Of a stretch of DNA of 64,000 bases, positions 1-64,000 are shown piece after piece. Location of the stretch: contig NZ_CM001368.1 of the NCBI RefSeq assembly GCF_000177215.2, positions 3,355,625 to 3,419,624 on the forward strand, written 5' to 3'. The stretch's first letter is position 1, and each line of letters opens with the position of its first letter. This DNA comes from Solidesulfovibrio carbinoliphilus subsp. oakridgensis. GTDB lineage: Bacteria > Desulfobacterota > Desulfovibrionia > Desulfovibrionales > Desulfovibrionaceae. A program made the translations under genes and the position numbers. Under the pieces are notes generated by a model. The model was not told where the DNA came from. It saw nothing but the letters and a program-made list of their open reading frames with translations, and did no database searches.

Positions 1-24
1 AACCCGGACGCCTTGGAGCACTGA
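1..24 (+). CDS. C-terminal tail of an upstream gene (partial)
   Basis: The first seven codons in frame 1 read NPDALEH and stop at a TGA that overlaps the ATG of the following hsdR (TGATG). Such stop/start overlap is typical of translationally coupled genes in one operon. The neighbour suggests hsdS or hsdM, but seven residues do not allow identification. Confidence 0.35.
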   Translation, partial: NPDALEH

Positions 25-2420
25 TGTCCTCCACCATATCCCATGACCTGAACGAAGCGGAAACCCGTGCGGAGCTGATTGATCCAGTCCTTGCGGTTGC
101 GGGATGGGGTATTGTCGAAGGAAGCCGGATCAGGCGGGAAAAGATCACCAACGGTCGGCTCATCGGTGGTGGCAAGCGCAGCAAGCAAGACATTGCCGAT
201 TACGTGCTGGTGTTCCATGGGCAGAAGCTCGCCGTTATCGAAGCCAAGCGGGTGGGACTGAAAGACACGGAAGGGGTGGGGCAGGCAAAACGCTATGCGA
301 CCATGCTGCAAGCCCGGTTCGCCTACTCCACCAACGGGAAGGGCATTTACCAGATAGACATGCACACCGGGGCCGAAGGCTATGTCAGCTCTTACCCTAC
401 CCCGGACCAGCTCTGGCAATCTACCTTTGCCCAAAAGAATACGTGGCGGGATCGGTTCGCAGCCATTCCCTTCGAGGATAAAGGCGGAAGCTGGGAAGCA
501 AGATACTACCAGCACAATGCCATCAACCAAGCCCTGGAAGCCATAGCGGCAGGTAGGGATCGCATCCTCCTTACCCTCGCCACCGGAACAGGCAAAACCT
601 TCATCGCCTTCCAACTCGCCTGGAAGCTCTTCCAAAGTCGCTGGAACCTCAAGGACTGGAAAGGCGGGGGAGAACCCAGCCGCAGACCTCGAATCCTGTT
701 CCTGGCGGATCGAAACATCCTCGCCAGCCAAGCATACAATGCTTTCTCGGCATTTCCCGAAGACGCCTTGGTCCGCATCTCCCCTGACGCGATTCGCAAG
801 AAAGGGATGGTTCCCAAGAATGGCAGCATCTTCTTCACGATCTTCCAGACCTTCATGGCGGGTCGGGACGCGGCAGGCAATCCAGCCCCGAACTTTGGGG
901 ATTATCCTCCCGATTTCTTCGATTTTATTGTCATCGACGAGTGTCATCGGGGTGGAGCCAATGACGAAAGTAACTGGCGCGAGATATTGACCTATTTTTC
1001 GCCAGCGGTGCAGCTCGGCCTGACGGCGACTCCCAAGCGTAAAGGGAACGTTGATACCTATGCCTACTTCGGCGACCCCGTGTACGTGTACTCACTCAAA
1101 GAGGGGATCAACGATGGCTACCTGACTCCGTTTAAGGTCAGGCAAATCGCCACCACCCTGGATGAGTACGTATACACCGCTGACGATAATGTCATTGAAG
1201 GGGACATCGAGGAAGGCAGGCGCTACACCGAGAGTGATTTCAATCGGGTCATCGAGATCGCCGAGCGCGAGCGCTACCGGGTCAAACTTTTCATGGACAT
1301 GATCGACCAGACCCAGAAGACCTTGGTTTTTTGTGCGACCCAGGATCATGCCCTGGCGGTCAGGGATTGCATCAACCAGACCAAGCAGAACAGCGATCCT
1401 GATTATTGTATCCGCGTGACCGCCAACGACGGGAGTGAAGGGGAACGCTGGCTGCGGGTCTTTCAGGACAACGACAAGACCATCCCCACCATTCTGACTA
1501 CTTCCCAGAAACTATCCACCGGGGTTGATGCTCGAAATGTCAGGAATATCGTCCTGATGCGTCCGATCAATTCCATTATTGAGTTCAAGCAGATCGTTGG
1601 TCGCGGCACCCGCCTCTTCGAGGGCAAGGACTACTTCACCATTTACGACTTCGTGAAGGCCTATGAGCGTTTCGATGACCCTGAGTGGGACGGCGACCCC
1701 ATCGAGCCTGAACCTCGTCCGCCGGTCAAGCCACCCAAGGAATGCCCAGTATGCGGCAAGCTCCCATGCGAGTGTGTCCGAGAGCCTGAACCCTGTCCTG
1801 AGTGCGGTCGGATTCCGTGCATATGCGGCAAAAGGGTGAAGACGAAGATCAAGCTGGCGGATGGCAAAGAGCGGATGATCCAGCACATGACCGCCACCAC
1901 CTTCTGGAGTCCTGATGGGAAGCCCCTCTCGGCAGCCCAGTTCATTGAAAGCCTGTACGGGCAACTGCCCGAACTCTTCAAGGACGAGGACGAGTTGCGA
2001 GCCATCTGGAGCAAACCAGACACCCGGAAGCGCCTACTTCAAGGTCTTGAGGAGAAAGGCTTCGGGGGTGAACAGCTCGCAGAGGTCAGTAAGATGATTG
2101 ATGCCGAGGACAGCGACCTGTTCGACGTTCTCGCCTACATCGCTTTCACCCTTGCTCCCATAAGTCGTGCTGACCGTGTCGAGAACAGAAAAGATCACAT
2201 CTTCTCGAAGTATTCATCCAAGGAACAGCAATTCCTGGCTTTTGTCCTTGACCATTACGTGGCCCTAGGGGTTAGTGAGCTGGACCGGGAAAAGTTGCCT
2301 GGGTTTATTGAATTGAAATACCATTCGATGAGTGATGCAGTGGCGGAGCTGGGGAGTGTGGCTGGGATACGAGATGTTTTTGTGGGGTTTCAGAAAAACC
2401 TTTACGTGCGGTATAAGTAA
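24..2420 (+). CDS. hsdR: Type I restriction enzyme, HsdR subunit (EcoEI type)
   Basis: This is the DNA-translocating and cleaving subunit of a type I restriction-modification complex. The 798-residue length fits the EcoEI-like HsdR class. The N-terminal part (about 10-150) carries a PD-(D/E)xK type nuclease core with an acidic residue near 56-59 and an E-x-K motif at 73-75 (VIEAK). The superfamily 2 helicase follows: Walker A TGTGKT near 187-192, DECH at 305-308 and TATPK near 334-338. Around 570-605 there is a run of Cx2C-type cysteine pairs (CPVCGKLPC, CPECGRIPC) that looks like a zinc ribbon before the C-terminal HsdR domain. The ATG overlaps the stop of the preceding gene, so hsdS/hsdM probably lie just upstream, outside the window. 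Its base composition is lower in GC than the core genes further on, in line with an island. Confidence 0.92.
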   Translation: MSSTISHDLNEAETRAELIDPVLAVAGWGIVEGSRIRREKITNGRLIGGGKRSKQDIADYVLVFHGQKLAVIEAKRVGLKDTEGVGQAKRYATMLQARFAYSTNGKGIYQIDMHTGAEGYVSSYPTPDQLWQSTFAQKNTWRDRFAAIPFEDKGGSWEARYYQHNAINQALEAIAAGRDRILLTLATGTGKTFIAFQLAWKLFQSRWNLKDWKGGGEPSRRPRILFLADRNILASQAYNAFSAFPEDALVRISPDAIRKKGMVPKNGSIFFTIFQTFMAGRDAAGNPAPNFGDYPPDFFDFIVIDECHRGGANDESNWREILTYFSPAVQLGLTATPKRKGNVDTYAYFGDPVYVYSLKEGINDGYLTPFKVRQIATTLDEYVYTADDNVIEGDIEEGRRYTESDFNRVIEIAERERYRVKLFMDMIDQTQKTLVFCATQDHALAVRDCINQTKQNSDPDYCIRVTANDGSEGERWLRVFQDNDKTIPTILTTSQKLSTGVDARNVRNIVLMRPINSIIEFKQIVGRGTRLFEGKDYFTIYDFVKAYERFDDPEWDGDPIEPEPRPPVKPPKECPVCGKLPCECVREPEPCPECGRIPCICGKRVKTKIKLADGKERMIQHMTATTFWSPDGKPLSAAQFIESLYGQLPELFKDEDELRAIWSKPDTRKRLLQGLEEKGFGGEQLAEVSKMIDAEDSDLFDVLAYIAFTLAPISRADRVENRKDHIFSKYSSKEQQFLAFVLDHYVALGVSELDREKLPGFIELKYHSMSDAVAELGSVAGIRDVFVGFQKNLYVRYK

Positions 2421-2473
2421 TGATCAGAGGTCCAATGTTGTAACATGCAAGTTTAAATCGTAACCAAGGCATG

Positions 2474-2490
2474 CACTATTTTGCATAGTG
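2474..2490. promoter_or_regulatory. Small palindrome upstream of the GHKL gene
   Basis: CACTAT and ATAGTG form a perfect 6-bp inverted repeat around TTTGC in the 124-bp gap between hsdR and the next gene. It could be an operator or a weak hairpin. The flanking DNA is AT-rich. Confidence 0.25.
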
Positions 2491-2544
2491 AACCGCTGAC
2501 AAAAAAATCAGCATATCATACATGACTAAATAAAAGGCTCAACA

Positions 2545-3300
2545 ATGTATGTTAATATAAAAAACTATGTTCACAGACTTCATGGGGTCAACGTGCTTGA
2601 CACAGTAGTTGAAGCTGTTGCCAATTCCCTTCATGCTGGCGCAACAAACATTTCAATCGCCATTGGCTACCAAGATGGGACAGACTCCAAGAAATATATT
2701 CGTTCTATTGAAGTGTCAGACAATGGAGCTGGGTTTCACATCGAGAACCAGGGTTCATTCAATGAATTCATGTCCGACTACAAGTTGAAAATTGGAGGTC
2801 GAGGCGTAGGTAGATTTGCCTATCTCAAGGTGTTTTCAATCGTAAAATACGAGAGCACTTACAAGGGCGACGATGAATTTACGGATGTTGGCTTTATTTT
2901 TGATGAAAAATTTGAAGCATCATATTTTCGAATATCAAAAAGCATGCGAAAATCTACGGGGACAAAACTAATCCTGTCTGGTATAAAGAAAAAATTTGAC
3001 ACGACAAAGCAAGCAGCGAGATCGTCCCAAGATGTTAAAGCTTATCTTCTAGAGAAACTTCTCATTGAGTTTTCAATGAATAATTCATTCGCCATAGACA
3101 TTGTATCTAAAGACTTTGACAAAGAAACAATTTGCAACAGAGACATACCGGAATTTGAAGAGTCAAAATTCAAAATATCACGAGAGGAAATTACAAAAGA
3201 AAAGATGCTCATCAGGGCTGACGAAGAATTTTTAATAAAATATTTTTTCAAAAAAATGTGCCAACAAAATCATATTTTTGTACAGAGCGTCGCACGGTAA
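2545..3300 (+). CDS. GHKL-type ATPase, N-terminal half of a broken ATPase-nuclease
   Basis: The 251-residue product has the Bergerat (GHKL) ATP-binding fold shared by Hsp90, MutL and MORC proteins. Visible motifs are the N box E23-x3-N27 (EAVAN), the G1 box with D59 and G61/G63 (SDNGAGF), and the glycine-rich G2 lid at 84-93 (GGRGVGRFAY). A S5-like second domain seems to follow from about 150. The frame closes at 3300, but a second reading frame in -1 continues with the expected rest of such a protein, so this is read as the N-terminal part of one gene of roughly 650 residues. Related prokaryotic MORC/MutL-like ATPases are known beside restriction-modification genes, which fits the hsdR neighbour. 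The DNA is visibly AT-rich, unlike the core genes, and points to recent transfer. Confidence 0.75.
   Translation: MYVNIKNYVHRLHGVNVLDTVVEAVANSLHAGATNISIAIGYQDGTDSKKYIRSIEVSDNGAGFHIENQGSFNEFMSDYKLKIGGRGVGRFAYLKVFSIVKYESTYKGDDEFTDVGFIFDEKFEASYFRISKSMRKSTGTKLILSGIKKKFDTTKQAARSSQDVKAYLLEKLLIEFSMNNSFAIDIVSKDFDKETICNRDIPEFEESKFKISREEITKEKMLIRADEEFLIKYFFKKMCQQNHIFVQSVAR
3250..3256 (+). other. A7 homopolymer at the frame change
   Basis: Seven consecutive A (in-frame AAA AAA A) lie just before the point where coding potential passes from frame 1 to frame 3. A -1 slip on a lysine codon here would read on as Lys-Asn-Val-Pro-Thr-Lys into the second frame. The tract may be a disabling indel, a phase-variable tract, a recoding site or an assembly error. 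The sequence alone cannot decide. Confidence 0.5.
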
Positions 3301-4493
3301 AAGAGACTGGAATAAAAGTTCATCTAGACGATGAAATTGGTGCTGTTTTTTTAGTGTTCAGCCCGTATCTAGACAAGTACGTCAATGATTTTAGGACAAG
3401 CTATGAAATACCAAGAGACAATATTGTTACCGCCGATATAATCACTCAATCCCTTCAAGGACAAATCTCGGATATTATTAAAGCCGTTTGCCCTGAAATA
3501 AATAAAAAGAACGAAGACATTTTGTCTGAACTAGAAAAGAAATATCCCTATCTAAAGAGATATCTTTCTACGGAAGGGTGCGTCGGCCTAGTTGATGACA
3601 TAGACATTGTAACCAAAGCCATAAATTCTAGAAAAAAAGCCAAGGAGTACAATATTTCGAGACAAGAATACCTTGAAAAAAAATACCACAAAAGGCTGCT
3701 TGAGCAGAACATAGACTCTTCACTTATTGAGGAGTTTATTGGTCACATTGAAGATACGAACGAAATTAATAAAGAAAATTTAGTTGAATTTGTCTGGTAC
3801 TCTGACACGATTCTCAAGTTTTTACTTCACTTTGTCGACAACAACCTGTGCAACGAAAGCGTTATTCACAATATTCTTATAAAAAAGAACGATGACTATT
3901 TCAGGGGGGAGAATGTCGTTCAATCCGAACAAAACAACATGTGGATTTTTGGCCACCAGTTTATGGGGTACGACTACATCGCTAGCGACAAAATGATAAC
4001 ATCAATACTCGGCGCTCTTGATCAGGAAGTAGTCAAGGACACTTTCGGAGATAAAAAGCCAGACATTTTCATGGTTATGCCAAGGGAGGATGCCAATTTT
4101 GTTTCTGACGTGGTCCTTTTTGAGCTTAAAAAAATTGGCGTTAGCTTTTTTGACAAGACGAAGGGAATTACTCAGATTGAAACATACGCATCAGCCCTAA
4201 GAAAAAATATAGAATCAATCAACATAACTTGGGGTTTTTTGGTAATTGATTTTGACAGACAAATCGAAGAACATCTTTCGGACAATGGATTCGACAAGGT
4301 TTACACAGAAAATGGGTTTGCATATTCACGCTATTATGGCCCACGAAAGTTGCTTTTGACGGTGCTAGACGTGAAAGCCTTGTTGTCTATGGCAAAAAAA
4401 CGAAACGAAATCTTTATTGAGATTATGAACGGGGCATCCCCGACGCGATGTCGCTCGGCAAGTGAAATCCATAAACCGAAGGTAGATGGGTAA
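3258..4493 (+). CDS. PD-(D/E)xK nuclease-like C-terminal half of the ATPase gene
   Basis: The 411-residue frame overlaps the end of the GHKL gene by 43 nt in the -1 frame and has only a GTG at 3258 as an early start, with no good ribosome-binding site. This supports its being the C-terminal half of the same gene. The segment 1-230 is lysine/glutamate-rich and probably helical. From about 265 a restriction-endonuclease-like core can be seen: D269 (KKPDI), then E289-L-K291 (LFELKK), then Q306 and Y310 (QIETYA), the usual order D, ExK, Q of PD-(D/E)xK enzymes. The predicted activity is nucleic-acid cleavage controlled by the ATPase half. An anti-phage role is inferred from the domains and the neighbouring hsdR. 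No named defence system was recognised. Confidence 0.65.
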   Translation: MPTKSYFCTERRTVKETGIKVHLDDEIGAVFLVFSPYLDKYVNDFRTSYEIPRDNIVTADIITQSLQGQISDIIKAVCPEINKKNEDILSELEKKYPYLKRYLSTEGCVGLVDDIDIVTKAINSRKKAKEYNISRQEYLEKKYHKRLLEQNIDSSLIEEFIGHIEDTNEINKENLVEFVWYSDTILKFLLHFVDNNLCNESVIHNILIKKNDDYFRGENVVQSEQNNMWIFGHQFMGYDYIASDKMITSILGALDQEVVKDTFGDKKPDIFMVMPREDANFVSDVVLFELKKIGVSFFDKTKGITQIETYASALRKNIESINITWGFLVIDFDRQIEEHLSDNGFDKVYTENGFAYSRYYGPRKLLLTVLDVKALLSMAKKRNEIFIEIMNGASPTRCRSASEIHKPKVDG

Positions 4494-4530
4494 ATTAGAT
4501 GCCTAATAAAATCATACCCTCCGGAGAGAA

Positions 4531-4574
4531 GGTGTTTGAAAAAGTGTTTAAGTCGGCTCGTCCACTCTTACTCC
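4531..4574 (+). repeat. Degenerate attachment-site repeat, left copy
   Basis: These 44 bases match 5628-5671 at 35 positions, beginning GGTGTTTG in both. The right copy runs into the tRNA-Glu 3' half. The pair brackets the HEPN gene and suggests that this 1.1-kb segment entered, or was left behind, by a separate integration event. Confidence 0.5.
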
Positions 4575-4707
4575 GTCAATATAGACTCTTGGAAATGTTT
4601 ACGGACCAAGCAATTGACTATAAATCTCTTCAGTAAATTAGCGTCTGCTGTGCTAAAGTACGCCCAACGCCTGGAATTGTTCAGTGCCCTTAGCAAAAGG
4701 ATATGCG

Positions 4708-5310
4708 ATGAACTTCCGAGACAATATAACAAAGATAAAGAACGCAGCAAAGTCAGCCAAAGACACTGTTGTTGATTTTGTATCTGAAGAAGTTGTAGAT
4801 TTTGAGATTGGTTTGGACGATACGCAAAAAAAGAAAAGGCAGTTGAAACAATGGGTAGTAGCAGCTGGGACTGCCTGCGTTTCAATTGTTGCAACTGTCA
4901 TGACAAAGGGCGGGTACGATTCAACTACTTCTAGGGCAGCCGACGACAGACGATCTAAAAATTTAAAAAATGCATATCTGAATCATCGCAATAAGCATAG
5001 TCATCCCAAGAAGAAAATTGAGTCCAGGAGTGCAATAAATTCTAAAGACACGTCTCTTGACAACCTCATTAGAGCTTCTTCAACAATTGAAAGTATCCTT
5101 GAAAACAAAGGTGGCACTGGGCGAGGCCTTCATGAAAAAGCATCAAGTGTTGAAGATAAGATTTCAGATGGATCTGTTAATTCCATACGTTTTATAGCAT
5201 CCGTTAGAAATAAACTTGTTCATGAAGGTCCAGATACTGTCACGCCGGAAATCAAACGTGATTACCTTAGCGCATGTGATAGAGTCCTGAAAGACATTAA
5301 ATCATCTTAA
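4708..5310 (+). CDS. HEPN-like small protein
   Basis: The product has 200 residues. The ATG at 4708 is preferred over the GTG at 4684 because an AAGG sits 7 nt before it. The C-terminal helical region contains SVRNKLVHEG, that is R167-N-K-L-V-H172, the R-x4-H signature of HEPN domains, which in many toxins and abortive-infection proteins is the metal-independent RNase active site. Residues 45-65 (QWVVAAGTACVSIVATVMT) are hydrophobic enough for one weak membrane segment. The middle is basic. The gene stands alone with AT-rich flanks between two attachment-like repeats and follows hsdR and the ATPase-nuclease, so a defence role is plausible but inferred. HEPN domains also occur in non-catalytic proteins, so RNase activity is not certain. 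Confidence 0.55.
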   Translation: MNFRDNITKIKNAAKSAKDTVVDFVSEEVVDFEIGLDDTQKKKRQLKQWVVAAGTACVSIVATVMTKGGYDSTTSRAADDRRSKNLKNAYLNHRNKHSHPKKKIESRSAINSKDTSLDNLIRASSTIESILENKGGTGRGLHEKASSVEDKISDGSVNSIRFIASVRNKLVHEGPDTVTPEIKRDYLSACDRVLKDIKSS

Positions 5311-5627
5311 TAGCAAATCTGGTTAGCTTGCTGTACATTGCAATAAGAAAGCGTTCCCTTGCGGGGAAGATGAGGGAAGTGATCACACTGGAATTGGGTA
5401 GGCTCCTAAAACCAAGTGAAACCATTTGCGCAGGATGCTGCGCATTCGGTTCAGCTTCATCGCTTAATCCAAACCAGATGGTTTTGCTTCGTCGAGATTA
5501 CAGAACTATTTGGGGAGGGATACGTGCTCAGTGTTCCCCCGTGCGAAGTCCACACGAGGTCCACACCACGCCATGAACACAGCACCTTTCTTGACCGTGG
5601 TGAATGGAAAAAATCAAAGTATATTGG
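5311..5627. other. Non-coding island edge
   Basis: No credible gene is seen here. The DNA has mixed composition and leads into the attachment repeat and tRNA-Glu fragment. Short open frames lack ribosome-binding sites and conserved motifs. Confidence 0.4.
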
Positions 5628-5671
5628 GGTGTTTGGTAAAGTGTTTGAGTCTGCTCTGCCACTTTCACGCC
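5628..5671 (+). repeat. Attachment-site repeat, right copy
   Basis: This is the better-preserved partner of 4531-4574 (35 of 44 positions identical). Its last bases are the anticodon region of the tRNA-Glu fragment, which is what is expected of an attachment site made by an integrase that targets the 3' half of a tRNA gene. Confidence 0.55.
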
Positions 5672-5705
5672 GGTAACAGGGGTTCAAATCCCCTTGGGGA
5701 CGCCA
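5659..5705 (+). other. 3' half of tRNA-Glu(UUC), integration scar
   Basis: The sequence contains the anticodon loop CTTTCAC (anticodon TTC), the 3' anticodon stem, a complete T arm (GGGG TTCAAAT CCCC) and an acceptor end TGGGGACGCCA. No matching 5' half (GTCCCCA plus D arm) precedes it, so it is not a whole tRNA gene. Islands that integrate into a tRNA gene restore the gene at one end and leave such a 3' copy at the other, so the intact tRNA-Glu should lie beyond the left edge of the window or elsewhere. Confidence 0.8.
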
Positions 5706-5716
5706 AAGAATTGCAA

Positions 5717-5756
5717 GGCGTCAAGGTCCCGCGAGAGTGGGGTCTTGGCGCCTTTC
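5717..5756 (+). terminator. Rho-independent terminator after the tRNA-Glu fragment
   Basis: GGCGTCAAGGTCCC pairs (with G:U pairs) with GGGGTCTTGGCGCC across GCGAGAGT and is followed by TTTCTCTTTTT. It is probably the native tRNA terminator carried with the fragment. Confidence 0.75.
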
Positions 5757-5764
5757 TCTTTTTC

Positions 5765-7092
5765 GGTCCTTCCGGATTTTCCGTGGGTACCCGGGTTCAG
5801 GCCTGTCTAGGATAGAGGTCCAGGCCGCCGCAGAAGAAGTAGATAGCGGTCTTGAAGTGCTCCCGATTGCGGTACCCGCACGCCCTGCGCTTGATGGCCA
5901 TGATCTTGCTGTTGAGTCCCTCGGCCGCGCCGTTGGTGATCCGATGCCGGCAAAAGGTCAGGATGTTGTCCAGATGCCGAGAGAGCATCTCCCCGACCTT
6001 GCGCATCGGGGGCAAGTCTGACTTCCTCACCCAGGTCAGCCAGCGTTTCATGAACCGCTTTGCCCAGCCGACGCTGAGGTAGTTCCACAATCCGGCCAGG
6101 CTTTCTTTCATCGCCCAGGCCTTGGCCACCTTCAGGTTCGTGGCCTTCAGGGCTTCCAAGGTCGGTCGGTGCTTGTCCGGCAGATTCTCTTCCCGGTAAA
6201 GCCAGATGTACTTGGTGCCCTTGAGGCGTTCGTCTTCCTGGCGGAGCAGTTCGCGATGTTCCTGCCGGCGGACCTTGTCCACGGCCTGGCCCACGTGCTG
6301 CATGATGTGAAAGCGGTCATGGACGATCTTGTGCGCCGCATCGGGCACGTGCTTGATCGTGGCCTTGAAGTACGGTTCCCACATGTCCATGGCCACGGCC
6401 CGGATGCGCTCGAGTTGCTGCGCCGTGAACTGCCGGTAATAGTCCTCGAGGCTCTCGGTCTTGCGATCCTGGGCCACAAACTCCACTGTTCCGCCAAGCA
6501 GGTCGCAGACCACGGTCATGTAGTCGTGACCTTTGCGGAAGGCCTTCTCATCGATACCAAGATAGCGTGCGGGGGTGGTCTTCTTCCTGGTTTGCCCTCG
6601 CCGGACGGCTCGATCCATGACGTTCCAGGCCTCATCCCAGCTGATCCGCATGAGCCGGCAGGTGCCGGACACGGTGGCGCACTCGCGCAACACATCGATG
6701 ATCAAGCGCTCCATGAGCAAGGTAAAACGCCCTTTAGCCTCGGCCCAAGGCACTCTCACCTGAAGCACGCCGTGCTCGGGGCACTCGACGCGCGGAATCC
6801 GGGCATGAAGGAAGGTCTTGAACTGGCAGGTGTCGAGGTGACGCCATACCCGAGGCTCGGCATGATCCCGACAAGCCAGTTCGCGACCACAGGTCGGACA
6901 GCGCCAGCGGACACCGGCAACATGATCAACATGGACGTCCACCCGGCCTCCCGCCGTGTCCAACTCGACGTCGGCAACAAACCACGGGTCACTCAGCCCC
7001 AGAATCCGAGAATACAGGTCCGTGTCCTTCATGGTCACCCTCCCGGGGCGGACCATATCCGGTCACCTACCCACGGAAAAGTCGGAAGGACC
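5765..7092. mobile_element. ISL3-family insertion sequence
   Basis: The element is 1,328 bp long with 25-bp terminal inverted repeats at 5765-5789 and 7068-7092 that match at 23 positions (outer end GGTCCTTCCG). It carries one transposase gene on the minus strand. It landed in the T-rich tail of the terminator at 5717-5756. The two flanks are both pyrimidine tracts, so the usual 8-bp target duplication cannot be placed with confidence. With an open transposase frame and both ends present it looks intact. Confidence 0.85.
5797..7032 (-). CDS. ISL3-family transposase
   Basis: The product has 411 residues from the ATG at 7032, which has a GGGAGG-type ribosome-binding site. An N-terminal zinc-finger-like segment carries four cysteine/histidine groups (CPTCGRE, CPEHG). 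The DDE catalytic domain shows the first Asp in YLGIDEKAF, the second in AVAMDMWEPY and the Glu in NGAAEGLNSK, as in ISL3 transposases. It lies alone inside the inverted repeats. No frameshift or stop is seen, so it may be active. Confidence 0.93.
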   Translation of the reverse strand: MKDTDLYSRILGLSDPWFVADVELDTAGGRVDVHVDHVAGVRWRCPTCGRELACRDHAEPRVWRHLDTCQFKTFLHARIPRVECPEHGVLQVRVPWAEAKGRFTLLMERLIIDVLRECATVSGTCRLMRISWDEAWNVMDRAVRRGQTRKKTTPARYLGIDEKAFRKGHDYMTVVCDLLGGTVEFVAQDRKTESLEDYYRQFTAQQLERIRAVAMDMWEPYFKATIKHVPDAAHKIVHDRFHIMQHVGQAVDKVRRQEHRELLRQEDERLKGTKYIWLYREENLPDKHRPTLEALKATNLKVAKAWAMKESLAGLWNYLSVGWAKRFMKRWLTWVRKSDLPPMRKVGEMLSRHLDNILTFCRHRITNGAAEGLNSKIMAIKRRACGYRNREHFKTAIYFFCGGLDLYPRQA

Positions 7093-7133
7093 CTTTCTTT
7101 TTCCCGCCTTTCCTGGAGCCCGTGGACGTGCTG

Positions 7134-7157
7134 CCGCAGCACCCTGCGGGCTTTTTT
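7134..7157 (+). terminator. Hairpin terminator between the IS and arsR
   Basis: CCGCAG and CTGCGG pair around CACC and are followed by GCTTTTTTCC. It could insulate arsR from transcription coming from the tRNA or IS side. Confidence 0.6.
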
Positions 7158-7326
7158 CCGTTGCCTCACCCTTGCCTCAACCCTTGCAAAGGCCGCTCCG
7201 CGTTTACGGGCCGGCCTTCCGGGGCGGTCTCAACCGTGACCCCGTGCCGCAGTCGTCTGGGGATCTCGGCCCGTTGCAGTCCCAAAGGACTGTCGAGGTT
7301 GACCTTGCTTGGCTTGCCAAAACATA

Positions 7327-7349
7327 TTGACAAATTCGCCTAAACGAAT
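7327..7349 (+). promoter_or_regulatory. arsR promoter with palindromic operator
   Basis: A TTGACA -35 box at 7327-7332 is followed at once by ATTCG-CCTAAA-CGAAT (7334-7349), a perfect inverted repeat in the spacer where an ArsR-type repressor would block RNA polymerase. A GAGGAG ribosome-binding site follows at 7354. Confidence 0.55.
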
Positions 7350-7361
7350 ACTTGAGGAGTC

Positions 7362-7709
7362 ATGAACGAGCTTGCTGAAGGATTGAAGGCGTTGGCTGAC
7401 CCGACCCGGCTGCGCTTGCTCAATCTGCTCCGGAACGGGGAATTGTGCGTGTGCGATTTGACGGCGTCGCTTGAACTGCCACAACCAAAAGTGTCAAGGC
7501 ATTTGAGCTACTTGAAAAAAGAACGATGGGTTTGTGGGAGGCGCGTCGGCAAATGGATGTATTACAAACTCTCCATCCCCCGACATCCCATCCTCATCCG
7601 GGTGATGGAAGCATTGCACGAAAATCTTGGCAGCCACGAAATCGCCATCGCAGATGAGGCAAGGCTCCGTAAATACCTGAAGACTAAAACGGGTACCCAC
7701 TGCGGATAG
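7362..7709 (+). CDS. arsR: ArsR/SmtB-family metalloregulator
   Basis: This is a 115-residue winged-helix repressor that probably senses arsenite. The winged-helix fold spans about 10-85. The metal-binding pair C29 and C31 lies in ELCVCDL at the start of the recognition helix region, the classical As(III) site of ArsR, and C58 and the C-terminal C114 could add ligands. Its operator-like palindrome lies directly upstream, so autoregulation is likely. The ACR3 exporter gene follows after 21 nt in the same direction, which makes an ars operon. Confidence 0.9.
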   Translation: MNELAEGLKALADPTRLRLLNLLRNGELCVCDLTASLELPQPKVSRHLSYLKKERWVCGRRVGKWMYYKLSIPRHPILIRVMEALHENLGSHEIAIADEARLRKYLKTKTGTHCG

Positions 7710-7730
7710 CCGTCTCCCAGGAGGATCGTC

Positions 7731-8828
7731 ATGAGCGAGAGCGTTGTAAAAAAGCTGTCCTTTCTTGATCGCTTCCTGACCGTGTGGATTTTCGCGGCCA
7801 TGTTCGTTGGCGTGGGGGTGGGGTATTTGTATCCTGGAACGAAAGACATCATCAATACCTTCCAGGTAGGGACAACCAACATCCCCATAGCCCTGGGACT
7901 CATTTTGATGATGTACCCGCCGCTGGCAAAGGTGAAGTACGAGCAGCTGGGGCAGGTGTTTCGCAACGGAAAAGTGCTTGCTCTTTCTCTGGTACAGAAC
8001 TGGATCATCGGTCCGGTGCTGATGTTCTTTCTGGCTATTGCCTTTCTCTCGGGGCATCACGAATACATGGTCGGCTTGGTTCTCATCGGGCTGGCCCGCT
8101 GCATCGCCATGGTCATCGTCTGGAACGATCTGGCCCAGGGCGACCGGGAATACTGCGCCGGGCTGGTGGCTTTCAACTCCATTTTTCAGGTCCTTTTCTT
8201 TTCGGTCTACGCCTATTTCTTTATCACAGTGCTGCCCCGAGTGTTTGGCCTTGAAGGCGTTGTGGTCAACATCTCCATGGGACAGATCGCCGAAAGTGTT
8301 TTTATCTATCTTGGCATACCGTTTCTTGCCGGCCTGATCACGCGGTTTGTCGGACTCAAAATGAAGGGCGAACACTGGTATGAAACCGTCTTCGTTCCGA
8401 AAATCAGCCCGCTGACCCTCGTTTTTCTGCTTTTTACCATCCTGGTGATGTTCTCGCTCAAGGGTGAATACATCGTGCAGTTGCCGCTTGACGTTGTGCG
8501 CATCGCCATACCCCTTGGCATCTATTTTTTGCTCATGTTTCTGGCCTCGTTTTATCTCTCGGCCAAGGCCGGAGCGACGTATGAACAGTCGACGACGCTC
8601 AGTTTTACCGCCGCATCCAACAATTTTGAGCTGGCCATTGCCGTGGCCATTGCGGTTTTCGGCATCGATTCCGGTGAGGCCTTTGCCGCCGTGATAGGCC
8701 CCCTTGTGGAGGTCCCGGTACTGATCGCGCTTGTGAATGTCGCTCTGTTTTTCCGGCGCAAGTACTTTCCGTATGCGGTGGAAACGCCGACCGGCGTCTG
8801 TCATGTCGCCTGTCCGCCTTCGCGGTAA
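7731..8828 (+). CDS. acr3: ACR3-family arsenite efflux transporter
   Basis: This 365-residue inner-membrane protein has about ten hydrophobic segments and expels arsenite by secondary transport. The ACR3 marks are visible: the conserved cysteine C124 in [13 protein letters not shown], and [15 protein letters not shown] in the C-terminal half with its conserved Glu. Length and motifs separate it from ArsB. It follows arsR with an AGGAGG-like site before the ATG and is probably expressed with it. Confidence 0.93.
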
Positions 8829-8944
8829 CAGGAAACGCATGCTCCTTTCGGCTGGAGACGCTACGACTCTGTTTTAAGCGGCTTTTGGGCTTGAGAGAAT
8901 TCGGCCGTTGTACTTCATGAAAGTGCTTTTCAGCGAGGCGCATA

Positions 8945-10357
8945 ATGACAAGTATTGACAGCACATCCAATGATCTCGCGCAGCGAGACCATCCGTCGCG
9001 ACTCTTTGTCGAGGTGACGTCCAGATGCAATCTTCGTTGCGCCATGTGCGTGAAGCAATCTGGAGCTGCCAAGTCAATGGACGGCGACATGCTTCCAGAA
9101 ACGTTCAATGCGTTAGCGCCAGAATGTAAGTATCTTCAAGCCCTGGTTCTCAATGGCATAGGTGAACCGCTACTGCATCCGCTGCTCGAAGAATTCATTC
9201 GAACGGGCAAACGCTTGATGCCTGCCCAAAGCTGGGTAGGTTTTCAAACCAACGGGCACCTGCTCAATACGGCTCGTTGTTCCTCGCTCCTTGCGGCCGG
9301 GCTGGACAGAATCTTTCTTTCCGTGGACTCGACTTCTCCGGAGCTTTTCAAGGCCGTCCGGAATGGAGGCAGCCTGGGGCATGTCGAACGTGCGTTGGCT
9401 GCTTTGGCTCAAGCGAAAAAAGAACACCCGGGGAACACGTTGGAGGTCGGCGCGGAGTTTGTTGTCATGCGCGATAACATCGCTGAGCTTCCTGCGATCA
9501 TTGCATGGCTTGCTAAGCGTGGCGTAAGCAGGCTGGTCGTATCCCATATTTTGCCTTTTAGTGCTACCGTAGCGAATCAGACGGTCTTTGGCATCAATAC
9601 AAGTTCGGCGAAATATTTTTACAAGGCTTGGTCTGACAAAGCACGGCAAGAGGGAATAGATGTTGCTCGATACTTCAACGTTCTCTGGAAGTATCACAAG
9701 ACGCCGCAAGACCTGAGGTTGGTGAGCTTTGTCCGGCAGATGGTGTCCCAGGCGCTTGAAAACGATATCCCTTTGCATGTTGCAAATCTGATCGGTGGCG
9801 ATGATGTTGGTCCTGTCGAGACAGTATTCCGTAAGGCAGAGGCCGTTGCTTCTGCTGTTGGCCTCCAGCTTGTTCTGCCGGCGGTCAGGCCAGTCAGCGG
9901 GCGCGCCTGTTTGGGAGTCAAACAAGGAGGTGCGTTTATTGCGTGGGATGGCAAGGTTTCTCCGTGCCATTTTCTCTGGCGAAGCTTCAACTGCTATTTT
10001 TATGGGCGAGAGAAGCAAGTCGCCCATAAAGTATTCGGAGACTTATCCAAGGATTCGTTGTCTTGGATATGGAACAGCTCAAAATATAAATCATTTCATT
10101 CTGATGTCATGCGAAAAAGATACCCGCATTGCCCCGGCTGCAATGTGTATCCATGCGAAGATATCAATAGCATCGATTTTGAAAATGATTGTTACGGTGA
10201 AACAGTTCCTTGTGGAGATTGCTTGTGGAGCATGGGACTCCTCCAGTGTATGGGACAGGAAGATGAACATGGAGAGTTCGACGATTGCTGCGATGCTGCG
10301 CAGCGCATCGACAAATTTGAACAGACTGTCCACTTGGGTATTTCTGGCCTGGTATAA
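8945..10357 (+). CDS. Radical SAM/SPASM-domain protein of the ars cluster
   Basis: The 470-residue product begins its radical SAM domain with C-x3-C-x2-C (CNLRCAMC, about residues 28-35), which binds the 4Fe-4S cluster that cleaves S-adenosylmethionine. A GIGEPLLHP motif follows. The C-terminal third is very rich in cysteine (groups around PHCPGC, YPCED, NDC, VPCGDC and LQCMG), as expected for a SPASM domain with auxiliary clusters. The substrate is unknown: SPASM enzymes modify peptides, mature metalloenzymes or act on sugars. It lies between acr3 and a permease group in one direction, 116 nt after acr3, so a link to arsenic handling is likely but inferred. The start at 8945 has a GAGG site. 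Confidence 0.8.
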   Translation: MTSIDSTSNDLAQRDHPSRLFVEVTSRCNLRCAMCVKQSGAAKSMDGDMLPETFNALAPECKYLQALVLNGIGEPLLHPLLEEFIRTGKRLMPAQSWVGFQTNGHLLNTARCSSLLAAGLDRIFLSVDSTSPELFKAVRNGGSLGHVERALAALAQAKKEHPGNTLEVGAEFVVMRDNIAELPAIIAWLAKRGVSRLVVSHILPFSATVANQTVFGINTSSAKYFYKAWSDKARQEGIDVARYFNVLWKYHKTPQDLRLVSFVRQMVSQALENDIPLHVANLIGGDDVGPVETVFRKAEAVASAVGLQLVLPAVRPVSGRACLGVKQGGAFIAWDGKVSPCHFLWRSFNCYFYGREKQVAHKVFGDLSKDSLSWIWNSSKYKSFHSDVMRKRYPHCPGCNVYPCEDINSIDFENDCYGETVPCGDCLWSMGLLQCMGQEDEHGEFDDCCDAAQRIDKFEQTVHLGISGLV

Positions 10358-10477
10358 TTTAACAGCATGGTCATTCTGTTGCCAAAACAAGAGGGAACGG
10401 CATTTTCTGAACCAAAATATCAGAATGCCTTTCCGCTTGAGTGACAACCCAATCCGTTCCCCGCTACGAGACGGTGC

Positions 10478-10585
10478 TTGACAAGGGTTCATTTTTGGCT
10501 ATTTTGCCAAATTAAAAAACAAGTGCGCAATGGAGCGTCGATGCCCAGTAGTTTTTTGTGCTGATATTTTGCTATTTGGCAAAAC
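10478..10585 (+). promoter_or_regulatory. Promoter overlapped by a widely spaced inverted repeat
   Basis: TTGACA (10478-10483), 16 nt and TATTTT (10500-10505) form a good sigma-70 promoter for the DGC gene. ATTTTGCCAAAT (10501-10512) covers the -10 box and is matched in inverse by ATTTGGCAAAAC (10574-10585, 11 of 12). The two half-sites suggest a repressor that may loop the 5' leader. Confidence 0.45.
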
Positions 10586-10649
10586 ATACAAGCATTGTCA
10601 AGATTGCCTCGCAGGGGAGGTCGTCTTGCCAAACACTGGAGAGAAACCC

Positions 10650-11033
10650 ATGTCCGAGAAAAAAAGCTGCTGCTGTTCCGCCGCCCCCAAACTCTTGTTC
10701 GCCTGCTCCGGCGGGGCTGACGTCGGGGCCTTGGCCGATCAAGTTGCCAGGAAACTCACGGCGGATGGCGTGGCCAAGATGTTCTGTCTGGCCGGCATCG
10801 GCGGTCGGGTCAGCGGCATCCTCAAGACCACGGAAGCAGCGTCCAAGATCGTGGCCATCGACGGCTGCCCCCTCAACTGCGCCCGCAAGTCGCTGGAAGA
10901 GGCCGGATTCACCGACTTCGGCCATGTGCAGTTGGCCGATCTGGGTTTTAAAAAAGGGGAAAGCCCCGTGACCGAGGAGCGGGTGTTGACGGCGGCCATG
11001 GCCGTGGCCCCGCATTTCGCCAATCTGTCCTGA
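10650..11033 (+). CDS. DGC-domain putative zinc-binding protein
   Basis: The 127-residue start at 10650 is chosen for its GGAGAG site. Upstream in-frame starts would include the promoter region. The N-terminus is cysteine-rich (EKKSCCCS), then FACSGGADVG resembles a P-loop-like turn, FCLAGIGG follows, and the family signature DGCPLNCA lies near residue 81. The DGC (PF08859) family is known as putative zinc-binding and often occurs beside ArsP-like permeases and small thioredoxins, as here. A metal- or metalloid-handling role is inferred. No enzyme activity is known to me. Confidence 0.75.
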   Translation: MSEKKSCCCSAAPKLLFACSGGADVGALADQVARKLTADGVAKMFCLAGIGGRVSGILKTTEAASKIVAIDGCPLNCARKSLEEAGFTDFGHVQLADLGFKKGESPVTEERVLTAAMAVAPHFANLS

Positions 11034-11118
11034 CCGCTTTTCCACGAAAGGCCTGCGCGAATCTGGTGGACTGCTCCGTCAGTCCGGCCGCGGAAGCGGC
11101 AATCGAGGAGATGTTTGT

Positions 11119-12207
11119 ATGGAACCCCTTGAATTGAAGACCTGTTGTACCAAAGAAGCCGTGGCCCAAGGCCCGCGTCCGCGCGACGGGAAGCTTGTCC
11201 GCTATCTCTTGCTGCTCGCGCCGGCCCTGGCCGTCTGGTGGGTGGTGTACGGCATGCTGCCCGGATTTTCCCGGCTGCTGACCTACGATGTCCTGGGGAT
11301 CGCCCAGGGAAGCCATCTTGGCGACGCCGTCGAATTCTTGCTCTACGACACGCCCAAGGTGCTCATGCTGCTGACCCTGGTGGTCTTTGGCGTGGGGGTC
11401 ATCCGCACTTTTTTCACGCCCGAACGCACGCGGCGAATTCTGGCCGGCAGGCGGGAATCCGCCGGCAACGTCATGGCTGCCTTGCTTGGCATCGTCACGC
11501 CGTTTTGTTCCTGCTCGGCCGTGCCGCTGTTCATCGGCTTCGTCACGGCCGGCGTGCCCATGGGGGTGACGTTTTCCTTTCTGATCTCTGCCCCGATGGT
11601 CAATGAAATTGCCCTGGTCCTGCTCTACGGCCTGCTCGGCTGGAAGGTGGCGGCCCTCTATCTCGGCACCGGGTTGGCCGTGGCCATTGTCGCGGGCTGG
11701 GTGCTCGGCAAGCTCAATCTGGAGCCCTACATCGAAGATTGGGTCATGAAGATCCGGACCGATCCCTCGGTGCTTCCCCCGGACGATCAGACCTGGGTAG
11801 ACCGCCTCGAAGCCGGATTCCATGCCGTCACGGACATCGTCGGCAAGGTCTGGCTGTACGTCGTGATCGGCATTGCCGTGGGCGCGGGCATCCACGGCTA
11901 CGTGCCGGAAGGCTTCATGGCCTCGATCATGGGCAAGGGCGCCTGGTGGTCGGTGCCGGCGGCCGTCCTGGTCGGCATCCCCATGTATTCCAACGCGGCG
12001 GGAATCGTGCCGGTGGTCGAGGCGCTCCTTGGCAAGGGCGCGGCCCTGGGCACGGTTCTGGCGTTCATGATGGCGGTGATCGCCCTGTCCCTGCCCGAGA
12101 TGATCATTTTGCGTAAAGTGCTCAAGCCCCGCTTGATCGTTGTCTTCGCCGGGGTCGTCGGGGTGGGCATTTTGCTGGTGGGGTATCTTTTCAACGCCAT
12201 CGTCTAA
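11119..12207 (+). CDS. ArsP-like permease (DUF318 family)
   Basis: This 362-residue membrane protein has about eight to ten hydrophobic segments. The family motif TPFCSCSAVPLF (near residues 130-141) with its paired cysteines is present, and an N-terminal KTCCTKE adds two more. Members of this permease family include ArsP, which exports trivalent organoarsenicals, and others of unknown substrate. It follows the DGC gene by 85 nt and is followed after 42 nt by the thioredoxin-like gene, an arrangement often seen for this family. Export of a methylated or thiol-bound metalloid is the best guess. Confidence 0.8.
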   Translation: MEPLELKTCCTKEAVAQGPRPRDGKLVRYLLLLAPALAVWWVVYGMLPGFSRLLTYDVLGIAQGSHLGDAVEFLLYDTPKVLMLLTLVVFGVGVIRTFFTPERTRRILAGRRESAGNVMAALLGIVTPFCSCSAVPLFIGFVTAGVPMGVTFSFLISAPMVNEIALVLLYGLLGWKVAALYLGTGLAVAIVAGWVLGKLNLEPYIEDWVMKIRTDPSVLPPDDQTWVDRLEAGFHAVTDIVGKVWLYVVIGIAVGAGIHGYVPEGFMASIMGKGAWWSVPAAVLVGIPMYSNAAGIVPVVEALLGKGAALGTVLAFMMAVIALSLPEMIILRKVLKPRLIVVFAGVVGVGILLVGYLFNAIV

Positions 12208-12249
12208 CGGGTTGGGTTGATCGAAAATTGCCAACATTGGAGGAATATT

Positions 12250-12480
12250 ATGGAAATCAAGGTTCTTGGTCCCGGATGCGCCAAATGCAAGGAAGCCGAA
12301 AAAGTAGTCCTGGAGGCGGTCAAGGAATCCGGAGTTGACGCCACCGTGGAAAAAATTGCGGATTTCCAGCAGATCGCCGGCTTTGGCGTCTTTTCGACCC
12401 CGGCCGTCGTCATTGATGGCGAGGTCAAAGTGGTGGGCAAAGTGCCCTCCAAAGCTGACGTCCTTTCCTGGCTCAAGTAG
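12250..12480 (+). CDS. Small thioredoxin-like redox protein
   Basis: The 76-residue protein has a thioredoxin/glutaredoxin fold with the active site C-x2-C in PGCAKCKEAE (about 11-14) and the cis-proline in FSTPAVVIDG. It is of the 'redox-active disulfide protein 2' type that usually accompanies DUF318 permeases. The start is fixed by GGAGG 7 nt before the ATG at 12250. It probably donates electrons or hands over a thiol-bound substrate to the permease or the DGC protein. Confidence 0.85.
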   Translation: MEIKVLGPGCAKCKEAEKVVLEAVKESGVDATVEKIADFQQIAGFGVFSTPAVVIDGEVKVVGKVPSKADVLSWLK

Positions 12481-12677
12481 GCGGCAGGCCCAAAAAAACC
12501 ACAGCAGGAGCGGGCCTTCTCCTCTTTGGTTCGCGTGGTCATCTTGCCGCCTGCGGCTAGCCCCGGGGCGTTTGGTTCTTCGCATAGGTACGGAGGAAGA
12601 GCACCCATGCACGATCAAATTTATTGGCTATGAAAAGTCTCTATGTAGAGCGCGAAAGTATGATATGGCGAGATAAG

Positions 12678-12805
12678 ATGTCTACAAAATAGACATGAAG
12701 ACGATTCCGAGTGTATAGTAATTCTTCAGATGCTGCGCGATAAAGGGGGTGTATTCGACAAGACACTGAAAATATAAGTTAAAAAATGTGGCATAATTCC
12801 TGCTT
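12678..12805 (+). promoter_or_regulatory. Sigma-54-like promoter with upstream palindrome
   Basis: TGGCA at 12789 and TGC at 12801 place GG and GC exactly 10 nt apart, the -24/-12 spacing of sigma-54 promoters. About 95 nt upstream, ATGTCTA-N5-TAGACAT (12678-12696) is a perfect palindrome at the distance expected for an enhancer-binding activator. The remaining 356-bp gap before the thioredoxin gene is AT-rich and shows no gene. Confidence 0.45.
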
Positions 12806-12836
12806 GTTACACCGAATATTTCAATAGAGGAACGTC

Positions 12837-13205
12837 ATGAAACATACCGCACTGTGTTTTGCTCTCGTCTTTGTGCTTGGTGCCGGGGTTTGCTTCGCCG
12901 CCTCGCCTGTTCCTGAGGTCCCGGTCAAGGGCATGGTGACCATGGTGGATATCGGAGCCAAGGCCTGTATCCCGTGCAAAATGATGATGCCCGTCATGGA
13001 GGAAGTGGAAAAAGAATATAAGGGGAAAGCGGCGATCATTTTTATCGATGTATGGGAAAACAAGGATCAGGGAGCTAAATTTGGATTGAAGGTAATTCCG
13101 ACGCAAATATTTTACGATAAAGAGGGAAAGGAAACGTACCGCCACGAAGGATTTCTGGACAAAGCGCCGATCAGCGAAAGGTTGGATAAATTATTGGCCC
13201 AGTAA
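12837..13205 (+). CDS. Periplasmic thioredoxin-fold protein
   Basis: The 122-residue precursor starts with a clear signal peptide (MKHTALCFALVFVLGAGVCF, cleavage after the Ala near 22). The mature part has a thioredoxin active site C-x2-C in GAKACIPCKMMMP and the cis-proline in LKVIPTQIFYD. It is followed after 12 nt by ccdA, so it is probably kept reduced by CcdA and acts as a periplasmic disulfide reductase. The target may be cytochrome c maturation or the arsenic/permease proteins next door. Confidence 0.88.
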   Translation: MKHTALCFALVFVLGAGVCFAASPVPEVPVKGMVTMVDIGAKACIPCKMMMPVMEEVEKEYKGKAAIIFIDVWENKDQGAKFGLKVIPTQIFYDKEGKETYRHEGFLDKAPISERLDKLLAQ

Positions 13206-13217
13206 GGAGAGCGTGGC

Positions 13218-13925
13218 ATGCTGGACCAACTGTTTTTGACCATCAATACCTGGATGACCGGCAGCCTCATCGTTGCCGCAGTGGGCTGTTTCCTCTGGGG
13301 GGTGGTGAGTGTTCTTTTCAGCCCCTGCCACCTGGCTTCCATCCCCTTGATCGTTGGCTATGTCGCCGGACAAGGCAGAATCATCCATGGTCGGGAGGCG
13401 GCGCGCTATGCCGTCGCCTTTACCGCCGGCCTGTTTGTGACCATCGCAGTCATCGGGATTCTCTGTACGCTCCTTGGAAGAATGCTTGGTGATATCGGGC
13501 CATACTGGACAATCCTCGTCGGCGCCGTGCTGATTTGGGTGGCCCTGGACATGATGGGGGTCGCCAAGTGCTCGGTCTCCGGCGGCATGATGGGCAAGCT
13601 CAAGGTCAAGGGGGTTGGGGGAGCGTTTCTCCTCGGCTTGGCCTACGGCGTCCTGTCCGGTTCGTGCACCTTCGGGTTCATCGCTCCCATCCTGGCCATC
13701 ATCACCATTCAGGAAAAGATCCTCACCGGCGTGGTGCTCATCGTACTGTTCGCTATCGGGCACTGCCTGCCGATCGTGGTGGCCGGCAGCTCCACGGCCC
13801 TGGTCCAGCGCTGGCTGGACAACGGAGCCATGCGTCACGGGGGAACCTGGTTCCGAAAAACCGCCGGGGCAATGATCGCGCTTCTCGGAATCTACTTCCT
13901 TGCCAGGCCGTTTCTGGCCGCTTAA
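13218..13925 (+). CDS. ccdA: CcdA/DsbD-family thiol-electron transporter
   Basis: This 235-residue inner-membrane protein has six hydrophobic segments and moves reducing power from cytoplasmic thioredoxin to the periplasm. The two redox cysteines are visible in SPCHLAS (first segment) and SGSCTFG (fourth segment). It belongs with the preceding periplasmic thioredoxin, probably in one transcript from the sigma-54-like promoter. Confidence 0.88.
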   Translation: MLDQLFLTINTWMTGSLIVAAVGCFLWGVVSVLFSPCHLASIPLIVGYVAGQGRIIHGREAARYAVAFTAGLFVTIAVIGILCTLLGRMLGDIGPYWTILVGAVLIWVALDMMGVAKCSVSGGMMGKLKVKGVGGAFLLGLAYGVLSGSCTFGFIAPILAIITIQEKILTGVVLIVLFAIGHCLPIVVAGSSTALVQRWLDNGAMRHGGTWFRKTAGAMIALLGIYFLARPFLAA

Positions 13926-13967
13926 GGTTGCCAACAGTCTGAATAGGGATTTAAGGAAGGGACATGC

Positions 13968-14135
13968 CATAAGTCCATGATTGGCTCGGCCATCTTGTTT
14001 CCCAGCACTGCTTGCAGTTGACTGACATCATGCCGATTGGTTCCGGCAACGACGACCGAGAACGGGACGCCACGCCCGTCTCCAGAGATATGGCGCTTTG
14101 TTCCTTTTTTCCCCCCGATCCGTGGGATTCCTTAA
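13968..14135 (-). pseudogene. Remnant of an IS5-type transposase
   Basis: On the minus strand NPTDRG is followed, after a frame change in a G/A homopolymer (near 14105-14118), by GTKRHISGDGRGVP and GTNRHDVSQLQAVL. These are the conserved core words of IS5-group DDE transposases. The frame is broken and both ends are missing. The rest of 13926-14580 shows no gene, and DNA to about 14480 may be further decayed IS sequence. Confidence 0.6.
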
Positions 14136-14580
14136 TGTTCCGGGAAAGAGCTGTTGGCGCTTTTGGCCAAGAATGAGGCAGTTCTTATTGATAGCCGATT
14201 CCCAGAGGGGCCACAGGCCTGGGGGACGGAATTCGCAATGAAAATCAGCTTGAGCCGGCCAACCATGGGAACGGGATCGGCCTCCAAGTCGCCGTCGGCG
14301 CGCTTCCTCGTCCACAGCGTCACGGTGTTCCGGCTGGCTATTGCTTCGGGAGAAGGCGGGTCCCATCACAGGCGATCGGAGCACCGTTGCCTTTATGCGA
14401 TGGCCTGGCGAAAGGGGCAGGTCTGCGCCTCGGCCCGGCCACGGACGGGCTGGAGGTTCGGCGGGCCGGGCCATAGCCCTGGCCCAATATGATTGCCGAG
14501 GTGACAGCCATGGACGGGCTGGGGGTTCGGCTGGCGGGGCGGGGTGGTTTCAGGATCTTGGCGGGGCAGGGCTCGTTTTC

Positions 14581-14608
14581 AAGGAAGGCGGCCGAAGCCG
14601 CCTTCCTT
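14581..14608 (-). terminator. UUCG-capped hairpin downstream of the chemoreceptor gene
   Basis: A perfect 12-bp inverted repeat (AAGGAAGGCGGC) has, on the minus strand, a TTCG tetraloop and lies 20 nt past the stop of the chemoreceptor gene. It lacks a strong U tract, so it may stabilise the 3' end rather than terminate alone. Confidence 0.5.
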
Positions 14609-14627
14609 GCTGGCGGGGCCGGTCCGC

Positions 14628-16898
14628 TCAGTCGGCTTTCAGCGTTTCGACCAGACGCGTCAGGTTTTGTGCCTGATGCGCCAGCTCTTCGACGGAACCG
14701 GCGGCCCGAGCCATGGCATCGGCCGTTTCTTCCGAAATCCGGTTGATATCGTCCACGGCCCGGTTGATCTGTTCGCTTGCCGCAGATTGTTCCTCCGAGG
14801 CCGTGGCGATGGAGCGCACCTGGTCGGCGGAATTTTCGACGATGGACACGATTTCCCCAAGCACCGCGCCCGAATGGCTCGCCAGTTCCGTGGCCCGGTC
14901 CACGGCCCGCGCCGCACCTTCCACGCCCTCGATGCTGGAACGTGCCCCGGCCTGAATCGCTCGGACGGCATTGCCCACCTCGCCGGTCGCGTTCATGGTC
15001 TTTTCCGCTAATTTCCGCACCTCATCGGCGACGACCGCGAATCCGCGCCCGGCTTCGCCGGCCCGGGCCGCCTCGATGGCGGCGTTCAAGGCGAGCAGGT
15101 TCGTCTGGTCGGCGATGTCGGAAATCACGCCGATGATATTGCCGATTCCATCGGCCTGCTTGCCGAGTTCGTCCATGTTGGCCCGCAGCGTGGCGGCCCG
15201 TTCCTGCACGCCGTTGATGGCCGCCACCACTTGGCGCACCACGTCCGCTCCGTCCTTGGCCTTGTCCCGGGCCACTCCGGCCCCTTGCGCGGCCTCGGAA
15301 GCATTCTTCGCCACCTCGAGCACGGTCGCGTTCATCTGCTCCATGGCCGTGGCCGTTTCACCGGCATGCTGGCGTTGGAGGTCCGCCCCCTCCTTGGACT
15401 GCTCGACCTGCAGGGAGAGGTCCTGCGCAGCCTGGGCCACGGCCCGGGCCACGTCTTCGACGCGGTCCGCTGCATCGAGCTTCCCCTGGCGCTGGGCCTC
15501 GGCGGCCTGGCGGCGCGCTTGCTCGGCGTCGGCAACCGCGGCCCGGGCCCGGGCCGCTTCGGCGCCCGCCTCCTTGGTCTTCTCTTCGGCCTGGGCGATC
15601 ATCTCCTTGAGATTGGCGACCATGCGCGTCAGGGCCTTGGCCAGGATGCCGGTCTCGTCGGCCTGGTGGATATCGAGGGTCTGGGAGAAGTCGCCCTCGG
15701 CGACCTTGCCGGCAAACGCCGCCGCCTGACGCAAGGGGCGCACGAGCCCGGAGGCGAAGACCCACAGCACGCCAAGGGCCAGGGCCGTGACCCCGAGCCC
15801 GACGCCGACCTGCCACAGGGTGTTCTCCCGGTTGAGGTCGGTCAGTTGGGCGTCGAGGCTCCTGCTTTCCGCCAGGACGATGTCGGGATGGACGCGGATG
15901 AGCACGGCCCAGGGCCGGCCGCTGCGCCCGAGGCTGATGGGGGCCAGAGCCCGATAGACCCCCGTGGCGGGGCTGACGTCGAGCATCGCCTTGCCGGCCT
16001 TGACGTTTTGGGTGACGACCTCCCACTCTGCCGAAATGTTCTTGAGCGGCAGCCCGATGGCCTCCGGATGCTCGCTGCTGGCGACGACCAGGCCGTCATG
16101 GCTCACGATGGCCACGTCCCCCTTGCCTCCGTACAGGCTGGTGTCCACCTTTCCCGCCAGATCCTGGAGAAAGTTCAGGCGCAGGTCCGTGCCCGCCAGC
16201 CCGAGATATTTGCCGTTTTCCTTGATGGGCGCGTTGAGGGTGGTCAGCCAGTCCCGCTTGCCCTGGATGATGTAAGGCAGCGGGTCGAGGACGATCTCCT
16301 TGCCCGTCTCCCGTGAGCCCAGATACCAGGCCCCCTTGCCGACGCCGTTGTCATTGAGCTCCCGGCTTTCGTAGTCCACCAGGGCCTGGCGTGCGATCTT
16401 CCCGTTGGCGTCGCGGTTCCAGTAGGGAATGAAGCGGCCGGTGGCATCGTACCCGGCGTCCGTTTTTCCGGCGAACTCCTTGTCCCGCCCATCCAGGGCA
16501 TCGGGCTCCCAGGCCGAATACGCACCCAGATAGGCCGGGTTGTTCTCCAGCACCTGATGCAAGATGTCGTTGAGGATGTCGCGCGAGGGATTGGGGATGC
16601 CGTCCCTGGCGGCCAGGCGGGCCATGTGTTCGCGCACGACCGCGAAAACCTTGGCCATGGTCCGGGCCGTGACCAGATTGTCCTCCAGGGCGCTCTGGAT
16701 GACCGCCGCCTGGTTGGCTGCAAGCGTCGTCAGGTTCCGCTTGGCCTCTTGTTCGAGGATTGCCCCCACACGCGCCGAGACCAATTTTTGCGTCTTTGTC
16801 GTTGAATACAAATTGTAACAGACGAGTGACGCCGCACTCGCCAACAAGCAACTTCCAGCCAGCAGCAAAATTTTTGCCTGGATAGATTTGAGCTGCAT
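14628..16898 (-). CDS. Methyl-accepting chemotaxis protein with Cache sensor
   Basis: The 756-residue transmembrane receptor has an N-terminal membrane segment (about 9-30), a large periplasmic double-Cache-like region (about 40-340; PYWNRD and DPLPY motifs), a second membrane segment (about 360-385), a HAMP domain, and a long cytoplasmic coiled coil. The signalling tip is clear: [19 protein letters not shown] followed by [16 protein letters not shown]. Alanine-rich heptads 440-500 form an extended helix. It probably senses a small organic ligand and controls CheA; the C-terminus has no CheR-tethering pentapeptide. The gene is monocistronic. The ATG at 16898 follows AAAGGGGG. Confidence 0.93.
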
Positions 16899-17480
16899 AT
16901 ACCCCCCCCTTTAGACAAGACGCTTGCATCAACATAACCGAAACGTGTACACCGCCTGCTCCAATCCATCGAAAAGACCCGGCCACCACAGGAACGACAA
17001 GCGCTATTGCGCGCATGCATCACCCCTGTCGCTTCGGGTGATTGTGGATGCTGTAATAATACTCTCATCCTTTCTTCTTCGCAATGCCCCGTTGTCGTTG
17101 AGGCCTTGTCTCGAACCGTATTTTGCCAAAGAAAGAACGGCCCATCCGTCTGCGGGTGGGTCGGCTTGTCCGCCGGTCAAAAAGTGGCCCGCACGGGCGA
17201 AAGGTCGGAAGCGTCTGGCGTGGCCAGCGGGAGATTTGCCGGTTTCTCTTCCGTCATGCGTGCCACGCGCCGGGGCCCGGGAGTCGTGCACGTGGATACG
17301 GGGAGGATGTGCGAAAACCTGGGGCAAGCCGCTGCCCCGGACATTGCTGTCCCTCGTTGCGCCATGGGAGGATCAGGCCAAGCAGCCGGTCGGTTCTGTG
17401 CATGGCGGCTTGCCCAGGGGGGCTGCCTGGTCTGGCGGCAGCCGGGGCGTTCGCTGCCCCCGGCTGCCGCCAGGACGGGG
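16899..17480. other. 582-bp gap, no gene recognised
   Basis: The stretch holds the chemoreceptor promoter side (16,899-17,060 is relatively AT-rich) and then high-GC DNA with overlapping long frames that have no start sites or recognisable motifs. Nothing further is seen. Confidence 0.4.
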
Positions 17481-17996
17481 CTATGCGCCCGATACGGCGA
17501 AGGCCGCGTGGGCGACGATTTCGCCGGCGGGGGCCTGGTCGCCGAAACACACCGCCAGGACATACTGGTCCGGCACGCCCCGGTAGACCAGCCCCGGTAC
17601 GTTCCCGAACCCGAAGCGGCCGTAGAATCCGGGATCGCCCACCAGGACGATCCCGGCGGCCCCGCTGCCGCGTGCCCGCCGGAGCGACTCGCGGACCAGG
17701 GCGGAACCTATGCCCTGGCCCTGGCGGCGCGGCAGGACGCCGACCGGGCCAAGGAGGAGCCAGCCGTCCGGTTCCTCGCCCACGGCCGCGGGCGAAAGCG
17801 CAATATGCCCCACGGCCTCCCCGCCGGCTTCCGCCAGCAGGGACAGGGCCAGGGCCCCGGAAGCGCGCAGGCGTTCGACAATATGGTGCTCGGTGGGCTC
17901 GGCGCCGGGCGCGTGCATGGGATGCCCCTGGAAGGCGGCGTATTGTATTGGCGAGATGCGCGAAACGTCCTCGGGTCGTTCTTCTCTGATGTGCAT
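17481..17996 (-). CDS. GNAT-family N-acetyltransferase
   Basis: The 171-residue product starts MHIREERPEDV; the ATG at 17996 has GGAG 8 nt upstream and the longer frame lacks homologous sequence. The GNAT core is visible: LLGPVGVLPRRQGQGIGSALV contains the acetyl-CoA-binding R/Q-x2-G-x-G/A loop, followed by GDPGFYGRFGF, a motif typical of the YhbS-like group. The substrate is unknown. The gene stands alone. Confidence 0.85.
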   Translation of the reverse strand: MHIREERPEDVSRISPIQYAAFQGHPMHAPGAEPTEHHIVERLRASGALALSLLAEAGGEAVGHIALSPAAVGEEPDGWLLLGPVGVLPRRQGQGIGSALVRESLRRARGSGAAGIVLVGDPGFYGRFGFGNVPGLVYRGVPDQYVLAVCFGDQAPAGEIVAHAAFAVSGA

Positions 17997-18463
17997 GGCG
18001 GCACTCCTTGTGCGCGTTGGCGGCGCATGGGCGTCAGGGGACCGGACGGGGGCAAGGCCCGTCCCATGCGACGCGCGTGGTCCGTGATGGCCAGGGAAAC
18101 GCCAAGGAAGTGGTTGCCGGACAAGAGCGGAGAATGGCCGGCCCGAGGAGGTCGGACCGGATCGGTACGGGCGGGAAAGGCCGCTCCGCAGGGGAAAGAC
18201 GCCTCCTTCATGCCAGGAGGCGCACGCCTTGGGAGCGTTACCGGCCGCAGCTCTCGCCGGCAACCAGCGCCACAAGATCCAATGTGTGTGTTTGCAAAAA
18301 AACCTCTGCTGCAAAAGCGATTGCGTGAGGCCTTCCTACGCAGGGGGCCCCACGGCGTCAAGATCGCGCGGGCTGCCAAGGGCGTGTTCCGGAAGGGCGG
18401 CGGCCCGGCCCCGTCGCGGCACCGGCGGCAGGGGGAGAAATTTCGGACAACAAAATCGGACAA
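17997..18463. other. 467-bp gap, no gene recognised
   Basis: The DNA between the acetyltransferase and the tRNA-Asn terminator is high in GC with no supported gene. It includes the acetyltransferase leader on the minus strand. Confidence 0.35.
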
Positions 18464-18498
18464 CAAAAAAGGGCGTCGGCCGATGTGGCCGACGCCCT
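18464..18498 (-). terminator. tRNA-Asn terminator
   Basis: GGGCGTCGGCC and GGCCGACGCCC form an 11-bp stem around a 5-nt loop, with a U tract on the minus strand (A run 18464-18470). It lies 8 nt past the tRNA 3' end. Confidence 0.85.
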
Positions 18499-18506
18499 GG
18501 ATATTC

Positions 18507-18582
18507 TGGCTCCCCGGGACGGACTCGAACCGCCAACCTAGTGGTTAACAGCCACCCGCTCTGCCAATTGAGCTACCGGGGA
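18507..18582 (-). tRNA. tRNA-Asn(GUU)
   Basis: The minus strand folds into a complete cloverleaf: acceptor TCCCCGG pairs with CCGGGGA, the D arm contains GCTCAATTGGCAGAGC, the anticodon loop CTGTTAA carries GTT, and the T loop is TTCGAGT. CCA is encoded. Length is 76 nt. Confidence 0.96.
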
Positions 18583-18757
18583 ACAGCGAAGCGAAGAAGC
18601 GAATTATACTCGTGCGCCCATCCCGTCAAGCGTTTTTTGCGGGAGGCCGGAAAAATCCCTGGCGGCCACGCGTTGACGCGGTCCGCCATTTCTCGTATCG
18701 ATACGCGCTTGGCCGCTTGGAAAGGCGGCCCAACGCCCCAAGCAACGGAGAATCCCC

Positions 18758-20347
18758 GTGGGCAGCGACGCGCCACGTCAGAAAGAATACAAGCTCCCGG
18801 TCAAGTCCAAGCGGGTGGAGGACTTTCGTCCCCTGCTCGAAAGCCTGGACGCCGGCAACGAACTCAACGAGGTCTTCAAGAACCGCATCGCCAAGGCCGT
18901 GCAGCTCCTTGACGACGGCGTTCCGCTCTACCCCAACGACTTCGAGAAGGGCGAGGACATCGGTCCCGTGGCCGCGGGCCACGAACCCCTGGACGAAGAG
19001 GCCCTGGCGGCCGTGCCCACGGTCTTCCGCCTGGCCGGACGCATCGTCTCGCTGCGTTCCTTCGGCAAAGTCGCCTTTTTCACCATCCAGGACGCCTCGG
19101 GCCGGATCCAGGTCTTTGCCGAGCGGGACAAGCTCGGGACCGAGGCCTACCAGACGTTTAAAAAATTCGACATTGGCGACATCGTCGGGGTCTCGGGGCG
19201 GCTTTTCCGCACCAAGACCGGCGAGTTGACGCTCCACGCCGACACCGTCCGCCTGCTGACCAAGTCCATGCGCCCCCTGCCCGAGAAGTTCCATGGCTTA
19301 AAAGACGTGGAAACCCGCTACCGGCAGCGCTACGTGGACCTGATCGTGACGCCCAAGGCCGTCGAGATCTTCAAGGCCCGCACCACCATCGTGCGCGAAC
19401 TGCGGGCGTTTCTGGACACCGCCGGCTTCATGGAGGTCGAGACCCCCATGATGCAGGCCATTCCCGGCGGGGCCACGGCCAAGCCCTTTGTCACGCACCA
19501 CAATGCCCTGGACATGGGGCTGTTTCTCCGCATCGCGCCCGAACTCTACCTGAAGCGGCTGCTCGTCGGCGGGTTCGAGAAGGTCTATGAGGTCGGCCGC
19601 AACTTCAGGAACGAAGGCGTCTCCACCCGGCACAACCCCGAATTCACCATGTGCGAGTTCTACTGGGCCTATGCCCGGTACACCGACCTCATGGACCTGA
19701 CCGAGCGGCTTTTCAGCCACCTGGCCCGGGCCGTGACCGGCGGCGACGTGGTGACCTACCAGGGCCAGGAGATCAATCTCGGCCTCGGCTGGACCAGGCT
19801 CGCCTTCCACGATTCGCTGGAGAAGGTCGGCGGCATCTCCCCGGACGTCTACCGGGACTTCGACGCGGCCAAGGCGCTGGTGGAAAAGAGCGGGGAAAAA
19901 GTCCTCAAGGGCGAAAAGCTCGGCAAGGTCCAGGCCAAGCTCTTTGACATCTTCGTCGAGCCAAAGCTCCTCCAGCCGCATTTCATCTACCATTATCCGA
20001 CCGAGATCTCGCCGCTGTCGCGCCGCAACAGCGAGGACCCGACCATCACCGACCGGTTCGAGCTGTTCATCTGCGGTCGGGAGATGGCCAATGCCTTTTC
20101 GGAATTAAACGACCCCGTGGACCAGCGCCTGCGCTTCGAGGACCAGGTCCGCGAGAAGGAAGCCGGCGACGACGAGGCCCACCGCATGGACGACGACTAC
20201 GTCCGGGCCCTGGAGTACGGCATGCCGCCGGCGGCGGGGGAGGGGATCGGCATCGACCGGCTGGTCATGCTCCTGACCGACCAGGCCTCCATCCGCGAGG
20301 TGATCCTGTTTCCGCTGCTTCGGCCCGAAGGCTCCCCCGGTTCATGA
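18758..20347 (+). CDS. lysS: Lysyl-tRNA synthetase, class II
   Basis: This 529-residue enzyme charges tRNA-Lys. It has an N-terminal OB-fold anticodon-binding domain (about 75-165) and a class II catalytic domain: motif 1 around VETPMMQ..PGGATAKPF, motif 2 FRNEGVSTRHNPEF, and motif 3 GIGIDRLVML near the C-terminus. The GTG start at 18758 has GGAG 9 nt before it. It overlaps the next gene by four bases (ATGA), so it heads the lolC-lolD-bamA-skp operon. Confidence 0.96.
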   Translation: MGSDAPRQKEYKLPVKSKRVEDFRPLLESLDAGNELNEVFKNRIAKAVQLLDDGVPLYPNDFEKGEDIGPVAAGHEPLDEEALAAVPTVFRLAGRIVSLRSFGKVAFFTIQDASGRIQVFAERDKLGTEAYQTFKKFDIGDIVGVSGRLFRTKTGELTLHADTVRLLTKSMRPLPEKFHGLKDVETRYRQRYVDLIVTPKAVEIFKARTTIVRELRAFLDTAGFMEVETPMMQAIPGGATAKPFVTHHNALDMGLFLRIAPELYLKRLLVGGFEKVYEVGRNFRNEGVSTRHNPEFTMCEFYWAYARYTDLMDLTERLFSHLARAVTGGDVVTYQGQEINLGLGWTRLAFHDSLEKVGGISPDVYRDFDAAKALVEKSGEKVLKGEKLGKVQAKLFDIFVEPKLLQPHFIYHYPTEISPLSRRNSEDPTITDRFELFICGREMANAFSELNDPVDQRLRFEDQVREKEAGDDEAHRMDDDYVRALEYGMPPAAGEGIGIDRLVMLLTDQASIREVILFPLLRPEGSPGS

Positions 20348-21573
20348 GTTTCGAACTTTACATCGCCAAACGCTATCTCCTGGCCCGCCAGAAGCAGGCC
20401 TTCATCTCGGTCATCTCGCTGATCTCCATCCTCGGCGTCGGCCTCGGAGTGGCTTCGCTCATTGTCGTGGTCGGGGTGATGAACGGCTTTTCCCTGGAGC
20501 TTCGCGACAAGATCCTCGGCATCAACGCCCACATGGTGGCGTCCGTGGCCGGCGGGGCCCTCCACGACTATCGCGAGGACATGAAAAAGGCCGAGGCCGT
20601 GCCCGGCGTCCTCGGGGCCACGCCCTTCGTCTACACCGAGGTCATGCTGTCGAGCCCGCGCGGGGTCAAGGGCGTGGTCCTTCGCGGCGTGGACCCGGCT
20701 TCGGCCGGCAAGGTCCTGGCCCTGCCGGCCGAGATGACGGCAGGGAAGCTCGAGGACCTGACCGCACCCGGGCTTTTCCCGGGCATCATCGTCGGCCGGG
20801 AGTTGGCCGACCGGCTCGGGCTGGCCCTTGGCGACACCCTGAACCTGATGTCCCCGGCCGGCAAGGAATCCGCGGCCGGCTTCTCGCCCAAGGTCAAGAC
20901 CTTCACCATCTGCGGCCTTTTCAAGACCGGCATGTACGAATACGACTCCACCCTGGCCTACGTCTCCATACCGGCCGCCCAGGAACTGCTGGGCTTCAAG
21001 CGCGACATCGTCACGGGCCTGGAACTCAAGGTGGCGGACGTGGACGCCGTGGACACCCTCGCCCCCCTGGTCCGCACGGCCATGGGCGGGCCGCCGGTCT
21101 ACGTGCGGACCTGGATCGACATGAACGGCAACCTGTTCAAGGCGCTGCACCTGGAAAAGACGGCCATGTTCGTCATCCTGGTCATGATCGTCCTGGTGGG
21201 CTCCTTTTCCATCATCACCACGCTGGTCATGCTCGTCATGGAAAAGACCCGGGACATCGCCATCCTCATGTCCATGGGCGCGACAGCCAAAAACATCCGC
21301 AACATCTTCATGCTCCAGGGCACCATCATCGGGTTCGTGGGCACGGCGCTCGGCTACGGCCTGGGCCTCGGCGTGGCGCTCTCCCTCGAAAAATACCAGT
21401 TCATCAAGATCCCGGGCGACGTCTATCCCATGGACCACCTGCCGGTCCGGCTCGACTGGCCGGATCTGGCCGTGATCGGACTGACCGCCCTGGCCCTTTG
21501 TTTCCTGGCCACCCTGTACCCGGCCCGCCAGGCCTCGCGACTGGAACCGGCGGAGGCCCTGCGCCATGACTGA
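20344..21573 (+). CDS. lolC: Lipoprotein-releasing ABC transporter permease LolC/E
   Basis: This 409-residue inner-membrane permease releases mature lipoproteins to the carrier LolA. It has one N-terminal membrane segment (about 20-48), a large periplasmic domain, and three C-terminal segments (about 275-390), the MacB-like layout. A single gene of this kind is adjacent to lolD, so it probably forms a homodimer (LolF-like) instead of a LolC/LolE pair. The start overlaps lysS and the end overlaps lolD by 8 nt. Confidence 0.92.
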   Translation: MSFELYIAKRYLLARQKQAFISVISLISILGVGLGVASLIVVVGVMNGFSLELRDKILGINAHMVASVAGGALHDYREDMKKAEAVPGVLGATPFVYTEVMLSSPRGVKGVVLRGVDPASAGKVLALPAEMTAGKLEDLTAPGLFPGIIVGRELADRLGLALGDTLNLMSPAGKESAAGFSPKVKTFTICGLFKTGMYEYDSTLAYVSIPAAQELLGFKRDIVTGLELKVADVDAVDTLAPLVRTAMGGPPVYVRTWIDMNGNLFKALHLEKTAMFVILVMIVLVGSFSIITTLVMLVMEKTRDIAILMSMGATAKNIRNIFMLQGTIIGFVGTALGYGLGLGVALSLEKYQFIKIPGDVYPMDHLPVRLDWPDLAVIGLTALALCFLATLYPARQASRLEPAEALRHD

Positions 21574-22267
21574 TGCCCCGCTCTACGAGCTGACCAAGGT
21601 CAGGAAGGCCTACCAGGGCCCGGCCGAGGAGATCGTGGTCTTAAAGGGCCTGGATTTCACCATCAGGGCCGGGGACTCCATGGCCATTCTCGGGGCGTCG
21701 GGGTCGGGCAAGTCCTCGCTGCTCCATCTCCTCGGCGCATTGGACCGGCCAAGCAGCGGCACCATCCGGTTCCGCGGCCGGGACCTTGGCGGGCTGGCCC
21801 CGCACGAGGCGGCGCGGTTGCGCAATCGGGAAATCGGCTTCGTCTTTCAGTTTCACCATCTGCTGCCGGAGTTTTCGACGGTCGAAAACGTGGCCATGCC
21901 GGCCCTGATCGCCGGCGAATCCAAGCGCGAGGCTTTCGAGAAGGCCCGCGCATCTTTGTCGCTTGTGGGGCTTGATGAAAGGGCCGAACACAGGGTAACT
22001 ACCCTTTCCGGGGGAGAGCGACAGAGGGCGGCCATCGCCCGTGCTGTGCTATTACGGCCAGCCGTCCTTTTGGCCGACGAACCCACCGGCAATCTCGATG
22101 AATCCACCGGCGCCCGGGTTGGCGAGGTCCTCGCCCGCCTGAACGCCGAGTTGGGCATGACATTGGTTGTGGTCACCCACAACCATAACCTGGCCGCCCT
22201 CATGGGCCGGAGACTGGAGCTGCAGGGTGGAGAACTCTATGCGCGCAACGAAACATTTCGGTCTTAA
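21566..22267 (+). CDS. lolD: Lipoprotein-releasing ABC transporter ATPase LolD
   Basis: The 233-residue ABC ATPase drives LolC. Walker A is GASGSGKSS (about 44-52), the Q loop follows at FQFHH, the signature is LSGGERQRAAIARA and Walker B is VLLADEPTGNLDE. The Q-loop motif FQFHHLLPEF is typical of LolD. It overlaps lolC by 8 nt and bamA by 29 nt, so the operon is tightly coupled. Confidence 0.95.
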   Translation: MTDAPLYELTKVRKAYQGPAEEIVVLKGLDFTIRAGDSMAILGASGSGKSSLLHLLGALDRPSSGTIRFRGRDLGGLAPHEAARLRNREIGFVFQFHHLLPEFSTVENVAMPALIAGESKREAFEKARASLSLVGLDERAEHRVTTLSGGERQRAAIARAVLLRPAVLLADEPTGNLDESTGARVGEVLARLNAELGMTLVVVTHNHNLAALMGRRLELQGGELYARNETFRS

Positions 22268-24887
22268 GGGGCTCCTTCTTGTCGTGTGCCTCCTGCTGGC
22301 CGCGGGCCAGGCCATGGCCCAGTCCGGCAAGGTGCTGGTCCTGCCCTTTGAGATCAACGCCGCCGACGCCCTGCAGTCCGTCCAGGCGAGCCTGCCCCGC
22401 ATTCTGGCCGACAAGCTGAAGGCGGCCGGCGTGTCCGCCACGGCCGAGGGCGGCAAGGCCGTGGCCGGCGCCGACGCCGCCCGCCGGCTCGCCGCCGGGG
22501 CCCGGGCCGAATACGTGGTCTTTGGCAGCATCTCCAAGGTCGGCGAGGGCCTCTCCCTCGACGCGCGCGTGGCCAAGGCCGGCGGCGGCGAGCCGGTGGC
22601 CGTTTTCGCCTCGGCCAAGAGCGTGGTCGGCCTCGACACCGCGGCCGCCGAGCTGGCCGACAAGATAAGGCCCCAAGTCTCGGCCGTCGGCTCCTCGGAC
22701 CGGATCGTCGAAGTCGACGTGGAAGGCAACTCCATCCTCGACAAAGAGGTGGTGCTCTTAAAGATCAAGAGCCAGGTCAACCAGAACTACGACCCCAAGG
22801 CCGTCAACGACGACGTCAAGAAGCTCTTCGACATGGGCTACTTCGACGACGTCCAGGTCCGCCTGGACAACGCCCCGGGCGGCAAGCGCCTGACGTTCGT
22901 GGTCAAGGAAAAGCCGCGCATCCAGGCCATCGGCGTCACCGGCAACGGGGACGTGAAAAAAGACGATGTCCTCGAGGCCATGAGCACCAAGTCCGGCGGG
23001 GTCCTGAACCTCAAGGTCCTGGCCGACGACCTGGGCAAGATCCGCGAGCTCTACAGCAAGAAGGGCTACTACAAGACCGAGGTCACCTACGAGCTCGAGC
23101 AGACCGACCCGCGCGTGGCCCGGCTCAACATCATCATCAAGGAGCCCAAAAAGCTCTACATCAAGGAAGTCAAGATCGAGGGCGCCAAGCTGATTTCGGC
23201 CGGCGACCTGGAGTCCGAGCTGGCCACCTCCACCCGGCACTTCTGGTCCTGGGTCACGGGCTCGGGCGTGCTCAAGGAAGAGATGCTCGAACGCGACGCC
23301 GCGGCCATCGAGGCCTACTACGCCAACCGCGGTTTCGTGGACGCCAAGGTGGGCCAGCCCGAGGTCGTCTACGGCGACGACGGCATCACGGTCATCTTCC
23401 GGGTGGAAGAGGGCGACCGCTACAAGGTCGGTTCCGTGGCCTTCGGCGGCGACCTGCTCTACGACCAGCCCAAGCTCCTCGAGCGGATCAAGCTCGACGA
23501 GCTGTCGGCCAAGGGCGACTACTTCAACCGGTCCGTGGTGCGCGACGACCTGAACGCCCTGGCCGAGCTCTACGCCGACGACGGCTACGCCTTTGCCGAA
23601 GCCGACGTGGACATGAAGAAAAACGCCGAGACCAAGGTCATCGACATCGTCTACGTGGTCAACAAGGGCCGCAAGGTCTACGTGCGCCGCGTCTCCATCG
23701 AGGGCAACGAAAAGACCCGCGACAACGTGGTGCGCCGCGAAGTCCGCCTGGCCGACGGCGATCTCTTCTCGGGCTCCAAGCTTCGCCGCTCCAACGAGCG
23801 CCTGGACAAGCTCGAATACTTCGAGAAGGTCGACATCGAGACCGTGCCCACGGACAATCCGGGCGAAGTCGACATCAAGGTCAAGGTCAAGGACAAGAAC
23901 ACCGGCGCCATCAGCCTCGGCGCCGGCTACTCCACCTCGGACAGCGTGTTCTTCGGCGGCTCGGTGGAAGAGAAGAACCTCTTCGGCAAGGGCTACCACG
24001 CCAAGTTCCAGGGCATGTTCAGCGGCAAGTCCAGCCGGGGCATCTTAAGCTTCACCAACCCGCGCGTCTACGACTCCAACCTGGCCGCGGGCGTGGACGT
24101 CTACCAGGTCTACCGGGCCTACGACGACTTCAAGAAGTCCACCACCGGCGCCAAGCTCCGGTTCGCCTATCCCCTGGGCGAATACACGGTTCTGTCCTGG
24201 GATTACCGCCTGGACCACTACCACATCTACCATACCAACTGGGACGCTTCGAGCGTCATCCAGCAGTCGGCCGGCTGGCACTGGGCCAGTTCCGTGTACG
24301 CCGAGATCGACCGCGACACCGTGGACAGCGCCACCAAGCCGACCAAGGGCACGAAGAACACCCTGTCGCTCGAATACGCCGGCGGCGCGGTGGGCGGCGA
24401 CGACGCCTTCATCAAGCCGGTCTTCACCTCGAACTACTTCCAGCCCCTGCCGCTCGACATGGTCTTCCACTGGCGCGGCCAGGCCGGCGTGCTCTTCCCG
24501 AACGCGGGCGGCGACATCCCGGTCTACGAACGCTTCTACCTCGGCGGCATCAACAACGTGCGCGGCTACGAGCTCGACAAGATCTCTCCCCGCGACCCCT
24601 GGACCCGTGAGCGTATCGGCGGCAAGGCGGAGTTCTTCACCAACTTCGAAACCATCTTCCCCATCAGCAAGTCCAACGGCCTGCTCGGCGTGGTCTTCTT
24701 CGACGCCGGTAACTCCTGGATGGACTACAGCGATGTGGGCTTCGACTTCTACAAGAGTGTCGGTGCCGGCGTGCGCTGGTATTCGCCGCTCGGGCTCATC
24801 CGGGTGGAATACGGCTACGGCCTTGATGCCGAACGGCACCACCTGCAGCCGTCGCAGGTCGGCTTCACCATGGGCCAGACCTTCTAG
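22239..24887 (+). CDS. bamA: Outer membrane assembly factor BamA with extra N-terminal domain
   Basis: The 882-residue protein from the ATG at 22239 (GGTGGAG upstream) has a signal peptide ending near AQA/MAQ at about 28. Residues 30-150 form an additional domain (GKVLVLPFEIN ... GARAEYVVFGSISK) resembling the N-terminal domains of TolB/LpoB-like envelope proteins. It is not a POTRA. Five POTRA repeats follow (about 155-510), and the 16-strand barrel includes the lid motif GGINNVRGYE and ends in the expected aromatic F (TMGQTF). BamA folds proteins into the outer membrane. The upstream Lol genes and downstream skp supply its lipoproteins and substrates. Confidence 0.94.
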   Translation: MRATKHFGLKGLLLVVCLLLAAGQAMAQSGKVLVLPFEINAADALQSVQASLPRILADKLKAAGVSATAEGGKAVAGADAARRLAAGARAEYVVFGSISKVGEGLSLDARVAKAGGGEPVAVFASAKSVVGLDTAAAELADKIRPQVSAVGSSDRIVEVDVEGNSILDKEVVLLKIKSQVNQNYDPKAVNDDVKKLFDMGYFDDVQVRLDNAPGGKRLTFVVKEKPRIQAIGVTGNGDVKKDDVLEAMSTKSGGVLNLKVLADDLGKIRELYSKKGYYKTEVTYELEQTDPRVARLNIIIKEPKKLYIKEVKIEGAKLISAGDLESELATSTRHFWSWVTGSGVLKEEMLERDAAAIEAYYANRGFVDAKVGQPEVVYGDDGITVIFRVEEGDRYKVGSVAFGGDLLYDQPKLLERIKLDELSAKGDYFNRSVVRDDLNALAELYADDGYAFAEADVDMKKNAETKVIDIVYVVNKGRKVYVRRVSIEGNEKTRDNVVRREVRLADGDLFSGSKLRRSNERLDKLEYFEKVDIETVPTDNPGEVDIKVKVKDKNTGAISLGAGYSTSDSVFFGGSVEEKNLFGKGYHAKFQGMFSGKSSRGILSFTNPRVYDSNLAAGVDVYQVYRAYDDFKKSTTGAKLRFAYPLGEYTVLSWDYRLDHYHIYHTNWDASSVIQQSAGWHWASSVYAEIDRDTVDSATKPTKGTKNTLSLEYAGGAVGGDDAFIKPVFTSNYFQPLPLDMVFHWRGQAGVLFPNAGGDIPVYERFYLGGINNVRGYELDKISPRDPWTRERIGGKAEFFTNFETIFPISKSNGLLGVVFFDAGNSWMDYSDVGFDFYKSVGAGVRWYSPLGLIRVEYGYGLDAERHHLQPSQVGFTMGQTF

Positions 24888-25058
24888 GTCCGGCAGGGAA
24901 CGCCGGCGCGGACACCCGCGGGGCAGGCATGGAAGGATGACCGGACCGTGGCCGTGCCGCACAGGCGGTCGCGCAACCGGGACGCGGACCGGGAAACAGA
25001 GCAAAACAACCGGGGGGCGACGGCCCCCCGAAACACGGAAAGAGCAAGGAGTCGCGTA

Positions 25059-25565
25059 ATGGCCGTAATGGTACGGGTTTTGATTGTGTTGGCCGTTCTG
25101 GTCCTGCCGGTGACGGCGTTTGCCCAGGGCAAAATCGGCATCATCAACCTCGATGAGGCCCTGTCCAACTCGAGCGCCGGCAAGGCCGCCCTGACCGGCC
25201 TCAAGAGCAAGTTCGAGGCACGCGAAAAGGCCATCGCCGCCCAGGGCGAGGAACTGAAACGCATGCAGGACGAACTGCAGAAAAAGAGCGTGGCCCTGTC
25301 CCAGGACGCCATGAAGGCCAAGGCCGCCGATTTCGAAGGCAAGGCCCGCAAGTATCTCGACGACCGCAACAAGCTCCAGCAGGAAGAGCAGCAGGCCCAG
25401 CAGGGCGTGCTCCAGCCCCTGCTCAACCGCCTGCAGAAGGTCGTTTCCGACTACGCGACCCAGAATGGCTTCAGCATCATCCTCGAAGCCCGCAGCGTGC
25501 CCTACTACGATCCCAAGATGGATGTGACCGCCGCCATCCAGTCCCAGTTCGACAAAGCCAAATAG
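25059..25565 (+). CDS. skp: Periplasmic chaperone Skp/OmpH
   Basis: The 168-residue precursor starts at 25059 behind AAGGAG and has a signal peptide (MAVMVRVLIVLAVL, cleavage near TAFAQ). The mature part begins with the family's KIGIINLDEAL strand and continues as a long charged coiled coil (about 50-125), the tentacle of the trimeric chaperone that carries unfolded outer membrane proteins to BamA, its upstream neighbour. Confidence 0.92.
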   Translation: MAVMVRVLIVLAVLVLPVTAFAQGKIGIINLDEALSNSSAGKAALTGLKSKFEAREKAIAAQGEELKRMQDELQKKSVALSQDAMKAKAADFEGKARKYLDDRNKLQQEEQQAQQGVLQPLLNRLQKVVSDYATQNGFSIILEARSVPYYDPKMDVTAAIQSQFDKAK

Positions 25566-25589
25566 GGCGTTCGCCAAGCCGTCTTGATG

Positions 25590-25619
25590 GGCCGGGGCGT
25601 TTGTCGTCCCGGCCTTTTT
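25590..25619 (+). terminator. Terminator between skp and fabZ
   Basis: GGCCGGG and CCCGGCC pair around an 11-nt loop and run into TTTTT, 24 nt after the skp stop. It may terminate the lysS-skp transcript or attenuate fabZ. Confidence 0.7.
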
Positions 25620-25636
25620 CACATGGAGGACCAGCC

Positions 25637-26101
25637 ATGACCACGACCCCGGGCGCACCCATCGCCATAACCGAGATCTTCGACCTCCTGCCCCACCGCT
25701 ACCCGTTCCTGTTGGTGGACCGCGTCCTCGAATACGACCCCGGCGTTTCGATCACGGCCCTAAAAAACGTGACCATAAACGAGCCGTTTTTCCAGGGCCA
25801 CTTCCCGGGCGTGCCGGTCATGCCGGGCATGCTGATCCTCGAAGCCCTGGCCCAGGCCGGCGGCATCCTGGTGTCGAAAAGCCTGGACGGGCCCCTTGGC
25901 GACCGGATCTTCATGTTCACGGGGGTGGAGAAGGCCAAGTTCCGCCGGCCGGTGACGCCCGGCGACCAGCTCGTGCTCCGGTGTTTCGACCTCAAGCGCC
26001 GGATGACCCTTTGCAAGATGCGGGCCCAGGCTTCGGTCGACGGCAAGGTCGTGGCCGAGGCCGACCTGTCGGCCGCGGTGGTGGACAAGGGCGCGGTCTA
26101 G
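25637..26101 (+). CDS. fabZ: 3-hydroxyacyl-ACP dehydratase FabZ
   Basis: The 154-residue hot-dog enzyme dehydrates 3-hydroxyacyl-ACP in fatty-acid synthesis. The catalytic His and Glu are in QGHFPGVPVMPGMLILEALA, the family signature, and LLPHRYPFLLVDRV starts the fold. The ATG at 25637 follows GGAGGA. In many Gram-negative bacteria lpxD and lpxA flank fabZ. Neither is here: skp precedes and a converging c-di-GMP gene follows. Confidence 0.95.
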   Translation: MTTTPGAPIAITEIFDLLPHRYPFLLVDRVLEYDPGVSITALKNVTINEPFFQGHFPGVPVMPGMLILEALAQAGGILVSKSLDGPLGDRIFMFTGVEKAKFRRPVTPGDQLVLRCFDLKRRMTLCKMRAQASVDGKVVAEADLSAAVVDKGAV

Positions 26102-26191
26102 GCCGGCCCGGCCGGTCCGGACGGGCGACCCGGCCCGGCCTCCGGGGGGCCTCCGGGGAGCCGGGGGCGGCCGGAAGCCTTGCGGCGGCCG

Positions 26192-27967
26192 TCAGGCCGT
26201 GGCGCAGGCCGGCCTGGATTCGTGGTCGAGGTAGTCGGACAGGTCCAGGCGGCCGCGCAGGCGATCGCAGTCTTCCTCGATGACCCCGATGTGCCGGTCG
26301 AGGAGCGTGACCAGCCGGATGTCGATCCGGCCGGCCTCGGCCTCCTTCCACAGGATGCCAAGGGCCTTTTGCCGGGGCAGGGCCGGCTTGTAGTGCCGGG
26401 CCATGGTGATGGCGTCGTAGATGTCCACGATGGCGATGATGCGGCTTTGGAGCAGGATGTCCGCGTCCTTGAGCCCGGCGGGGTAGCCCGAGCCGTCCAG
26501 GCGCTCGTGGTGCTGGGAGATGATGTCGAGCAGCCGGCCCATGTTCTCCGGAAACGGGATGTGGCGCAGGATGCGGTGGGATTCGGCCGGGTGGCGCTCG
26601 ATCTCCCGGCGCTCTTCCGGGGTCAGGTTGCCCCGGGGGATGAGCAGGCAGGTCAATTCTTCTTCGGTCAAAAGGGGGAACGGGGTGCCGGCGATCCGGA
26701 CCTGGCTCGCCCCGATGGCCGTCACGAAGGCCGCGTCCTCGCGGCTGATGGCGTCGACGGCGTTTATCCGCTCCAGTTCCGCGAAATCGTCCAGCCCGAC
26801 CTTGGCGTAACGGCTGTCGGCCAAGGCGGCCAGGGCCAGGCGCTGGCCGATGACGGCCATGGTCCCGGCCGGAAGCCGGGTGGCCTTGGTCAGGACCTCC
26901 TCGCGGATGCCGATCTTGCCCACGTCGTGGAGCAGTCCCGCATAGAGCAGCTCTTCCAGGTCGGACGGGGTGTAGGCCACGTCCGGGAAAAATTCCGTAT
27001 CCCGGTGCACCACCTTGGCCAGGGCCACGCCGAGCCTGGCCACGCGCTGGGAGTGGCCGGCGGTGAAGGGGTCCCGGGCGTCGATGGCCGTGGCCAGGGC
27101 CTGCATCAGGGAATTAATGAGCGTCTGGAAGCTTTCGAAATGCAGGGCGTTGCCCATGGCGATGCCGGCCACGGTGGCCAGCGTCCCCACGTACTGGAGG
27201 TGGCTGGCCTCGAAGCGCACCGAGGACACGCCGCCAAGGGCCAGCATGCCCACGCACCGGTTGGAGGCGAAAAGCGGGGACAGGAGCAGGGAGGTCAGGT
27301 CGGCTTCGCCGCGCCACCGGCGGTCCACGGACAGGTCGTTTACGATCTCGCCCTTCTGGGTCCGGGCGATGTCCCAGAAGAGCGTCGATCGGGCGATGTC
27401 GGCCAGCCGGCAGCCGGCCACGTCGCCAAAGGCGCACATGGGCACAAACTCGTCCTGGTCCGGGGGGCGCAGAAAGACCATGCCCACCTCGGCCGGCAAC
27501 TCGCCGTGCCGGTATTCGCCAAGCAGGGCCTGGGCCACGTCGCGGGGGCGCAGGGAACCGTTCAGGCCAAGGGTGGCCCGGTGGAGCAGGGAAATCTCCC
27601 GGTATTTGCCGAGGGCTTCGCCGGCCAGGCTGCGGCGGAGCGATTCGCCCTCGATCAGGGCCTCGATGCTGCCCGCGACAAACCGGGCCAGTTCCGGCAG
27701 CCGCGCCGCGTCCAAGGCCCCAGACCTGGCCTCGGGGGGGGCGGTGACACTCAGGTAGCCGATCAGGGCGCCGTCCAGGTGCAGGGGTTCGAGGTGGCGG
27801 AACGGGGAATCGTCCCCCTCGGGGGCGGATTCGAGGACAGCCACGGTCCAGCCCGAGCCGAGCAGGGCCTCGGCCCGGCCGAGCAGCGGGGCGAGATTTT
27901 TTTTCTTGAGCAGCCGGCGCAGGGGAACCATGAAGGATGCGGACGGGCCGAGCCGGAAACTCAGCAC
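26192..27967 (-). CDS. GAF/HD-GYP c-di-GMP phosphodiesterase
   Basis: The 591-residue product has a first variable region (1-120), a GAF-like sensor (about 140-290, LLHRATLGLN ... GMLALGG), and an HD-GYP domain (about 300-560). The metal-binding HD is in YAGLLHDVGKIGIREE, a second histidine group in HPAESHRILRHI, and the hallmark HHERLDGSGYP is intact, so c-di-GMP hydrolysis is expected. The domain has an unusual loop of about 70 residues between HD and the second His group. The GTG start overlaps the stop of the response regulator, so the two are translated together. An ATG at 27931 is an alternative start. Confidence 0.88.
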   Translation of the reverse strand: MLSFRLGPSASFMVPLRRLLKKKNLAPLLGRAEALLGSGWTVAVLESAPEGDDSPFRHLEPLHLDGALIGYLSVTAPPEARSGALDAARLPELARFVAGSIEALIEGESLRRSLAGEALGKYREISLLHRATLGLNGSLRPRDVAQALLGEYRHGELPAEVGMVFLRPPDQDEFVPMCAFGDVAGCRLADIARSTLFWDIARTQKGEIVNDLSVDRRWRGEADLTSLLLSPLFASNRCVGMLALGGVSSVRFEASHLQYVGTLATVAGIAMGNALHFESFQTLINSLMQALATAIDARDPFTAGHSQRVARLGVALAKVVHRDTEFFPDVAYTPSDLEELLYAGLLHDVGKIGIREEVLTKATRLPAGTMAVIGQRLALAALADSRYAKVGLDDFAELERINAVDAISREDAAFVTAIGASQVRIAGTPFPLLTEEELTCLLIPRGNLTPEERREIERHPAESHRILRHIPFPENMGRLLDIISQHHERLDGSGYPAGLKDADILLQSRIIAIVDIYDAITMARHYKPALPRQKALGILWKEAEAGRIDIRLVTLLDRHIGVIEEDCDRLRGRLDLSDYLDHESRPACATA

Positions 27968-28347
27968 TCGAGGTTCAAGAGTTCCCTGGCCACCCGCAGC
28001 ACCTCGTCCGGGTCGAAGGGCTTGGTCATGTACCGGCTGGCCCCGAGCTCCAGGCCCTGGCGCCGGTCCACTTCCTGGCCCTTGGCCGTCAAGAGGACGA
28101 TGCCGATGCTCGTTATGGCCGGGTCTTCCTTGACGCGCTGGCAGACCTCGTAGCCGTTGAGTTTGGGCATCATGATGTCCAGAAAGACCACGTCCGGCTT
28201 TTGGGACCGGATCAGTTCAAGCCCTTCCTCGCCGTTCTGGGCGGACAGGATCTCCACGCCGCAGTCTTCCTCCAGTTCCTCAAGCGTCTGCTCAAGGAGC
28301 ATGCGGATATGCACCTCATCATCGACGATGAGAATCTTCCCGGGCAT
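27961..28347 (-). CDS. Single-domain response regulator (CheY-like)
   Basis: The 128-residue receiver domain starts at an ATG with AAGGAG. Acidic pocket DDE near the start (ILIVDDE), phospho-acceptor Asp in PDVVFLDIMMP (about 57), Thr in LLTAKG and Lys in MTKPFDPDE are all present. No output domain follows. It overlaps the HD-GYP gene by 7 nt, so phosphorylation probably tunes c-di-GMP breakdown. No kinase gene is adjacent. Confidence 0.9.
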   Translation of the reverse strand: MPGKILIVDDEVHIRMLLEQTLEELEEDCGVEILSAQNGEEGLELIRSQKPDVVFLDIMMPKLNGYEVCQRVKEDPAITSIGIVLLTAKGQEVDRRQGLELGASRYMTKPFDPDEVLRVARELLNLEC

Positions 28348-28685
28348 GAACGACTCCTTTGCATGGCGCCAACCAATTTGAATACTAGTGAAAGCCGGCG
28401 TGCTTGGCAAGGCGTGCCGGCGGCGGGGCCATCATAAAACCGTACGGGAACGGGGAAATTCCCCCGTCCGGGTTTGGGCCGGTAAGGGGCATGTCAAAAA
28501 AAACCAAAAAAATGAGGAGGAAGACGCCGGCTTCGGACCCTGGGGGAGACACGGGAAAGAGCAAAAAATCATGGCCGGTTGGCCAAGGAGCGGCCGGTCG
28601 GGCCGGGCTGTCGCGGCACGCCGCGTGCCGCGACGCGTCCGGGGACCCGGCGGAGCCGGGGGGCCGGGCCGGAAGGCCAAGGGGA
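28348..28685. other. 338-bp gap with a strong hairpin
   Basis: No gene is supported. An 11-bp inverted repeat (GTCGCGGCACG / CGTGCCGCGAC, 28609-28633) with a 3-nt loop lies about 55 nt downstream of the HesB-like gene on the minus strand. The rest is purine-rich then G/C-rich. Confidence 0.4.
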
Positions 28686-29018
28686 TCAGTGCGTGCCGCA
28701 GGAGCCGCCGCAATTGCCGCCGGCCAGGGAGAAATCGAGGCTCGACCGGATGACGAACCCTTCCTCGCCGCAGTCGACCACCAGGGGGGCCGCCTGCTGC
28801 AACAGGGCGCGGTTGACCACGAACCGCCAGCCCCGGGCCGAAAAGGCGGCATCGTCGCCAGTCGGTTCGTCCGCGGCCAGTTCCAGGCGCGGGCCGCTGT
28901 CGCTCAGAAACGACAGGAAGACGCGCAGGCTCGGCCGGCCGGAAGGGGTGAAAAGGGCGGACAGGGCGATGTCCGCCGCCTCGGTCAGGCTGAAAAGATC
29001 GTTTTCCCGGATGTCCAT
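28686..29018 (-). CDS. HesB/IscA-like protein lacking the first cysteine
   Basis: The 110-residue product aligns along its length with the two genes upstream. Where those have GG-Cys or GG-Sec followed by GP, this one reads FLSDSGPRLEL, so the key thiol/selenol is Asp. The C-terminal cysteine group remains (GGNCGGSCGTH). An ATG at 29018 is chosen; the TTG two codons earlier has no better site. It is the third and most divergent copy of a tandem family. Loss of the first ligand suggests it no longer carries an Fe-S cluster in the usual way and may be a partner of the other two. Confidence 0.65.
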   Translation of the reverse strand: MDIRENDLFSLTEAADIALSALFTPSGRPSLRVFLSFLSDSGPRLELAADEPTGDDAAFSARGWRFVVNRALLQQAAPLVVDCGEEGFVIRSSLDFSLAGGNCGGSCGTH

Positions 29019-29068
29019 GGCCAAAATCTAAAAGGGCCGGGCCGGCCTGTCAACAAGGGGTTCGCCCG

Positions 29069-29099
29069 AAAAAAGCGGGCCGGCCAGGGGCCGGCCCGC
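29069..29099 (-). terminator. Terminator of the HesB-like gene pair
   Basis: GCGGGCCGGCC and GGCCGGCCCGC form an 11-bp stem with a U tract on the minus strand, 30 nt after the stop at 29129. Confidence 0.8.
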
Positions 29100-29128
29100 T
29101 TGGAGCTGACGTGTCTTTCGGGAAACGC

Positions 29129-29473
29129 TCAGGAGGAGCAGCCGCCGCCGCAACCACCGCCGCCACCGCTGCCACACGAACCGCCGCCGCAGGAACCGCC
29201 GCCTTCAAGCTTCAGATTCGAGCTCACGGCAAAGCCGTAGTCGGTCATGTCCACGGTGATGGGGCTCGCCAAGGCCAACAGCTCCTTTTCCACCACGACG
29301 GTATAGCCGTTGACGTCAAAAACGTCGTCGTTGTCGCGGGCTTCGTCCAGGGCCAGGGTCAGGGAGGGGCCGCAGCAGCCGCCCTTGTTCAGATACACCC
29401 GGATAGGGGCCTTGTCTTTATCGGCAAAATAGTTGTCGAGTTCGGCTCGCGCCGTGTCTGTCAATGAAACCAT
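29129..29473 (-). CDS. HesB/IscA-like protein, cysteine form
   Basis: The 114-residue product starts MVSLTDTAR at an ATG with GGAGG 8 nt before it. It has the HesB-like fold with YLNKGGCCGPSLTLAL; C33 is the conserved first ligand, and the tail is a Gly/Cys-rich string (GGSCGGGSCGSGGGG) that could bind iron or a cluster. It is the cysteine homologue of the selenocysteine gene just upstream, with about two thirds of positions alike by eye. The family (HesB-related, TIGR01911) is thought to act in Fe-S cluster handling. The exact partner is unknown. Confidence 0.8.
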   Translation of the reverse strand: MVSLTDTARAELDNYFADKDKAPIRVYLNKGGCCGPSLTLALDEARDNDDVFDVNGYTVVVEKELLALASPITVDMTDYGFAVSSNLKLEGGGSCGGGSCGSGGGGGCGGGCSS

Positions 29474-29593
29474 GCGAACCTCCAAACGAGAGATGTCAAA
29501 GGGGTAATCACCGGGGTTTGGATTGTCAAATAAGCCTCGTCTATGGATGCGGGGCCAAACTTCCGGTGATTCCCGATGCGATCTCCCGGGAGA

Positions 29594-29917
29594 TCAGCTG
29601 GTCGAACAGGAACCGCCGGAACACGAGGAGCCGCAACTGCTGCCGCCACCGAGTTCCAGGCTCGAAGTGACCGAAAATCCCATGTAGGTCATGTCGACCT
29701 TGAGGGGCGAGGCCTTCTCAAGCAGGTCTTTTTCTATGACAAACGTGTAGCCGGAAACATCGAGCACCGCATCCGTATCGCGCGACTCATCCAGAGCCAG
29801 CGCCAGCCTGGGGCCAGCTCAGCCGCCGGACGAGAGATAAATCCGGATGGGCGTCTTTTCCTTGTCCGCGAAATACCCATCCAGTTGGGTCTTGGCGCTT
29901 TCCGTCAATTCAACCAT
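29594..29917 (-). CDS. HesB-like selenoprotein (in-frame UGA at codon 33)
   Basis: Read from the ATG at 29917 (GGAGG upstream), 32 codons lead to an in-frame TGA at 29821-29819 and 74 further sense codons follow to the true stop TGA at 29594. The context IYLSSGG-UGA-AGPRLALALDES aligns exactly with the cysteine form IYL/VYLNKGG-C-CGPSL in the next gene, so UGA replaces the conserved cysteine. Similarity continues at full strength after the UGA up to a Cys-rich tail (SSCGSSCSGGSCSTS). The HesB-related family TIGR01911 is known to include selenoproteins with Sec at this position. The product would be 107 residues. Automated calling would miss this gene or cut it at codon 33. Confidence 0.85.
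29794..29820 (-). promoter_or_regulatory. Possible bacterial SECIS hairpin
   Basis: From the G of the UGA, GAGCUGG can pair with CUGGCUC (two G:U pairs) around a 13-nt loop that contains AGG. A hairpin directly 3' of the UGA is what SelB needs, but in this G/C-rich coding sequence other folds are possible. Confidence 0.4.
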
Positions 29918-30050
29918 GGTATCCTCCGCAATCAAGCTCTTTCGATGCAACTAAGCATGACCGATCGGAAAGTCAAATGGGTTCCTCCCGGGGCGACGCA
30001 GCGTTGCGCCGCCCGGGCATCTGCGGTATCTGCCGGAAAAGCCTGGGGGA

Positions 30051-30593
30051 ATGCGCGTGACAAAATCGAAAAAACTGATGACCGCCGGCGAAGTGCGGCG
30101 CACCCTGGACCGGCTGGCCTTCGAGATCATCGAACGCCACGATCCGGCCTGCGGCCTGGCCCTGGTCGGCATCCAGCGGCGGGGGGCGGAACTGGCCGCC
30201 CGCCTCAAAGCCCTGCTCGACGCCCGGGGCGGCTGCGACGTGCCGCTCGGCAAGCTCGACATCAACCTGTACCGCGACGATTGGACCAACCGGGACGTGC
30301 AGCCCCAGGTCGGGCCGTCGGACATCCCGTTTCCGCTGGCCGGCAAGAACGTGGTCCTGATCGACGACGTCCTCTTCTCGGGCCGCACCATCCGGGCCGC
30401 CCTCGAAGCCCTGCTCGACTACGGCCGCCCCAACCGGGTGGAACTGCTTGTCCTGATCGACCGCCGGGGCCACCGGGAACTGCCCATCCAGGCCGACTAT
30501 TTCGGCAAACGCGTCCACACCGCCCAGGGCGAACACGTGGACGTGGCCGTGGCCGAACTCGACGGCGAAGACGGCGTGCTGCTGGTCGGCTAG
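30051..30593 (+). CDS. pyrR: PyrR: pyr regulator / uracil phosphoribosyltransferase
   Basis: The 180-residue PRTase-fold protein has the PRPP-binding motif VVLIDDVLFSGRTIRAAL (about 99-116) and the PyrR words LVGIQRRGAELA and LDINLYRDD. In other bacteria PyrR binds pyr mRNA to control attenuation and has weak uracil phosphoribosyltransferase activity. No pyr biosynthesis gene is adjacent here, so regulation would be in trans. The ATG at 30051 lies about 14 nt after GGGG-type purines. Confidence 0.92.
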   Translation: MRVTKSKKLMTAGEVRRTLDRLAFEIIERHDPACGLALVGIQRRGAELAARLKALLDARGGCDVPLGKLDINLYRDDWTNRDVQPQVGPSDIPFPLAGKNVVLIDDVLFSGRTIRAALEALLDYGRPNRVELLVLIDRRGHRELPIQADYFGKRVHTAQGEHVDVAVAELDGEDGVLLVG

Positions 30594-30627
30594 GGTTGTG
30601 GTCTTCCGAAAAACAGGACGGGATTTT

Positions 30628-30650
30628 TTTAAATAGTATAATTATTTAAA
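30628..30650. terminator. AT-only palindrome between converging genes
   Basis: TTTAAATA and TATTTAAA pair perfectly around GTATAAT. This is strikingly AT-rich for the region and lies 35 nt after pyrR, facing the converging exonuclease-like gene. It may serve as a weak bidirectional 3' end. Confidence 0.3.
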
Positions 30651-30746
30651 CATGTTGACTTCGCAGTTCGCAAGGGATCACAAGGCGCCCCGGGTGACCC
30701 CGCCAGGGAAGGGGGAGCGCCGCCCGGGCCGGCCGCGTCCTGCCGG

Positions 30747-31583
30747 CTATTTGCGCGAAAAGGCCCAGGCCAGCTTTCGCAGCACGCGCGGGTCCGGGGC
30801 GTGGGGATTGTCGCCGGGACGGGGAATGGGCAGGGCGTAGCGGGCGGCGAAGGGCGTCTGCTCCAAGAGCTCGTTTATGGCGTGGGCCAGGAGCACGGGC
30901 AGGGCCAGGACGTCGGCGGCGTTGTAGGCCAAGAGCGTTTCGAGCAGGGCCGGATCGCCGCTTCGGGTGTATTCCCGCCACAGGATCACGGCGAAATAGC
31001 CGTCGGCCCCGGTCAGGCCGCCACGGTCCACGCCGTAGCGTTCCTCACACTTCTTGAGCCCGCCCTTGACGCCGATGGCGGTCAGGACGTTTCGCAGGTC
31101 GATGTGGGCCTTGGGCAGCACGGCGCGCAGGTGGGACCGCAGGACCGGCGCGTCGAAGCAGCGGCCGTTGAAGGTGACCAGCACCTTGCTCTCCAGGATG
31201 TCGGTGGCGAAGTCGTGGAGGTTTTGGCCGTGGGCGTAGGTGCGCACGGTATTGTGGCCGTCGTAGAGGGACACGGCCGTGACCTCGTTTTGCGGGGTGC
31301 CGTCGGTTTCGATGTCCACGCAGGCCAAGCCGTCGCGGAACTCGAAAAAAAGCCGCCAGGCCTCGGCCGGGGACAGGCGTTCGCCGAACCAGTCGGCGTC
31401 GCCGGCAGCCAGCCGCTCCTTGGAAAGCTCCAGCTCCTGCCGCCACATGGGAGCCTTGACGGAACCGAAGGGCGGCGTCTTTGCGTCCAGGAAGTCGTCC
31501 CAGGTGAGGATGCCGGCCGCCCAGAGGCGGCGTTCGGTGGTGGGGCCAAGGCCGGGCAGATGCACGAAAGTATGTTTGAGCAC
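30747..31583 (-). CDS. YprB-like RNase H-fold 3'-5' exonuclease
   Basis: The 278-residue protein begins with a helix-hairpin-like segment (HLPGLGPTTERRLWAAGI) and then a DEDD-type exonuclease domain: LACVDIETDG supplies the first Asp-x-Glu, LVTFNGRCFDAPVL the second Asp, and YNAADVLALPVL the last Asp. This matches the YprB RNase H-like family. Nucleic-acid repair or processing is presumed and the substrate is unknown. It converges on pyrR and is divergent from the methyltransferase gene. Confidence 0.8.
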   Translation of the reverse strand: MLKHTFVHLPGLGPTTERRLWAAGILTWDDFLDAKTPPFGSVKAPMWRQELELSKERLAAGDADWFGERLSPAEAWRLFFEFRDGLACVDIETDGTPQNEVTAVSLYDGHNTVRTYAHGQNLHDFATDILESKVLVTFNGRCFDAPVLRSHLRAVLPKAHIDLRNVLTAIGVKGGLKKCEERYGVDRGGLTGADGYFAVILWREYTRSGDPALLETLLAYNAADVLALPVLLAHAINELLEQTPFAARYALPIPRPGDNPHAPDPRVLRKLAWAFSRK

Positions 31584-31710
31584 GCGAGGGCCTTACCCCT
31601 TTTGCGGTCCGGGCTCAACCTCCGTGTGTGACGGCACCAAACCTGCATGGGTTACGGGAGCCGGCGTATTTTGCCGCCGGGCTGATCGCCATTCCAAGGA
31701 AGGAGCGCCC

Positions 31711-32697
31711 ATGTTGCGACACACCGACGCCTCGTCCCCGTCGCCCAAGGCGGCATCGCCGGCCAGGCCCGGCCGGGAAACCGTCATTGCGCGGGAAATC
31801 TACCGGGCCGGCCCGTTGCGGGACGATTTCGAACGCCTGGCCCACCCCGGCGTGCCCATGGCCGATGCCGACGTGCTGAGTTTCCTGCTCAAGTATTTTT
31901 TCGCCTCGCTCTACCCCGGTTCCGAGGACCATGCCGTTCCTTTGACGGAACTGAGCACCCTGCTCGGTCGGTTTTATGACCTGTGGTCCGAGGAAGGGGC
32001 CGACGGGGCGGTGCCCCTGGCCGGCAACGGCAGCGCTTTTCCGCTGCGCATGCTGGCCGACCTGCCGCGCACGGCCCACATCTTCCGGTCCGTGGCCAAC
32101 AGGCCCCTGCCGCCGTCCCAGGTCCAGGACCCGTTCCTCGGGCTCGACCTCGGCACGGGCAGCGGCATCCTGCTGGCTGCGGCCTGGTTCCAGGCCAGGC
32201 GCAACGGCGTGTCCGAAACGCACCTCTACGGCATCGAGCGCGACCCGGACGTGGCTGCCCGCACGGACGAGATCTTCCGCTCGCTCGGCATCGGCGAGAT
32301 CCGGCTGGCCGACGCCCGGCTGCCCGCCGCCTATGCCGGCCTGCCCGACGGACCCATCGCCTTTGTCGGCAACGAGAACGTGGCCGCGCCCACGGCCCGG
32401 CTGTCGGCCGAACCGTTTTCCGCCCTGCACGCCACGCTTTTCACCATGTTTTCCAAGCGGCTGCGAAACACCGTCTTTTTCCCGGAAGCCCTGGTCGTCC
32501 GCGACCGCGAGGCGGAACTCGACGTGGTGCTGTCCAAAAACAACCGCTTCCAGGTGCCCCGCCACTACCGCAACCTGCGGCTGCGGCCCCGGTCCATCGT
32601 CATCGAAGGCCGGCTCACCCGGCTGTGGCAGATCGGCAAGGACTTCAAGCCGTACATCGCCGAAGCCTGGCTCCCGGCCATGCCCGGACGCTGGTAG
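31711..32697 (+). CDS. SAM-dependent methyltransferase-like protein
   Basis: The 328-residue start MLRHTDAS at 31711 has AAGGAGCG 6 nt before it. A Rossmann motif I is visible as FLGLDLGTGSGILLAAAWF (about 149-167), then GIERDPDVAART as motif II and GPIAFVGNENVAAP near motif IV. The N-terminal 130 residues are helical and not recognised. The target is unknown. Its 3' end is followed at once by a G/C-rich repeat and a bidirectional terminator. Confidence 0.65.
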   Translation: MLRHTDASSPSPKAASPARPGRETVIAREIYRAGPLRDDFERLAHPGVPMADADVLSFLLKYFFASLYPGSEDHAVPLTELSTLLGRFYDLWSEEGADGAVPLAGNGSAFPLRMLADLPRTAHIFRSVANRPLPPSQVQDPFLGLDLGTGSGILLAAAWFQARRNGVSETHLYGIERDPDVAARTDEIFRSLGIGEIRLADARLPAAYAGLPDGPIAFVGNENVAAPTARLSAEPFSALHATLFTMFSKRLRNTVFFPEALVVRDREAELDVVLSKNNRFQVPRHYRNLRLRPRSIVIEGRLTRLWQIGKDFKPYIAEAWLPAMPGRW

Positions 32698-32710
32698 CCG
32701 AGGAAAGACG

Positions 32711-32795
32711 AATCGGGGCTCCGCCCCGAACCCCGCCAGGGCTCTGCCCTGGACCCGCCGGGGGGAATGATTCCCCCCGGACCCCCTCAAAGGGG
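32711..32795 (-). repeat. G/C palindromic repeat, copy 1 (long form)
   Basis: The copy contains the hairpins GGGGCTCCGCCCC and CCAGGG-CTCTG-CCCTGG, the core CCGGGGGGAATGATTCCCCCCGG split by ATGA, and CCCCCTCAAAGGGGG. The same modules occur in the opposite order at 36194-36310. It directly follows the methyltransferase stop. Confidence 0.8.
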
Positions 32796-32835
32796 GCACC
32801 GGCTGAAGCCCGCACATCTCATTCCATGCAGCGAT

Positions 32836-32869
32836 AAAAAAGCCCCGGCGTCACCACCGGGGCTTTTTC
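32836..32869. terminator. Bidirectional terminator
   Basis: AAAAAAGCCCCGG and CCGGGGCTTTTT pair around CGTCACCA. It serves both the methyltransferase gene (+) and argB (-). Confidence 0.85.
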
Positions 32870-32880
32870 TATTTTTCCCA

Positions 32881-32936
32881 TTCAGGGGGTCCGGGGGGAT
32901 GATCCCCCCCCGGACGCCGGAGGCATCTTTTCTTCT
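32881..32936 (+). repeat. G/C palindromic repeat, copy 2
   Basis: Core TTCAGGGGGTCCGGGGGG-ATGATC-CCCCCCCGG followed by the tail CGCCGGAGGCATC. It lies just past the 3' end of argB, with the tail nearest the gene. Confidence 0.8.
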
Positions 32937-32949
32937 CTTCTTTCTCTCT

Positions 32950-33843
32950 CTACGCCGTGCAGCGCTTGCAGACGATCTCGGTGCCGATGCCGGAGTTGGT
33001 GAAAAACTCCAGGATGATGCAGTTCTCGACCCGGCCGTCGAGGATGTGGGCTTTTTCCACACCCGCGTCCACGGCTTCCATGCAGCAGGTGACCTTGGGG
33101 ATCATGCCGCCGGTCAGGATGCCGTTTTGCATGGCTTCGGAAGCCTCCTTGATGTCCAGGGACGAGATGAGGGTCCGTTCCTTGTCGAGGACGCCGGGCA
33201 CGTCGGTCAGGAGCACGAGGCGCTTGGCCCCGAGCGCCGCGGCCATGGCGCCGGCCACGGTGTCGGCGTTGATGTTGTAGGTCTCGCCGGCCTCGTCCAC
33301 GCCGACGGGCGCGATGACGGGAATAAATCCTTGGGCGAGGAGCGTGGTAATGAGCGAGGTGTTGATGCCGGTCACTTCGCCGACCTTGCCGAGGTCGATG
33401 ATTTCCGGCGGGGCGTCGCCTTTTTCCAGCACCATTTCGAGCTTTCTGGCGGTAATCAGCCGGCCGTCCTTGCCGGAGAGGCCGACGGCCGTGCCGCCGT
33501 TTAAGTTGATCAGGTTGACGATGTTCTTATTCACCTTGCCGACGAGGACCATCTCGACCACATCCATGGTGGCGTCGTCGGTGACGCGAAGGCCCTGGCG
33601 GAACTCACTTGTGATGTTGAGCTGCTTGAGCATCCGGCCGATCTGCGGCCCGCCGCCGTGGACGATGACGGGATTGATGCCGATATATTTGAGCAGGATG
33701 ACGTTCAGGGCGAAACTTTTTTGCAGTTCCTCGTCGACCATGGCGTGGCCGCCGTATTTGATGACCACCGTCTTGCCGAAAAACTGGCGAATGTAGGGCA
33801 GGGCCTCCAGCAGCAGCCGCGCCTTGGCGTGTTCCCGATCCAT
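32950..33843 (-). CDS. argB: N-acetylglutamate kinase
   Basis: The 297-residue amino-acid kinase phosphorylates N-acetylglutamate in arginine synthesis. Visible are the phosphate-binding VIKYGGHAM (about 26-34), the substrate loop [14 protein letters not shown], and [11 protein letters not shown]. An N-terminal helix ([21 protein letters not shown]) of the type found in arginine-inhibited hexameric enzymes suggests feedback control by arginine. The gene follows hslU by 28 nt on the minus strand, so it may be cotranscribed with hslVU. Confidence 0.95.
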
Positions 33844-33871
33844 ATCTCCCGCTCCCCCCGGTTGCCGGTTG

Positions 33872-35251
<1,380 letters not shown>

Positions 35252-35321
35252 GCTTACTTACTCCTGGCGATACGCGGCCACGCGTGGGCCGCGATCCGTA
35301 TTGTCGGCAAGGGCCTGCCTG

Positions 35322-35876
35322 TTACAGGCCGTCGGCCGGGCGCTCCACGGTCTCGACCACGATGCGGTCGTTGGTGAAGACGCAGATTTCGGCGGCAATG
35401 GCCATGGCCCGCTCCACGATCTCCCGGCCGGAAAGGCCCGTGTGGCGCACCAGGGCCCGGGCGGCGGCCAGGGCGTAGGGGCCGCCGGACCCGATGGCCG
35501 CCACGCCGTCGTCGGGCTCGATCACGTCGCCGTTGCCGGAGAGGAGCAGGATATTGCCGGCATCGGCCACGAGGAGCATGGCTTCCAGGCGGCGCAGGTA
35601 CTTGTCCTTGCGCCAGTCCTTGGCCAGCTCCACGCTGGCCCGCACCAGGTTGCCGCCGAATTCCTCCAGCTTGGCCTCGAACCGCTCAAAAAGGGTGAAG
35701 GCGTCGGCCGTGGCCCCGGCAAAGCCGATGACCACCTTGTCCTTGTAGATGCGGCGCACCTTGCGCGCGCCGTGCTTCATGGCCACGGACTGGCCAAGCG
35801 TCACCTGGCCGTCGCCGGCCATGGCCACGCCCGTGTCCGTCTTCACGGCCAATATGGTCGTTCCACGTAATTCCAT
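35322..35876 (-). CDS. hslV: HslV, peptidase of the HslUV protease
   Basis: The 184-residue proteasome-like subunit starts at the ATG at 35876 behind GGAGG. The sequence [11 protein letters not shown] implies that a five-residue propeptide is removed to expose the catalytic N-terminal threonine (T6), longer than the usual single Met. DGQVTLG and [14 protein letters not shown] are family motifs. It is the first gene of hslV-hslU-argB. Confidence 0.95.
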
Positions 35877-36036
35877 GCAATTACCTCCGGTGGAACCGGG
35901 GGAGGGAACCCCGGGCCACGCGGCCCGCAGCGAAAGGGGCACCCTTCCCCTGTCGTCCTTCCCCGAGACGCACCTGTCGCGGACGGCTTGCCGTCCGACT
36001 GGTTTTCAGGCTTTCAAAGCAAAAAATCGACCCACC

Positions 36037-36310
36037 TCGCCCCGTCTTCGGGGCGACGGGCCTGTGCGGCCGGCATCGGTCCGGCGACGCACGCCGCCAA
36101 GCCGGCGAGCACGCCGGACCGATGCCGGCCGCACCGACGCACCCCCGACCACGACTACCCACCACCCGTTTCCCATGCTCCCGCCCCTTACCCCGCTCAG
36201 GGGGTCCGGGGGGGATGATCCCCCCCGGCGGGTCCAGGGCAGCGCCCTGGCGGGGTCTGGGGCTCCGCCCCAGCAGGGTCCGGGGCAGGGCCCCGGCCGC
36301 CGGAGGCATT
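36037..36310 (+). repeat. Composite structured repeat, copy A (three hairpins plus palindromic repeat 3)
   Basis: Order: a hairpin TCGCCCCG-TCTT-CGGGGCGA (36037-36056); GGGCCTGTG; a perfect 23-bp inverted repeat (36064-36086 and 36112-36134) around a 25-nt core that itself has a 5-bp stem CGCCG/CGGCG; a C-rich linker with ACCCCCGACCACG; then the G/C palindromic repeat in its long form (36194-36310) ending in CCGCCGGAGGCAT. The whole matches 42158-41954 in reverse. It fills most of the 455-bp gap between hslV and the macrodomain gene. Confidence 0.75.
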
Positions 36311-36331
36311 CCGACGACGGGTAAAGCGACC

Positions 36332-36886
36332 TCAGCTAAATAGTGCTTCCGCCACGGAACGCCAGAGGTCGAAGGCGTTTTTCCCGTGGAGGTAGACGCG
36401 GATCTCCCGGACCGGGCCGCTTTCAAGGCCTTGGCCCAGGGTCTCCAAGGCGATGCGGGCGGCCTGGTCCAGGGGATAGCCGTAGGCGCCGGTGGAGATG
36501 GCCGGGAAGGAGACGGTGGTGAGATTGGCCTCGGCCGCCCGGGCCAGGGACTGCGCGTAGGCCGAGCGCAGGGCCTCGGCCTCGCCGTCGTTGCCGCCGC
36601 GCCAGATGGGGCCGACGGTATGGATGACGTGTCGGGCGGGCAGGTCGAAGCCGGGGGTGATGACGGCCCCGCCGGCCGGCAGGCGGCCGATGCGGGCGAT
36701 GATGTCCCGGCAGGCGGCGAGGAGCTTGGGTCCTGCGGCCCGGTGGATGGCCCCGTCCACGCCGCCGCCGCCGGCCAGGGCGGAGTTGGCGGCGTTGACG
36801 ATGGCGTCGCCGTCGTCGGTGGTGATGTCGCCGGCGATGAGGCGCAGGACGCCCGAGCCGATGGCGTAGGAAACGGTTTCGCTCAT
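36332..36886 (-). CDS. Macrodomain protein (ADP-ribosyl hydrolase type)
   Basis: The 184-residue macrodomain starts at an ATG with GGAGG upstream. The ligand loops are visible: [19 protein letters not shown] (about 20-38) with the catalytic-type Asn pair, [14 protein letters not shown], and [12 protein letters not shown]. This matches the O-acetyl-ADP-ribose deacetylase group (YmdB-like). The gene stands between two repeat copies. Confidence 0.92.
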
Positions 36887-37032
36887 GGATGGCCTCCTTC
36901 GGGCTCGCCGCGAGCCCCGCCAGAGAGCGGACACGGTTTTCCGAACCTCCGGACGCGTCTCCGCTCGGTTTCTTCCCCGGCCCCTACACCCTTTTGCCCC
37001 AAGACGACACCCGCAGCCTCCCCAATTCCCCC

Positions 37033-37091
37033 CCTTTCAGGGGGTCCGGGGGGGATCATCCCCCCCGGCCGCCGGAGGCATCTTCATCTTC
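37033..37091 (+). repeat. G/C palindromic repeat, copy 4
   Basis: CTTTCAGGGGGTCCGGGGGGG-ATCATC core with the tail CCGCCGGAGGCATCTTC, 8 nt past the stop of the M16 peptidase gene. The tail is nearest the gene. Confidence 0.8.
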
Positions 37092-37098
37092 TCTTCCC

Positions 37099-38358
37099 TT
37101 ATGGAATCGCGGCCGTCGGGCCGAGGATGCAAAGGCCCGTCAGTTCCGGGGTGAAGGCCGCGCGGGCGATGGCGGCCAGATCGGACAGTGTCACCTTGTC
37201 GAGTTCGGCCGCGGTCTCCTCGATGGGGATGTGGCGGTCGAAAAGGAGGATGTTGCGGGCCAGGCGCATCATGCGGTTTTCGGTCGATTCCGCGCCGAGG
37301 TACAGAAGCCCCTTCAGGTGTTCGCGGGTGTGGTCGAGCTCCTCGGCCGTGACCGCGCCGCCGGCCACGGCGGCCAGCTCGGCCCGGACCACGGCGAGGA
37401 GTTCCTCGGTGCGCTCCGGCTCCACGGCGGCCTGGATCTCGAACAGGCCGGTATCGGACAGGCCGTTTAGGCTGGCGTAAATCGAATAGGCCAGGCCCCG
37501 TTTCTCGCGGACTTCCTGGAAGAGGCGCGAGGACATGTTGCCGCCAAGGAGCGTGGCCAAAAGGGTGTGGGCGAAGCGGTCCGGGCTGGTGTTGGCCACG
37601 GACGGGAAGGCCAGGATCACGTGGTTCTGCTCGCTCTCGCGGCGAACAGCCAGACGCGGCGGCGTGTAGGGGCCGGCCGGAGCCTTGGCCGGGGCCGGCG
37701 CGGCGGGCAGGCGCCCGAACGTTGCTTCGGCCAGGGCCAGGAGCGCCTCGTGGGACACGGCCCCGGCGGCGACCACCACGATGGCCTCCGGCCGGTAGTG
37801 GGCATGGCGCCAGTCGAGCAGGGTCTTTGGGGTCGCGGCCGTGACCGATTCCGGCGTGCCGGTGATGGGGTGGGCGATGGCCGGATTCTTCCAGGCCGCG
37901 GCCCAGAAGTCCTCGTGGACCTTGTCTTCCGGCGTCTCCTCCACCATGGAAATTTCCTGCAGGATGACGGCCTGTTCGCGGCCGAGCTCTTCGGGGTCGA
38001 GGGCCGGGTTGAGGGCGATGTCGCTGACGATGTCAAAGGCCCGGTCGAAGTGGGCGTCCATGACCCGGATATGGAAGCAGGTGGCCTCGCGGGAGGTGAA
38101 GGCGTTGGCCAGGCCGCCGAGGATGTCGAGCTCCTTGGCGATGGCCAGGGCGTCGCGGTGGGTCGTGCCCTTAAAGGCCATGTGCTCCCACAGGTGGGCC
38201 ATGCCCTCCTGGCCGGGCCCTTCGTGGCGCGAACCGGCCTCGATCCACACGCCGAGGCTGGCGGTCTTGACCAGGGGCATTGCTTCCGTGACCACGCGCA
38301 CGCCGTTTGGCAGGCGGGTTATCCGGCACGAACTGTCGGTAGGGGTATGTTGCGGCAT
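37099..38358 (-). CDS. M16-family zinc peptidase
   Basis: The 419-residue protein carries the inverted zinc motif H-x2-E-H in HLWEHMAFKGT (about 56-66) and the downstream Glu in the ANAFTSREATCF region, so it is a catalytic M16B peptidase (mitochondrial-processing-peptidase-like). A C-terminal inactive half follows (about 220-419). No signal peptide is seen. The natural substrate is unknown. The start MPQHTPTDSS is the first ATG, 31 nt after the pspF stop. Confidence 0.88.
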   Translation of the reverse strand: MPQHTPTDSSCRITRLPNGVRVVTEAMPLVKTASLGVWIEAGSRHEGPGQEGMAHLWEHMAFKGTTHRDALAIAKELDILGGLANAFTSREATCFHIRVMDAHFDRAFDIVSDIALNPALDPEELGREQAVILQEISMVEETPEDKVHEDFWAAAWKNPAIAHPITGTPESVTAATPKTLLDWRHAHYRPEAIVVVAAGAVSHEALLALAEATFGRLPAAPAPAKAPAGPYTPPRLAVRRESEQNHVILAFPSVANTSPDRFAHTLLATLLGGNMSSRLFQEVREKRGLAYSIYASLNGLSDTGLFEIQAAVEPERTEELLAVVRAELAAVAGGAVTAEELDHTREHLKGLLYLGAESTENRMMRLARNILLFDRHIPIEETAAELDKVTLSDLAAIARAAFTPELTGLCILGPTAAIP

Positions 38359-38389
38359 GGGCTGGGGCTACGGGGGATTGGGACGCGCG

Positions 38390-39493
38390 TCAAGGGTGCC
38401 CGGGCCGTGCGGCCAGGGCGGGCGCGTATTTGCGGTAGAGCCCCCGGAACTGGTGGTAGGTGAGCCCCAAGACCTCGGCCGCCCGCCGCTGGTTGCCGCC
38501 GCTTCGGGCCAAGGCCCGGCCCAGGAGGTCGGTCTCGAAGGCGGCGGTCGCCTGGGACCAGGGGAGAAGAGAGGATGGTGATGAAGAGGAAGATGCCTCC
38601 GGCGGCCAGGAGAGGCGCTGCCTCTCCTGGACCTCTCCGCCGGGGGGGATCATCCCCCCCGGACCCCCCGAAAGGGGAGGGGCGGGAGTTATGGCCAGCG
38701 GGGTGGCGGGGGCGAAGGGGTGGGCGAAGGGGTCGAGGGTGACGTGGGTGATCTGGGGGCCGGGCGTTTCGAAGACGGCCCGCTCGACCACGTTTTTCAG
38801 TTCCCGGATGTTGCCCGGCCAGGCGTGGGCGGCAAGCGTGGCCAGGGCGGCCGGGGCGAAGGACGGGGGCAGGTCCCGGCCGAGTTCGGCCGCGAACCGG
38901 GCGGCGAACCGCGCGGCCAAGTACGGGATGTCGCCGTGGCGGTGGCGCAGGGGCGGCACCGGGAGCACGGCAAAGGCCAGCCGGTCGAGGAGGTCCGGGA
39001 GCAGGCGGCCGCGCCGGATAAGCTCGCGCGGATCGACGTTGACCGCCGCGACGACCCGCACGTCGACTTGCAGGGTGTCGCTGGCGCCGAGCCGCTCGAA
39101 GGTGCCGTATTCGAGGACGCGCAGGAGCTTCTCCTGGACCGCCCGGGGCGCGGCCTGCAGTTCGTCCAGGAAAAGCGTGCCCCCGTCGGCCGCCTCGAAC
39201 CGGCCCGGCCGGCGGCGGGCCGCGCCGGTGAAGGCCCCGGCCTCGTGGCCGAAGAGCTCGGCCTCGAGGAGCGTGCGCGGCAGGGCGGCCAGATTGACCG
39301 TGACCAGGGGGGCTTCCCAGCGCGGGGAGTGGAAATGGAGCCTGGTTGCGGCCAGCTCCTTGCCGGTGCCGCGCTCGCCGACCAGGAGCGCGGGCCGGTT
39401 GACCCGGGCGGCGGCCGCGACCTGTTCCATGAAGGCCAGGAAGGCGTCGGACTGTCCAAGGGCCTCCAGGAGGCCCGGGGCGGGAGTGGACAT
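38390..39493 (-). CDS. pspF: PspF, sigma-54 activator of phage-shock genes, with repeat-encoded insert
   Basis: The 367-residue enhancer-binding protein from the ATG at 39493 has no N-terminal receiver, as usual for PspF. The AAA+ domain shows Walker A GERGTGKEL, the sigma-54-contacting GAFTGA loop (AGAFTGAARR), Walker B GGTLFLDELQ and WPGNIRELKNVVERAV. The C-terminal Fis-type helix-turn-helix is AEVLGLTYHQFRGLYRKY. Between them, about residues 270-303, lies a glycine/proline-rich insert ([15 protein letters not shown] ... SWPPEASSSSS) encoded by a G/C palindromic repeat in frame. The gene diverges from pspA and should act on its sigma-54 promoter. Confidence 0.92.
   Translation of the reverse strand: MSTPAPGLLEALGQSDAFLAFMEQVAAAARVNRPALLVGERGTGKELAATRLHFHSPRWEAPLVTVNLAALPRTLLEAELFGHEAGAFTGAARRRPGRFEAADGGTLFLDELQAAPRAVQEKLLRVLEYGTFERLGASDTLQVDVRVVAAVNVDPRELIRRGRLLPDLLDRLAFAVLPVPPLRHRHGDIPYLAARFAARFAAELGRDLPPSFAPAALATLAAHAWPGNIRELKNVVERAVFETPGPQITHVTLDPFAHPFAPATPLAITPAPPLSGGPGGMIPPGGEVQERQRLSWPPEASSSSSPSSLLPWSQATAAFETDLLGRALARSGGNQRRAAEVLGLTYHQFRGLYRKYAPALAARPGHP
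38590..38682 (-). repeat. G/C palindromic repeat, copy 5, inside pspF
   Basis: All modules are present: tail GATGCCTCCGGCGGCC, a hairpin of the CCAGGAGAGG type, and the core GGGGGGGATCATCCCCCCC followed by GGACCCCCCGAAAGGGG. The length keeps the pspF frame open. It is the only copy of the family in this window that sits in coding sequence. Confidence 0.85.
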
Positions 39494-39545
39494 GGCGAAT
39501 ATGACCTCTTGTATGGCTTGTAAAACCATAGTGCGGCGAAAGACG

Positions 39546-39650
39546 CAAACCTTCTTTGCGGACTGCGTTGCAACCCCTTGAAATACGATGCCGCGCCAAA
39601 CGGCACGCCTCCTGCTAACGCTCCGGCAGCACCGCGCCTCCACGGCGCGG
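39546..39650 (+). promoter_or_regulatory. Sigma-54 promoter of pspABC with upstream palindrome and leader hairpin
   Basis: CGGCACGCCTCCTGCT (39601-39616) has GG and GC 10 nt apart, a good -24/-12 element. GCAAA-CCTTC-TTTGC (39546-39560) is a possible PspF site. Between +1 and the ribosome-binding site a 7-bp hairpin CCGCGCC/GGCGCGG (39632-39650) lies next to GGAGG. Confidence 0.7.
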
Positions 39651-39663
39651 CCGGAGGAACGCC

Positions 39664-40344
39664 ATGGGAATTTTCAGCCGCTTCAGGGACATCATTCATT
39701 CAAACATCAACACCATGCTCGACCGGGCCGAAGATCCGGAAAAGCTCATCCGCCTCATGATCCAGGAGATGGAGGAGACGCTGGTCGAACTGAAGGCCGA
39801 CTGCGCCCGGGCCATGGCCCAGGCCGCCACGTCCGGCCGGGAGCTGGCCGCCGTCCGGGACCGGGCCGCCCGGTGGGGCGAAAAGGCCGAGCTGGCCGTG
39901 GACAAGGGCCGCGAGGACCTGGCCCGGGAGGCACTGCTCGAAAAGCGCGGCCTCGACGCCCGGGCCGAGGCCCTCGGCGCAGAGCAGGCGGCCATGGAAG
40001 GCATGATCGCCGCCTGCCGCGAGGACATCGCCCGGCTGGACGAAAAGCTGGCCTCGGCCAAGGAGCGCCAGCGGACGCTGCTGCACCGCCACATCCGGGC
40101 CACCGGCAAGAAGCGGGTGCGCGAGGATATCTCCAAGGCCGATTCGACCGAGGCCATGCTCCGCTTCGAGCAATTCGAGAGCCGCATCGAGCGCCTGGAA
40201 GCCGAGGCCGAACTGGCCGGGTCGGCGACCGGGGTGAGGCGTGCGCCCGAAGGTGAGAGCCTGGAGGCCCGCTTCGACCGCCTAGCCGCCGACGAGGACG
40301 TGGAACGCGAGCTGGCCCGGATCAAGGCCAAGCGCCAGGCCTGA
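39664..40344 (+). CDS. pspA: Phage-shock protein A
   Basis: The 226-residue peripheral membrane protein is an ESCRT-III-like coiled coil with the usual start MGIFSRFRDIIHSNINTMLD, an amphipathic membrane-binding helix, followed by uninterrupted helix to about 190. It inhibits PspF in the resting state and stabilises damaged inner membrane. The gene is preceded by a sigma-54 promoter and followed by pspB and pspC. Confidence 0.95.
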   Translation: MGIFSRFRDIIHSNINTMLDRAEDPEKLIRLMIQEMEETLVELKADCARAMAQAATSGRELAAVRDRAARWGEKAELAVDKGREDLAREALLEKRGLDARAEALGAEQAAMEGMIAACREDIARLDEKLASAKERQRTLLHRHIRATGKKRVREDISKADSTEAMLRFEQFESRIERLEAEAELAGSATGVRRAPEGESLEARFDRLAADEDVERELARIKAKRQA

Positions 40345-40505
40345 CCGGCGACGCCGCCGGGCGCTTGACGCGGGCCTGGCCCGCGTGAAATCCTCGGTGT
40401 CGTCCCGGAAATCCACTTCTGGCCGTCAACAAGGCGTCACGGGACGACGCGGCCGACAACGGGCCGGGAAGAAGGTCTCTTTCGACCCGGCCGCAAGGAA
40501 CAATC

Positions 40506-40754
40506 ATGATGGGACTTTTGACGGCACTGGTCATGGCCGGAGCCACGGTGGTCGGCCTGGTCATCCTTGGCACCATTTTCCTCCTCGGCGTGCGGCTCCT
40601 GCGCCCCGGCGCGGCCAAACCGCGCGGCAGCGACGCCGAGGAGGCGCAGCTTCTCCAGGAGATCCACCGCAGCCTCTCCCGCCTGGAAGAGCGCGTGGAA
40701 ACTCTCGAAACCCTGGTCCTCGAACCCAGGGCCACCAAGGGAGACGGACAATGA
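40506..40754 (+). CDS. pspB: Phage-shock protein B-like
   Basis: The 82-residue product has one N-terminal membrane helix (LLTALVMAGATVVGLVILG) and a cytoplasmic coiled coil rich in Glu/Arg (LQEIHRSLSRLEERVETLE). Size, layout and position between pspA and pspC identify it. AAGGA precedes the ATG. Its stop overlaps the pspC start (ATGA). Confidence 0.85.
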   Translation: MMGLLTALVMAGATVVGLVILGTIFLLGVRLLRPGAAKPRGSDAEEAQLLQEIHRSLSRLEERVETLETLVLEPRATKGDGQ

Positions 40755-41137
40755 GGCATTACAGCCAATGGCGTCTGGACCGGCTCTACCGGTCCCGGTC
40801 CGGCCTCTTCCTTGGCGTCTGCAAGGGGCTGGCCCGGTTCCTCGATGTTCCGGTCTTCTGGTTCCGGGTCTTCATCCTGGTCCTGACTCCCTTCACCGGG
40901 GTCTGGCCCATGGTCGGAGCCTACCTGATCGCCGGCTTCCTCATCAAACCCGAGCCCGTCCTTCCCCCGGACTCGGACGAGGAGCGGGCCTTTTACGACG
41001 ACTACGTCGCCTCCCGGGCCAATGCGCTGGGCCGGGTCAAGCGCCGCTTCGAACGCCTCGACCGCCGCATCCGCCGGCTGGAGGACCACGTCACCTCCCG
41101 CGAATACGACTTCGACCGCCGGCTGTGGCACCCCTGA
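40751..41137 (+). CDS. pspC: Phage-shock protein C
   Basis: The 128-residue protein has the PspC domain (about 8-70): LYRSRSGLFLGVCKGLARF, then a hydrophobic segment FWFRVFILVLTPFTGVWPMV continuing to about 68, and a charged C-terminal helix with Arg/Glu repeats. With PspB it senses membrane stress and draws PspA away from PspF. Confidence 0.93.
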   Translation: MRHYSQWRLDRLYRSRSGLFLGVCKGLARFLDVPVFWFRVFILVLTPFTGVWPMVGAYLIAGFLIKPEPVLPPDSDEERAFYDDYVASRANALGRVKRRFERLDRRIRRLEDHVTSREYDFDRRLWHP

Positions 41138-41143
41138 CCTTCC

Positions 41144-41173
41144 CCGGGCCGGAACCACGTTCCGGCCCGGTTT
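41144..41173 (+). terminator. psp operon terminator
   Basis: CCGGGCCGGAA and TTCCGGCCCGG form an 11-bp stem around CCACG, followed by TTT, 6 nt after the pspC stop. Confidence 0.75.
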
Positions 41174-41182
41174 CCCGTCCGC

Positions 41183-41836
41183 TCAGTTGCCGGCCGCCGC
41201 GACCAGCCTCTCGCCTAAGGCGAAGGCCCTGGCGCAGTCCTCGGGAAACACCTCCTCGCGCCGTCTGGCCTTGGCCGCCGCGTCCCAGCAGGTGGACAGG
41301 TATTTGGAATAGTCGTCGAACTGGCAGGTGTCCGTGCTGGCCAGCATCTCGCACGACCCGAACGTCCGGGCCATCACCCCCCGCATCCGCTCCATGAAAA
41401 CATCGTAGCCCCACTCGGGCAGCGCCTGCTCGGGGATGTTCATCGTATAAATCATGGCCGTCGGCATCTTACGGATGAAAAGCGACTCGTAGCCCGGGGT
41501 GTAGGTCAGGTAGGGAAAGGCGAACCGCTCGAAAAACGAGCGCATCATGCCCGTCTCCGCGCCGAAATAGACCGGTGTGCCCAGAAGCACCGCGTCCGCC
41601 GCGCCGACCCGCTCCAGGAGTGGCGTCAGCCCGTCCTTGACCGCGCAGCGTCCGTAGTTCTTGCCGCCGATCTTCTTGCACTCGAAGCAGCTGATGCAAC
41701 CCTTGTAGTCCAGGTCGTACAAATGCACCATTTCCGTGGCCGCGCCCTTGCTCTCGGCCCCTTGCAGGGCATGCGTCAGCAGCGTGGCGGTGTTCCACTT
41801 CTTCCTCGGGCTTCCGTTTATGGCAATGACGTTCAT
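41183..41836 (-). CDS. Flavodoxin-like NAD(P)H:FMN reductase family protein
   Basis: The 217-residue protein begins with the flavin phosphate loop INGSPRKKWNTATLL (about 6-20) and has the ferredoxin-like cysteine group CISCFECKK typical of the iron-sulfur flavoprotein group, then GTPVYFGAETGMMRSFFER. It probably reduces quinones or other electron acceptors. GGAGG precedes the ATG at 41836. The partner is unknown. Confidence 0.85.
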   Translation of the reverse strand: MNVIAINGSPRKKWNTATLLTHALQGAESKGAATEMVHLYDLDYKGCISCFECKKIGGKNYGRCAVKDGLTPLLERVGAADAVLLGTPVYFGAETGMMRSFFERFAFPYLTYTPGYESLFIRKMPTAMIYTMNIPEQALPEWGYDVFMERMRGVMARTFGSCEMLASTDTCQFDDYSKYLSTCWDAAAKARRREEVFPEDCARAFALGERLVAAAGN

Positions 41837-41953
41837 GGCGCCTCCTTTCTTTTCCATCCCCCTGCTACCGCCATACGCCGCCCCGGGCAATGACGCACCG
41901 CCAAGGAACCGAGGCACTGGCCGGGTACCGGAAGCGAGGGGGGAAGAACGGGG

Positions 41954-42158
41954 GAGATGCCTCCGGCGGCCGGGGGGGATCATCCCCCCCGGACCCCCCG
42001 AACGGGGTGGGCGGGGGTTGGGCAGGCGGGTGGCGGGGGGGCGTGGTCGGGGGTGTGACGGGTGGCCGGAATCGGGTTGGCGACGCAGGCCGCAAAGCCG
42101 GCCGGCACGCCAACCCGATTCCGGCCACACAGGCCCGTCGCCCGGAGGAACCGGGCGA
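41954..42158 (-). repeat. Composite structured repeat, copy B (with palindromic repeat 6)
   Basis: On the minus strand the order equals copy A: hairpin TCGCCCGG-TTCCT-CCGGGCGA, GGGCCTGTG, a perfect 21-bp inverted repeat (42062-42082 and 42108-42128), ACCCCCGACCACG, and the palindromic repeat (41954-42010). The 25-nt core (42083-42107) with its 5-bp stem GGCCG/CGGCC runs in the opposite sense to that of copy A. It occupies the 433-bp gap 41837-42269, which has no gene. Confidence 0.75.
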
Positions 42159-42202
42159 GTTTGGAGGTGCCGGGAATTACGCCGTGCCTCCCATCCGTCC
42201 AC

Positions 42203-42262
42203 CCCGTTCGGGTGGGTCCGGGAGGGGGTGACCCCCTCCCGGCCGCCGGAGGCCTCTTTATC
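42203..42262 (+). repeat. G/C palindromic repeat, copy 7
   Basis: CCGTTCGGGTGGGTCCGGGA with the core GGGAGGGGGTGACCCCCTCCC and the tail CCGCCGGAGGCCTC, just past the 3' end of the next gene. The core has diverged but both arms changed together. Confidence 0.75.
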
Positions 42263-42269
42263 CTCCCGG

Positions 42270-42713
42270 CTACCGGCCCTTGTCGAACTTGTCGAATTCG
42301 GCGAAGGCGCTGCGCTTGGCTTTGTTTTTGGCCTTGATGTCGTCGAGGATGGAGTGGCTGAGGGCCGTGGCGTCCACGGGCTTGACGCGGCTGCGGTTGC
42401 GCTGGCCGGGGTCGAGGAACTGGCCGCCGAGGTCGGTCAGTTCGTTGACCGTCAGCATGCCGCCCGACTGTTCGCGGGGCGCGACCGGTGGCGGCGGCGC
42501 GGTCACGGGTGTGCTGGCCGGAGCGGAAGCGGGGGCGGCGGCCGGGGCCGGCCGGGGTTCGGGGGCCTGGGCCTGGGGCGGTGGTGCCGCCTCGACGGGG
42601 GATGCGAGGTGGGGAGCTTTCGGCTGCGCGGGCGAAAGCGTCTGGCGCAGCAGGCGCAACTCGGCCAAAATCTCGTGTTGCGCCTCGAGGATTTTGAGCA
42701 GGATCGTTTCCAT
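42270..42713 (-). CDS. Proline/alanine-rich protein of unknown function
   Basis: The 147-residue product starts with a short amphipathic helix (METILLKILEAQHEILAELR), has a low-complexity Pro/Ala linker (about 28-80), and ends in a more normal segment with VNELTDLGGQFLDP and SILDDIKAKNKAKRS. No family was recognised. There is no signal peptide. Codon use and the conserved-looking ends support a real gene. Confidence 0.55.
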   Translation of the reverse strand: METILLKILEAQHEILAELRLLRQTLSPAQPKAPHLASPVEAAPPPQAQAPEPRPAPAAAPASAPASTPVTAPPPPVAPREQSGGMLTVNELTDLGGQFLDPGQRNRSRVKPVDATALSHSILDDIKAKNKAKRSAFAEFDKFDKGR

Positions 42714-42764
42714 GGGCCGGCTCTAGCATGCCGCCGGAGGCCGGTAAAGGGCCTGGGACGGGCG

Positions 42765-44036
42765 TTAGCGGGTGTCCAGGGCGGCCACGGCCGGGCTCAT
42801 GGAGGCCAGGGCGGCGTGGGCGAGGAGTTTGGCGCCAAAGGGGGTGAGGTGGACGCCGTCAGGGGTCCGGGCGGTGCGGGGGCCGGCCGGGGAGGGCAGG
42901 GCCGGGGCGTAGTGGCCGGCGGCGTCGGCCAGGGTCCGGGAGACGTCCACGAACCGGCAGCCGGGCAGGGCGGCCAGTTGCCGGGCGATGACGGCGTTTA
43001 TGGCGGCCACGTCGGCGTTGAGCCCGGGATCGGCCATGACCGGCGCGCCGATCCAGTAGACGCGGGCGTCGGGGTTGCCTTGGCGGGCCAGTTCCACCAG
43101 CCGGCGCACGCGGCGGGCGTATTCCTCGTTCCAGCCGGGCCGGCCGAAGGCCAGTTTCCTGCCGTCCGGGCGGGTGAGGGTCTGGTTGTCGTTGGTGGCG
43201 ATCATGACCAGGACGGTATCCGGCCGGCCGGAAGCGGCCAGGGCGGCCATCTCGCGTTCCCAGTTGAAGAAGTCGGGCCGGGCCAGGCCGCTTGAAACCT
43301 TGCCCCGGGCGGCGAAGGAGGCGCCGGGCCGGCCGGCCAGGAGCGGGCGCAGGGCATCGGCCAGGAAGATGGACAGCGAATCCCCGGCCACGAGGATGGA
43401 CCGGCCGGGCGCGCCGACCGGCGCCGATGCGGGCGCGGCGGCAACGGGGACGGCAACGGGCGAGGTGGCCTGCACGGGAGTCGGCGTGGCAGCGGAAGCG
43501 ACGGTCGGAGTCGGGCGCGGCCCGGGACTGTCCGGGCCCAGGGGCCTGGCCTCGGCGACGACAACCGGGGAGGTCTCCGGCGTCACGTCGCGGTCGGCCT
43601 CGGGCGGCATATTCTTGACGGCAACCCGAGGCGCGGCCGGGGGTTGCGGCCCGGTGTCGGCCGGGGCCAGGGACACGAGGCGAAGCGTCCGGCCGGGGGC
43701 GCCGAGGTGCCGGTCCTGGCCCACGGCCACCGGCCCGCTCAGGGGATGGGCGGCCTGGGGGTCCACGACCAGCCGGACCGTGTAGGCCGTGACGGCCAGG
43801 CGCAGGACATGCCGGTCCGGTCCGGCGGGGGCCGCGTCGGGCCTGCCGGAAAGGTCCAGGTTGGCGACCAGGGTCCGCAGTTCGTCGCCGAGTGGGGTGG
43901 CGGGGCGAGGGAGGGCCAGGGGGGCCAGGCCGGGATGGGTCGGGCCGGGCGCGCCGAGAAGCACCGCGGCCAGGGCGGCCAGGGCGAGCAGGCCTCTGCC
44001 GGGACGACACGGGAATGGGAGAGCGGCTTGGTGCAT
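42765..44036 (-). CDS. SGNH-type hydrolase, exported
   Basis: The 423-residue protein has an N-terminal signal/anchor (RGLLALAALAAVLLGA), a Pro/Ala-rich middle (about 115-220), and a SGNH hydrolase domain: block I ILVAGDSLSIFLADAL, block II around GKVSSGL, block III IATNDNQ, and the final catalytic D-x2-H in TPDGVHLTPFG. The layout matches the DUF459/AlgX-like esterases. It is divergent from the MBOAT acyltransferase gene, and a similar SGNH domain is encoded beyond that, so a shared role in polymer acetylation is likely. Confidence 0.8.
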   Translation of the reverse strand: MHQAALPFPCRPGRGLLALAALAAVLLGAPGPTHPGLAPLALPRPATPLGDELRTLVANLDLSGRPDAAPAGPDRHVLRLAVTAYTVRLVVDPQAAHPLSGPVAVGQDRHLGAPGRTLRLVSLAPADTGPQPPAAPRVAVKNMPPEADRDVTPETSPVVVAEARPLGPDSPGPRPTPTVASAATPTPVQATSPVAVPVAAAPASAPVGAPGRSILVAGDSLSIFLADALRPLLAGRPGASFAARGKVSSGLARPDFFNWEREMAALAASGRPDTVLVMIATNDNQTLTRPDGRKLAFGRPGWNEEYARRVRRLVELARQGNPDARVYWIGAPVMADPGLNADVAAINAVIARQLAALPGCRFVDVSRTLADAAGHYAPALPSPAGPRTARTPDGVHLTPFGAKLLAHAALASMSPAVAALDTR

Positions 44037-44269
44037 GGCGGTGTCGATTGTTTGCCGCCGGCGGGAGTGTCCGGCCGGAGGATGGATTCCGGGTTGCAAG
44101 GGACGGGCCGTAAAAAAATTATCTTAATACCATGAAATAGATGAAGATAGCTTGAGGGGGGCGGCGTCATTCCTCTGACGGCGGGAGCGGCTGGCGTGCA
44201 AGCCGGTTGCGTTTTGGCGGCGGCGAAGCTAGCTTGCGCTCCACTTCCCGGAGGTCGCGACGTCACCCG

Positions 44270-45724
44270 ATGAACATTACCAGCTTTGAATTTTCTCTTT
44301 TTTTCGCGGCCATTTTGCCGCTCAACTGGATGTTGCGCCGGTTCGATGCGCCGTACCGGTTGTTCCTGCTCCTCGCCTCCTATGTTTTTTACGCCTCGTT
44401 CAACGCCAAGTTTCTGCTCATCCTCTTGGTCTTCAGTTTTCTGACCTGGTTTTTCGCCGTGGTTTTCGCCGAGACCTCGGATCTCAGGTTCCGGCGATTC
44501 TGCCTGGTCCTCTACGTGGCCTTTTCCCTGGGCATGCTCGCTTTCTTCAAGTATTACGAGATGCTCTACATTTCGGCCGACTGGCTGTTCCGCACCTTTT
44601 CCGTCACCAGTCCGGTGCCGCTCCTCGACGTCATCATGCCCATCGGCATCTCGTTTTTCACGTTCCAGGGCATGAGTTACGCCATCGACGTCTACCGGGA
44701 CCCGGCCAAGGTGGAGCGGAGTCTGGTCGAGGTCTTCTGCTTCATCTCCTTTTTCCCGACCATCCTGTCCGGACCGATCCTGCGGGCCGGCAATTTCCTG
44801 CCCCAGCTCAAGCGGGAGCGGGTCGTGCCCGTGGACTTCACCCGGGCCTTTTACCTGCTGACCCGGGGGCTGGTGAAAAAGATCATCATTTCGAGCTACC
44901 TGTCCGAGCATATCGTGCGCACCACCTTTGGCGCGCCGGAAGGGTTTTCCTCGGCCGCGGTCCTGGTCGGCGTCCTGTCCTATGCCGCCCAGATCTACTG
45001 CGACTTTTCCGGCTATTCCGATCTGGCCCAGGGCGTGGCCCTCCTGATGGGCTTCGATATCCCGGACAACTTCAACGCCCCCTATACGTCGTTGAGCCTT
45101 CGCGATTTCTGGCGGCGCTGGCACATCACCTTTTCGGTGTGGCTCCGGGATTATCTGTATATCTCACTTGGCGGGAACCGCAAAGGCCGGTTTCGAAAAT
45201 ACCTGAACCTCGTCCTGACCATGGCCCTTGGCGGACTGTGGCACGGGGCGGCCTACAACTTCCTGGTCTGGGGCTTTATCCACGGTTTCGGGCTGGTGGG
45301 GACCCATCTGGTCGGGGAGTACCGGTCGGCCCGGGCGGCGGCCCGGGTGGCGGCGGGCCTGCCGGCCACCGGCTCGCGAGTCCTCACGGGCGTGTGGAAC
45401 GCCGGCTGCTGGCTGGCCACCTTCTCCTACGTCACCGTGGCCTGGGTCTTCTTCGGGGCCGAGGACGCGGGCAAGGCCGTGGAGATTCTCAGACGCGTGG
45501 TGGCCTGGGACCCGTCCGGGGCCGGTTTCCGGCCGACGTGCCTGGCGCTGGTGGCCGTGGTCCTGGCCGTGCAGCTCCTTGGCCTGTCGGGCCGGGATGC
45601 CTTCCGGACGGTTTTCGAGAAACTGCCCATGCCGGTCCAGGGCGCGGCCCTCGGCCTGGCGGCCGCCTGCATCCTGAAGCTCGGCCCGGACGGCGTCCTG
45701 CCGTTCATTTACTTCCAGTTCTAG
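44270..45724 (+). CDS. MBOAT-family O-acyltransferase (AlgI-like)
   Basis: The 484-residue polytopic membrane protein has about ten hydrophobic segments and the MBOAT marks: FLPQLKRERVV, YCDFSGYSDLAQGVALLMG, RDFWRRWHITFSVWLRDYLY, and the catalytic His in GGLWHGAAYNFLVWG. AlgI/DltB relatives pass acetyl groups across the membrane to a polysaccharide or another envelope polymer. The flanking SGNH proteins are the usual periplasmic partners. The start at 44270 is the first Met before the hydrophobic N-terminus. Confidence 0.9.
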   Translation: MNITSFEFSLFFAAILPLNWMLRRFDAPYRLFLLLASYVFYASFNAKFLLILLVFSFLTWFFAVVFAETSDLRFRRFCLVLYVAFSLGMLAFFKYYEMLYISADWLFRTFSVTSPVPLLDVIMPIGISFFTFQGMSYAIDVYRDPAKVERSLVEVFCFISFFPTILSGPILRAGNFLPQLKRERVVPVDFTRAFYLLTRGLVKKIIISSYLSEHIVRTTFGAPEGFSSAAVLVGVLSYAAQIYCDFSGYSDLAQGVALLMGFDIPDNFNAPYTSLSLRDFWRRWHITFSVWLRDYLYISLGGNRKGRFRKYLNLVLTMALGGLWHGAAYNFLVWGFIHGFGLVGTHLVGEYRSARAAARVAAGLPATGSRVLTGVWNAGCWLATFSYVTVAWVFFGAEDAGKAVEILRRVVAWDPSGAGFRPTCLALVAVVLAVQLLGLSGRDAFRTVFEKLPMPVQGAALGLAAACILKLGPDGVLPFIYFQF

Positions 45725-46043
45725 TTTTTCCCCTCCTTGCCGGATCCTTTCCGGTTTTTGGTATTCTTCTTGTAGAAAACACCCCGTTCTGGTATGGTGC
45801 ATACCCAGGATGGGAAAGCAGCCATGGCTGTCGCGTCAGGCGGCAAGTGCCTCGAATCGTTGGGGAAAGTGATATCCCTGGGAGGCTTTGGCACTTGCGG
45901 CGGCGCGGCGTCAGGGACGCCGGTTGTTTGAGATTCTCATACCATCTTGGGTCGCGTTTCTTACATTTTCATGCCGCCGCCGGGGCTTGCGTTCGCGATG
46001 GGGGTCGCGGGCAAGGGTTTCCGGGCGGGCGATGAGGTGTTGT
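45725..46043 (+). other. 319-bp leader before the LysM gene with paired elements
   Basis: GCAAGTGCC (45843-45851) and GGCACTTGC (45890-45898) can pair over 38 nt, and CGGCGTC/GACGCCG (45906-45922) forms a compact hairpin before GTTGTTTG. No known riboswitch was recognised. It could be an attenuating leader. Confidence 0.4.
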
Positions 46044-48251
46044 ATGCGAAACCCGAGTCAGGCCCTGCTCCTGGCCGTTTTGATGGCGTCCCTGATCCTG
46101 CCCCCGGGCCTGCCCGTGGCCGACGCGGCCCCTGCCGGTCCCGCCGCCGGGGCCCGGCGCATTCTGCTCGTGGGCGATTCCCTGTCCATCGGCCTTGGCA
46201 AACAACTCGACACCGTTTTCGCCGGACGGCCGGGCGTCTCCTTTGCCCATCTCGGCAAGGTTTCGAGCGGTCTGGCCAATCCCGCCTTTTTCGACTGGGA
46301 CGCCCAGCTCGCCGCCCAGGTCAAGGCCAACCACCCGGACATGGTCCTCATCATGCTCGGGGCCAACGACGACAAGGCGCTGCCCACGTCCGACGGCCGG
46401 TCCGCCGCCTTCGGCACCCGGGACTGGGACGTGGCCTACGCCGAGCGTCTGGGCCGGCTCCACGCCATCATCCGGGCGGACAACCCCGCCGCCTCCGTTT
46501 ATTTCATCGGCGTGCCGGTCATGGGCGACCCGTCCTTCAATACCTCCATGGTCCACGTCAACGGCGTGTTGGCCCGGGCGGCCAGGAGCCTGCCCGGTTG
46601 TTCCTTCATTGACGTCAAGGACGTGCTGGCCGACCCGTCGGGCGCCTTCGCCCCGCTGGCCAAGGCCCCGGACGGCGGACTGGTCAAGCTGCGGGCCGAG
46701 GACGGCGTCCACATCTCCGGGGCCGGTTCGAGGTTGCTCGCCGCCCGGTGCCTGGAAGCCGTGTCCGATGCCGCCGGCCTGCCCAAGGCCGCGCTCCTCG
46801 CCTCCCTGGAAGACAAGGACTTGAAGCCCATCGCCGCCGCCGGCGCCTCGCCCCTCCGTCTGGCCGAGGCCGCCCCGGCCAAGGCCCCGGCCCCGGCCGC
46901 GCCGGCCCCGGCCGTCAAGGTCGCCAAGGCCGCGCCCGCGCCGGTCCTCGCGCCGGCCGCTCCCGTCGTCCCGGCCCCGGCCCGCCCGGCCGCCGGCGGA
47001 GCCTATGCCGTGGCCGACGGCGACACCCTCTGGTCCGTGGCCAAGCGGCTCGGCGTATCTCCGGAAGCCCTTTCCGCCGCCAATCCCGGCATCGATCCCC
47101 GCCGCATGTCCATCGGCCAGACCCTGGCCGTGCCGGCCGGCCAGTCCCCGGCCCTGCTGGCCGAGGCAGAGGGCCGGGCCGCCGCGCCCGCGCCGCACCC
47201 GGCCGAGCCTGCCCGGCCGGCGGCCGCGTCCGGCCGGGTCCACAGCGTGGCCGACGGCGACAACTTCTGGTCCGTGGCCAGGCAGCACGACGTGACCGTG
47301 GCCGCCCTGACCGAGTCCAATCCCGGCGTCGAGCCGACAAGGCTGCACATCGGCCAGCCCCTGGTCATTCCCGTCGCGGGGCAGGCCGCCGCCAAGGCCA
47401 CGGCCGTGGCCAGGGCCGACGGCGACCGCTACGTGGTGGCCGACGGCGACAACTTCTGGTCCATCGCCCGCCGCTTCGGCATCGATGCGGCCGAGCTCAA
47501 GCGGGCCAACGCCGCCGTCGATCCCCAGAAGCTCCAGCCCGGCCAGCTTCTGGCCCTGCCCGGTTCCGCCCGGGCCGAGGCCGGCCGCGCCGCGCCGCCC
47601 GCCCCGCGCCAGGACGTCCGTTCCGGCCGGGGGCTGAGCGACGCGGCCCTCTATCCCGTGGCCAAGGGCGACACCCTCTGGGCCTTGTCCAAGCGGTTCG
47701 GCGTGGATTTCGCCGCCCTGGTCTCGGCCAACGGCGAGCTCGATCCGGCCCGGCTCCAGGTGGGCCAGCTCGTGACCATCCCGGCCGGCGAGTCCGTGGC
47801 TTCGGCCGAATCCCTGGTCTTTCCGGTTGCGGCCGGCGACACCCTCTGGAGCATCGCCCGGCGGTTCGACGTCTCCATCGAGGCCCTGGTCGCGGCCAAT
47901 CCCGGCGTCGATCCCCTGCGGCTTCACGAGGGCCAGGCCCTGCGCGTGCCGTCGTCCCTGGCCGCTGTGGCCGCTTCGGCCGCGCCCCGGACCGAGCCGG
48001 CCGCGCCGGCGGCCGCCGTCCCGGCCGACGCCGCCCTGCCGGTCCCGGCCCCGTCGGCCCCGTCGGCCGCCGTCGAGGCGGCCCGGCTCCATACGGTCTC
48101 CGTCGGCGACACCCTCTGGGGCCTGTCCCACCGCTACGGCGTGAGCGTGGGCCGCATCCTGTCGGAAAACGCGGGCATCGACCCGGTGCGCCTGCACGTG
48201 GGCCAGACCCTGCGCCTGCCCGGCAGCGCCGTGGCCATGGCGGCCCGGTAA
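46044..48251 (+). CDS. SGNH hydrolase with six LysM domains
   Basis: The 735-residue precursor from the ATG at 46044 (GAGGTG upstream) has a signal peptide (ALLLAVLMASLILPPGLPVA). The SGNH domain (about 35-240) has ILLVGDSLSIGLGKQL, GKVSSGL, MLGANDDKA and EDGVHISGAG. After a Pro/Ala linker come six LysM repeats, each opening with a V-x2-GD-(T/N)-(L/F)-W motif and closing with a xxGQxLxxP motif. They bind peptidoglycan or another GlcNAc polymer, so the esterase is fixed to the cell wall. Six repeats is a high number for a bacterial esterase. Confidence 0.88.
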   Translation: MRNPSQALLLAVLMASLILPPGLPVADAAPAGPAAGARRILLVGDSLSIGLGKQLDTVFAGRPGVSFAHLGKVSSGLANPAFFDWDAQLAAQVKANHPDMVLIMLGANDDKALPTSDGRSAAFGTRDWDVAYAERLGRLHAIIRADNPAASVYFIGVPVMGDPSFNTSMVHVNGVLARAARSLPGCSFIDVKDVLADPSGAFAPLAKAPDGGLVKLRAEDGVHISGAGSRLLAARCLEAVSDAAGLPKAALLASLEDKDLKPIAAAGASPLRLAEAAPAKAPAPAAPAPAVKVAKAAPAPVLAPAAPVVPAPARPAAGGAYAVADGDTLWSVAKRLGVSPEALSAANPGIDPRRMSIGQTLAVPAGQSPALLAEAEGRAAAPAPHPAEPARPAAASGRVHSVADGDNFWSVARQHDVTVAALTESNPGVEPTRLHIGQPLVIPVAGQAAAKATAVARADGDRYVVADGDNFWSIARRFGIDAAELKRANAAVDPQKLQPGQLLALPGSARAEAGRAAPPAPRQDVRSGRGLSDAALYPVAKGDTLWALSKRFGVDFAALVSANGELDPARLQVGQLVTIPAGESVASAESLVFPVAAGDTLWSIARRFDVSIEALVAANPGVDPLRLHEGQALRVPSSLAAVAASAAPRTEPAAPAAAVPADAALPVPAPSAPSAAVEAARLHTVSVGDTLWGLSHRYGVSVGRILSENAGIDPVRLHVGQTLRLPGSAVAMAAR

Positions 48252-48269
48252 GAGAGGAAGCGGAGCGAG

Positions 48270-48332
48270 GATGCCGCCGGCGGCCGGGAGGGGATTTTCC
48301 CACCCCCTCCCGGACCCTCCCCAGCGGGGGGC
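48270..48332 (-). repeat. G/C palindromic repeat, copy 8 (degenerate)
   Basis: Tail GATGCCGCCGGCGGCCGGGA, core GGGAGGGGATTTTCCCACCCC and CCTCCCCAGCGGGGG, 19 nt after the SGNH-LysM stop. It is the most diverged copy. Confidence 0.6.
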
Positions 48333-48463
48333 GGACCGGGATTTGACCGGGGTCGCCAAGCCGGTTACACGTCGATCAAGGCCTTTCATTGACCGGAGAC
48401 GGGCAGCGACCCGGTACGGGGAACGGACAGCCGCCGCGAGGCGGCCGGAACACGGAGGGCGAC

Positions 48464-48757
48464 ATGGATGCATCGAGCCTCGGCTCCCTGGCTGCGGCCA
48501 TGGACAAGCAGACCATCGGCGCGGAAGTCGTGTCCAAGACCCTGGACGCCATGAACGGTTTCAGTGCGACGTCCTCCACGCCGACCGACAAGCAGACCTT
48601 CGGCGCGGCCGTGGTCGGCAAGACCCTGGAGTATATGAATAGCGGCGGCACCGGCTCCCACGCCGCCAGCGACATGAGCCAGACCTACAATTTTTCCAAG
48701 GACGTACTCGGGGCCTATACCTCCGGCGTCGGCTCCCTGGCGGACTACAGCGCCTGA
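48464..48757 (+). CDS. Small protein with an internal duplication
   Basis: The 97-residue product starts MDASSLGSLAAAMDKQ behind GGAGG. DKQTIGAEVVSKTLDAMN is repeated 27 residues later as DKQTFGAAVVGKTLEYMN. The first unit resembles the short YjfB-type motility-associated proteins (a start like MDIASL followed by a helix with a QxxxxxVxKK pattern), but the similarity is weak. No signal peptide or cysteine is present. The function is unknown. Confidence 0.55.
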   Translation: MDASSLGSLAAAMDKQTIGAEVVSKTLDAMNGFSATSSTPTDKQTFGAAVVGKTLEYMNSGGTGSHAASDMSQTYNFSKDVLGAYTSGVGSLADYSA

Positions 48758-48957
48758 CCCCGGCGCGGCCGCGTGGCCGGGCCGGCCGGAGCCGCGCCTC
48801 CCGGAGCCGGAAGACGCGGCCCGGGGAGGGCTTTGGCCAAGGCCCCGGGCGATCCATTTTCCATAACCATTCTTCCCATCAAGGGGTCCGGGACAACCTC
48901 CCGGCAAGGCGCGGGGGCGCGGTTCCCCGCTTCTTTTCCTCCTTTGAAGGAGCAGGC

Positions 48958-49818
48958 GTGAGAAAGCTTTTGCGGGTGGATATCACCGCTCCCGACCAGG
49001 GCGACCTGGCCGAGCGGGTGGAGGCCTGGCTGTCCGAGCGCACAGCCCAGGGCTGGGAGGAGGCGAGTGTGGATGACGGCGCGGCCGTGCGGTTCCGGGT
49101 CCATCTGGAAGACGCGCCCCCGGCCCGGGATTTCGCCGACGAGGCGGCCAGGGACTGGCCGGCCCTTTCCATCGCCGTTTCCACCATCGAGGAAGAGGAC
49201 TGGGGCGCGGCCTGGATGGCCTTTTTCACGCCCATCGAGGTGGGAAGCGTCTTTGAGATCCTGCCGCCCTGGATGGAGGGCAAGGACATCGGCGACCGAA
49301 AGCCCATCCTGATCGAGCCCAAGATGGCCTTCGGCACCGGCCACCACCCGACCACGGCCCTTTGCCTGGAGGCCTTTGCCGACTGCTTCGCCGCCGGCCG
49401 CATCGGCCCGGGCAACCGGTTTCTCGACCTCGGCACCGGGTCCGGCATCCTCGGCATCGGCCTTTGCAAGCTCGGGCTGACCGGCGTCGGCCTCGACATC
49501 GATCCCCAGGCCGTCTGGTGCGCGGCCGAAAACCTGCGCCGCAACCACGTGGAAGCGGCCATGGGCCTGGCCGTCGGCGGCGCGGGCAGCCTGGCCGAGG
49601 GCGCCGTCTTCGACATCGTGGCCGCCAACATCCTGGCCGCGCCGCTGGTGGCCATGGCCGGCCGGCTGGTCCGCCACGTGGCCCCGGGCGGGGTGCTGGT
49701 CCTTTCCGGCATCCTCACCACCCAGGCGTCCGATGTGGCCGCCGCCTACCGGGCCGCCGGCCTGCCCGAACCCGAAACCCGGGAATCCGGGGAGTGGGCG
49801 TCGCTGGTCTGGCGGTGA
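48958..49818 (+). CDS. prmA: Ribosomal protein L11 methyltransferase PrmA
   Basis: This 286-residue enzyme trimethylates ribosomal protein L11. The N-terminal substrate domain (about 1-90) is followed by EPKMAFGTGHHPTT, the family mark, motif I FLDLGTGSGILGIGL and DIVAANILAAPLVAM with the NxL motif. The GTG start follows AAGGAG. The next genes, uxs and a glycosyltransferase, point the same way but may have their own promoter. Confidence 0.94.
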   Translation: MRKLLRVDITAPDQGDLAERVEAWLSERTAQGWEEASVDDGAAVRFRVHLEDAPPARDFADEAARDWPALSIAVSTIEEEDWGAAWMAFFTPIEVGSVFEILPPWMEGKDIGDRKPILIEPKMAFGTGHHPTTALCLEAFADCFAAGRIGPGNRFLDLGTGSGILGIGLCKLGLTGVGLDIDPQAVWCAAENLRRNHVEAAMGLAVGGAGSLAEGAVFDIVAANILAAPLVAMAGRLVRHVAPGGVLVLSGILTTQASDVAAAYRAAGLPEPETRESGEWASLVWR

Positions 49819-49901
49819 GTTTACATTCCCTGAAAACCCGTTTACTAGGTCATTTTCCCGGCTCTAAACCTCTAGCCCAAACCGTGTTCAAGGCCTAAGC
49901 C

Positions 49902-50852
<951 letters not shown>

Positions 50853-50870
50853 CCGGAAGCGGTTCGTTTC

Positions 50871-51878
50871 ATGACGCCCGACGATCCGGGTCGCGTCGCC
50901 CCGAAGCCGGGCGCCACGATTGTCCTCGTGGTGCCCGTCTACAACGAGGACCAGGGCCTTTGCGCCCTGCGCGACAGGATCGTCGCGGTCATGGACCGGA
51001 TTCCCTACGACTGGAGCTGCATCCTGGTCGACGACGGCAGCCGCGACGCCTCCTGGTCGGTGATCGAATCCTTCGTGGCCGCGGACGCCCGGTTCAAGGG
51101 CATCATGTTCTCGCGCAACTTCGGCAAGGAGATGGCCCTGACCGCCGGGGTGGAGGCCGCTCTCGGGGCCGACGCCGTCATCTGCCTCGACGCCGACCTG
51201 CAACACCCGCCCGAGATCATTCCGCAGCTCATCGCCAAGTGGGAGGAGGGCTACGACATCGTGGCCACCATCCGCGAGAAGGTGGCGGACTACTCCCTGG
51301 TCAAAAAGATCGGGTCCAAGACCTTCTACTGGTTCATGTGCCGGTTCACGGACCTCGATCTGCCCCCCAATTCCACGGACTTCCGCCTGCTGGACCGCAA
51401 GGTCATGGAGACGCTTTCGAAATTCACCGAAGGCTCGCGCATGTTCCGGGGCATCATCGACTGGATGGGGTTCAAAAAGACCTACATCGCCTTTTGCGCC
51501 CCGGCCAGGAGCCAGGGCAAGCCGGCCTATCCGGTCAAAAAGCTTTTCAACCTGGCCATCAACAGCTTCACCTCCTTCTCGCTGGTGCCGCTGCGTCTGG
51601 CCGGCTACCTGGGGCTCATCATCATGGCCGTGACCCTGCCGCTGTTGTGCGGCATGGTGCTCGGCAACTGGTTCCTGGCCGCCAACATCACGCCCATCGC
51701 CTTTTTCACGGTCTTCAACACCCTCTTGATCGGCATCGTCCTTTGCGCGCTGGGCATGATGTCGCTCTACATCGGCCACATCCACACCGAGGTGGCCAAC
51801 CGGCCGCTGTACATCATCCGTTCCCGGGCCGGGGCCTGGGACGCTCCCCCGGTGACGGCGGCCCCGCCCCGGCCCTGA
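50871..51878 (+). CDS. Membrane glycosyltransferase family 2 (polyprenyl-phosphate type)
   Basis: The 335-residue protein has a GT2 domain: VVPVYNEDQGLCALRDRI, VDDGSRDASW, the metal-binding DADLQHPPEII and FRLLDRKVMETL. Two C-terminal membrane segments (about 245-268 and 280-305) match the GtrB/ArnC group, which load a sugar onto undecaprenyl phosphate. Placed right after the UDP-xylose synthase, it may transfer xylose or 4-amino-arabinose-like sugars to the lipid. This is inferred from context. Confidence 0.85.
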   Translation: MTPDDPGRVAPKPGATIVLVVPVYNEDQGLCALRDRIVAVMDRIPYDWSCILVDDGSRDASWSVIESFVAADARFKGIMFSRNFGKEMALTAGVEAALGADAVICLDADLQHPPEIIPQLIAKWEEGYDIVATIREKVADYSLVKKIGSKTFYWFMCRFTDLDLPPNSTDFRLLDRKVMETLSKFTEGSRMFRGIIDWMGFKKTYIAFCAPARSQGKPAYPVKKLFNLAINSFTSFSLVPLRLAGYLGLIIMAVTLPLLCGMVLGNWFLAANITPIAFFTVFNTLLIGIVLCALGMMSLYIGHIHTEVANRPLYIIRSRAGAWDAPPVTAAPPRP

Positions 51879-51947
51879 GGCCCGTCCCGTTTAGGCCTTC
51901 CCGGCCGGGCCGGGCGCCGCTTCCACCGCCGCGCCGGCCGCCGGGCC

Positions 51948-51976
51948 TTGAGCAGGGGCCGGGCAAGGTGTATAAC
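51948..51976 (+). promoter_or_regulatory. Sigma-70 promoter in the gap before the TPR gene
   Basis: TTGAGC and TATAAC are 17 nt apart within otherwise very G/C-rich DNA. The rest of the 360-bp gap 51879-52238 contains several GGCCGGC-type inverted repeats and no gene, so the mRNA would have a leader of about 250 nt. Confidence 0.5.
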
Positions 51977-52238
51977 AGCGACGCCGGCACGTTTCCCGGC
52001 CTGTCGCGCCAGAAAATCGGACGATTATGCCGCAAGACGGCCGGCAACCCCCTGGAAGACGGCCGGGCCGGCCTTTTTCCATGGCAACGACCGCCGGGGC
52101 GCGGCCGAAAGCGGCCAGCGGAAGCGATCGTTTTGGACCTCCGTGCCGGGTCCGCGAACATGAGGCGAGTCGCCGGAGGCCGGCCGCGCTGTCGGCCGGC
52201 TTTCCGGCGGCCCGTCCGAACGAAAGGCGGGCGACGAC

Positions 52239-53081
52239 ATGCAGACGCGCAAGGTCGATCACCAGCGGATGCTCGCGGATGCGCGCAGCATCCGCGAGAA
52301 TATCAGCCGGGCCCGAGGCTATCTGCGGCGCGACGACCTCTACCGGTGCATCGAGGCGGCCAGCGACGCCATGGTCCTTAAAGGCAACAACCCCGCCCTG
52401 GGGCTTGGCCGGTCCGAAGTGGACCTGCTTTTCGCCGAAATGTGCGATGATTTCAGCCGGCATCCCCGGGTGGTGGCCTTCCTGGAAGGCCTTGGCGTCT
52501 CTGGAACGCCTTTTCTGCGGTACAAGCCCGGGGACGAGACGCTTTTGCTCAAGAAGCTGGCCGCATTGCGCATCAAGATGGAAGAGGCCGAGGAGCGGGA
52601 GAAGGAACGGGCGGCCCGGCGTCGAAAAGTGCAGAAAGAGGAGTGGCTGCACCTCGGACGCGAGCATCTGGACCAGAAGAGCTATCCCAAGGGCAAGGTC
52701 TATCTGCGGCGGGTGGTGGAGACGTTTGGCGAGGAGCCGGACGTGACGCGCGAGGTGGGCCGGCTGTTTGCCGACGCCGGGCTCCTGATCGAGGCGGCGG
52801 AGATGTTTTCCCTGGCCATCGAGCGCTTCCCCACGGACCAGCAGGCCTGGCGACTGGCCATCGACACCTACGACGCGCTTGGGGAATTCAAGAAGGCCGA
52901 GAGCCTCTACCTCGACGCGGTCAAGGCCTTCGGCGGCCATCCCATGACCTTTCTCAACATCGCCCGCTTCTACCTCAAGTGGCACCGCAAGGACGACGCC
53001 TACGACTACGCCCAGCGCGCCCTGGACCTGGACCCGGACCTGGCCGAGGCCAGGGAGATCCGGGAGAAGGTCGAGCGGTAG
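52239..53081 (+). CDS. Tetratricopeptide repeat protein
   Basis: The 280-residue protein has a charged coiled coil in the middle (about 105-130, KMEEAEEREKERAARR) and at least four TPR-like units from about 135 to the end (WLHLGREHLDQKSYPKGKVY, VTREVGRLFADAGLLIEAAE, WRLAIDTYDALGEFKKAESL, FLNIARFYLKWHRKDDAYDY). It is a probable protein-interaction scaffold. No signal peptide is seen. The partner is unknown. It converges on mnmE with a 9-nt gap. Confidence 0.75.
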   Translation: MQTRKVDHQRMLADARSIRENISRARGYLRRDDLYRCIEAASDAMVLKGNNPALGLGRSEVDLLFAEMCDDFSRHPRVVAFLEGLGVSGTPFLRYKPGDETLLLKKLAALRIKMEEAEEREKERAARRRKVQKEEWLHLGREHLDQKSYPKGKVYLRRVVETFGEEPDVTREVGRLFADAGLLIEAAEMFSLAIERFPTDQQAWRLAIDTYDALGEFKKAESLYLDAVKAFGGHPMTFLNIARFYLKWHRKDDAYDYAQRALDLDPDLAEAREIREKVER

Positions 53082-53090
53082 CCGGGCCGC

Positions 53091-54491
53091 CTACTTTCCG
53101 ATGCAGAATTTCGAGAACACCGCGTTTAAAACGTCGTCGGCCGAGGTCTCGCCGGTGATGTCGGCCAGGGCCAGGCTCGCCGCCTCCAGCCGCACGCCGA
53201 GCAGATCGTAGGGCAGGTCGTCCCGGATGTCGCCGAGCAAGGCCAGCAGCTCGTCCCGGGTCGCGACCAGGCAGGCGGCCTCGCGGTCGCTCGGGGCCGG
53301 GGTTTCCGGCTCGGGCAGGCCGGCGTCCCGGGTGAGCCTAGTCCGGATGGCGGTGAGGAGTCCGGCCAGCCCGTGGCCCGTGCGCGCCGACACCGCCACC
53401 GACTCCAGGCCCCGGATGGCCAGGATGTCGCCCGGGGCCGGAGTCGCCGCCGGCAGGTCGGCCTTGGCCACCACCCCGAGCACCCGGTCGGGCCCAAGGG
53501 CCGCCACCAGCTCCTCGGCCTCGGCATCGGGCGCGAAGGGGACCGAGCCGTCGACCACGTAGAGCCCGAGGGCGGCCGTGCCGGCCAGGGCCAGCCCCCG
53601 GGCCTTGCCGGCCTGTTCCACGGCGTCCAGGGTCTGGCGCAGTCCGGCCGTGTCGGTCAGGTTGACCGGCAGGCCGTCCAGATCCAGCCCCTCTTCCAGA
53701 TAATCGCGGGTGGTGCCGGGCACGTCGGCCACCAGGGCCCGGTCCGTGCCGAGCAGCGCGTTGAAAAGGCTCGACTTGCCGGCGTTGACCCGGCCGAAAA
53801 GGGCCACCCGGGCTCCCTCGCGAAAGGGCCTGGCCCGACGGTGGGCGGCCAGAAGCGTCTCCACCCGGTCGATGACCGCCGAAACACCCGCGCCAAACGA
53901 CTTCTTGGGCAGGCATTCCACCTCGTCGTCCGGAAAATCCACGGCCAGGCAGACGCTGGCCCGCAGGTCGTCCAGGGCCAGCCCCAGCTCCCGGGCGGCC
54001 TGGCCCATGCCGCCGGACAGGCGGACCAGGGCCATGTCGGCCTGGGCATCGCCGCGCGCGGCCACGAGCTCGGCCACGGCCTCGGCCTGGGACAGGTCCA
54101 GGCGGCCGTTGACGTAGGCCCGGCGGGTGAATTCCCCGGGCCCGGCCGGCCTGGCCCCGTAGGCGAAGGCGGCGGCCAGGACCGCGCGCAGGACGGCCGG
54201 CGAGCCGTGGCAGAAAAACTCCACCGTGTCCTCGCCGGTGTAGCTGCCCGGGCCCGGCATGTAGGCGGCCATGGCCTCGTCGATGATGCGGCCGGACGGG
54301 GCGCGAAGCGACCCGTGGTGCAGGATGTAGGGCCGAAGGCCGGAAAATCCGGGACGCGGCGACAGGAAGAGCCGCGAGGCCACCAGCCGGCTCTGGGGGC
54401 CGCTCACGCGCACGATGCCGACGCCGCCGCGCCCGGGCGGGGTGGCCACGGCCGCGATGGTGTCTGCGGGCGTCTCCCGGGCGGCGGACAT
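53091..54491 (-). CDS. mnmE: tRNA modification GTPase MnmE
   Basis: This 466-residue protein, with MnmG, modifies the wobble uridine of several tRNAs. The N-terminal folate-binding domain begins AAVATPPGRGGVGIVRVSG; the G domain has GRVNAGKSSLFNALLG (G1), DVPGTTRDYLEE (G2) and DTAGLRQ (G3); the C-terminus ends in the catalytic CIGK. The ATG at 54491 follows GGGAG. It lies 5 nt after the aminotransferase gene, so the two form an operon. Confidence 0.95.
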   Translation of the reverse strand: MSAARETPADTIAAVATPPGRGGVGIVRVSGPQSRLVASRLFLSPRPGFSGLRPYILHHGSLRAPSGRIIDEAMAAYMPGPGSYTGEDTVEFFCHGSPAVLRAVLAAAFAYGARPAGPGEFTRRAYVNGRLDLSQAEAVAELVAARGDAQADMALVRLSGGMGQAARELGLALDDLRASVCLAVDFPDDEVECLPKKSFGAGVSAVIDRVETLLAAHRRARPFREGARVALFGRVNAGKSSLFNALLGTDRALVADVPGTTRDYLEEGLDLDGLPVNLTDTAGLRQTLDAVEQAGKARGLALAGTAALGLYVVDGSVPFAPDAEAEELVAALGPDRVLGVVAKADLPAATPAPGDILAIRGLESVAVSARTGHGLAGLLTAIRTRLTRDAGLPEPETPAPSDREAACLVATRDELLALLGDIRDDLPYDLLGVRLEAASLALADITGETSADDVLNAVFSKFCIGK

Positions 54492-54496
54492 GGCGG

Positions 54497-55699
54497 TCAG
54501 CTCCCGGAGGCGCAGCCGGGCCGGGCGAGCAGGGTCTTGATCCCCTTGCCCATGCGGGCGATGCCCTCGGCGATGCGCTCGGGGTCGGCGTTGGAGAAAT
54601 TGAGCCGCAGCGTCCGCTCGCCGCCGCCGTCCACGAAAAACGGCCCGCCCGGCACGAAGGCCACCTTTTCCTTGATGCAAAGGTCAAAGAGGGCAAAGGC
54701 CGAGCAGCCTTCCGGCAGGGTCACCCACAGGAACATGCCGCCCTCCGGCTCGGTGCAGGTCACCTCGGCCGGGAACTCCGCCTTGATCCGCTCGATCATC
54801 AGGTCGCGCTGGGCCCCGTACACGGCCCGGATGGTGGCGATGTGGGCGTCGAGGTCGTTGTCGGCCAGGAACTGGATGAGGATGCGCTGGACCAGGGTCG
54901 AGCAGTGGAGATCGGACGCCTGCTTGGCCGTGACAAGCTTGGCCAGGGTGTCCGGCGTGGCCACCACCCAGCCGAGGCGCAGGCCCGGGGCGGCGATCTT
55001 GGAAAACGTGCCGAGGAGGTAGGCGTCCTGGGTCAGGAAGCTGGTCACGGGCGGCAGGGGTTCGCCGAAAAAGCGCAGCTCGCCGTAGGGGTCGTCCTCC
55101 ACGAAGACCGTGTCCGACATGCGAAGGATCTCGGCCACGGCCCGGCGGGCGGCCAGGGAATAGGTCAGGCCCGACGGGTTCTGGAAGTTCGGCACGGCGT
55201 AGAACATCTTGGCCCGCCTGGAGAGCACCACCTCGGTCAGGCGGTCGAGGTCCGGCCCCTCCGGCCCAAGGGGCACGCCGGCAAAGGCCGGCTCGAAGAT
55301 GGAAAAGGCCTGGATGGCCCCGATGTAGCCGGGCAGCTCCACCCCGACCAGGTCGCCCGGATCGAGGAAGACCTTGCCGAGGAGGTCGAGGCTCTGCTGG
55401 GAGCCGTTGGTGACCAGGATGTGGGCCGGATCGATGTCGAGGTTCTTTTTGGCCTTGTACCGGGCCGCGATCCACTCGCGCAGGGCCGGCTCGCCCTCGG
55501 TGACGGAATATTGCAGGGCGGCGGGCCCGTTTTCGGCCAATACCCTGGCGGCCGCGTCGGCCATGGGGCCGGTGGGAAAAAGGTCGGGCTTGGGCAGGCC
55601 GCCGGCAAAGGAGATGATGGACGGATCGGCGGTGACCTTGAGGATCTCCCGGATGAACGAACGGCGGACCTGGGACATGCGTTTGGCGAAAGCGGGCAC
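54497..55699 (-). CDS. PLP-dependent aminotransferase (class I/II, MocR/KAT-like)
   Basis: The 400-residue fold-type I aminotransferase starts at a GTG at 55699 with AGGAGG 7 nt before it. The PLP lysine is in LLGTFSKIAAPGLRLGW, VPNFQNPSGLTYS is the conserved Asn/Pro loop, and FVEDDPYGELRF holds the Asp that binds the PLP ring. The pattern fits 2-aminoadipate/aromatic aminotransferases. The substrate cannot be fixed from sequence. It is the first gene of the pair with mnmE. Confidence 0.88.
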   Translation of the reverse strand: MPAFAKRMSQVRRSFIREILKVTADPSIISFAGGLPKPDLFPTGPMADAAARVLAENGPAALQYSVTEGEPALREWIAARYKAKKNLDIDPAHILVTNGSQQSLDLLGKVFLDPGDLVGVELPGYIGAIQAFSIFEPAFAGVPLGPEGPDLDRLTEVVLSRRAKMFYAVPNFQNPSGLTYSLAARRAVAEILRMSDTVFVEDDPYGELRFFGEPLPPVTSFLTQDAYLLGTFSKIAAPGLRLGWVVATPDTLAKLVTAKQASDLHCSTLVQRILIQFLADNDLDAHIATIRAVYGAQRDLMIERIKAEFPAEVTCTEPEGGMFLWVTLPEGCSAFALFDLCIKEKVAFVPGGPFFVDGGGERTLRLNFSNADPERIAEGIARMGKGIKTLLARPGCASGS

Positions 55700-55832
55700 G
55701 GTCTTGACCTCCTGCGGATGGAGGCCGCGAAAAAAGGCCAGCCGGACGGGCTGACGGGTCGGAAAGCGCGGCCTATCGGCCCAGTCTAAACCGGACCCGG
55801 CCGGGATCAAAGCATTTTATCGGGGCGGAGTC

Positions 55833-57185
55833 CTAGAGGCTCCCGATCCGGCCGCCCAGGGCGAATTCCAGGTTGACCAGGGCCGCCTGCTCCTCGCGCA
55901 GGGCCTGGTTGTGGCGCAGCCGTTCGCGCAGGAGCCCGAGCCGGGCCTCCAGGGCGTCCAGCTCCGAGAGCTGCATGGCCCGGGCGTAGGTGCCGGCCCA
56001 GTCGGCGGCCCGCTTGGCCGGGGGCAGGACGCCGGCGGCCAGCCCCTGGGCCGTGGCCCGGGCCAGCCCGGCCTCCTCCAGGGCGCGCTGGGCCGCTTCC
56101 CGGGCCTCGGCCCGGGCCTCCTGCAACAGCCGACCGGCCTGCCGGGCCCGGAAGGCCGCCTTGGCCTTCTGGGCTTGGTTCTGGTCGAAGACCGGCACCT
56201 TGACCGAAGCCCCGGGCCCGAGGGTCCGGTTGCTCTCGATGTCCAGGTCATAGCCGGCCCCGACCTCGAAGTCCTTGAGCCAGCGGATGTTTTCCAGGTC
56301 CACGCCGCTTTGGGCCGCCTTTACGGCATAGGCCGCGGCCCGCACGCCCAGGTTGTTGGCCTCGGCAAAGGCGACGGCCGCGGCCGCGTCGGGCAGGGCC
56401 GGCGGCTCGGCCGGGACGTCGCCCGCGATGGCGAAGTCCTGGCCGGCGGCCAGGCCCATGACCCGGGCCAACCGGGCCTTGGCCACGCCGGCCCTGGCCC
56501 GGAGTTCGGCCACCTCCAGCCCGGCCCGGGCCGTGGCCGCCTCCAGGGTCGCGAGCTTCGACTCGTCGGCCAGCCCGAACTGGCTGTAGCGCTTGCCGGC
56601 GGCGGCGAGCTTTTTCACCTCTCCGGCCACGTCCGAGGCCAGGGCCAGGCTGCGCCGGGCGTAAGCCATCTCCAGCCAGGCCAGCTTGGCCTCCCGGGCG
56701 GCGGCCATGGCGTCGTGGCCGACCACGAGGATCTCGCGCTCCAGTTCCGCCTGGGCCTTGGCCGTACGGTCCCGGACCTCGGCCAGGTCGGACACCGAGA
56801 CCATGGCCTGGGCGGCCAGGCTGCCCAGCGGCCCGCCGGCGAAGAGCGGGAACCCGAACAGCACGGCCAGCGAGGGATTTCGCGGCAACCCGGCCTGGAC
56901 GACCTCGGCCCGGGCCACGCCGATCGCCTCGAACCGGGCCTGGACGCCGGGGTTGTTGATGAGCGTCAGGCGCACGGCGTCGCCCATGGTCACGCCCCGG
57001 GCCAGGATGGCTTGCACCTCTTTGGCCACAAAGGCCTCGTCCTCGGGGGTGCGGACCCACAGGGGCTGGCTGTCCTCGGTGGCGGCCACCAGGGCGGCCG
57101 TCTTGGCGAAATCGGCCTCGGGTCGGACCTTGGCGCAGCCGGCCAGGGCCGCAACCAGGCACAAGAAGAGGAGGGGGCGTCGCAT
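55833..57185 (-). CDS. TolC-family outer membrane lipoprotein (efflux)
   Basis: The 450-residue product has a lipoprotein signal ending in the lipobox LAGC (about 14-17). Two OEP repeats are visible, each with long alanine-rich coiled helices (about 120-250 and 300-440). The gene begins 1 nt after the stop of the multicopper oxidase gene, so the two are coupled. In copper-resistance clusters an outer-membrane protein and a multicopper oxidase commonly pair. No inner-membrane pump is adjacent. Confidence 0.82.
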   Translation of the reverse strand: MRRPLLFLCLVAALAGCAKVRPEADFAKTAALVAATEDSQPLWVRTPEDEAFVAKEVQAILARGVTMGDAVRLTLINNPGVQARFEAIGVARAEVVQAGLPRNPSLAVLFGFPLFAGGPLGSLAAQAMVSVSDLAEVRDRTAKAQAELEREILVVGHDAMAAAREAKLAWLEMAYARRSLALASDVAGEVKKLAAAGKRYSQFGLADESKLATLEAATARAGLEVAELRARAGVAKARLARVMGLAAGQDFAIAGDVPAEPPALPDAAAAVAFAEANNLGVRAAAYAVKAAQSGVDLENIRWLKDFEVGAGYDLDIESNRTLGPGASVKVPVFDQNQAQKAKAAFRARQAGRLLQEARAEAREAAQRALEEAGLARATAQGLAAGVLPPAKRAADWAGTYARAMQLSELDALEARLGLLRERLRHNQALREEQAALVNLEFALGGRIGSL

Positions 57186-57186
57186 C

Positions 57187-58632
57187 TTATTGTCCTCCTG
57201 TCCGGCCGTGCCCGGCGTGGGGGGCGGCGGCCGGAGCGTCGGGCGCGGCCGGGCCGGGAGCCGGGGCGTTGCCGGGCATGGACCCGTGGCCGGGCATGTC
57301 CATGGGGGCGGGCGCGGGCTTGGCGTCCCCGTCGGCGGCGGCCACGTCGAAGAGCATGGTCATGCCGCCCATGCCCATGATGCCCATGGGAACGCTCGCG
57401 TGGGCGTTCACCACGTGGTGGAGCTTGTGGCAGTGCATGTGCCAGTAGCCGGGGTTGGTGAAGGTGAATTCCACGTCCCGGGCCGTGCCCGGGGCCACGT
57501 TGACCGTGTTGCCGGGCCACTGGGCCGACTCCGGGATGGGGCCGCCCTCGGTGCCGGTGACCCGCCAGGTGACGCCGTGCAGATGGATGGGGTGGGCGTG
57601 CATGTTGGACAGGTTGGCGAAGCGGATCCGGACGGTCTGGCCAACCCGGGCGGTCAGGACGGCGGTGGAGGGACCGGCCTTGCCGTTCATGGTGAACCAG
57701 TTGGGATCGGTGGAGGTCACGTCCACGTAAGGATTGCCGGGCAGAAAGAACCACTCCTGGAGCAGGATGGCGAAGTCCCGGTCCACCCGGCGGGAGCCGT
57801 CGGCCGGGTGGCTGATGAAAAAGCCGCCAAGGCCCATGCCGACCTGCTTTTTCTCGTTGAAGGACGAATGGTACATGTAGGTGCCGACCTGGTGCACCGT
57901 GAATTCGTAGGTGTAGGTCTGGCCCGGCCGGATGGGGGGCTGGGTCAGGCCGCCGACGCCGTCCTGGCCGTTTGGCACCTCGAGGCCGTGCCAGTGGATG
58001 CTGGTCGGCTCCGGCAGCTCGTTTTTGACCACGATGCGGACCCGGTCGCCCTGGACGACCTCGATGGCCGGGCCGGGCACCGAGCCGTTAAAGCCCCACA
58101 GCCGGACTTTTTTCGGGATGTCCATGCCGTGCATGCCGCCCATGGCCGCGTGCCACCGCTCCCAGACCGTGCCCCGGGCCGGCGGGCCGTCGAGGAGCAG
58201 GCGTTCCACGGGCTGGGCGGTCAGGCGGAAGACCTTGACGTCCCCGTCCATTTCGTAGCCGAGGCTCGGCAGGTGCGGGGTGATGACCACGCCGGTCCCC
58301 TTGCCGGTCAATCGCGGCGGGGCGGTGATGGCGATGGCCGGATCGCGCCAGGGAAAGAGGGTGCCATGCCCGGGCATATCCATGGCGCCGTGGCCGGACA
58401 TGTCCATGCCGCCGGCCATGGAGCCGCCGTGCCCGGCGTGGCCCGGGGAGCCGTGGCCGGCCATGTCCATGGCCGCGGCGGTGGCGTCGGCCTTGGCCAG
58501 GGCCGGGGCGGCGGCAAAGAGCGGAGCCAGGGCGGACAGGGCCAGGAAGCGGCGGCGTCCGGGCCGGGCCTCGGCGTCCGGCGGCGCTTTTCGGGCCAAC
58601 CGACTCGTGATGCGAGCAAACAAACCGGTCAT
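57187..58632 (-). CDS. Multicopper oxidase, CopA-like, Met/His-rich
   Basis: This 481-residue exported protein starts at an ATG with AGGAGG. A twin-arginine signal is present (RRRFLALSALAPLF). After it a Met/His/Gly-rich segment (repeats of MDM-x-GHG) may bind copper. Type 1/2/3 copper ligands are recognisable: SIHWHGLEVP, YMYHSSF, MHAHPIHLHG and WHMHCHKLHH. The C-terminal MDMPGHGSMPGN repeats the Met/His pattern. It probably oxidises or sequesters Cu(I) in the periplasm. A strict anaerobe would use it during oxygen exposure. Confidence 0.9.
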   Translation of the reverse strand: MTGLFARITSRLARKAPPDAEARPGRRRFLALSALAPLFAAAPALAKADATAAAMDMAGHGSPGHAGHGGSMAGGMDMSGHGAMDMPGHGTLFPWRDPAIAITAPPRLTGKGTGVVITPHLPSLGYEMDGDVKVFRLTAQPVERLLLDGPPARGTVWERWHAAMGGMHGMDIPKKVRLWGFNGSVPGPAIEVVQGDRVRIVVKNELPEPTSIHWHGLEVPNGQDGVGGLTQPPIRPGQTYTYEFTVHQVGTYMYHSSFNEKKQVGMGLGGFFISHPADGSRRVDRDFAILLQEWFFLPGNPYVDVTSTDPNWFTMNGKAGPSTAVLTARVGQTVRIRFANLSNMHAHPIHLHGVTWRVTGTEGGPIPESAQWPGNTVNVAPGTARDVEFTFTNPGYWHMHCHKLHHVVNAHASVPMGIMGMGGMTMLFDVAAADGDAKPAPAPMDMPGHGSMPGNAPAPGPAAPDAPAAAPHAGHGRTGGQ

Positions 58633-58974
58633 CGCGCCTCCTGGGGGCGGTGGGGTGCGGCGGGGAACGGGGCGTCTCCGACGGCTGCGGTCTGTTTCAT
58701 GTGAAGCACGAATCGAGGGAAAAAGGCAACAGGCGGGCGAGGGGGAATCGGGCAAGCCGGGTGCGCCCGAGGGACGGCGGCCGGCCGGGACCGGAAGTCG
58801 GTGTGAAGGCCCGGCCCACCGGGCGGCCGCGGCCGCCTGGCGTGGGAGGGGGTGTCAGGCCGTCCCGGAACGCGGCCCGACCTGAAGGCGTCCGGGATGG
58901 ATGGGGCACGACACGCCCACCGGACCCGTGTCAGGCGCGTCCACGGATCCGTTGCGTCGTCCGTACGGGGCCGC
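58633..58974. other. 342-bp gap, no gene recognised
   Basis: Between the oxidase start and the small flagellar-cluster gene the DNA is G/C-rich with no supported gene. It holds the leader and promoter side of the oxidase operon. No palindromic repeat copy is present. Confidence 0.35.
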
Positions 58975-59250
58975 TCAACCGATCAACCGCAGGACCCGTT
59001 CCAGGTCGAGCGAGTGAACATTCCGAAAGGAATCGGAGGCCTGGGAGGCCTGGCGCACGTCATGGACCAGGGAAGACGCCTCTTCGAAGGAGATGTCGGC
59101 CTGATCGCCCGCAGGGCCGAACCTGCCCGACAAGTTCAAGGAAACGGCTTGGTCGCCGGGGGTGGCTTGCCGTTCCTGTCGCCGGCTGCTGATTTTGGAA
59201 CGCACATCGGACAATGTATTTTGGAGAGAGGCCAGGGCGTTGACTTGCAT
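58975..59250 (-). CDS. Small protein encoded after flagellin
   Basis: The 91-residue product starts MQVNALASLQNTLSDVRSKI behind AAGGAG, 24 nt past the flagellin stop, so it shares its transcript. The C-terminus FRNVHSLDLERVLRLIG resembles the short end motif seen in several small proteins encoded beside flagellins. It has no cysteine and no membrane segment. A chaperone, regulator or FlaG-like role is possible but not shown. Confidence 0.6.
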   Translation of the reverse strand: MQVNALASLQNTLSDVRSKISSRRQERQATPGDQAVSLNLSGRFGPAGDQADISFEEASSLVHDVRQASQASDSFRNVHSLDLERVLRLIG

Positions 59251-59274
59251 GCTGTTTGTCTCCTTGGGTTACGG

Positions 59275-60630
59275 TTACCCGCTGATCAGTTGCATGGCCA
59301 TTTTTGGCAACGAATTGGCCTGGGCCAGCATGGCGACAGCGGCTTGCGTCAGGATCTGTTGCCGGACAAATTCCGTCATTTCCGAAGCGACATCGACATC
59401 CGATATCTGTGATTCCGAAGCCATCAGATTTTCAGCCTGGATCTGCAAATTGCTGATGGTATTTTCCAGCCTGTTTTGCACGGCTCCGAGAGACGCCCTG
59501 GCCTTGTCCTTGTTGATGATCGCCTTGCTTATGGCGTCCAAGGCGTTCTGGGCATCTTCCTGCGTCCGTATGGTATTGCCGCTGTAGTCGTATTTATCCA
59601 AGAACCAGTCGGTGCTGTCGGTTACGGATTGTGAGTAGGAGGTAAATTCATAGGGGGAAATGCTTGCCGGCGCGGAAGGAATCGCCGGGTCAGGCGCTCC
59701 GATATAGTTGCCGAGCTTGGTGGCCGCCGCCCTGGCCCACTGGAATTTGATTTTTTCTTGTGCAAACGAATCGAGGGCCTGATATTCGTCCCAGGTCGTG
59801 ACGGGTGGATTCACATAGGAATCCGGATACCCCTCGCTCGGCAGGTCGAGATACCGTTGCCGTATGGCGTCAAAAGTCGCTTGCGATGTGGGGATGGACC
59901 ATTCCGTCATCCTTTCGGATAAATAAGCGGGGTAGTCGTTTATCAGCTCATTGAAGTCATCGGTGGTAATGTCGCCGGACTCCTCCAGGGGCTTGAAGGT
60001 CTGATAGAGATCGGCTGCCCAATAGCCGGAAATTCTCGAGATGGCATCTTCGGCGGTGGCATTGGAGCCGAGAGACAAGGCTTCGGCGGTCATATTTTCA
60101 ATTTGCACGTAATAGTAATCTTCGGAAGAGTTGTTGCCCGTTCCGAAGTGCACTTTCAACTTTCCTGCAGAACTCAACCCATTTCCCATATGGACAATAG
60201 ACGACAGATTGCCATTCAGGAGATGAATGCCATTGAAATCCGTCGCCATGGCGATTCGAGTGATCTCGGAGGCCATGGCTTGGTATTCTGAATCAATGAT
60301 CAGTCGTTGATCCGAAGTGTAGGTGCCTGTGGCCGCCTGTTCGGCCAGCTCTTTCATCCGGATCAACTTCTCATCGACAACCTGAAGCGCTCCGTCAGCC
60401 GTCTGAATCAGGGATACCGCATCGTTTGCATTGCGTATTCCTTGATTCATCGTCGAGACATCGGAACGCATCAATTCGCGAATGGCCAAGCCGGCGGCGT
60501 CGTCCGCCGCACCATTGATTCTTAATCCGGACGACAATCTTCTGGTCGAGGTCGCCAAGGCTCCATAGCTGTTGCTGAGATTCCTTGCCGCATTTATTGC
60601 CATGAGATTGTGATTGATGACGAGGCTCAT
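59275..60630 (-). CDS. fliC: Flagellin
   Basis: The 451-residue filament protein has the conserved D0/D1 N-terminus (MSLVINHNLMAINAARNLSN ... RLSSGLRINGAADDAAGLAI) and C-terminus (NLQIQAENLMASESQISDVDVASEMTEF in part, ending LPKMAMQLISG). The central 170-390 is hypervariable with many Tyr/Asp/Pro. The DNA is clearly less G/C-rich than its neighbours, either from surface-antigen diversification or transfer. No good sigma-28 promoter was found upstream. Confidence 0.95.
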   Translation of the reverse strand: MSLVINHNLMAINAARNLSNSYGALATSTRRLSSGLRINGAADDAAGLAIRELMRSDVSTMNQGIRNANDAVSLIQTADGALQVVDEKLIRMKELAEQAATGTYTSDQRLIIDSEYQAMASEITRIAMATDFNGIHLLNGNLSSIVHMGNGLSSAGKLKVHFGTGNNSSEDYYYVQIENMTAEALSLGSNATAEDAISRISGYWAADLYQTFKPLEESGDITTDDFNELINDYPAYLSERMTEWSIPTSQATFDAIRQRYLDLPSEGYPDSYVNPPVTTWDEYQALDSFAQEKIKFQWARAAATKLGNYIGAPDPAIPSAPASISPYEFTSYSQSVTDSTDWFLDKYDYSGNTIRTQEDAQNALDAISKAIINKDKARASLGAVQNRLENTISNLQIQAENLMASESQISDVDVASEMTEFVRQQILTQAAVAMLAQANSLPKMAMQLISG

Positions 60631-61206
60631 GGGAATCTCCAGTCATAGGGAAAGAGTATGTCAAGCACGGCATCCCAGAAAATACGTCGCCCTCTTCTCG
60701 TTGCGCACAGGGGCCAGTCCGGCGCCCCGGACAGGAAACTGGTTCCTTTGGTTACGATCCGCTATCAAGAAATATTCCAGGGTATGTCCCTGCCTGTCCC
60801 GCTTGTTGCGATGCCAGCATAAGATGCTGTTATAATTTGCAATAAAATTGAAAAAACATGCAGGCCGTCAGCGGGAAGAAGGGGCTGACGGCTGCGTGCG
60901 GCCGTCGGCGGGAAGCGCCGTTGCCGGATTTTTGACAAGGGGTGCGGGAGCCGGGCCAACGGCGCACCGGCCCCTCGGATTCGCTGGCAGGGGCGGGCGA
61001 CGGCAGGCGGGATGCCACCCGGGCCGACAGCCGGAGCGGGGCGGCAGGCGGCGTTCCGGCTGTCCGGCGCGGGAAAAACGGGCGGAGGCGGGTTGGAACT
61101 TGCGGCGCGAGGGCCGCGTCAGGATCGTGGCGTCAGGCAGGAGGCTGGCGCCGCGGATCTTGCCGGCCAGGCGCGTGCCCGTCGGGCCGGAGGGCCTGGG
61201 GAACGG
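60631..61206. other. 576-bp gap, no gene recognised
   Basis: The first 220 bases are AT-richer and must contain the flagellin promoter. A TTGCAA-N15-TATGCT pair on the minus strand (about 60,805-60,835) is a weak sigma-70 candidate. The remainder is G/C-rich without a supported gene. Confidence 0.35.
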
Positions 61207-62199
61207 TCACCAGACCGATTCGAGAGCCGTTGCCCGCAACGCCGGAGCGTAGGCCGCGGCCGTCAACTTCCCGTTGGCCAGGGCCGTGGCCAGGGCTTCC
61301 CCGCCCTCCAGCCACAGCCGGGCCGCCTGCTCCAGGCAGACGCCTGCCCCGAAAACGTCATGGTCGGCCGCGTAGAATCCGTTGCCGCCCCAGGGGACGT
61401 CCCGCAGCGGCACGCTGGGGACGTGGCCGCCGGGGCCGGCCTGTCGCATGTAGTCGAAGCCGCCGAAGCCGGCGAAGCCGGCCACGATGCAGCCGCAGGC
61501 CATGGCCTCCAGGGGCGGGAGCGGGCAGCCCTCGGGAAAGCCGGTGGCCAGGAACACGTGGCAGGAGCGAAGGGCCGTCGCCACGCCGTCCGGCGGCAGG
61601 CCGTCGATGGGCAGCCACTCGTAGGCCAGGCCCGAGCGCGGGGCCCGGGCCTCGGCCAGGCGCCGGATGAGCCCGGCCAGCGCCTTGTTTTTGCGGGGCA
61701 TGTACCCGACCCGGACCGGCGCTGCCGGTCCCGTGGCGGGCTTGGCCGGGGGCGGGAAGAACCGGGCCGGGTCGATGGCCGGCCGCAGGACCGGGGGCAC
61801 GGTGCCGAGGGCCTGTCCGATAAACTGCGCCACCGGATCGGACACGGCCAGGAACGCAACCGGAAGCCGGCTCCAGTCCACGCCGTCCGGCAGGCCGTTC
61901 CACAGGTAGGCCCAGTTCTGGCAATAGACCACGCACCGGGCCCCGGCGGCCAGCCCCGGGGCCAGCGCGTTGGGCCAGCCCTCGGGCACGAGGTAGGTGT
62001 CGCCCGGGCCAAGGCCGGCCGCCGCCAGGGTCGTGACGGGCAGGCCCGGCGGCAGGGCCAGCGGCGTGGCCCCGGCCTCGCGAAGGACGAGCCGCACGTC
62101 ATGGCCGGCAGCGGCCAAAAGGACGGCCGTGTCGCACAGCACGGCCAGGCCGCCCGAAACCGTGCGCAACGGCGGCAGAAAAACAAAGGTGCGTCCCAC
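61207..62199 (-). CDS. Glycosyltransferase, GT4-like
   Basis: The 330-residue product starts at a GTG at 62199 with GGGGAG 5 nt before it (VGRTFVFLPPL). The C-terminal half has the GT-B donor-site E-x7-E pattern in GFPEGCPLPPLEAMACGCIV followed by FAGFGGFDYM, and VGYMPRKNKAL in the middle. The substrate is unknown. Its position beyond flagellin allows a role in flagellin glycosylation, but this is only contextual. Confidence 0.72.
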   Translation of the reverse strand: MGRTFVFLPPLRTVSGGLAVLCDTAVLLAAAGHDVRLVLREAGATPLALPPGLPVTTLAAAGLGPGDTYLVPEGWPNALAPGLAAGARCVVYCQNWAYLWNGLPDGVDWSRLPVAFLAVSDPVAQFIGQALGTVPPVLRPAIDPARFFPPPAKPATGPAAPVRVGYMPRKNKALAGLIRRLAEARAPRSGLAYEWLPIDGLPPDGVATALRSCHVFLATGFPEGCPLPPLEAMACGCIVAGFAGFGGFDYMRQAGPGGHVPSVPLRDVPWGGNGFYAADHDVFGAGVCLEQAARLWLEGGEALATALANGKLTAAAYAPALRATALESVW

Positions 62200-62325
62200 G
62201 TTCGCTCCCCGGTCGGCCGGCCCATGGTTCCATGTTCCCATGCGCCCATGTTGCCGGCCCGGTTCCAAAAGGCTAACACGAATGGCCCGATGTCTCTGCA
62301 ACCGTAGATGCCGCAAGGAGTCGCC

Positions 62326-63654
62326 ATGCGCAACAACAAGGATGCCGCCCCCGACCTGACCCTGACCCCGGCGGACACGGCCGTGCCGACGCTCGGCCGG
62401 CCGGCCTGCGACAATCCCAAACGGGCCGGGACGTTCGTGGCCGACGATGCGGGCGTCCTGGTCGGCATCGGCCGGGGCACGGTCTCCTGCGACGGCGCGG
62501 AGCCGGTCTTTTTCGAGGAGGCCGGGCCCCGGGAGAAGATCTTTTTCACCCCGCACAAGACCAAGATCGCCATCGTCACCTGCGGCGGCATCTGTCCGGG
62601 CATAAACGACGTCATCCGGTCCGTCGTCATGGAGGCCCACCACCAGTACGGGGCGGCCGCGACCCTTGGCATCCGCTACGGGCTGCGCGGTTTCATGCCC
62701 TCGTGCCGCCACGACGTGCTGGAGTTTTCCCCGGAAAGCGTGGCCGAGATCCACCAGTTCGGCGGCACCATCCTCGGCTCCTCGCGCGGGCCCCAGCCCG
62801 TGGACGAGATCGTGGACGCCCTGGAGCGGCTCGGCATCGGCTTTTGCGTCTTCATCGGCGGGGTCGGCACCATGCGGGCCGCCTCGGCCATCCAGGCCGA
62901 AATCGCCGGGCGGGGGCTGGCCATCGGCATCGTCTGCATCCCCAAGACCGTGGACAACGACATCCACTTCGTGTCCCGCTCCTTCGGCTTCCTGACCGCC
63001 GTGGAACAGGCCACCGAGTCCATCGCCTGCGCCCATGTCGAGGCCCTCGGCGCCCCCTACGGCATCGGCCTGGTCAAGCTCATGGGCCGCCAGTCCGGCT
63101 TCATCGCGGCCGAGGCCAGCATGGGCCTCAAGCACGTCAACATGGTCCTCGTGCCCGAGGAGCGGTTCGCCCTTTCCGGCCCGGGCGGCGTTCTCGACGC
63201 CCTGTCGGACAGGCTTGCCCGGCGCGGCCACGCCGTGATCGTGGCCGCCGAGGGCGCAGGCCAGCATCTGGTGCCCCCGACCGGCCGGACCGATCCATCG
63301 GGCAACCCGGTGCTCGGGGATTTCTGCGGCCTGCTCGCTTCCGAAATAAAACGCCATTTCAAGGGCCAGGGCCTGCCCGTGACCCTCAAGATCATCGACC
63401 CGAGCTACATCGTGCGGGCCGTGCCGGCCAACACCGCCGACGCCGTCTACTGCGGCTTTCTCGGCCGGCTGGCCGTCCATGCCGGCATGGCCGGCAAGAC
63501 CGGGCTCATGATTGGCACGGTCAACGACCGCTACGTCCATGTGCCCCTGCCGCTGACCACCCGCGAGCGAAAACACATCGACATCCGTTCCGACTACTGG
63601 CAGGCCGTGCTCGACTCCACAGGCCAGCCCCGCTTCGCGGCCGATCCCTCCTAG
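62326..63654 (+). CDS. pfkA: 6-phosphofructokinase with altered GGDGT motif
   Basis: This 442-residue protein of the long PFK group (with an N-terminal extension of about 80 residues) has GGICPGINDVIRSVV as the nucleotide loop, catalytic PKTVDNDI, and MGRQSGFIAAEAS. The glycine loop that binds Mg-phosphate reads GGVGTMRAA where nearly all PFKs have GGDG(T/S): the Asp is Val (GTC for GAC). The start at 62326 follows AAGGAG. The next gene, cobT, follows after 17 nt and may share its transcript. Confidence 0.88.
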   Translation: MRNNKDAAPDLTLTPADTAVPTLGRPACDNPKRAGTFVADDAGVLVGIGRGTVSCDGAEPVFFEEAGPREKIFFTPHKTKIAIVTCGGICPGINDVIRSVVMEAHHQYGAAATLGIRYGLRGFMPSCRHDVLEFSPESVAEIHQFGGTILGSSRGPQPVDEIVDALERLGIGFCVFIGGVGTMRAASAIQAEIAGRGLAIGIVCIPKTVDNDIHFVSRSFGFLTAVEQATESIACAHVEALGAPYGIGLVKLMGRQSGFIAAEASMGLKHVNMVLVPEERFALSGPGGVLDALSDRLARRGHAVIVAAEGAGQHLVPPTGRTDPSGNPVLGDFCGLLASEIKRHFKGQGLPVTLKIIDPSYIVRAVPANTADAVYCGFLGRLAVHAGMAGKTGLMIGTVNDRYVHVPLPLTTRERKHIDIRSDYWQAVLDSTGQPRFAADPS

Positions 63655-63671
63655 AGTTGCAAGGAGCTTCC

Positions 63672-64000
63672 ATGTCCCTGACCCTGTCCGAGGTTTTTTC
63701 CGCCATCCGCCCCGTGGACCAGACCCTTTTCCCCGTGGCCGCGGCCCACCTCGACAACCTGACCAAGCCGCGCGGCAGCCTCGGCCGCCTGGAGGAACTG
63801 GCCGCCCGGCTTTTCGCCATCTCCGGCGGCGCGGCCCCGACCGTGGACCCGGCCCGGATCTACGTCTGCGCCGGCGACCACGGCGTGGCCGACGAAGGCG
63901 TGAGCCTTTTCCCCCAGGCGGTCACCCGCCAGATGGTGGCCAACTTCCTGGCCGGCGGGGCCGGCATTAACGTCCTTGGCGACACGGCCGGAGTGGACAT
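63672..64000 (+). CDS. cobT: CobT, dimethylbenzimidazole phosphoribosyltransferase (partial)
   Basis: The N-terminal 109 residues of the enzyme that makes alpha-ribazole phosphate for the lower ligand of cobalamin are present. HLDNLTKPRGSLGRLEELA is the family signature and VCAGDHGVADEGVSLFPQ holds the substrate loop. AAGGAG precedes the ATG. The gene runs off the right edge of the window. Confidence 0.93.
   Translation, partial: MSLTLSEVFSAIRPVDQTLFPVAAAHLDNLTKPRGSLGRLEELAARLFAISGGAAPTVDPARIYVCAGDHGVADEGVSLFPQAVTRQMVANFLAGGAGINVLGDTAGVD

Follow-up and report, generated by a model that had tools for sequence, protein, structure and literature searches.

HesB-like proteins constitute one of 25 bacterial selenoprotein families (PMC1794560), and their selenocysteine (Sec)-containing forms were already listed for Desulfovibrio in 2006-2007 (PMC1794560, PMC1914089). 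D. vulgaris and D. desulfuricans are each entered with a HesB-like selenoprotein in Table 3 of that first survey (PMC1794560), while DVU_1382 is given as a HesB family gene with a TGA (PMC1914089). A 2026 review files the HesB-like selenoproteins in a table under TIGR01911 with the motif UxGP, and supplies a RefSeq query that retrieves HesB-like proteins containing selenocysteine (PMC13188914). In M. maripaludis, mutagenesis and 75Se labelling led to the HesB-like selenoprotein, whose function is described as not clear (PMC11097638). The bacterial SECIS element is a hairpin 3' of the UGA within the gene, with a small apical loop bearing a conserved G (PMC1088965).

The gene and its protein family

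The window (the whole stretch of 64,000 nucleotides analysed here) contains a predicted gene of this kind followed by two tandem paralogues (Table 1). The first-pass annotation had described an in-frame TGA at codon 33 of an otherwise complete gene without stating its strand; the interruption is indeed present, and the gene lies on the minus strand, starting with the ATG at 29917-29915. With the TGA read as U, positions 29917 to 29594 translate as MVELTES...SSGGUAGPRL...GGGSSCGSSCSGGSCSTS, followed by a stop. Residues 33-36 (UAGP) fit the motif UxGP and place Sec at the UxGP/CxGP site that characterizes NF038090, and the tail holds C95, C99 and C104, while the protein encoded in the window contains neither a CxxU nor a UxxC motif. 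Read on the plus strand, 29594-29917 yields no useful protein, just a low-complexity frame of poor quality. As had been claimed, the adjacent paralogue has Cys at the Sec site (GGCCGP vs GGUAGP), and the similarity continues through the Cys-rich C-terminus, the Sec protein and its Cys paralogue being 63% identical.

Table 1. Positions of the hesB-like genes and associated elements in the window
Feature	Position	Strand	Basis
hesB-like gene, predicted selenoprotein	29594..29917	minus	107 residues, Sec codon 33; NF038090 121 bits vs cut-off 85
UGA codon 33, predicted to be read as selenocysteine	29819..29821	minus	aligned with Cys of paralogue and of IscA-type proteins
ribosome-binding site GGAGG	29923..29927	minus	sequence; five bases upstream of ATG
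terminal UGA, real stop	29594..29596	minus	TAG after same STS ending in L052, L053
putative SECIS hairpin	29780..29803	minus	fold, codon constraint, consensus fold, upper-stem pair counts
tandem paralogue, Cys at Sec site	29129..29473	minus	NF038090 113.1 bits
third tandem paralogue, Asp at Sec/Cys site	28686..29018	minus	NF038090 60.1 bits, below cut-off 85

A profile search from 134 sources returned 239 matches (198 distinct), from which 177 homologue rows were kept and 21 dropped as incomplete. The aligned site is UGA in 111 rows, Cys in 54 and something else in 12, proportions that are not frequencies because the homologue stretches were fetched mostly for their TGA matches, enriching the UGA rows. 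ATG is the start codon of all 111 UGA rows and each has 3-5 Cys beyond residue 80; 110 of them carry GGAG, AGGA or GAGG within 22 bases upstream of the start. Residues 1-80 are free of Cys in 90 of the 111, the window protein included, and Sec is therefore the only such residue of its folded part. The first stop after the Sec site is TAG in 40 of these rows, TAA in 39 and TGA in 32. A second Sec at the terminal UGA of the window gene was considered and ruled out, since two relatives (L052 and L053) end at that point with TAG after the same STS; the terminal UGA is thus a true stop. This stop codon is overlapped by a perfect 16-base palindrome at 29580-29595 (GATCTCCCGGGAGATC) that lacks a T run; of the genus rows listed, L122 and L123 show a partial resemblance.

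The protein had been assigned to TIGR01911 (HesB_rel_seleno), a placement that did not hold: against this related profile, with which it shares the UxGP motif, it scores only 30 bits where the curated cut-off is 66.35, whereas it passes NF038090 (IscA_HesB_Se, NCBIfam) with 121 bits over a curated cut-off of 85. It resembles the NF038090 members of Desulfovibrio and relatives in its Sec at the UxGP site, its Cys-rich tail and its score over the cut-off, and differs from them in nothing essential, the window gene standing in a tandem of three paralogues. PF01521 is just missed (25.6 vs 26.3) and is just passed by the Cys paralogue (27.2), while the IscA, SufA and ErpA models TIGR02011, TIGR01997 and NF010147 give 21.5, 17.9 and 21.2 bits, far below their cut-offs of 150.6, 136.2 and 117. 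Scored directly against TIGR00049, the Sec protein reaches 31.8 bits. The remark that standard annotation would show the gene as truncated or miss it altogether probably no longer holds, because NCBI models the family and a RefSeq query exists for HesB-like Sec proteins.

The hairpin downstream of the UGA

The putative SECIS hairpin reads GCGC-U-GGCUC-UGGAU-GAGUC-GCGC, comprising a lower stem (GCGC/GCGC), a bulged U at 29799, an upper stem (GGCUC/GAGUC) and the loop UGGAU, and its conserved position is about 16-39 nt after the UGA. The bulged U and the loop G presumably resemble those of the fdhF SECIS of E. coli. The hairpin shares with described bacterial SECIS elements its location 3' of the UGA inside the gene and its small apical loop with a conserved G; unlike them, it matched no Rfam family when the window and the gene were searched with cmscan, although Rfam may hold no bacterial SECIS model. 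A search with RF00031 gave no match in the window's own genome and none in the control genomes either, and is for that reason uninformative.

Codon choice points to a SECIS. At +8 to +11 past the site both UGA and Cys genes encode mostly A-L-D-E, but GCTCTGGAYGAG is used for these residues in 108/108 UGA genes and in 2/40 Cys genes (Fisher p 2.5e-33, relatedness ignored). The Ala codon is GCT in all 109 UGA genes with Ala at this point vs 7 of 52 Cys genes, a choice that runs against the GC-rich trend elsewhere (third-position GC 0.66 and 0.76). When the set was thinned to 65 sequences, 62 kept the element; among the exceptions (L145, L148 and L151), L148 and L151 have a C-G to U-A change in one hairpin pair. 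The consensus fold is a single hairpin at columns 23-39 whose pairs are formed in 90.5% of cells, while slid versions reach 14.3-50.5%. Changes on both sides of a pair were counted 4 times, in 3 pairs; this covariation is modest, so the silent-site argument is the stronger one. As judged from these alignments, the SECIS hairpin is under selection at silent sites.

In the window, the 31 bases at 29775-29805 fold at z -2.85 (5/200 shuffles as good), the 52 bases from the UGA (29770-29821) at z -0.45 (62/200 as good) and 48 bases of the Cys paralogue at z 0.76, the three stretches differing in length and so not being strict controls of one another. The earlier proposal placed a possible SECIS directly after the UGA. 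A hairpin does fold there in the 52 bases, but the element that is conserved and under codon constraint is farther downstream, at 29803-29780. As the consensus retains only columns 23-39, the hairpin directly after the UGA was rejected as the SECIS.

Cys at the site combined with the hairpin was found in 2/149 genomes of the taxonomic family. Five of the 54 Cys rows (L052, L053, L112, L022 and L065) carry GCTCTGGA in the SECIS region; possible origins are remnants of a SECIS or gene conversion from a Sec copy. For Desulfitobacterium, a published figure legend describes a HesB-like gene that encodes Cys and retains a SECIS remnant (PMC1794560).

Conservation of the UGA and the selenocysteine machinery

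In the sample of 149 family genomes, the signature searched (UGA-x-G-P, then TGGCTCTGGAYGAG in register) occurs in 115, and in 105 of the 121 good ones; the exact signature is missing from 34, of which 16 are among the good ones. It is present in all 9 sampled genomes of the genus, once in each. The reversed pattern gave no match in the 149 family genomes, nor did the signature shifted by one base. NF038090 itself matches 139 of the 149 at E 0.001, 136 of them over the cut-off, with three matches in each of the 9 genus genomes of this sample, the window's own included; in a phylum sample of 297 genomes it matches 156 at 1e-12, with 125 over the cut-off. Two UGA-plus-SECIS signatures occur together in each of two genomes (G016 and G024), where two Sec copies may exist, and one NF038090 match (G365:C66:233-529) has two in-frame TGA codons.

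Sec and Cys seem to have been interchanged repeatedly at this site, because a tree of 169 rows in which the site itself was masked implies at least 20 changes among three states, albeit one built by a quick method from only 91 columns with 73 of 166 inner branches open. The starred branches of this tree force 8 changes for U and 9 for C.

The first-pass annotation had held that the selenoprotein reading would fall if selA, selB, selC and selD were absent. All four were found in the window's own genome (4.22 Mb, 3 contigs), and this objection fails. The tRNA-Sec (selC) scores 82.7 bits and is named tRNA-SeC with anticodon tca (UCA) by ARAGORN; of 8 weaker matches, the 3 tested are Ser, Ser and Trp tRNAs. 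SelA (613.5 bits vs a cut-off of 267.9), SelB (358.2 vs 242.25) and SelD (331.2 vs 125) all pass, SelD with one in-frame TGA. The selD reading frame (L018 1501-2421) runs AAGUAAK across that TGA. Other SelD proteins are known to have such a codon too, and SelD stands in the published selenoprotein lists (PMC1794560).

The machinery, the conserved UGA and the SECIS together support the original selenoprotein call, and on this sequence evidence 29917-29594 very probably encodes a genuine selenoprotein, a grading that concerns selenoprotein identity alone and not the role. By established biology, SelB and the Sec-tRNA would read the hairpin, inserting Sec instead of terminating. The DNA alone is also compatible with the UGA being a true stop that yields a 32-residue peptide, or being read through as Cys or Trp without selenium, but this is very improbable: the 111 UGA rows all preserve protein-coding sequence beyond the UGA, with 3-5 tail Cys in each, the Sec machinery is present in the genome, UGA genes, unlike Cys genes, are invariant in their hairpin codons, and the HesB-like selenoprotein of M. 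maripaludis was itself found through mutagenesis and 75Se labelling (PMC11097638). A pseudogene, or a sequencing error in which TGC or TGT was read as TGA in the window's own assembly only, could point to the TGC at the aligned position of the paralogue, but has a negligible chance of being correct in view of the silent-site constraint, the intact tail and ribosome-binding site and the recurrence of UGA and hairpin in 115/149 family genomes, and the error raised earlier as a refutation is untenable because the same UGA stands in 9/9 sampled genus genomes.

Fold, paralogues and candidate role

An AlphaFold model built on a 67-row alignment, with Cys written for Sec at 33, has a mean pLDDT of 79.6, residues 91-104 of the tail falling under 50. 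The best Foldseek matches to it are IscA with [2Fe-2S] (1x0g) and E. coli IscA (1r94, 1s98), and further matches include 2d2a, SufA, and DsrR of a sulfur oxidiser (2k4z). A profile of the 67 proteins finds six PDB sequences, including AQ_1857, HI1723, E. coli IscA, IscA 1x0g and SufA. In its predicted structure the Sec protein is therefore IscA-like (A-type) in fold. Three profile alignments, with AQ_1857, HI1723 and E. coli IscA, set Sec33 against the first conserved cysteine (GGC/SGC), which we take to be a metal ligand position. A-type carriers have three conserved Cys ligands, including a C-G/S-C pair in the tail. The window protein shares with the IscA, SufA and ErpA carriers the fold and the position of the first conserved cysteine, but has Sec in place of that Cys and C95, C99 and C104 in place of the pair, these tail cysteines being spaced otherwise and lying in a part of the model with low confidence.

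Given the fold, the ligand position and the tail, we give roughly even credence to the product being an A-type iron-sulfur or iron carrier, in which Sec33 would be a ligand replacing the first conserved cysteine of IscA and the mobile Cys-rich tail would supply the remaining ligands. The selenolate would adjust how the metal is bound or passed on, or its redox state, and the tandem Cys copy would either act as a selenium-independent equivalent or have a client of its own. The general A-type model TIGR00049 is passed in 0/10 genomes of the genus (7 of them good) vs 8/14 control genomes, so the A-type carriers of the genus may come from the hesB cluster. The only TIGR00049 match in the window's own genome is the Cys paralogue, below the cut-off, the Sec copy being missed by that search, and a PF01521 search of this genome gave no first-look candidate although the Cys paralogue scores 27.2 directly. 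Divergent A-type proteins could accordingly be missed, as both searches overlooked copies that score when tested directly. Against a carrier role, the neighbours tested (PyrR, a response regulator, an HD-type protein and a nuclease-like protein) give no Fe-S hint and the tail cysteines depart from the classic pair. An unpublished remark that nitrogen fixation was unimpaired in an M. maripaludis mutant disrupted in the HesB-like gene also counts against it (PMC11097638).

The neighbouring pyrR (30051-30593, plus strand) recurs within 4 kb of a UGA hesB gene in 14 of 15 loci, the contig of the 15th locus being only 4,156 bases long. We know of no link between pyrR and hesB.

The third paralogue has SDSGP at the Sec/Cys site, and its start codon is uncertain. 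It is perhaps an A-type-like protein without the first ligand, comparable with DsrR, which presumably lacks the cysteines. Asp, Glu or Ala occupies the site in 12 homologue rows; 11 of these entered the tree, where they group as a single clade (SH-aLRT 100), and each of the 11 whose end can be read has exactly two Cys beyond residue 80.

A possible but unlikely alternative to the carrier is a selenoprotein with a thiol-selenol redox role, in which Sec33 would form a selenenylsulfide with the tail cysteines and no metal would be carried. Sec does lie beside a flexible, Cys-rich tail (pLDDT under 50; 3-5 Cys), yet the fold is that of IscA and not thioredoxin-like, Sec occupies the presumed metal-ligand position and the window protein has no CxxU or UxxC motif. 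A redox role is deemed likely in the 2026 review for the majority of uncharacterised selenoproteins (PMC13188914). Less credible still is a sensor or buffer for selenium, sulfur or a toxic metal that would stand outside Fe-S assembly. The tested neighbours, none of them Fe-S genes, and the fold shared with DsrR (2k4z) would suit such a protein; direct support for it was not found, however, and the wide spread in the phylum (125/297 genomes over the cut-off) fits a basic role better.

Returning to the A-type carrier, its most far-reaching version, to which we assign a low probability, would make the Sec, Cys and neither-residue trio the whole A-type carrier set of these sulfate-reducing bacteria, with the iron-sulfur cluster of the Sec copy bound via a genetically encoded selenolate. 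The Cys copy would be its partner, either free of selenium or specific to a client, and the third copy a partner or a regulator. The window gene is an ordinary added member of a family known from Desulfovibrio for close to twenty years. A genus with adjacent Sec and Cys copies, and with no general A-type carrier over the cut-off in any of 10 genomes, would be a workable place to ask about the role of these proteins.
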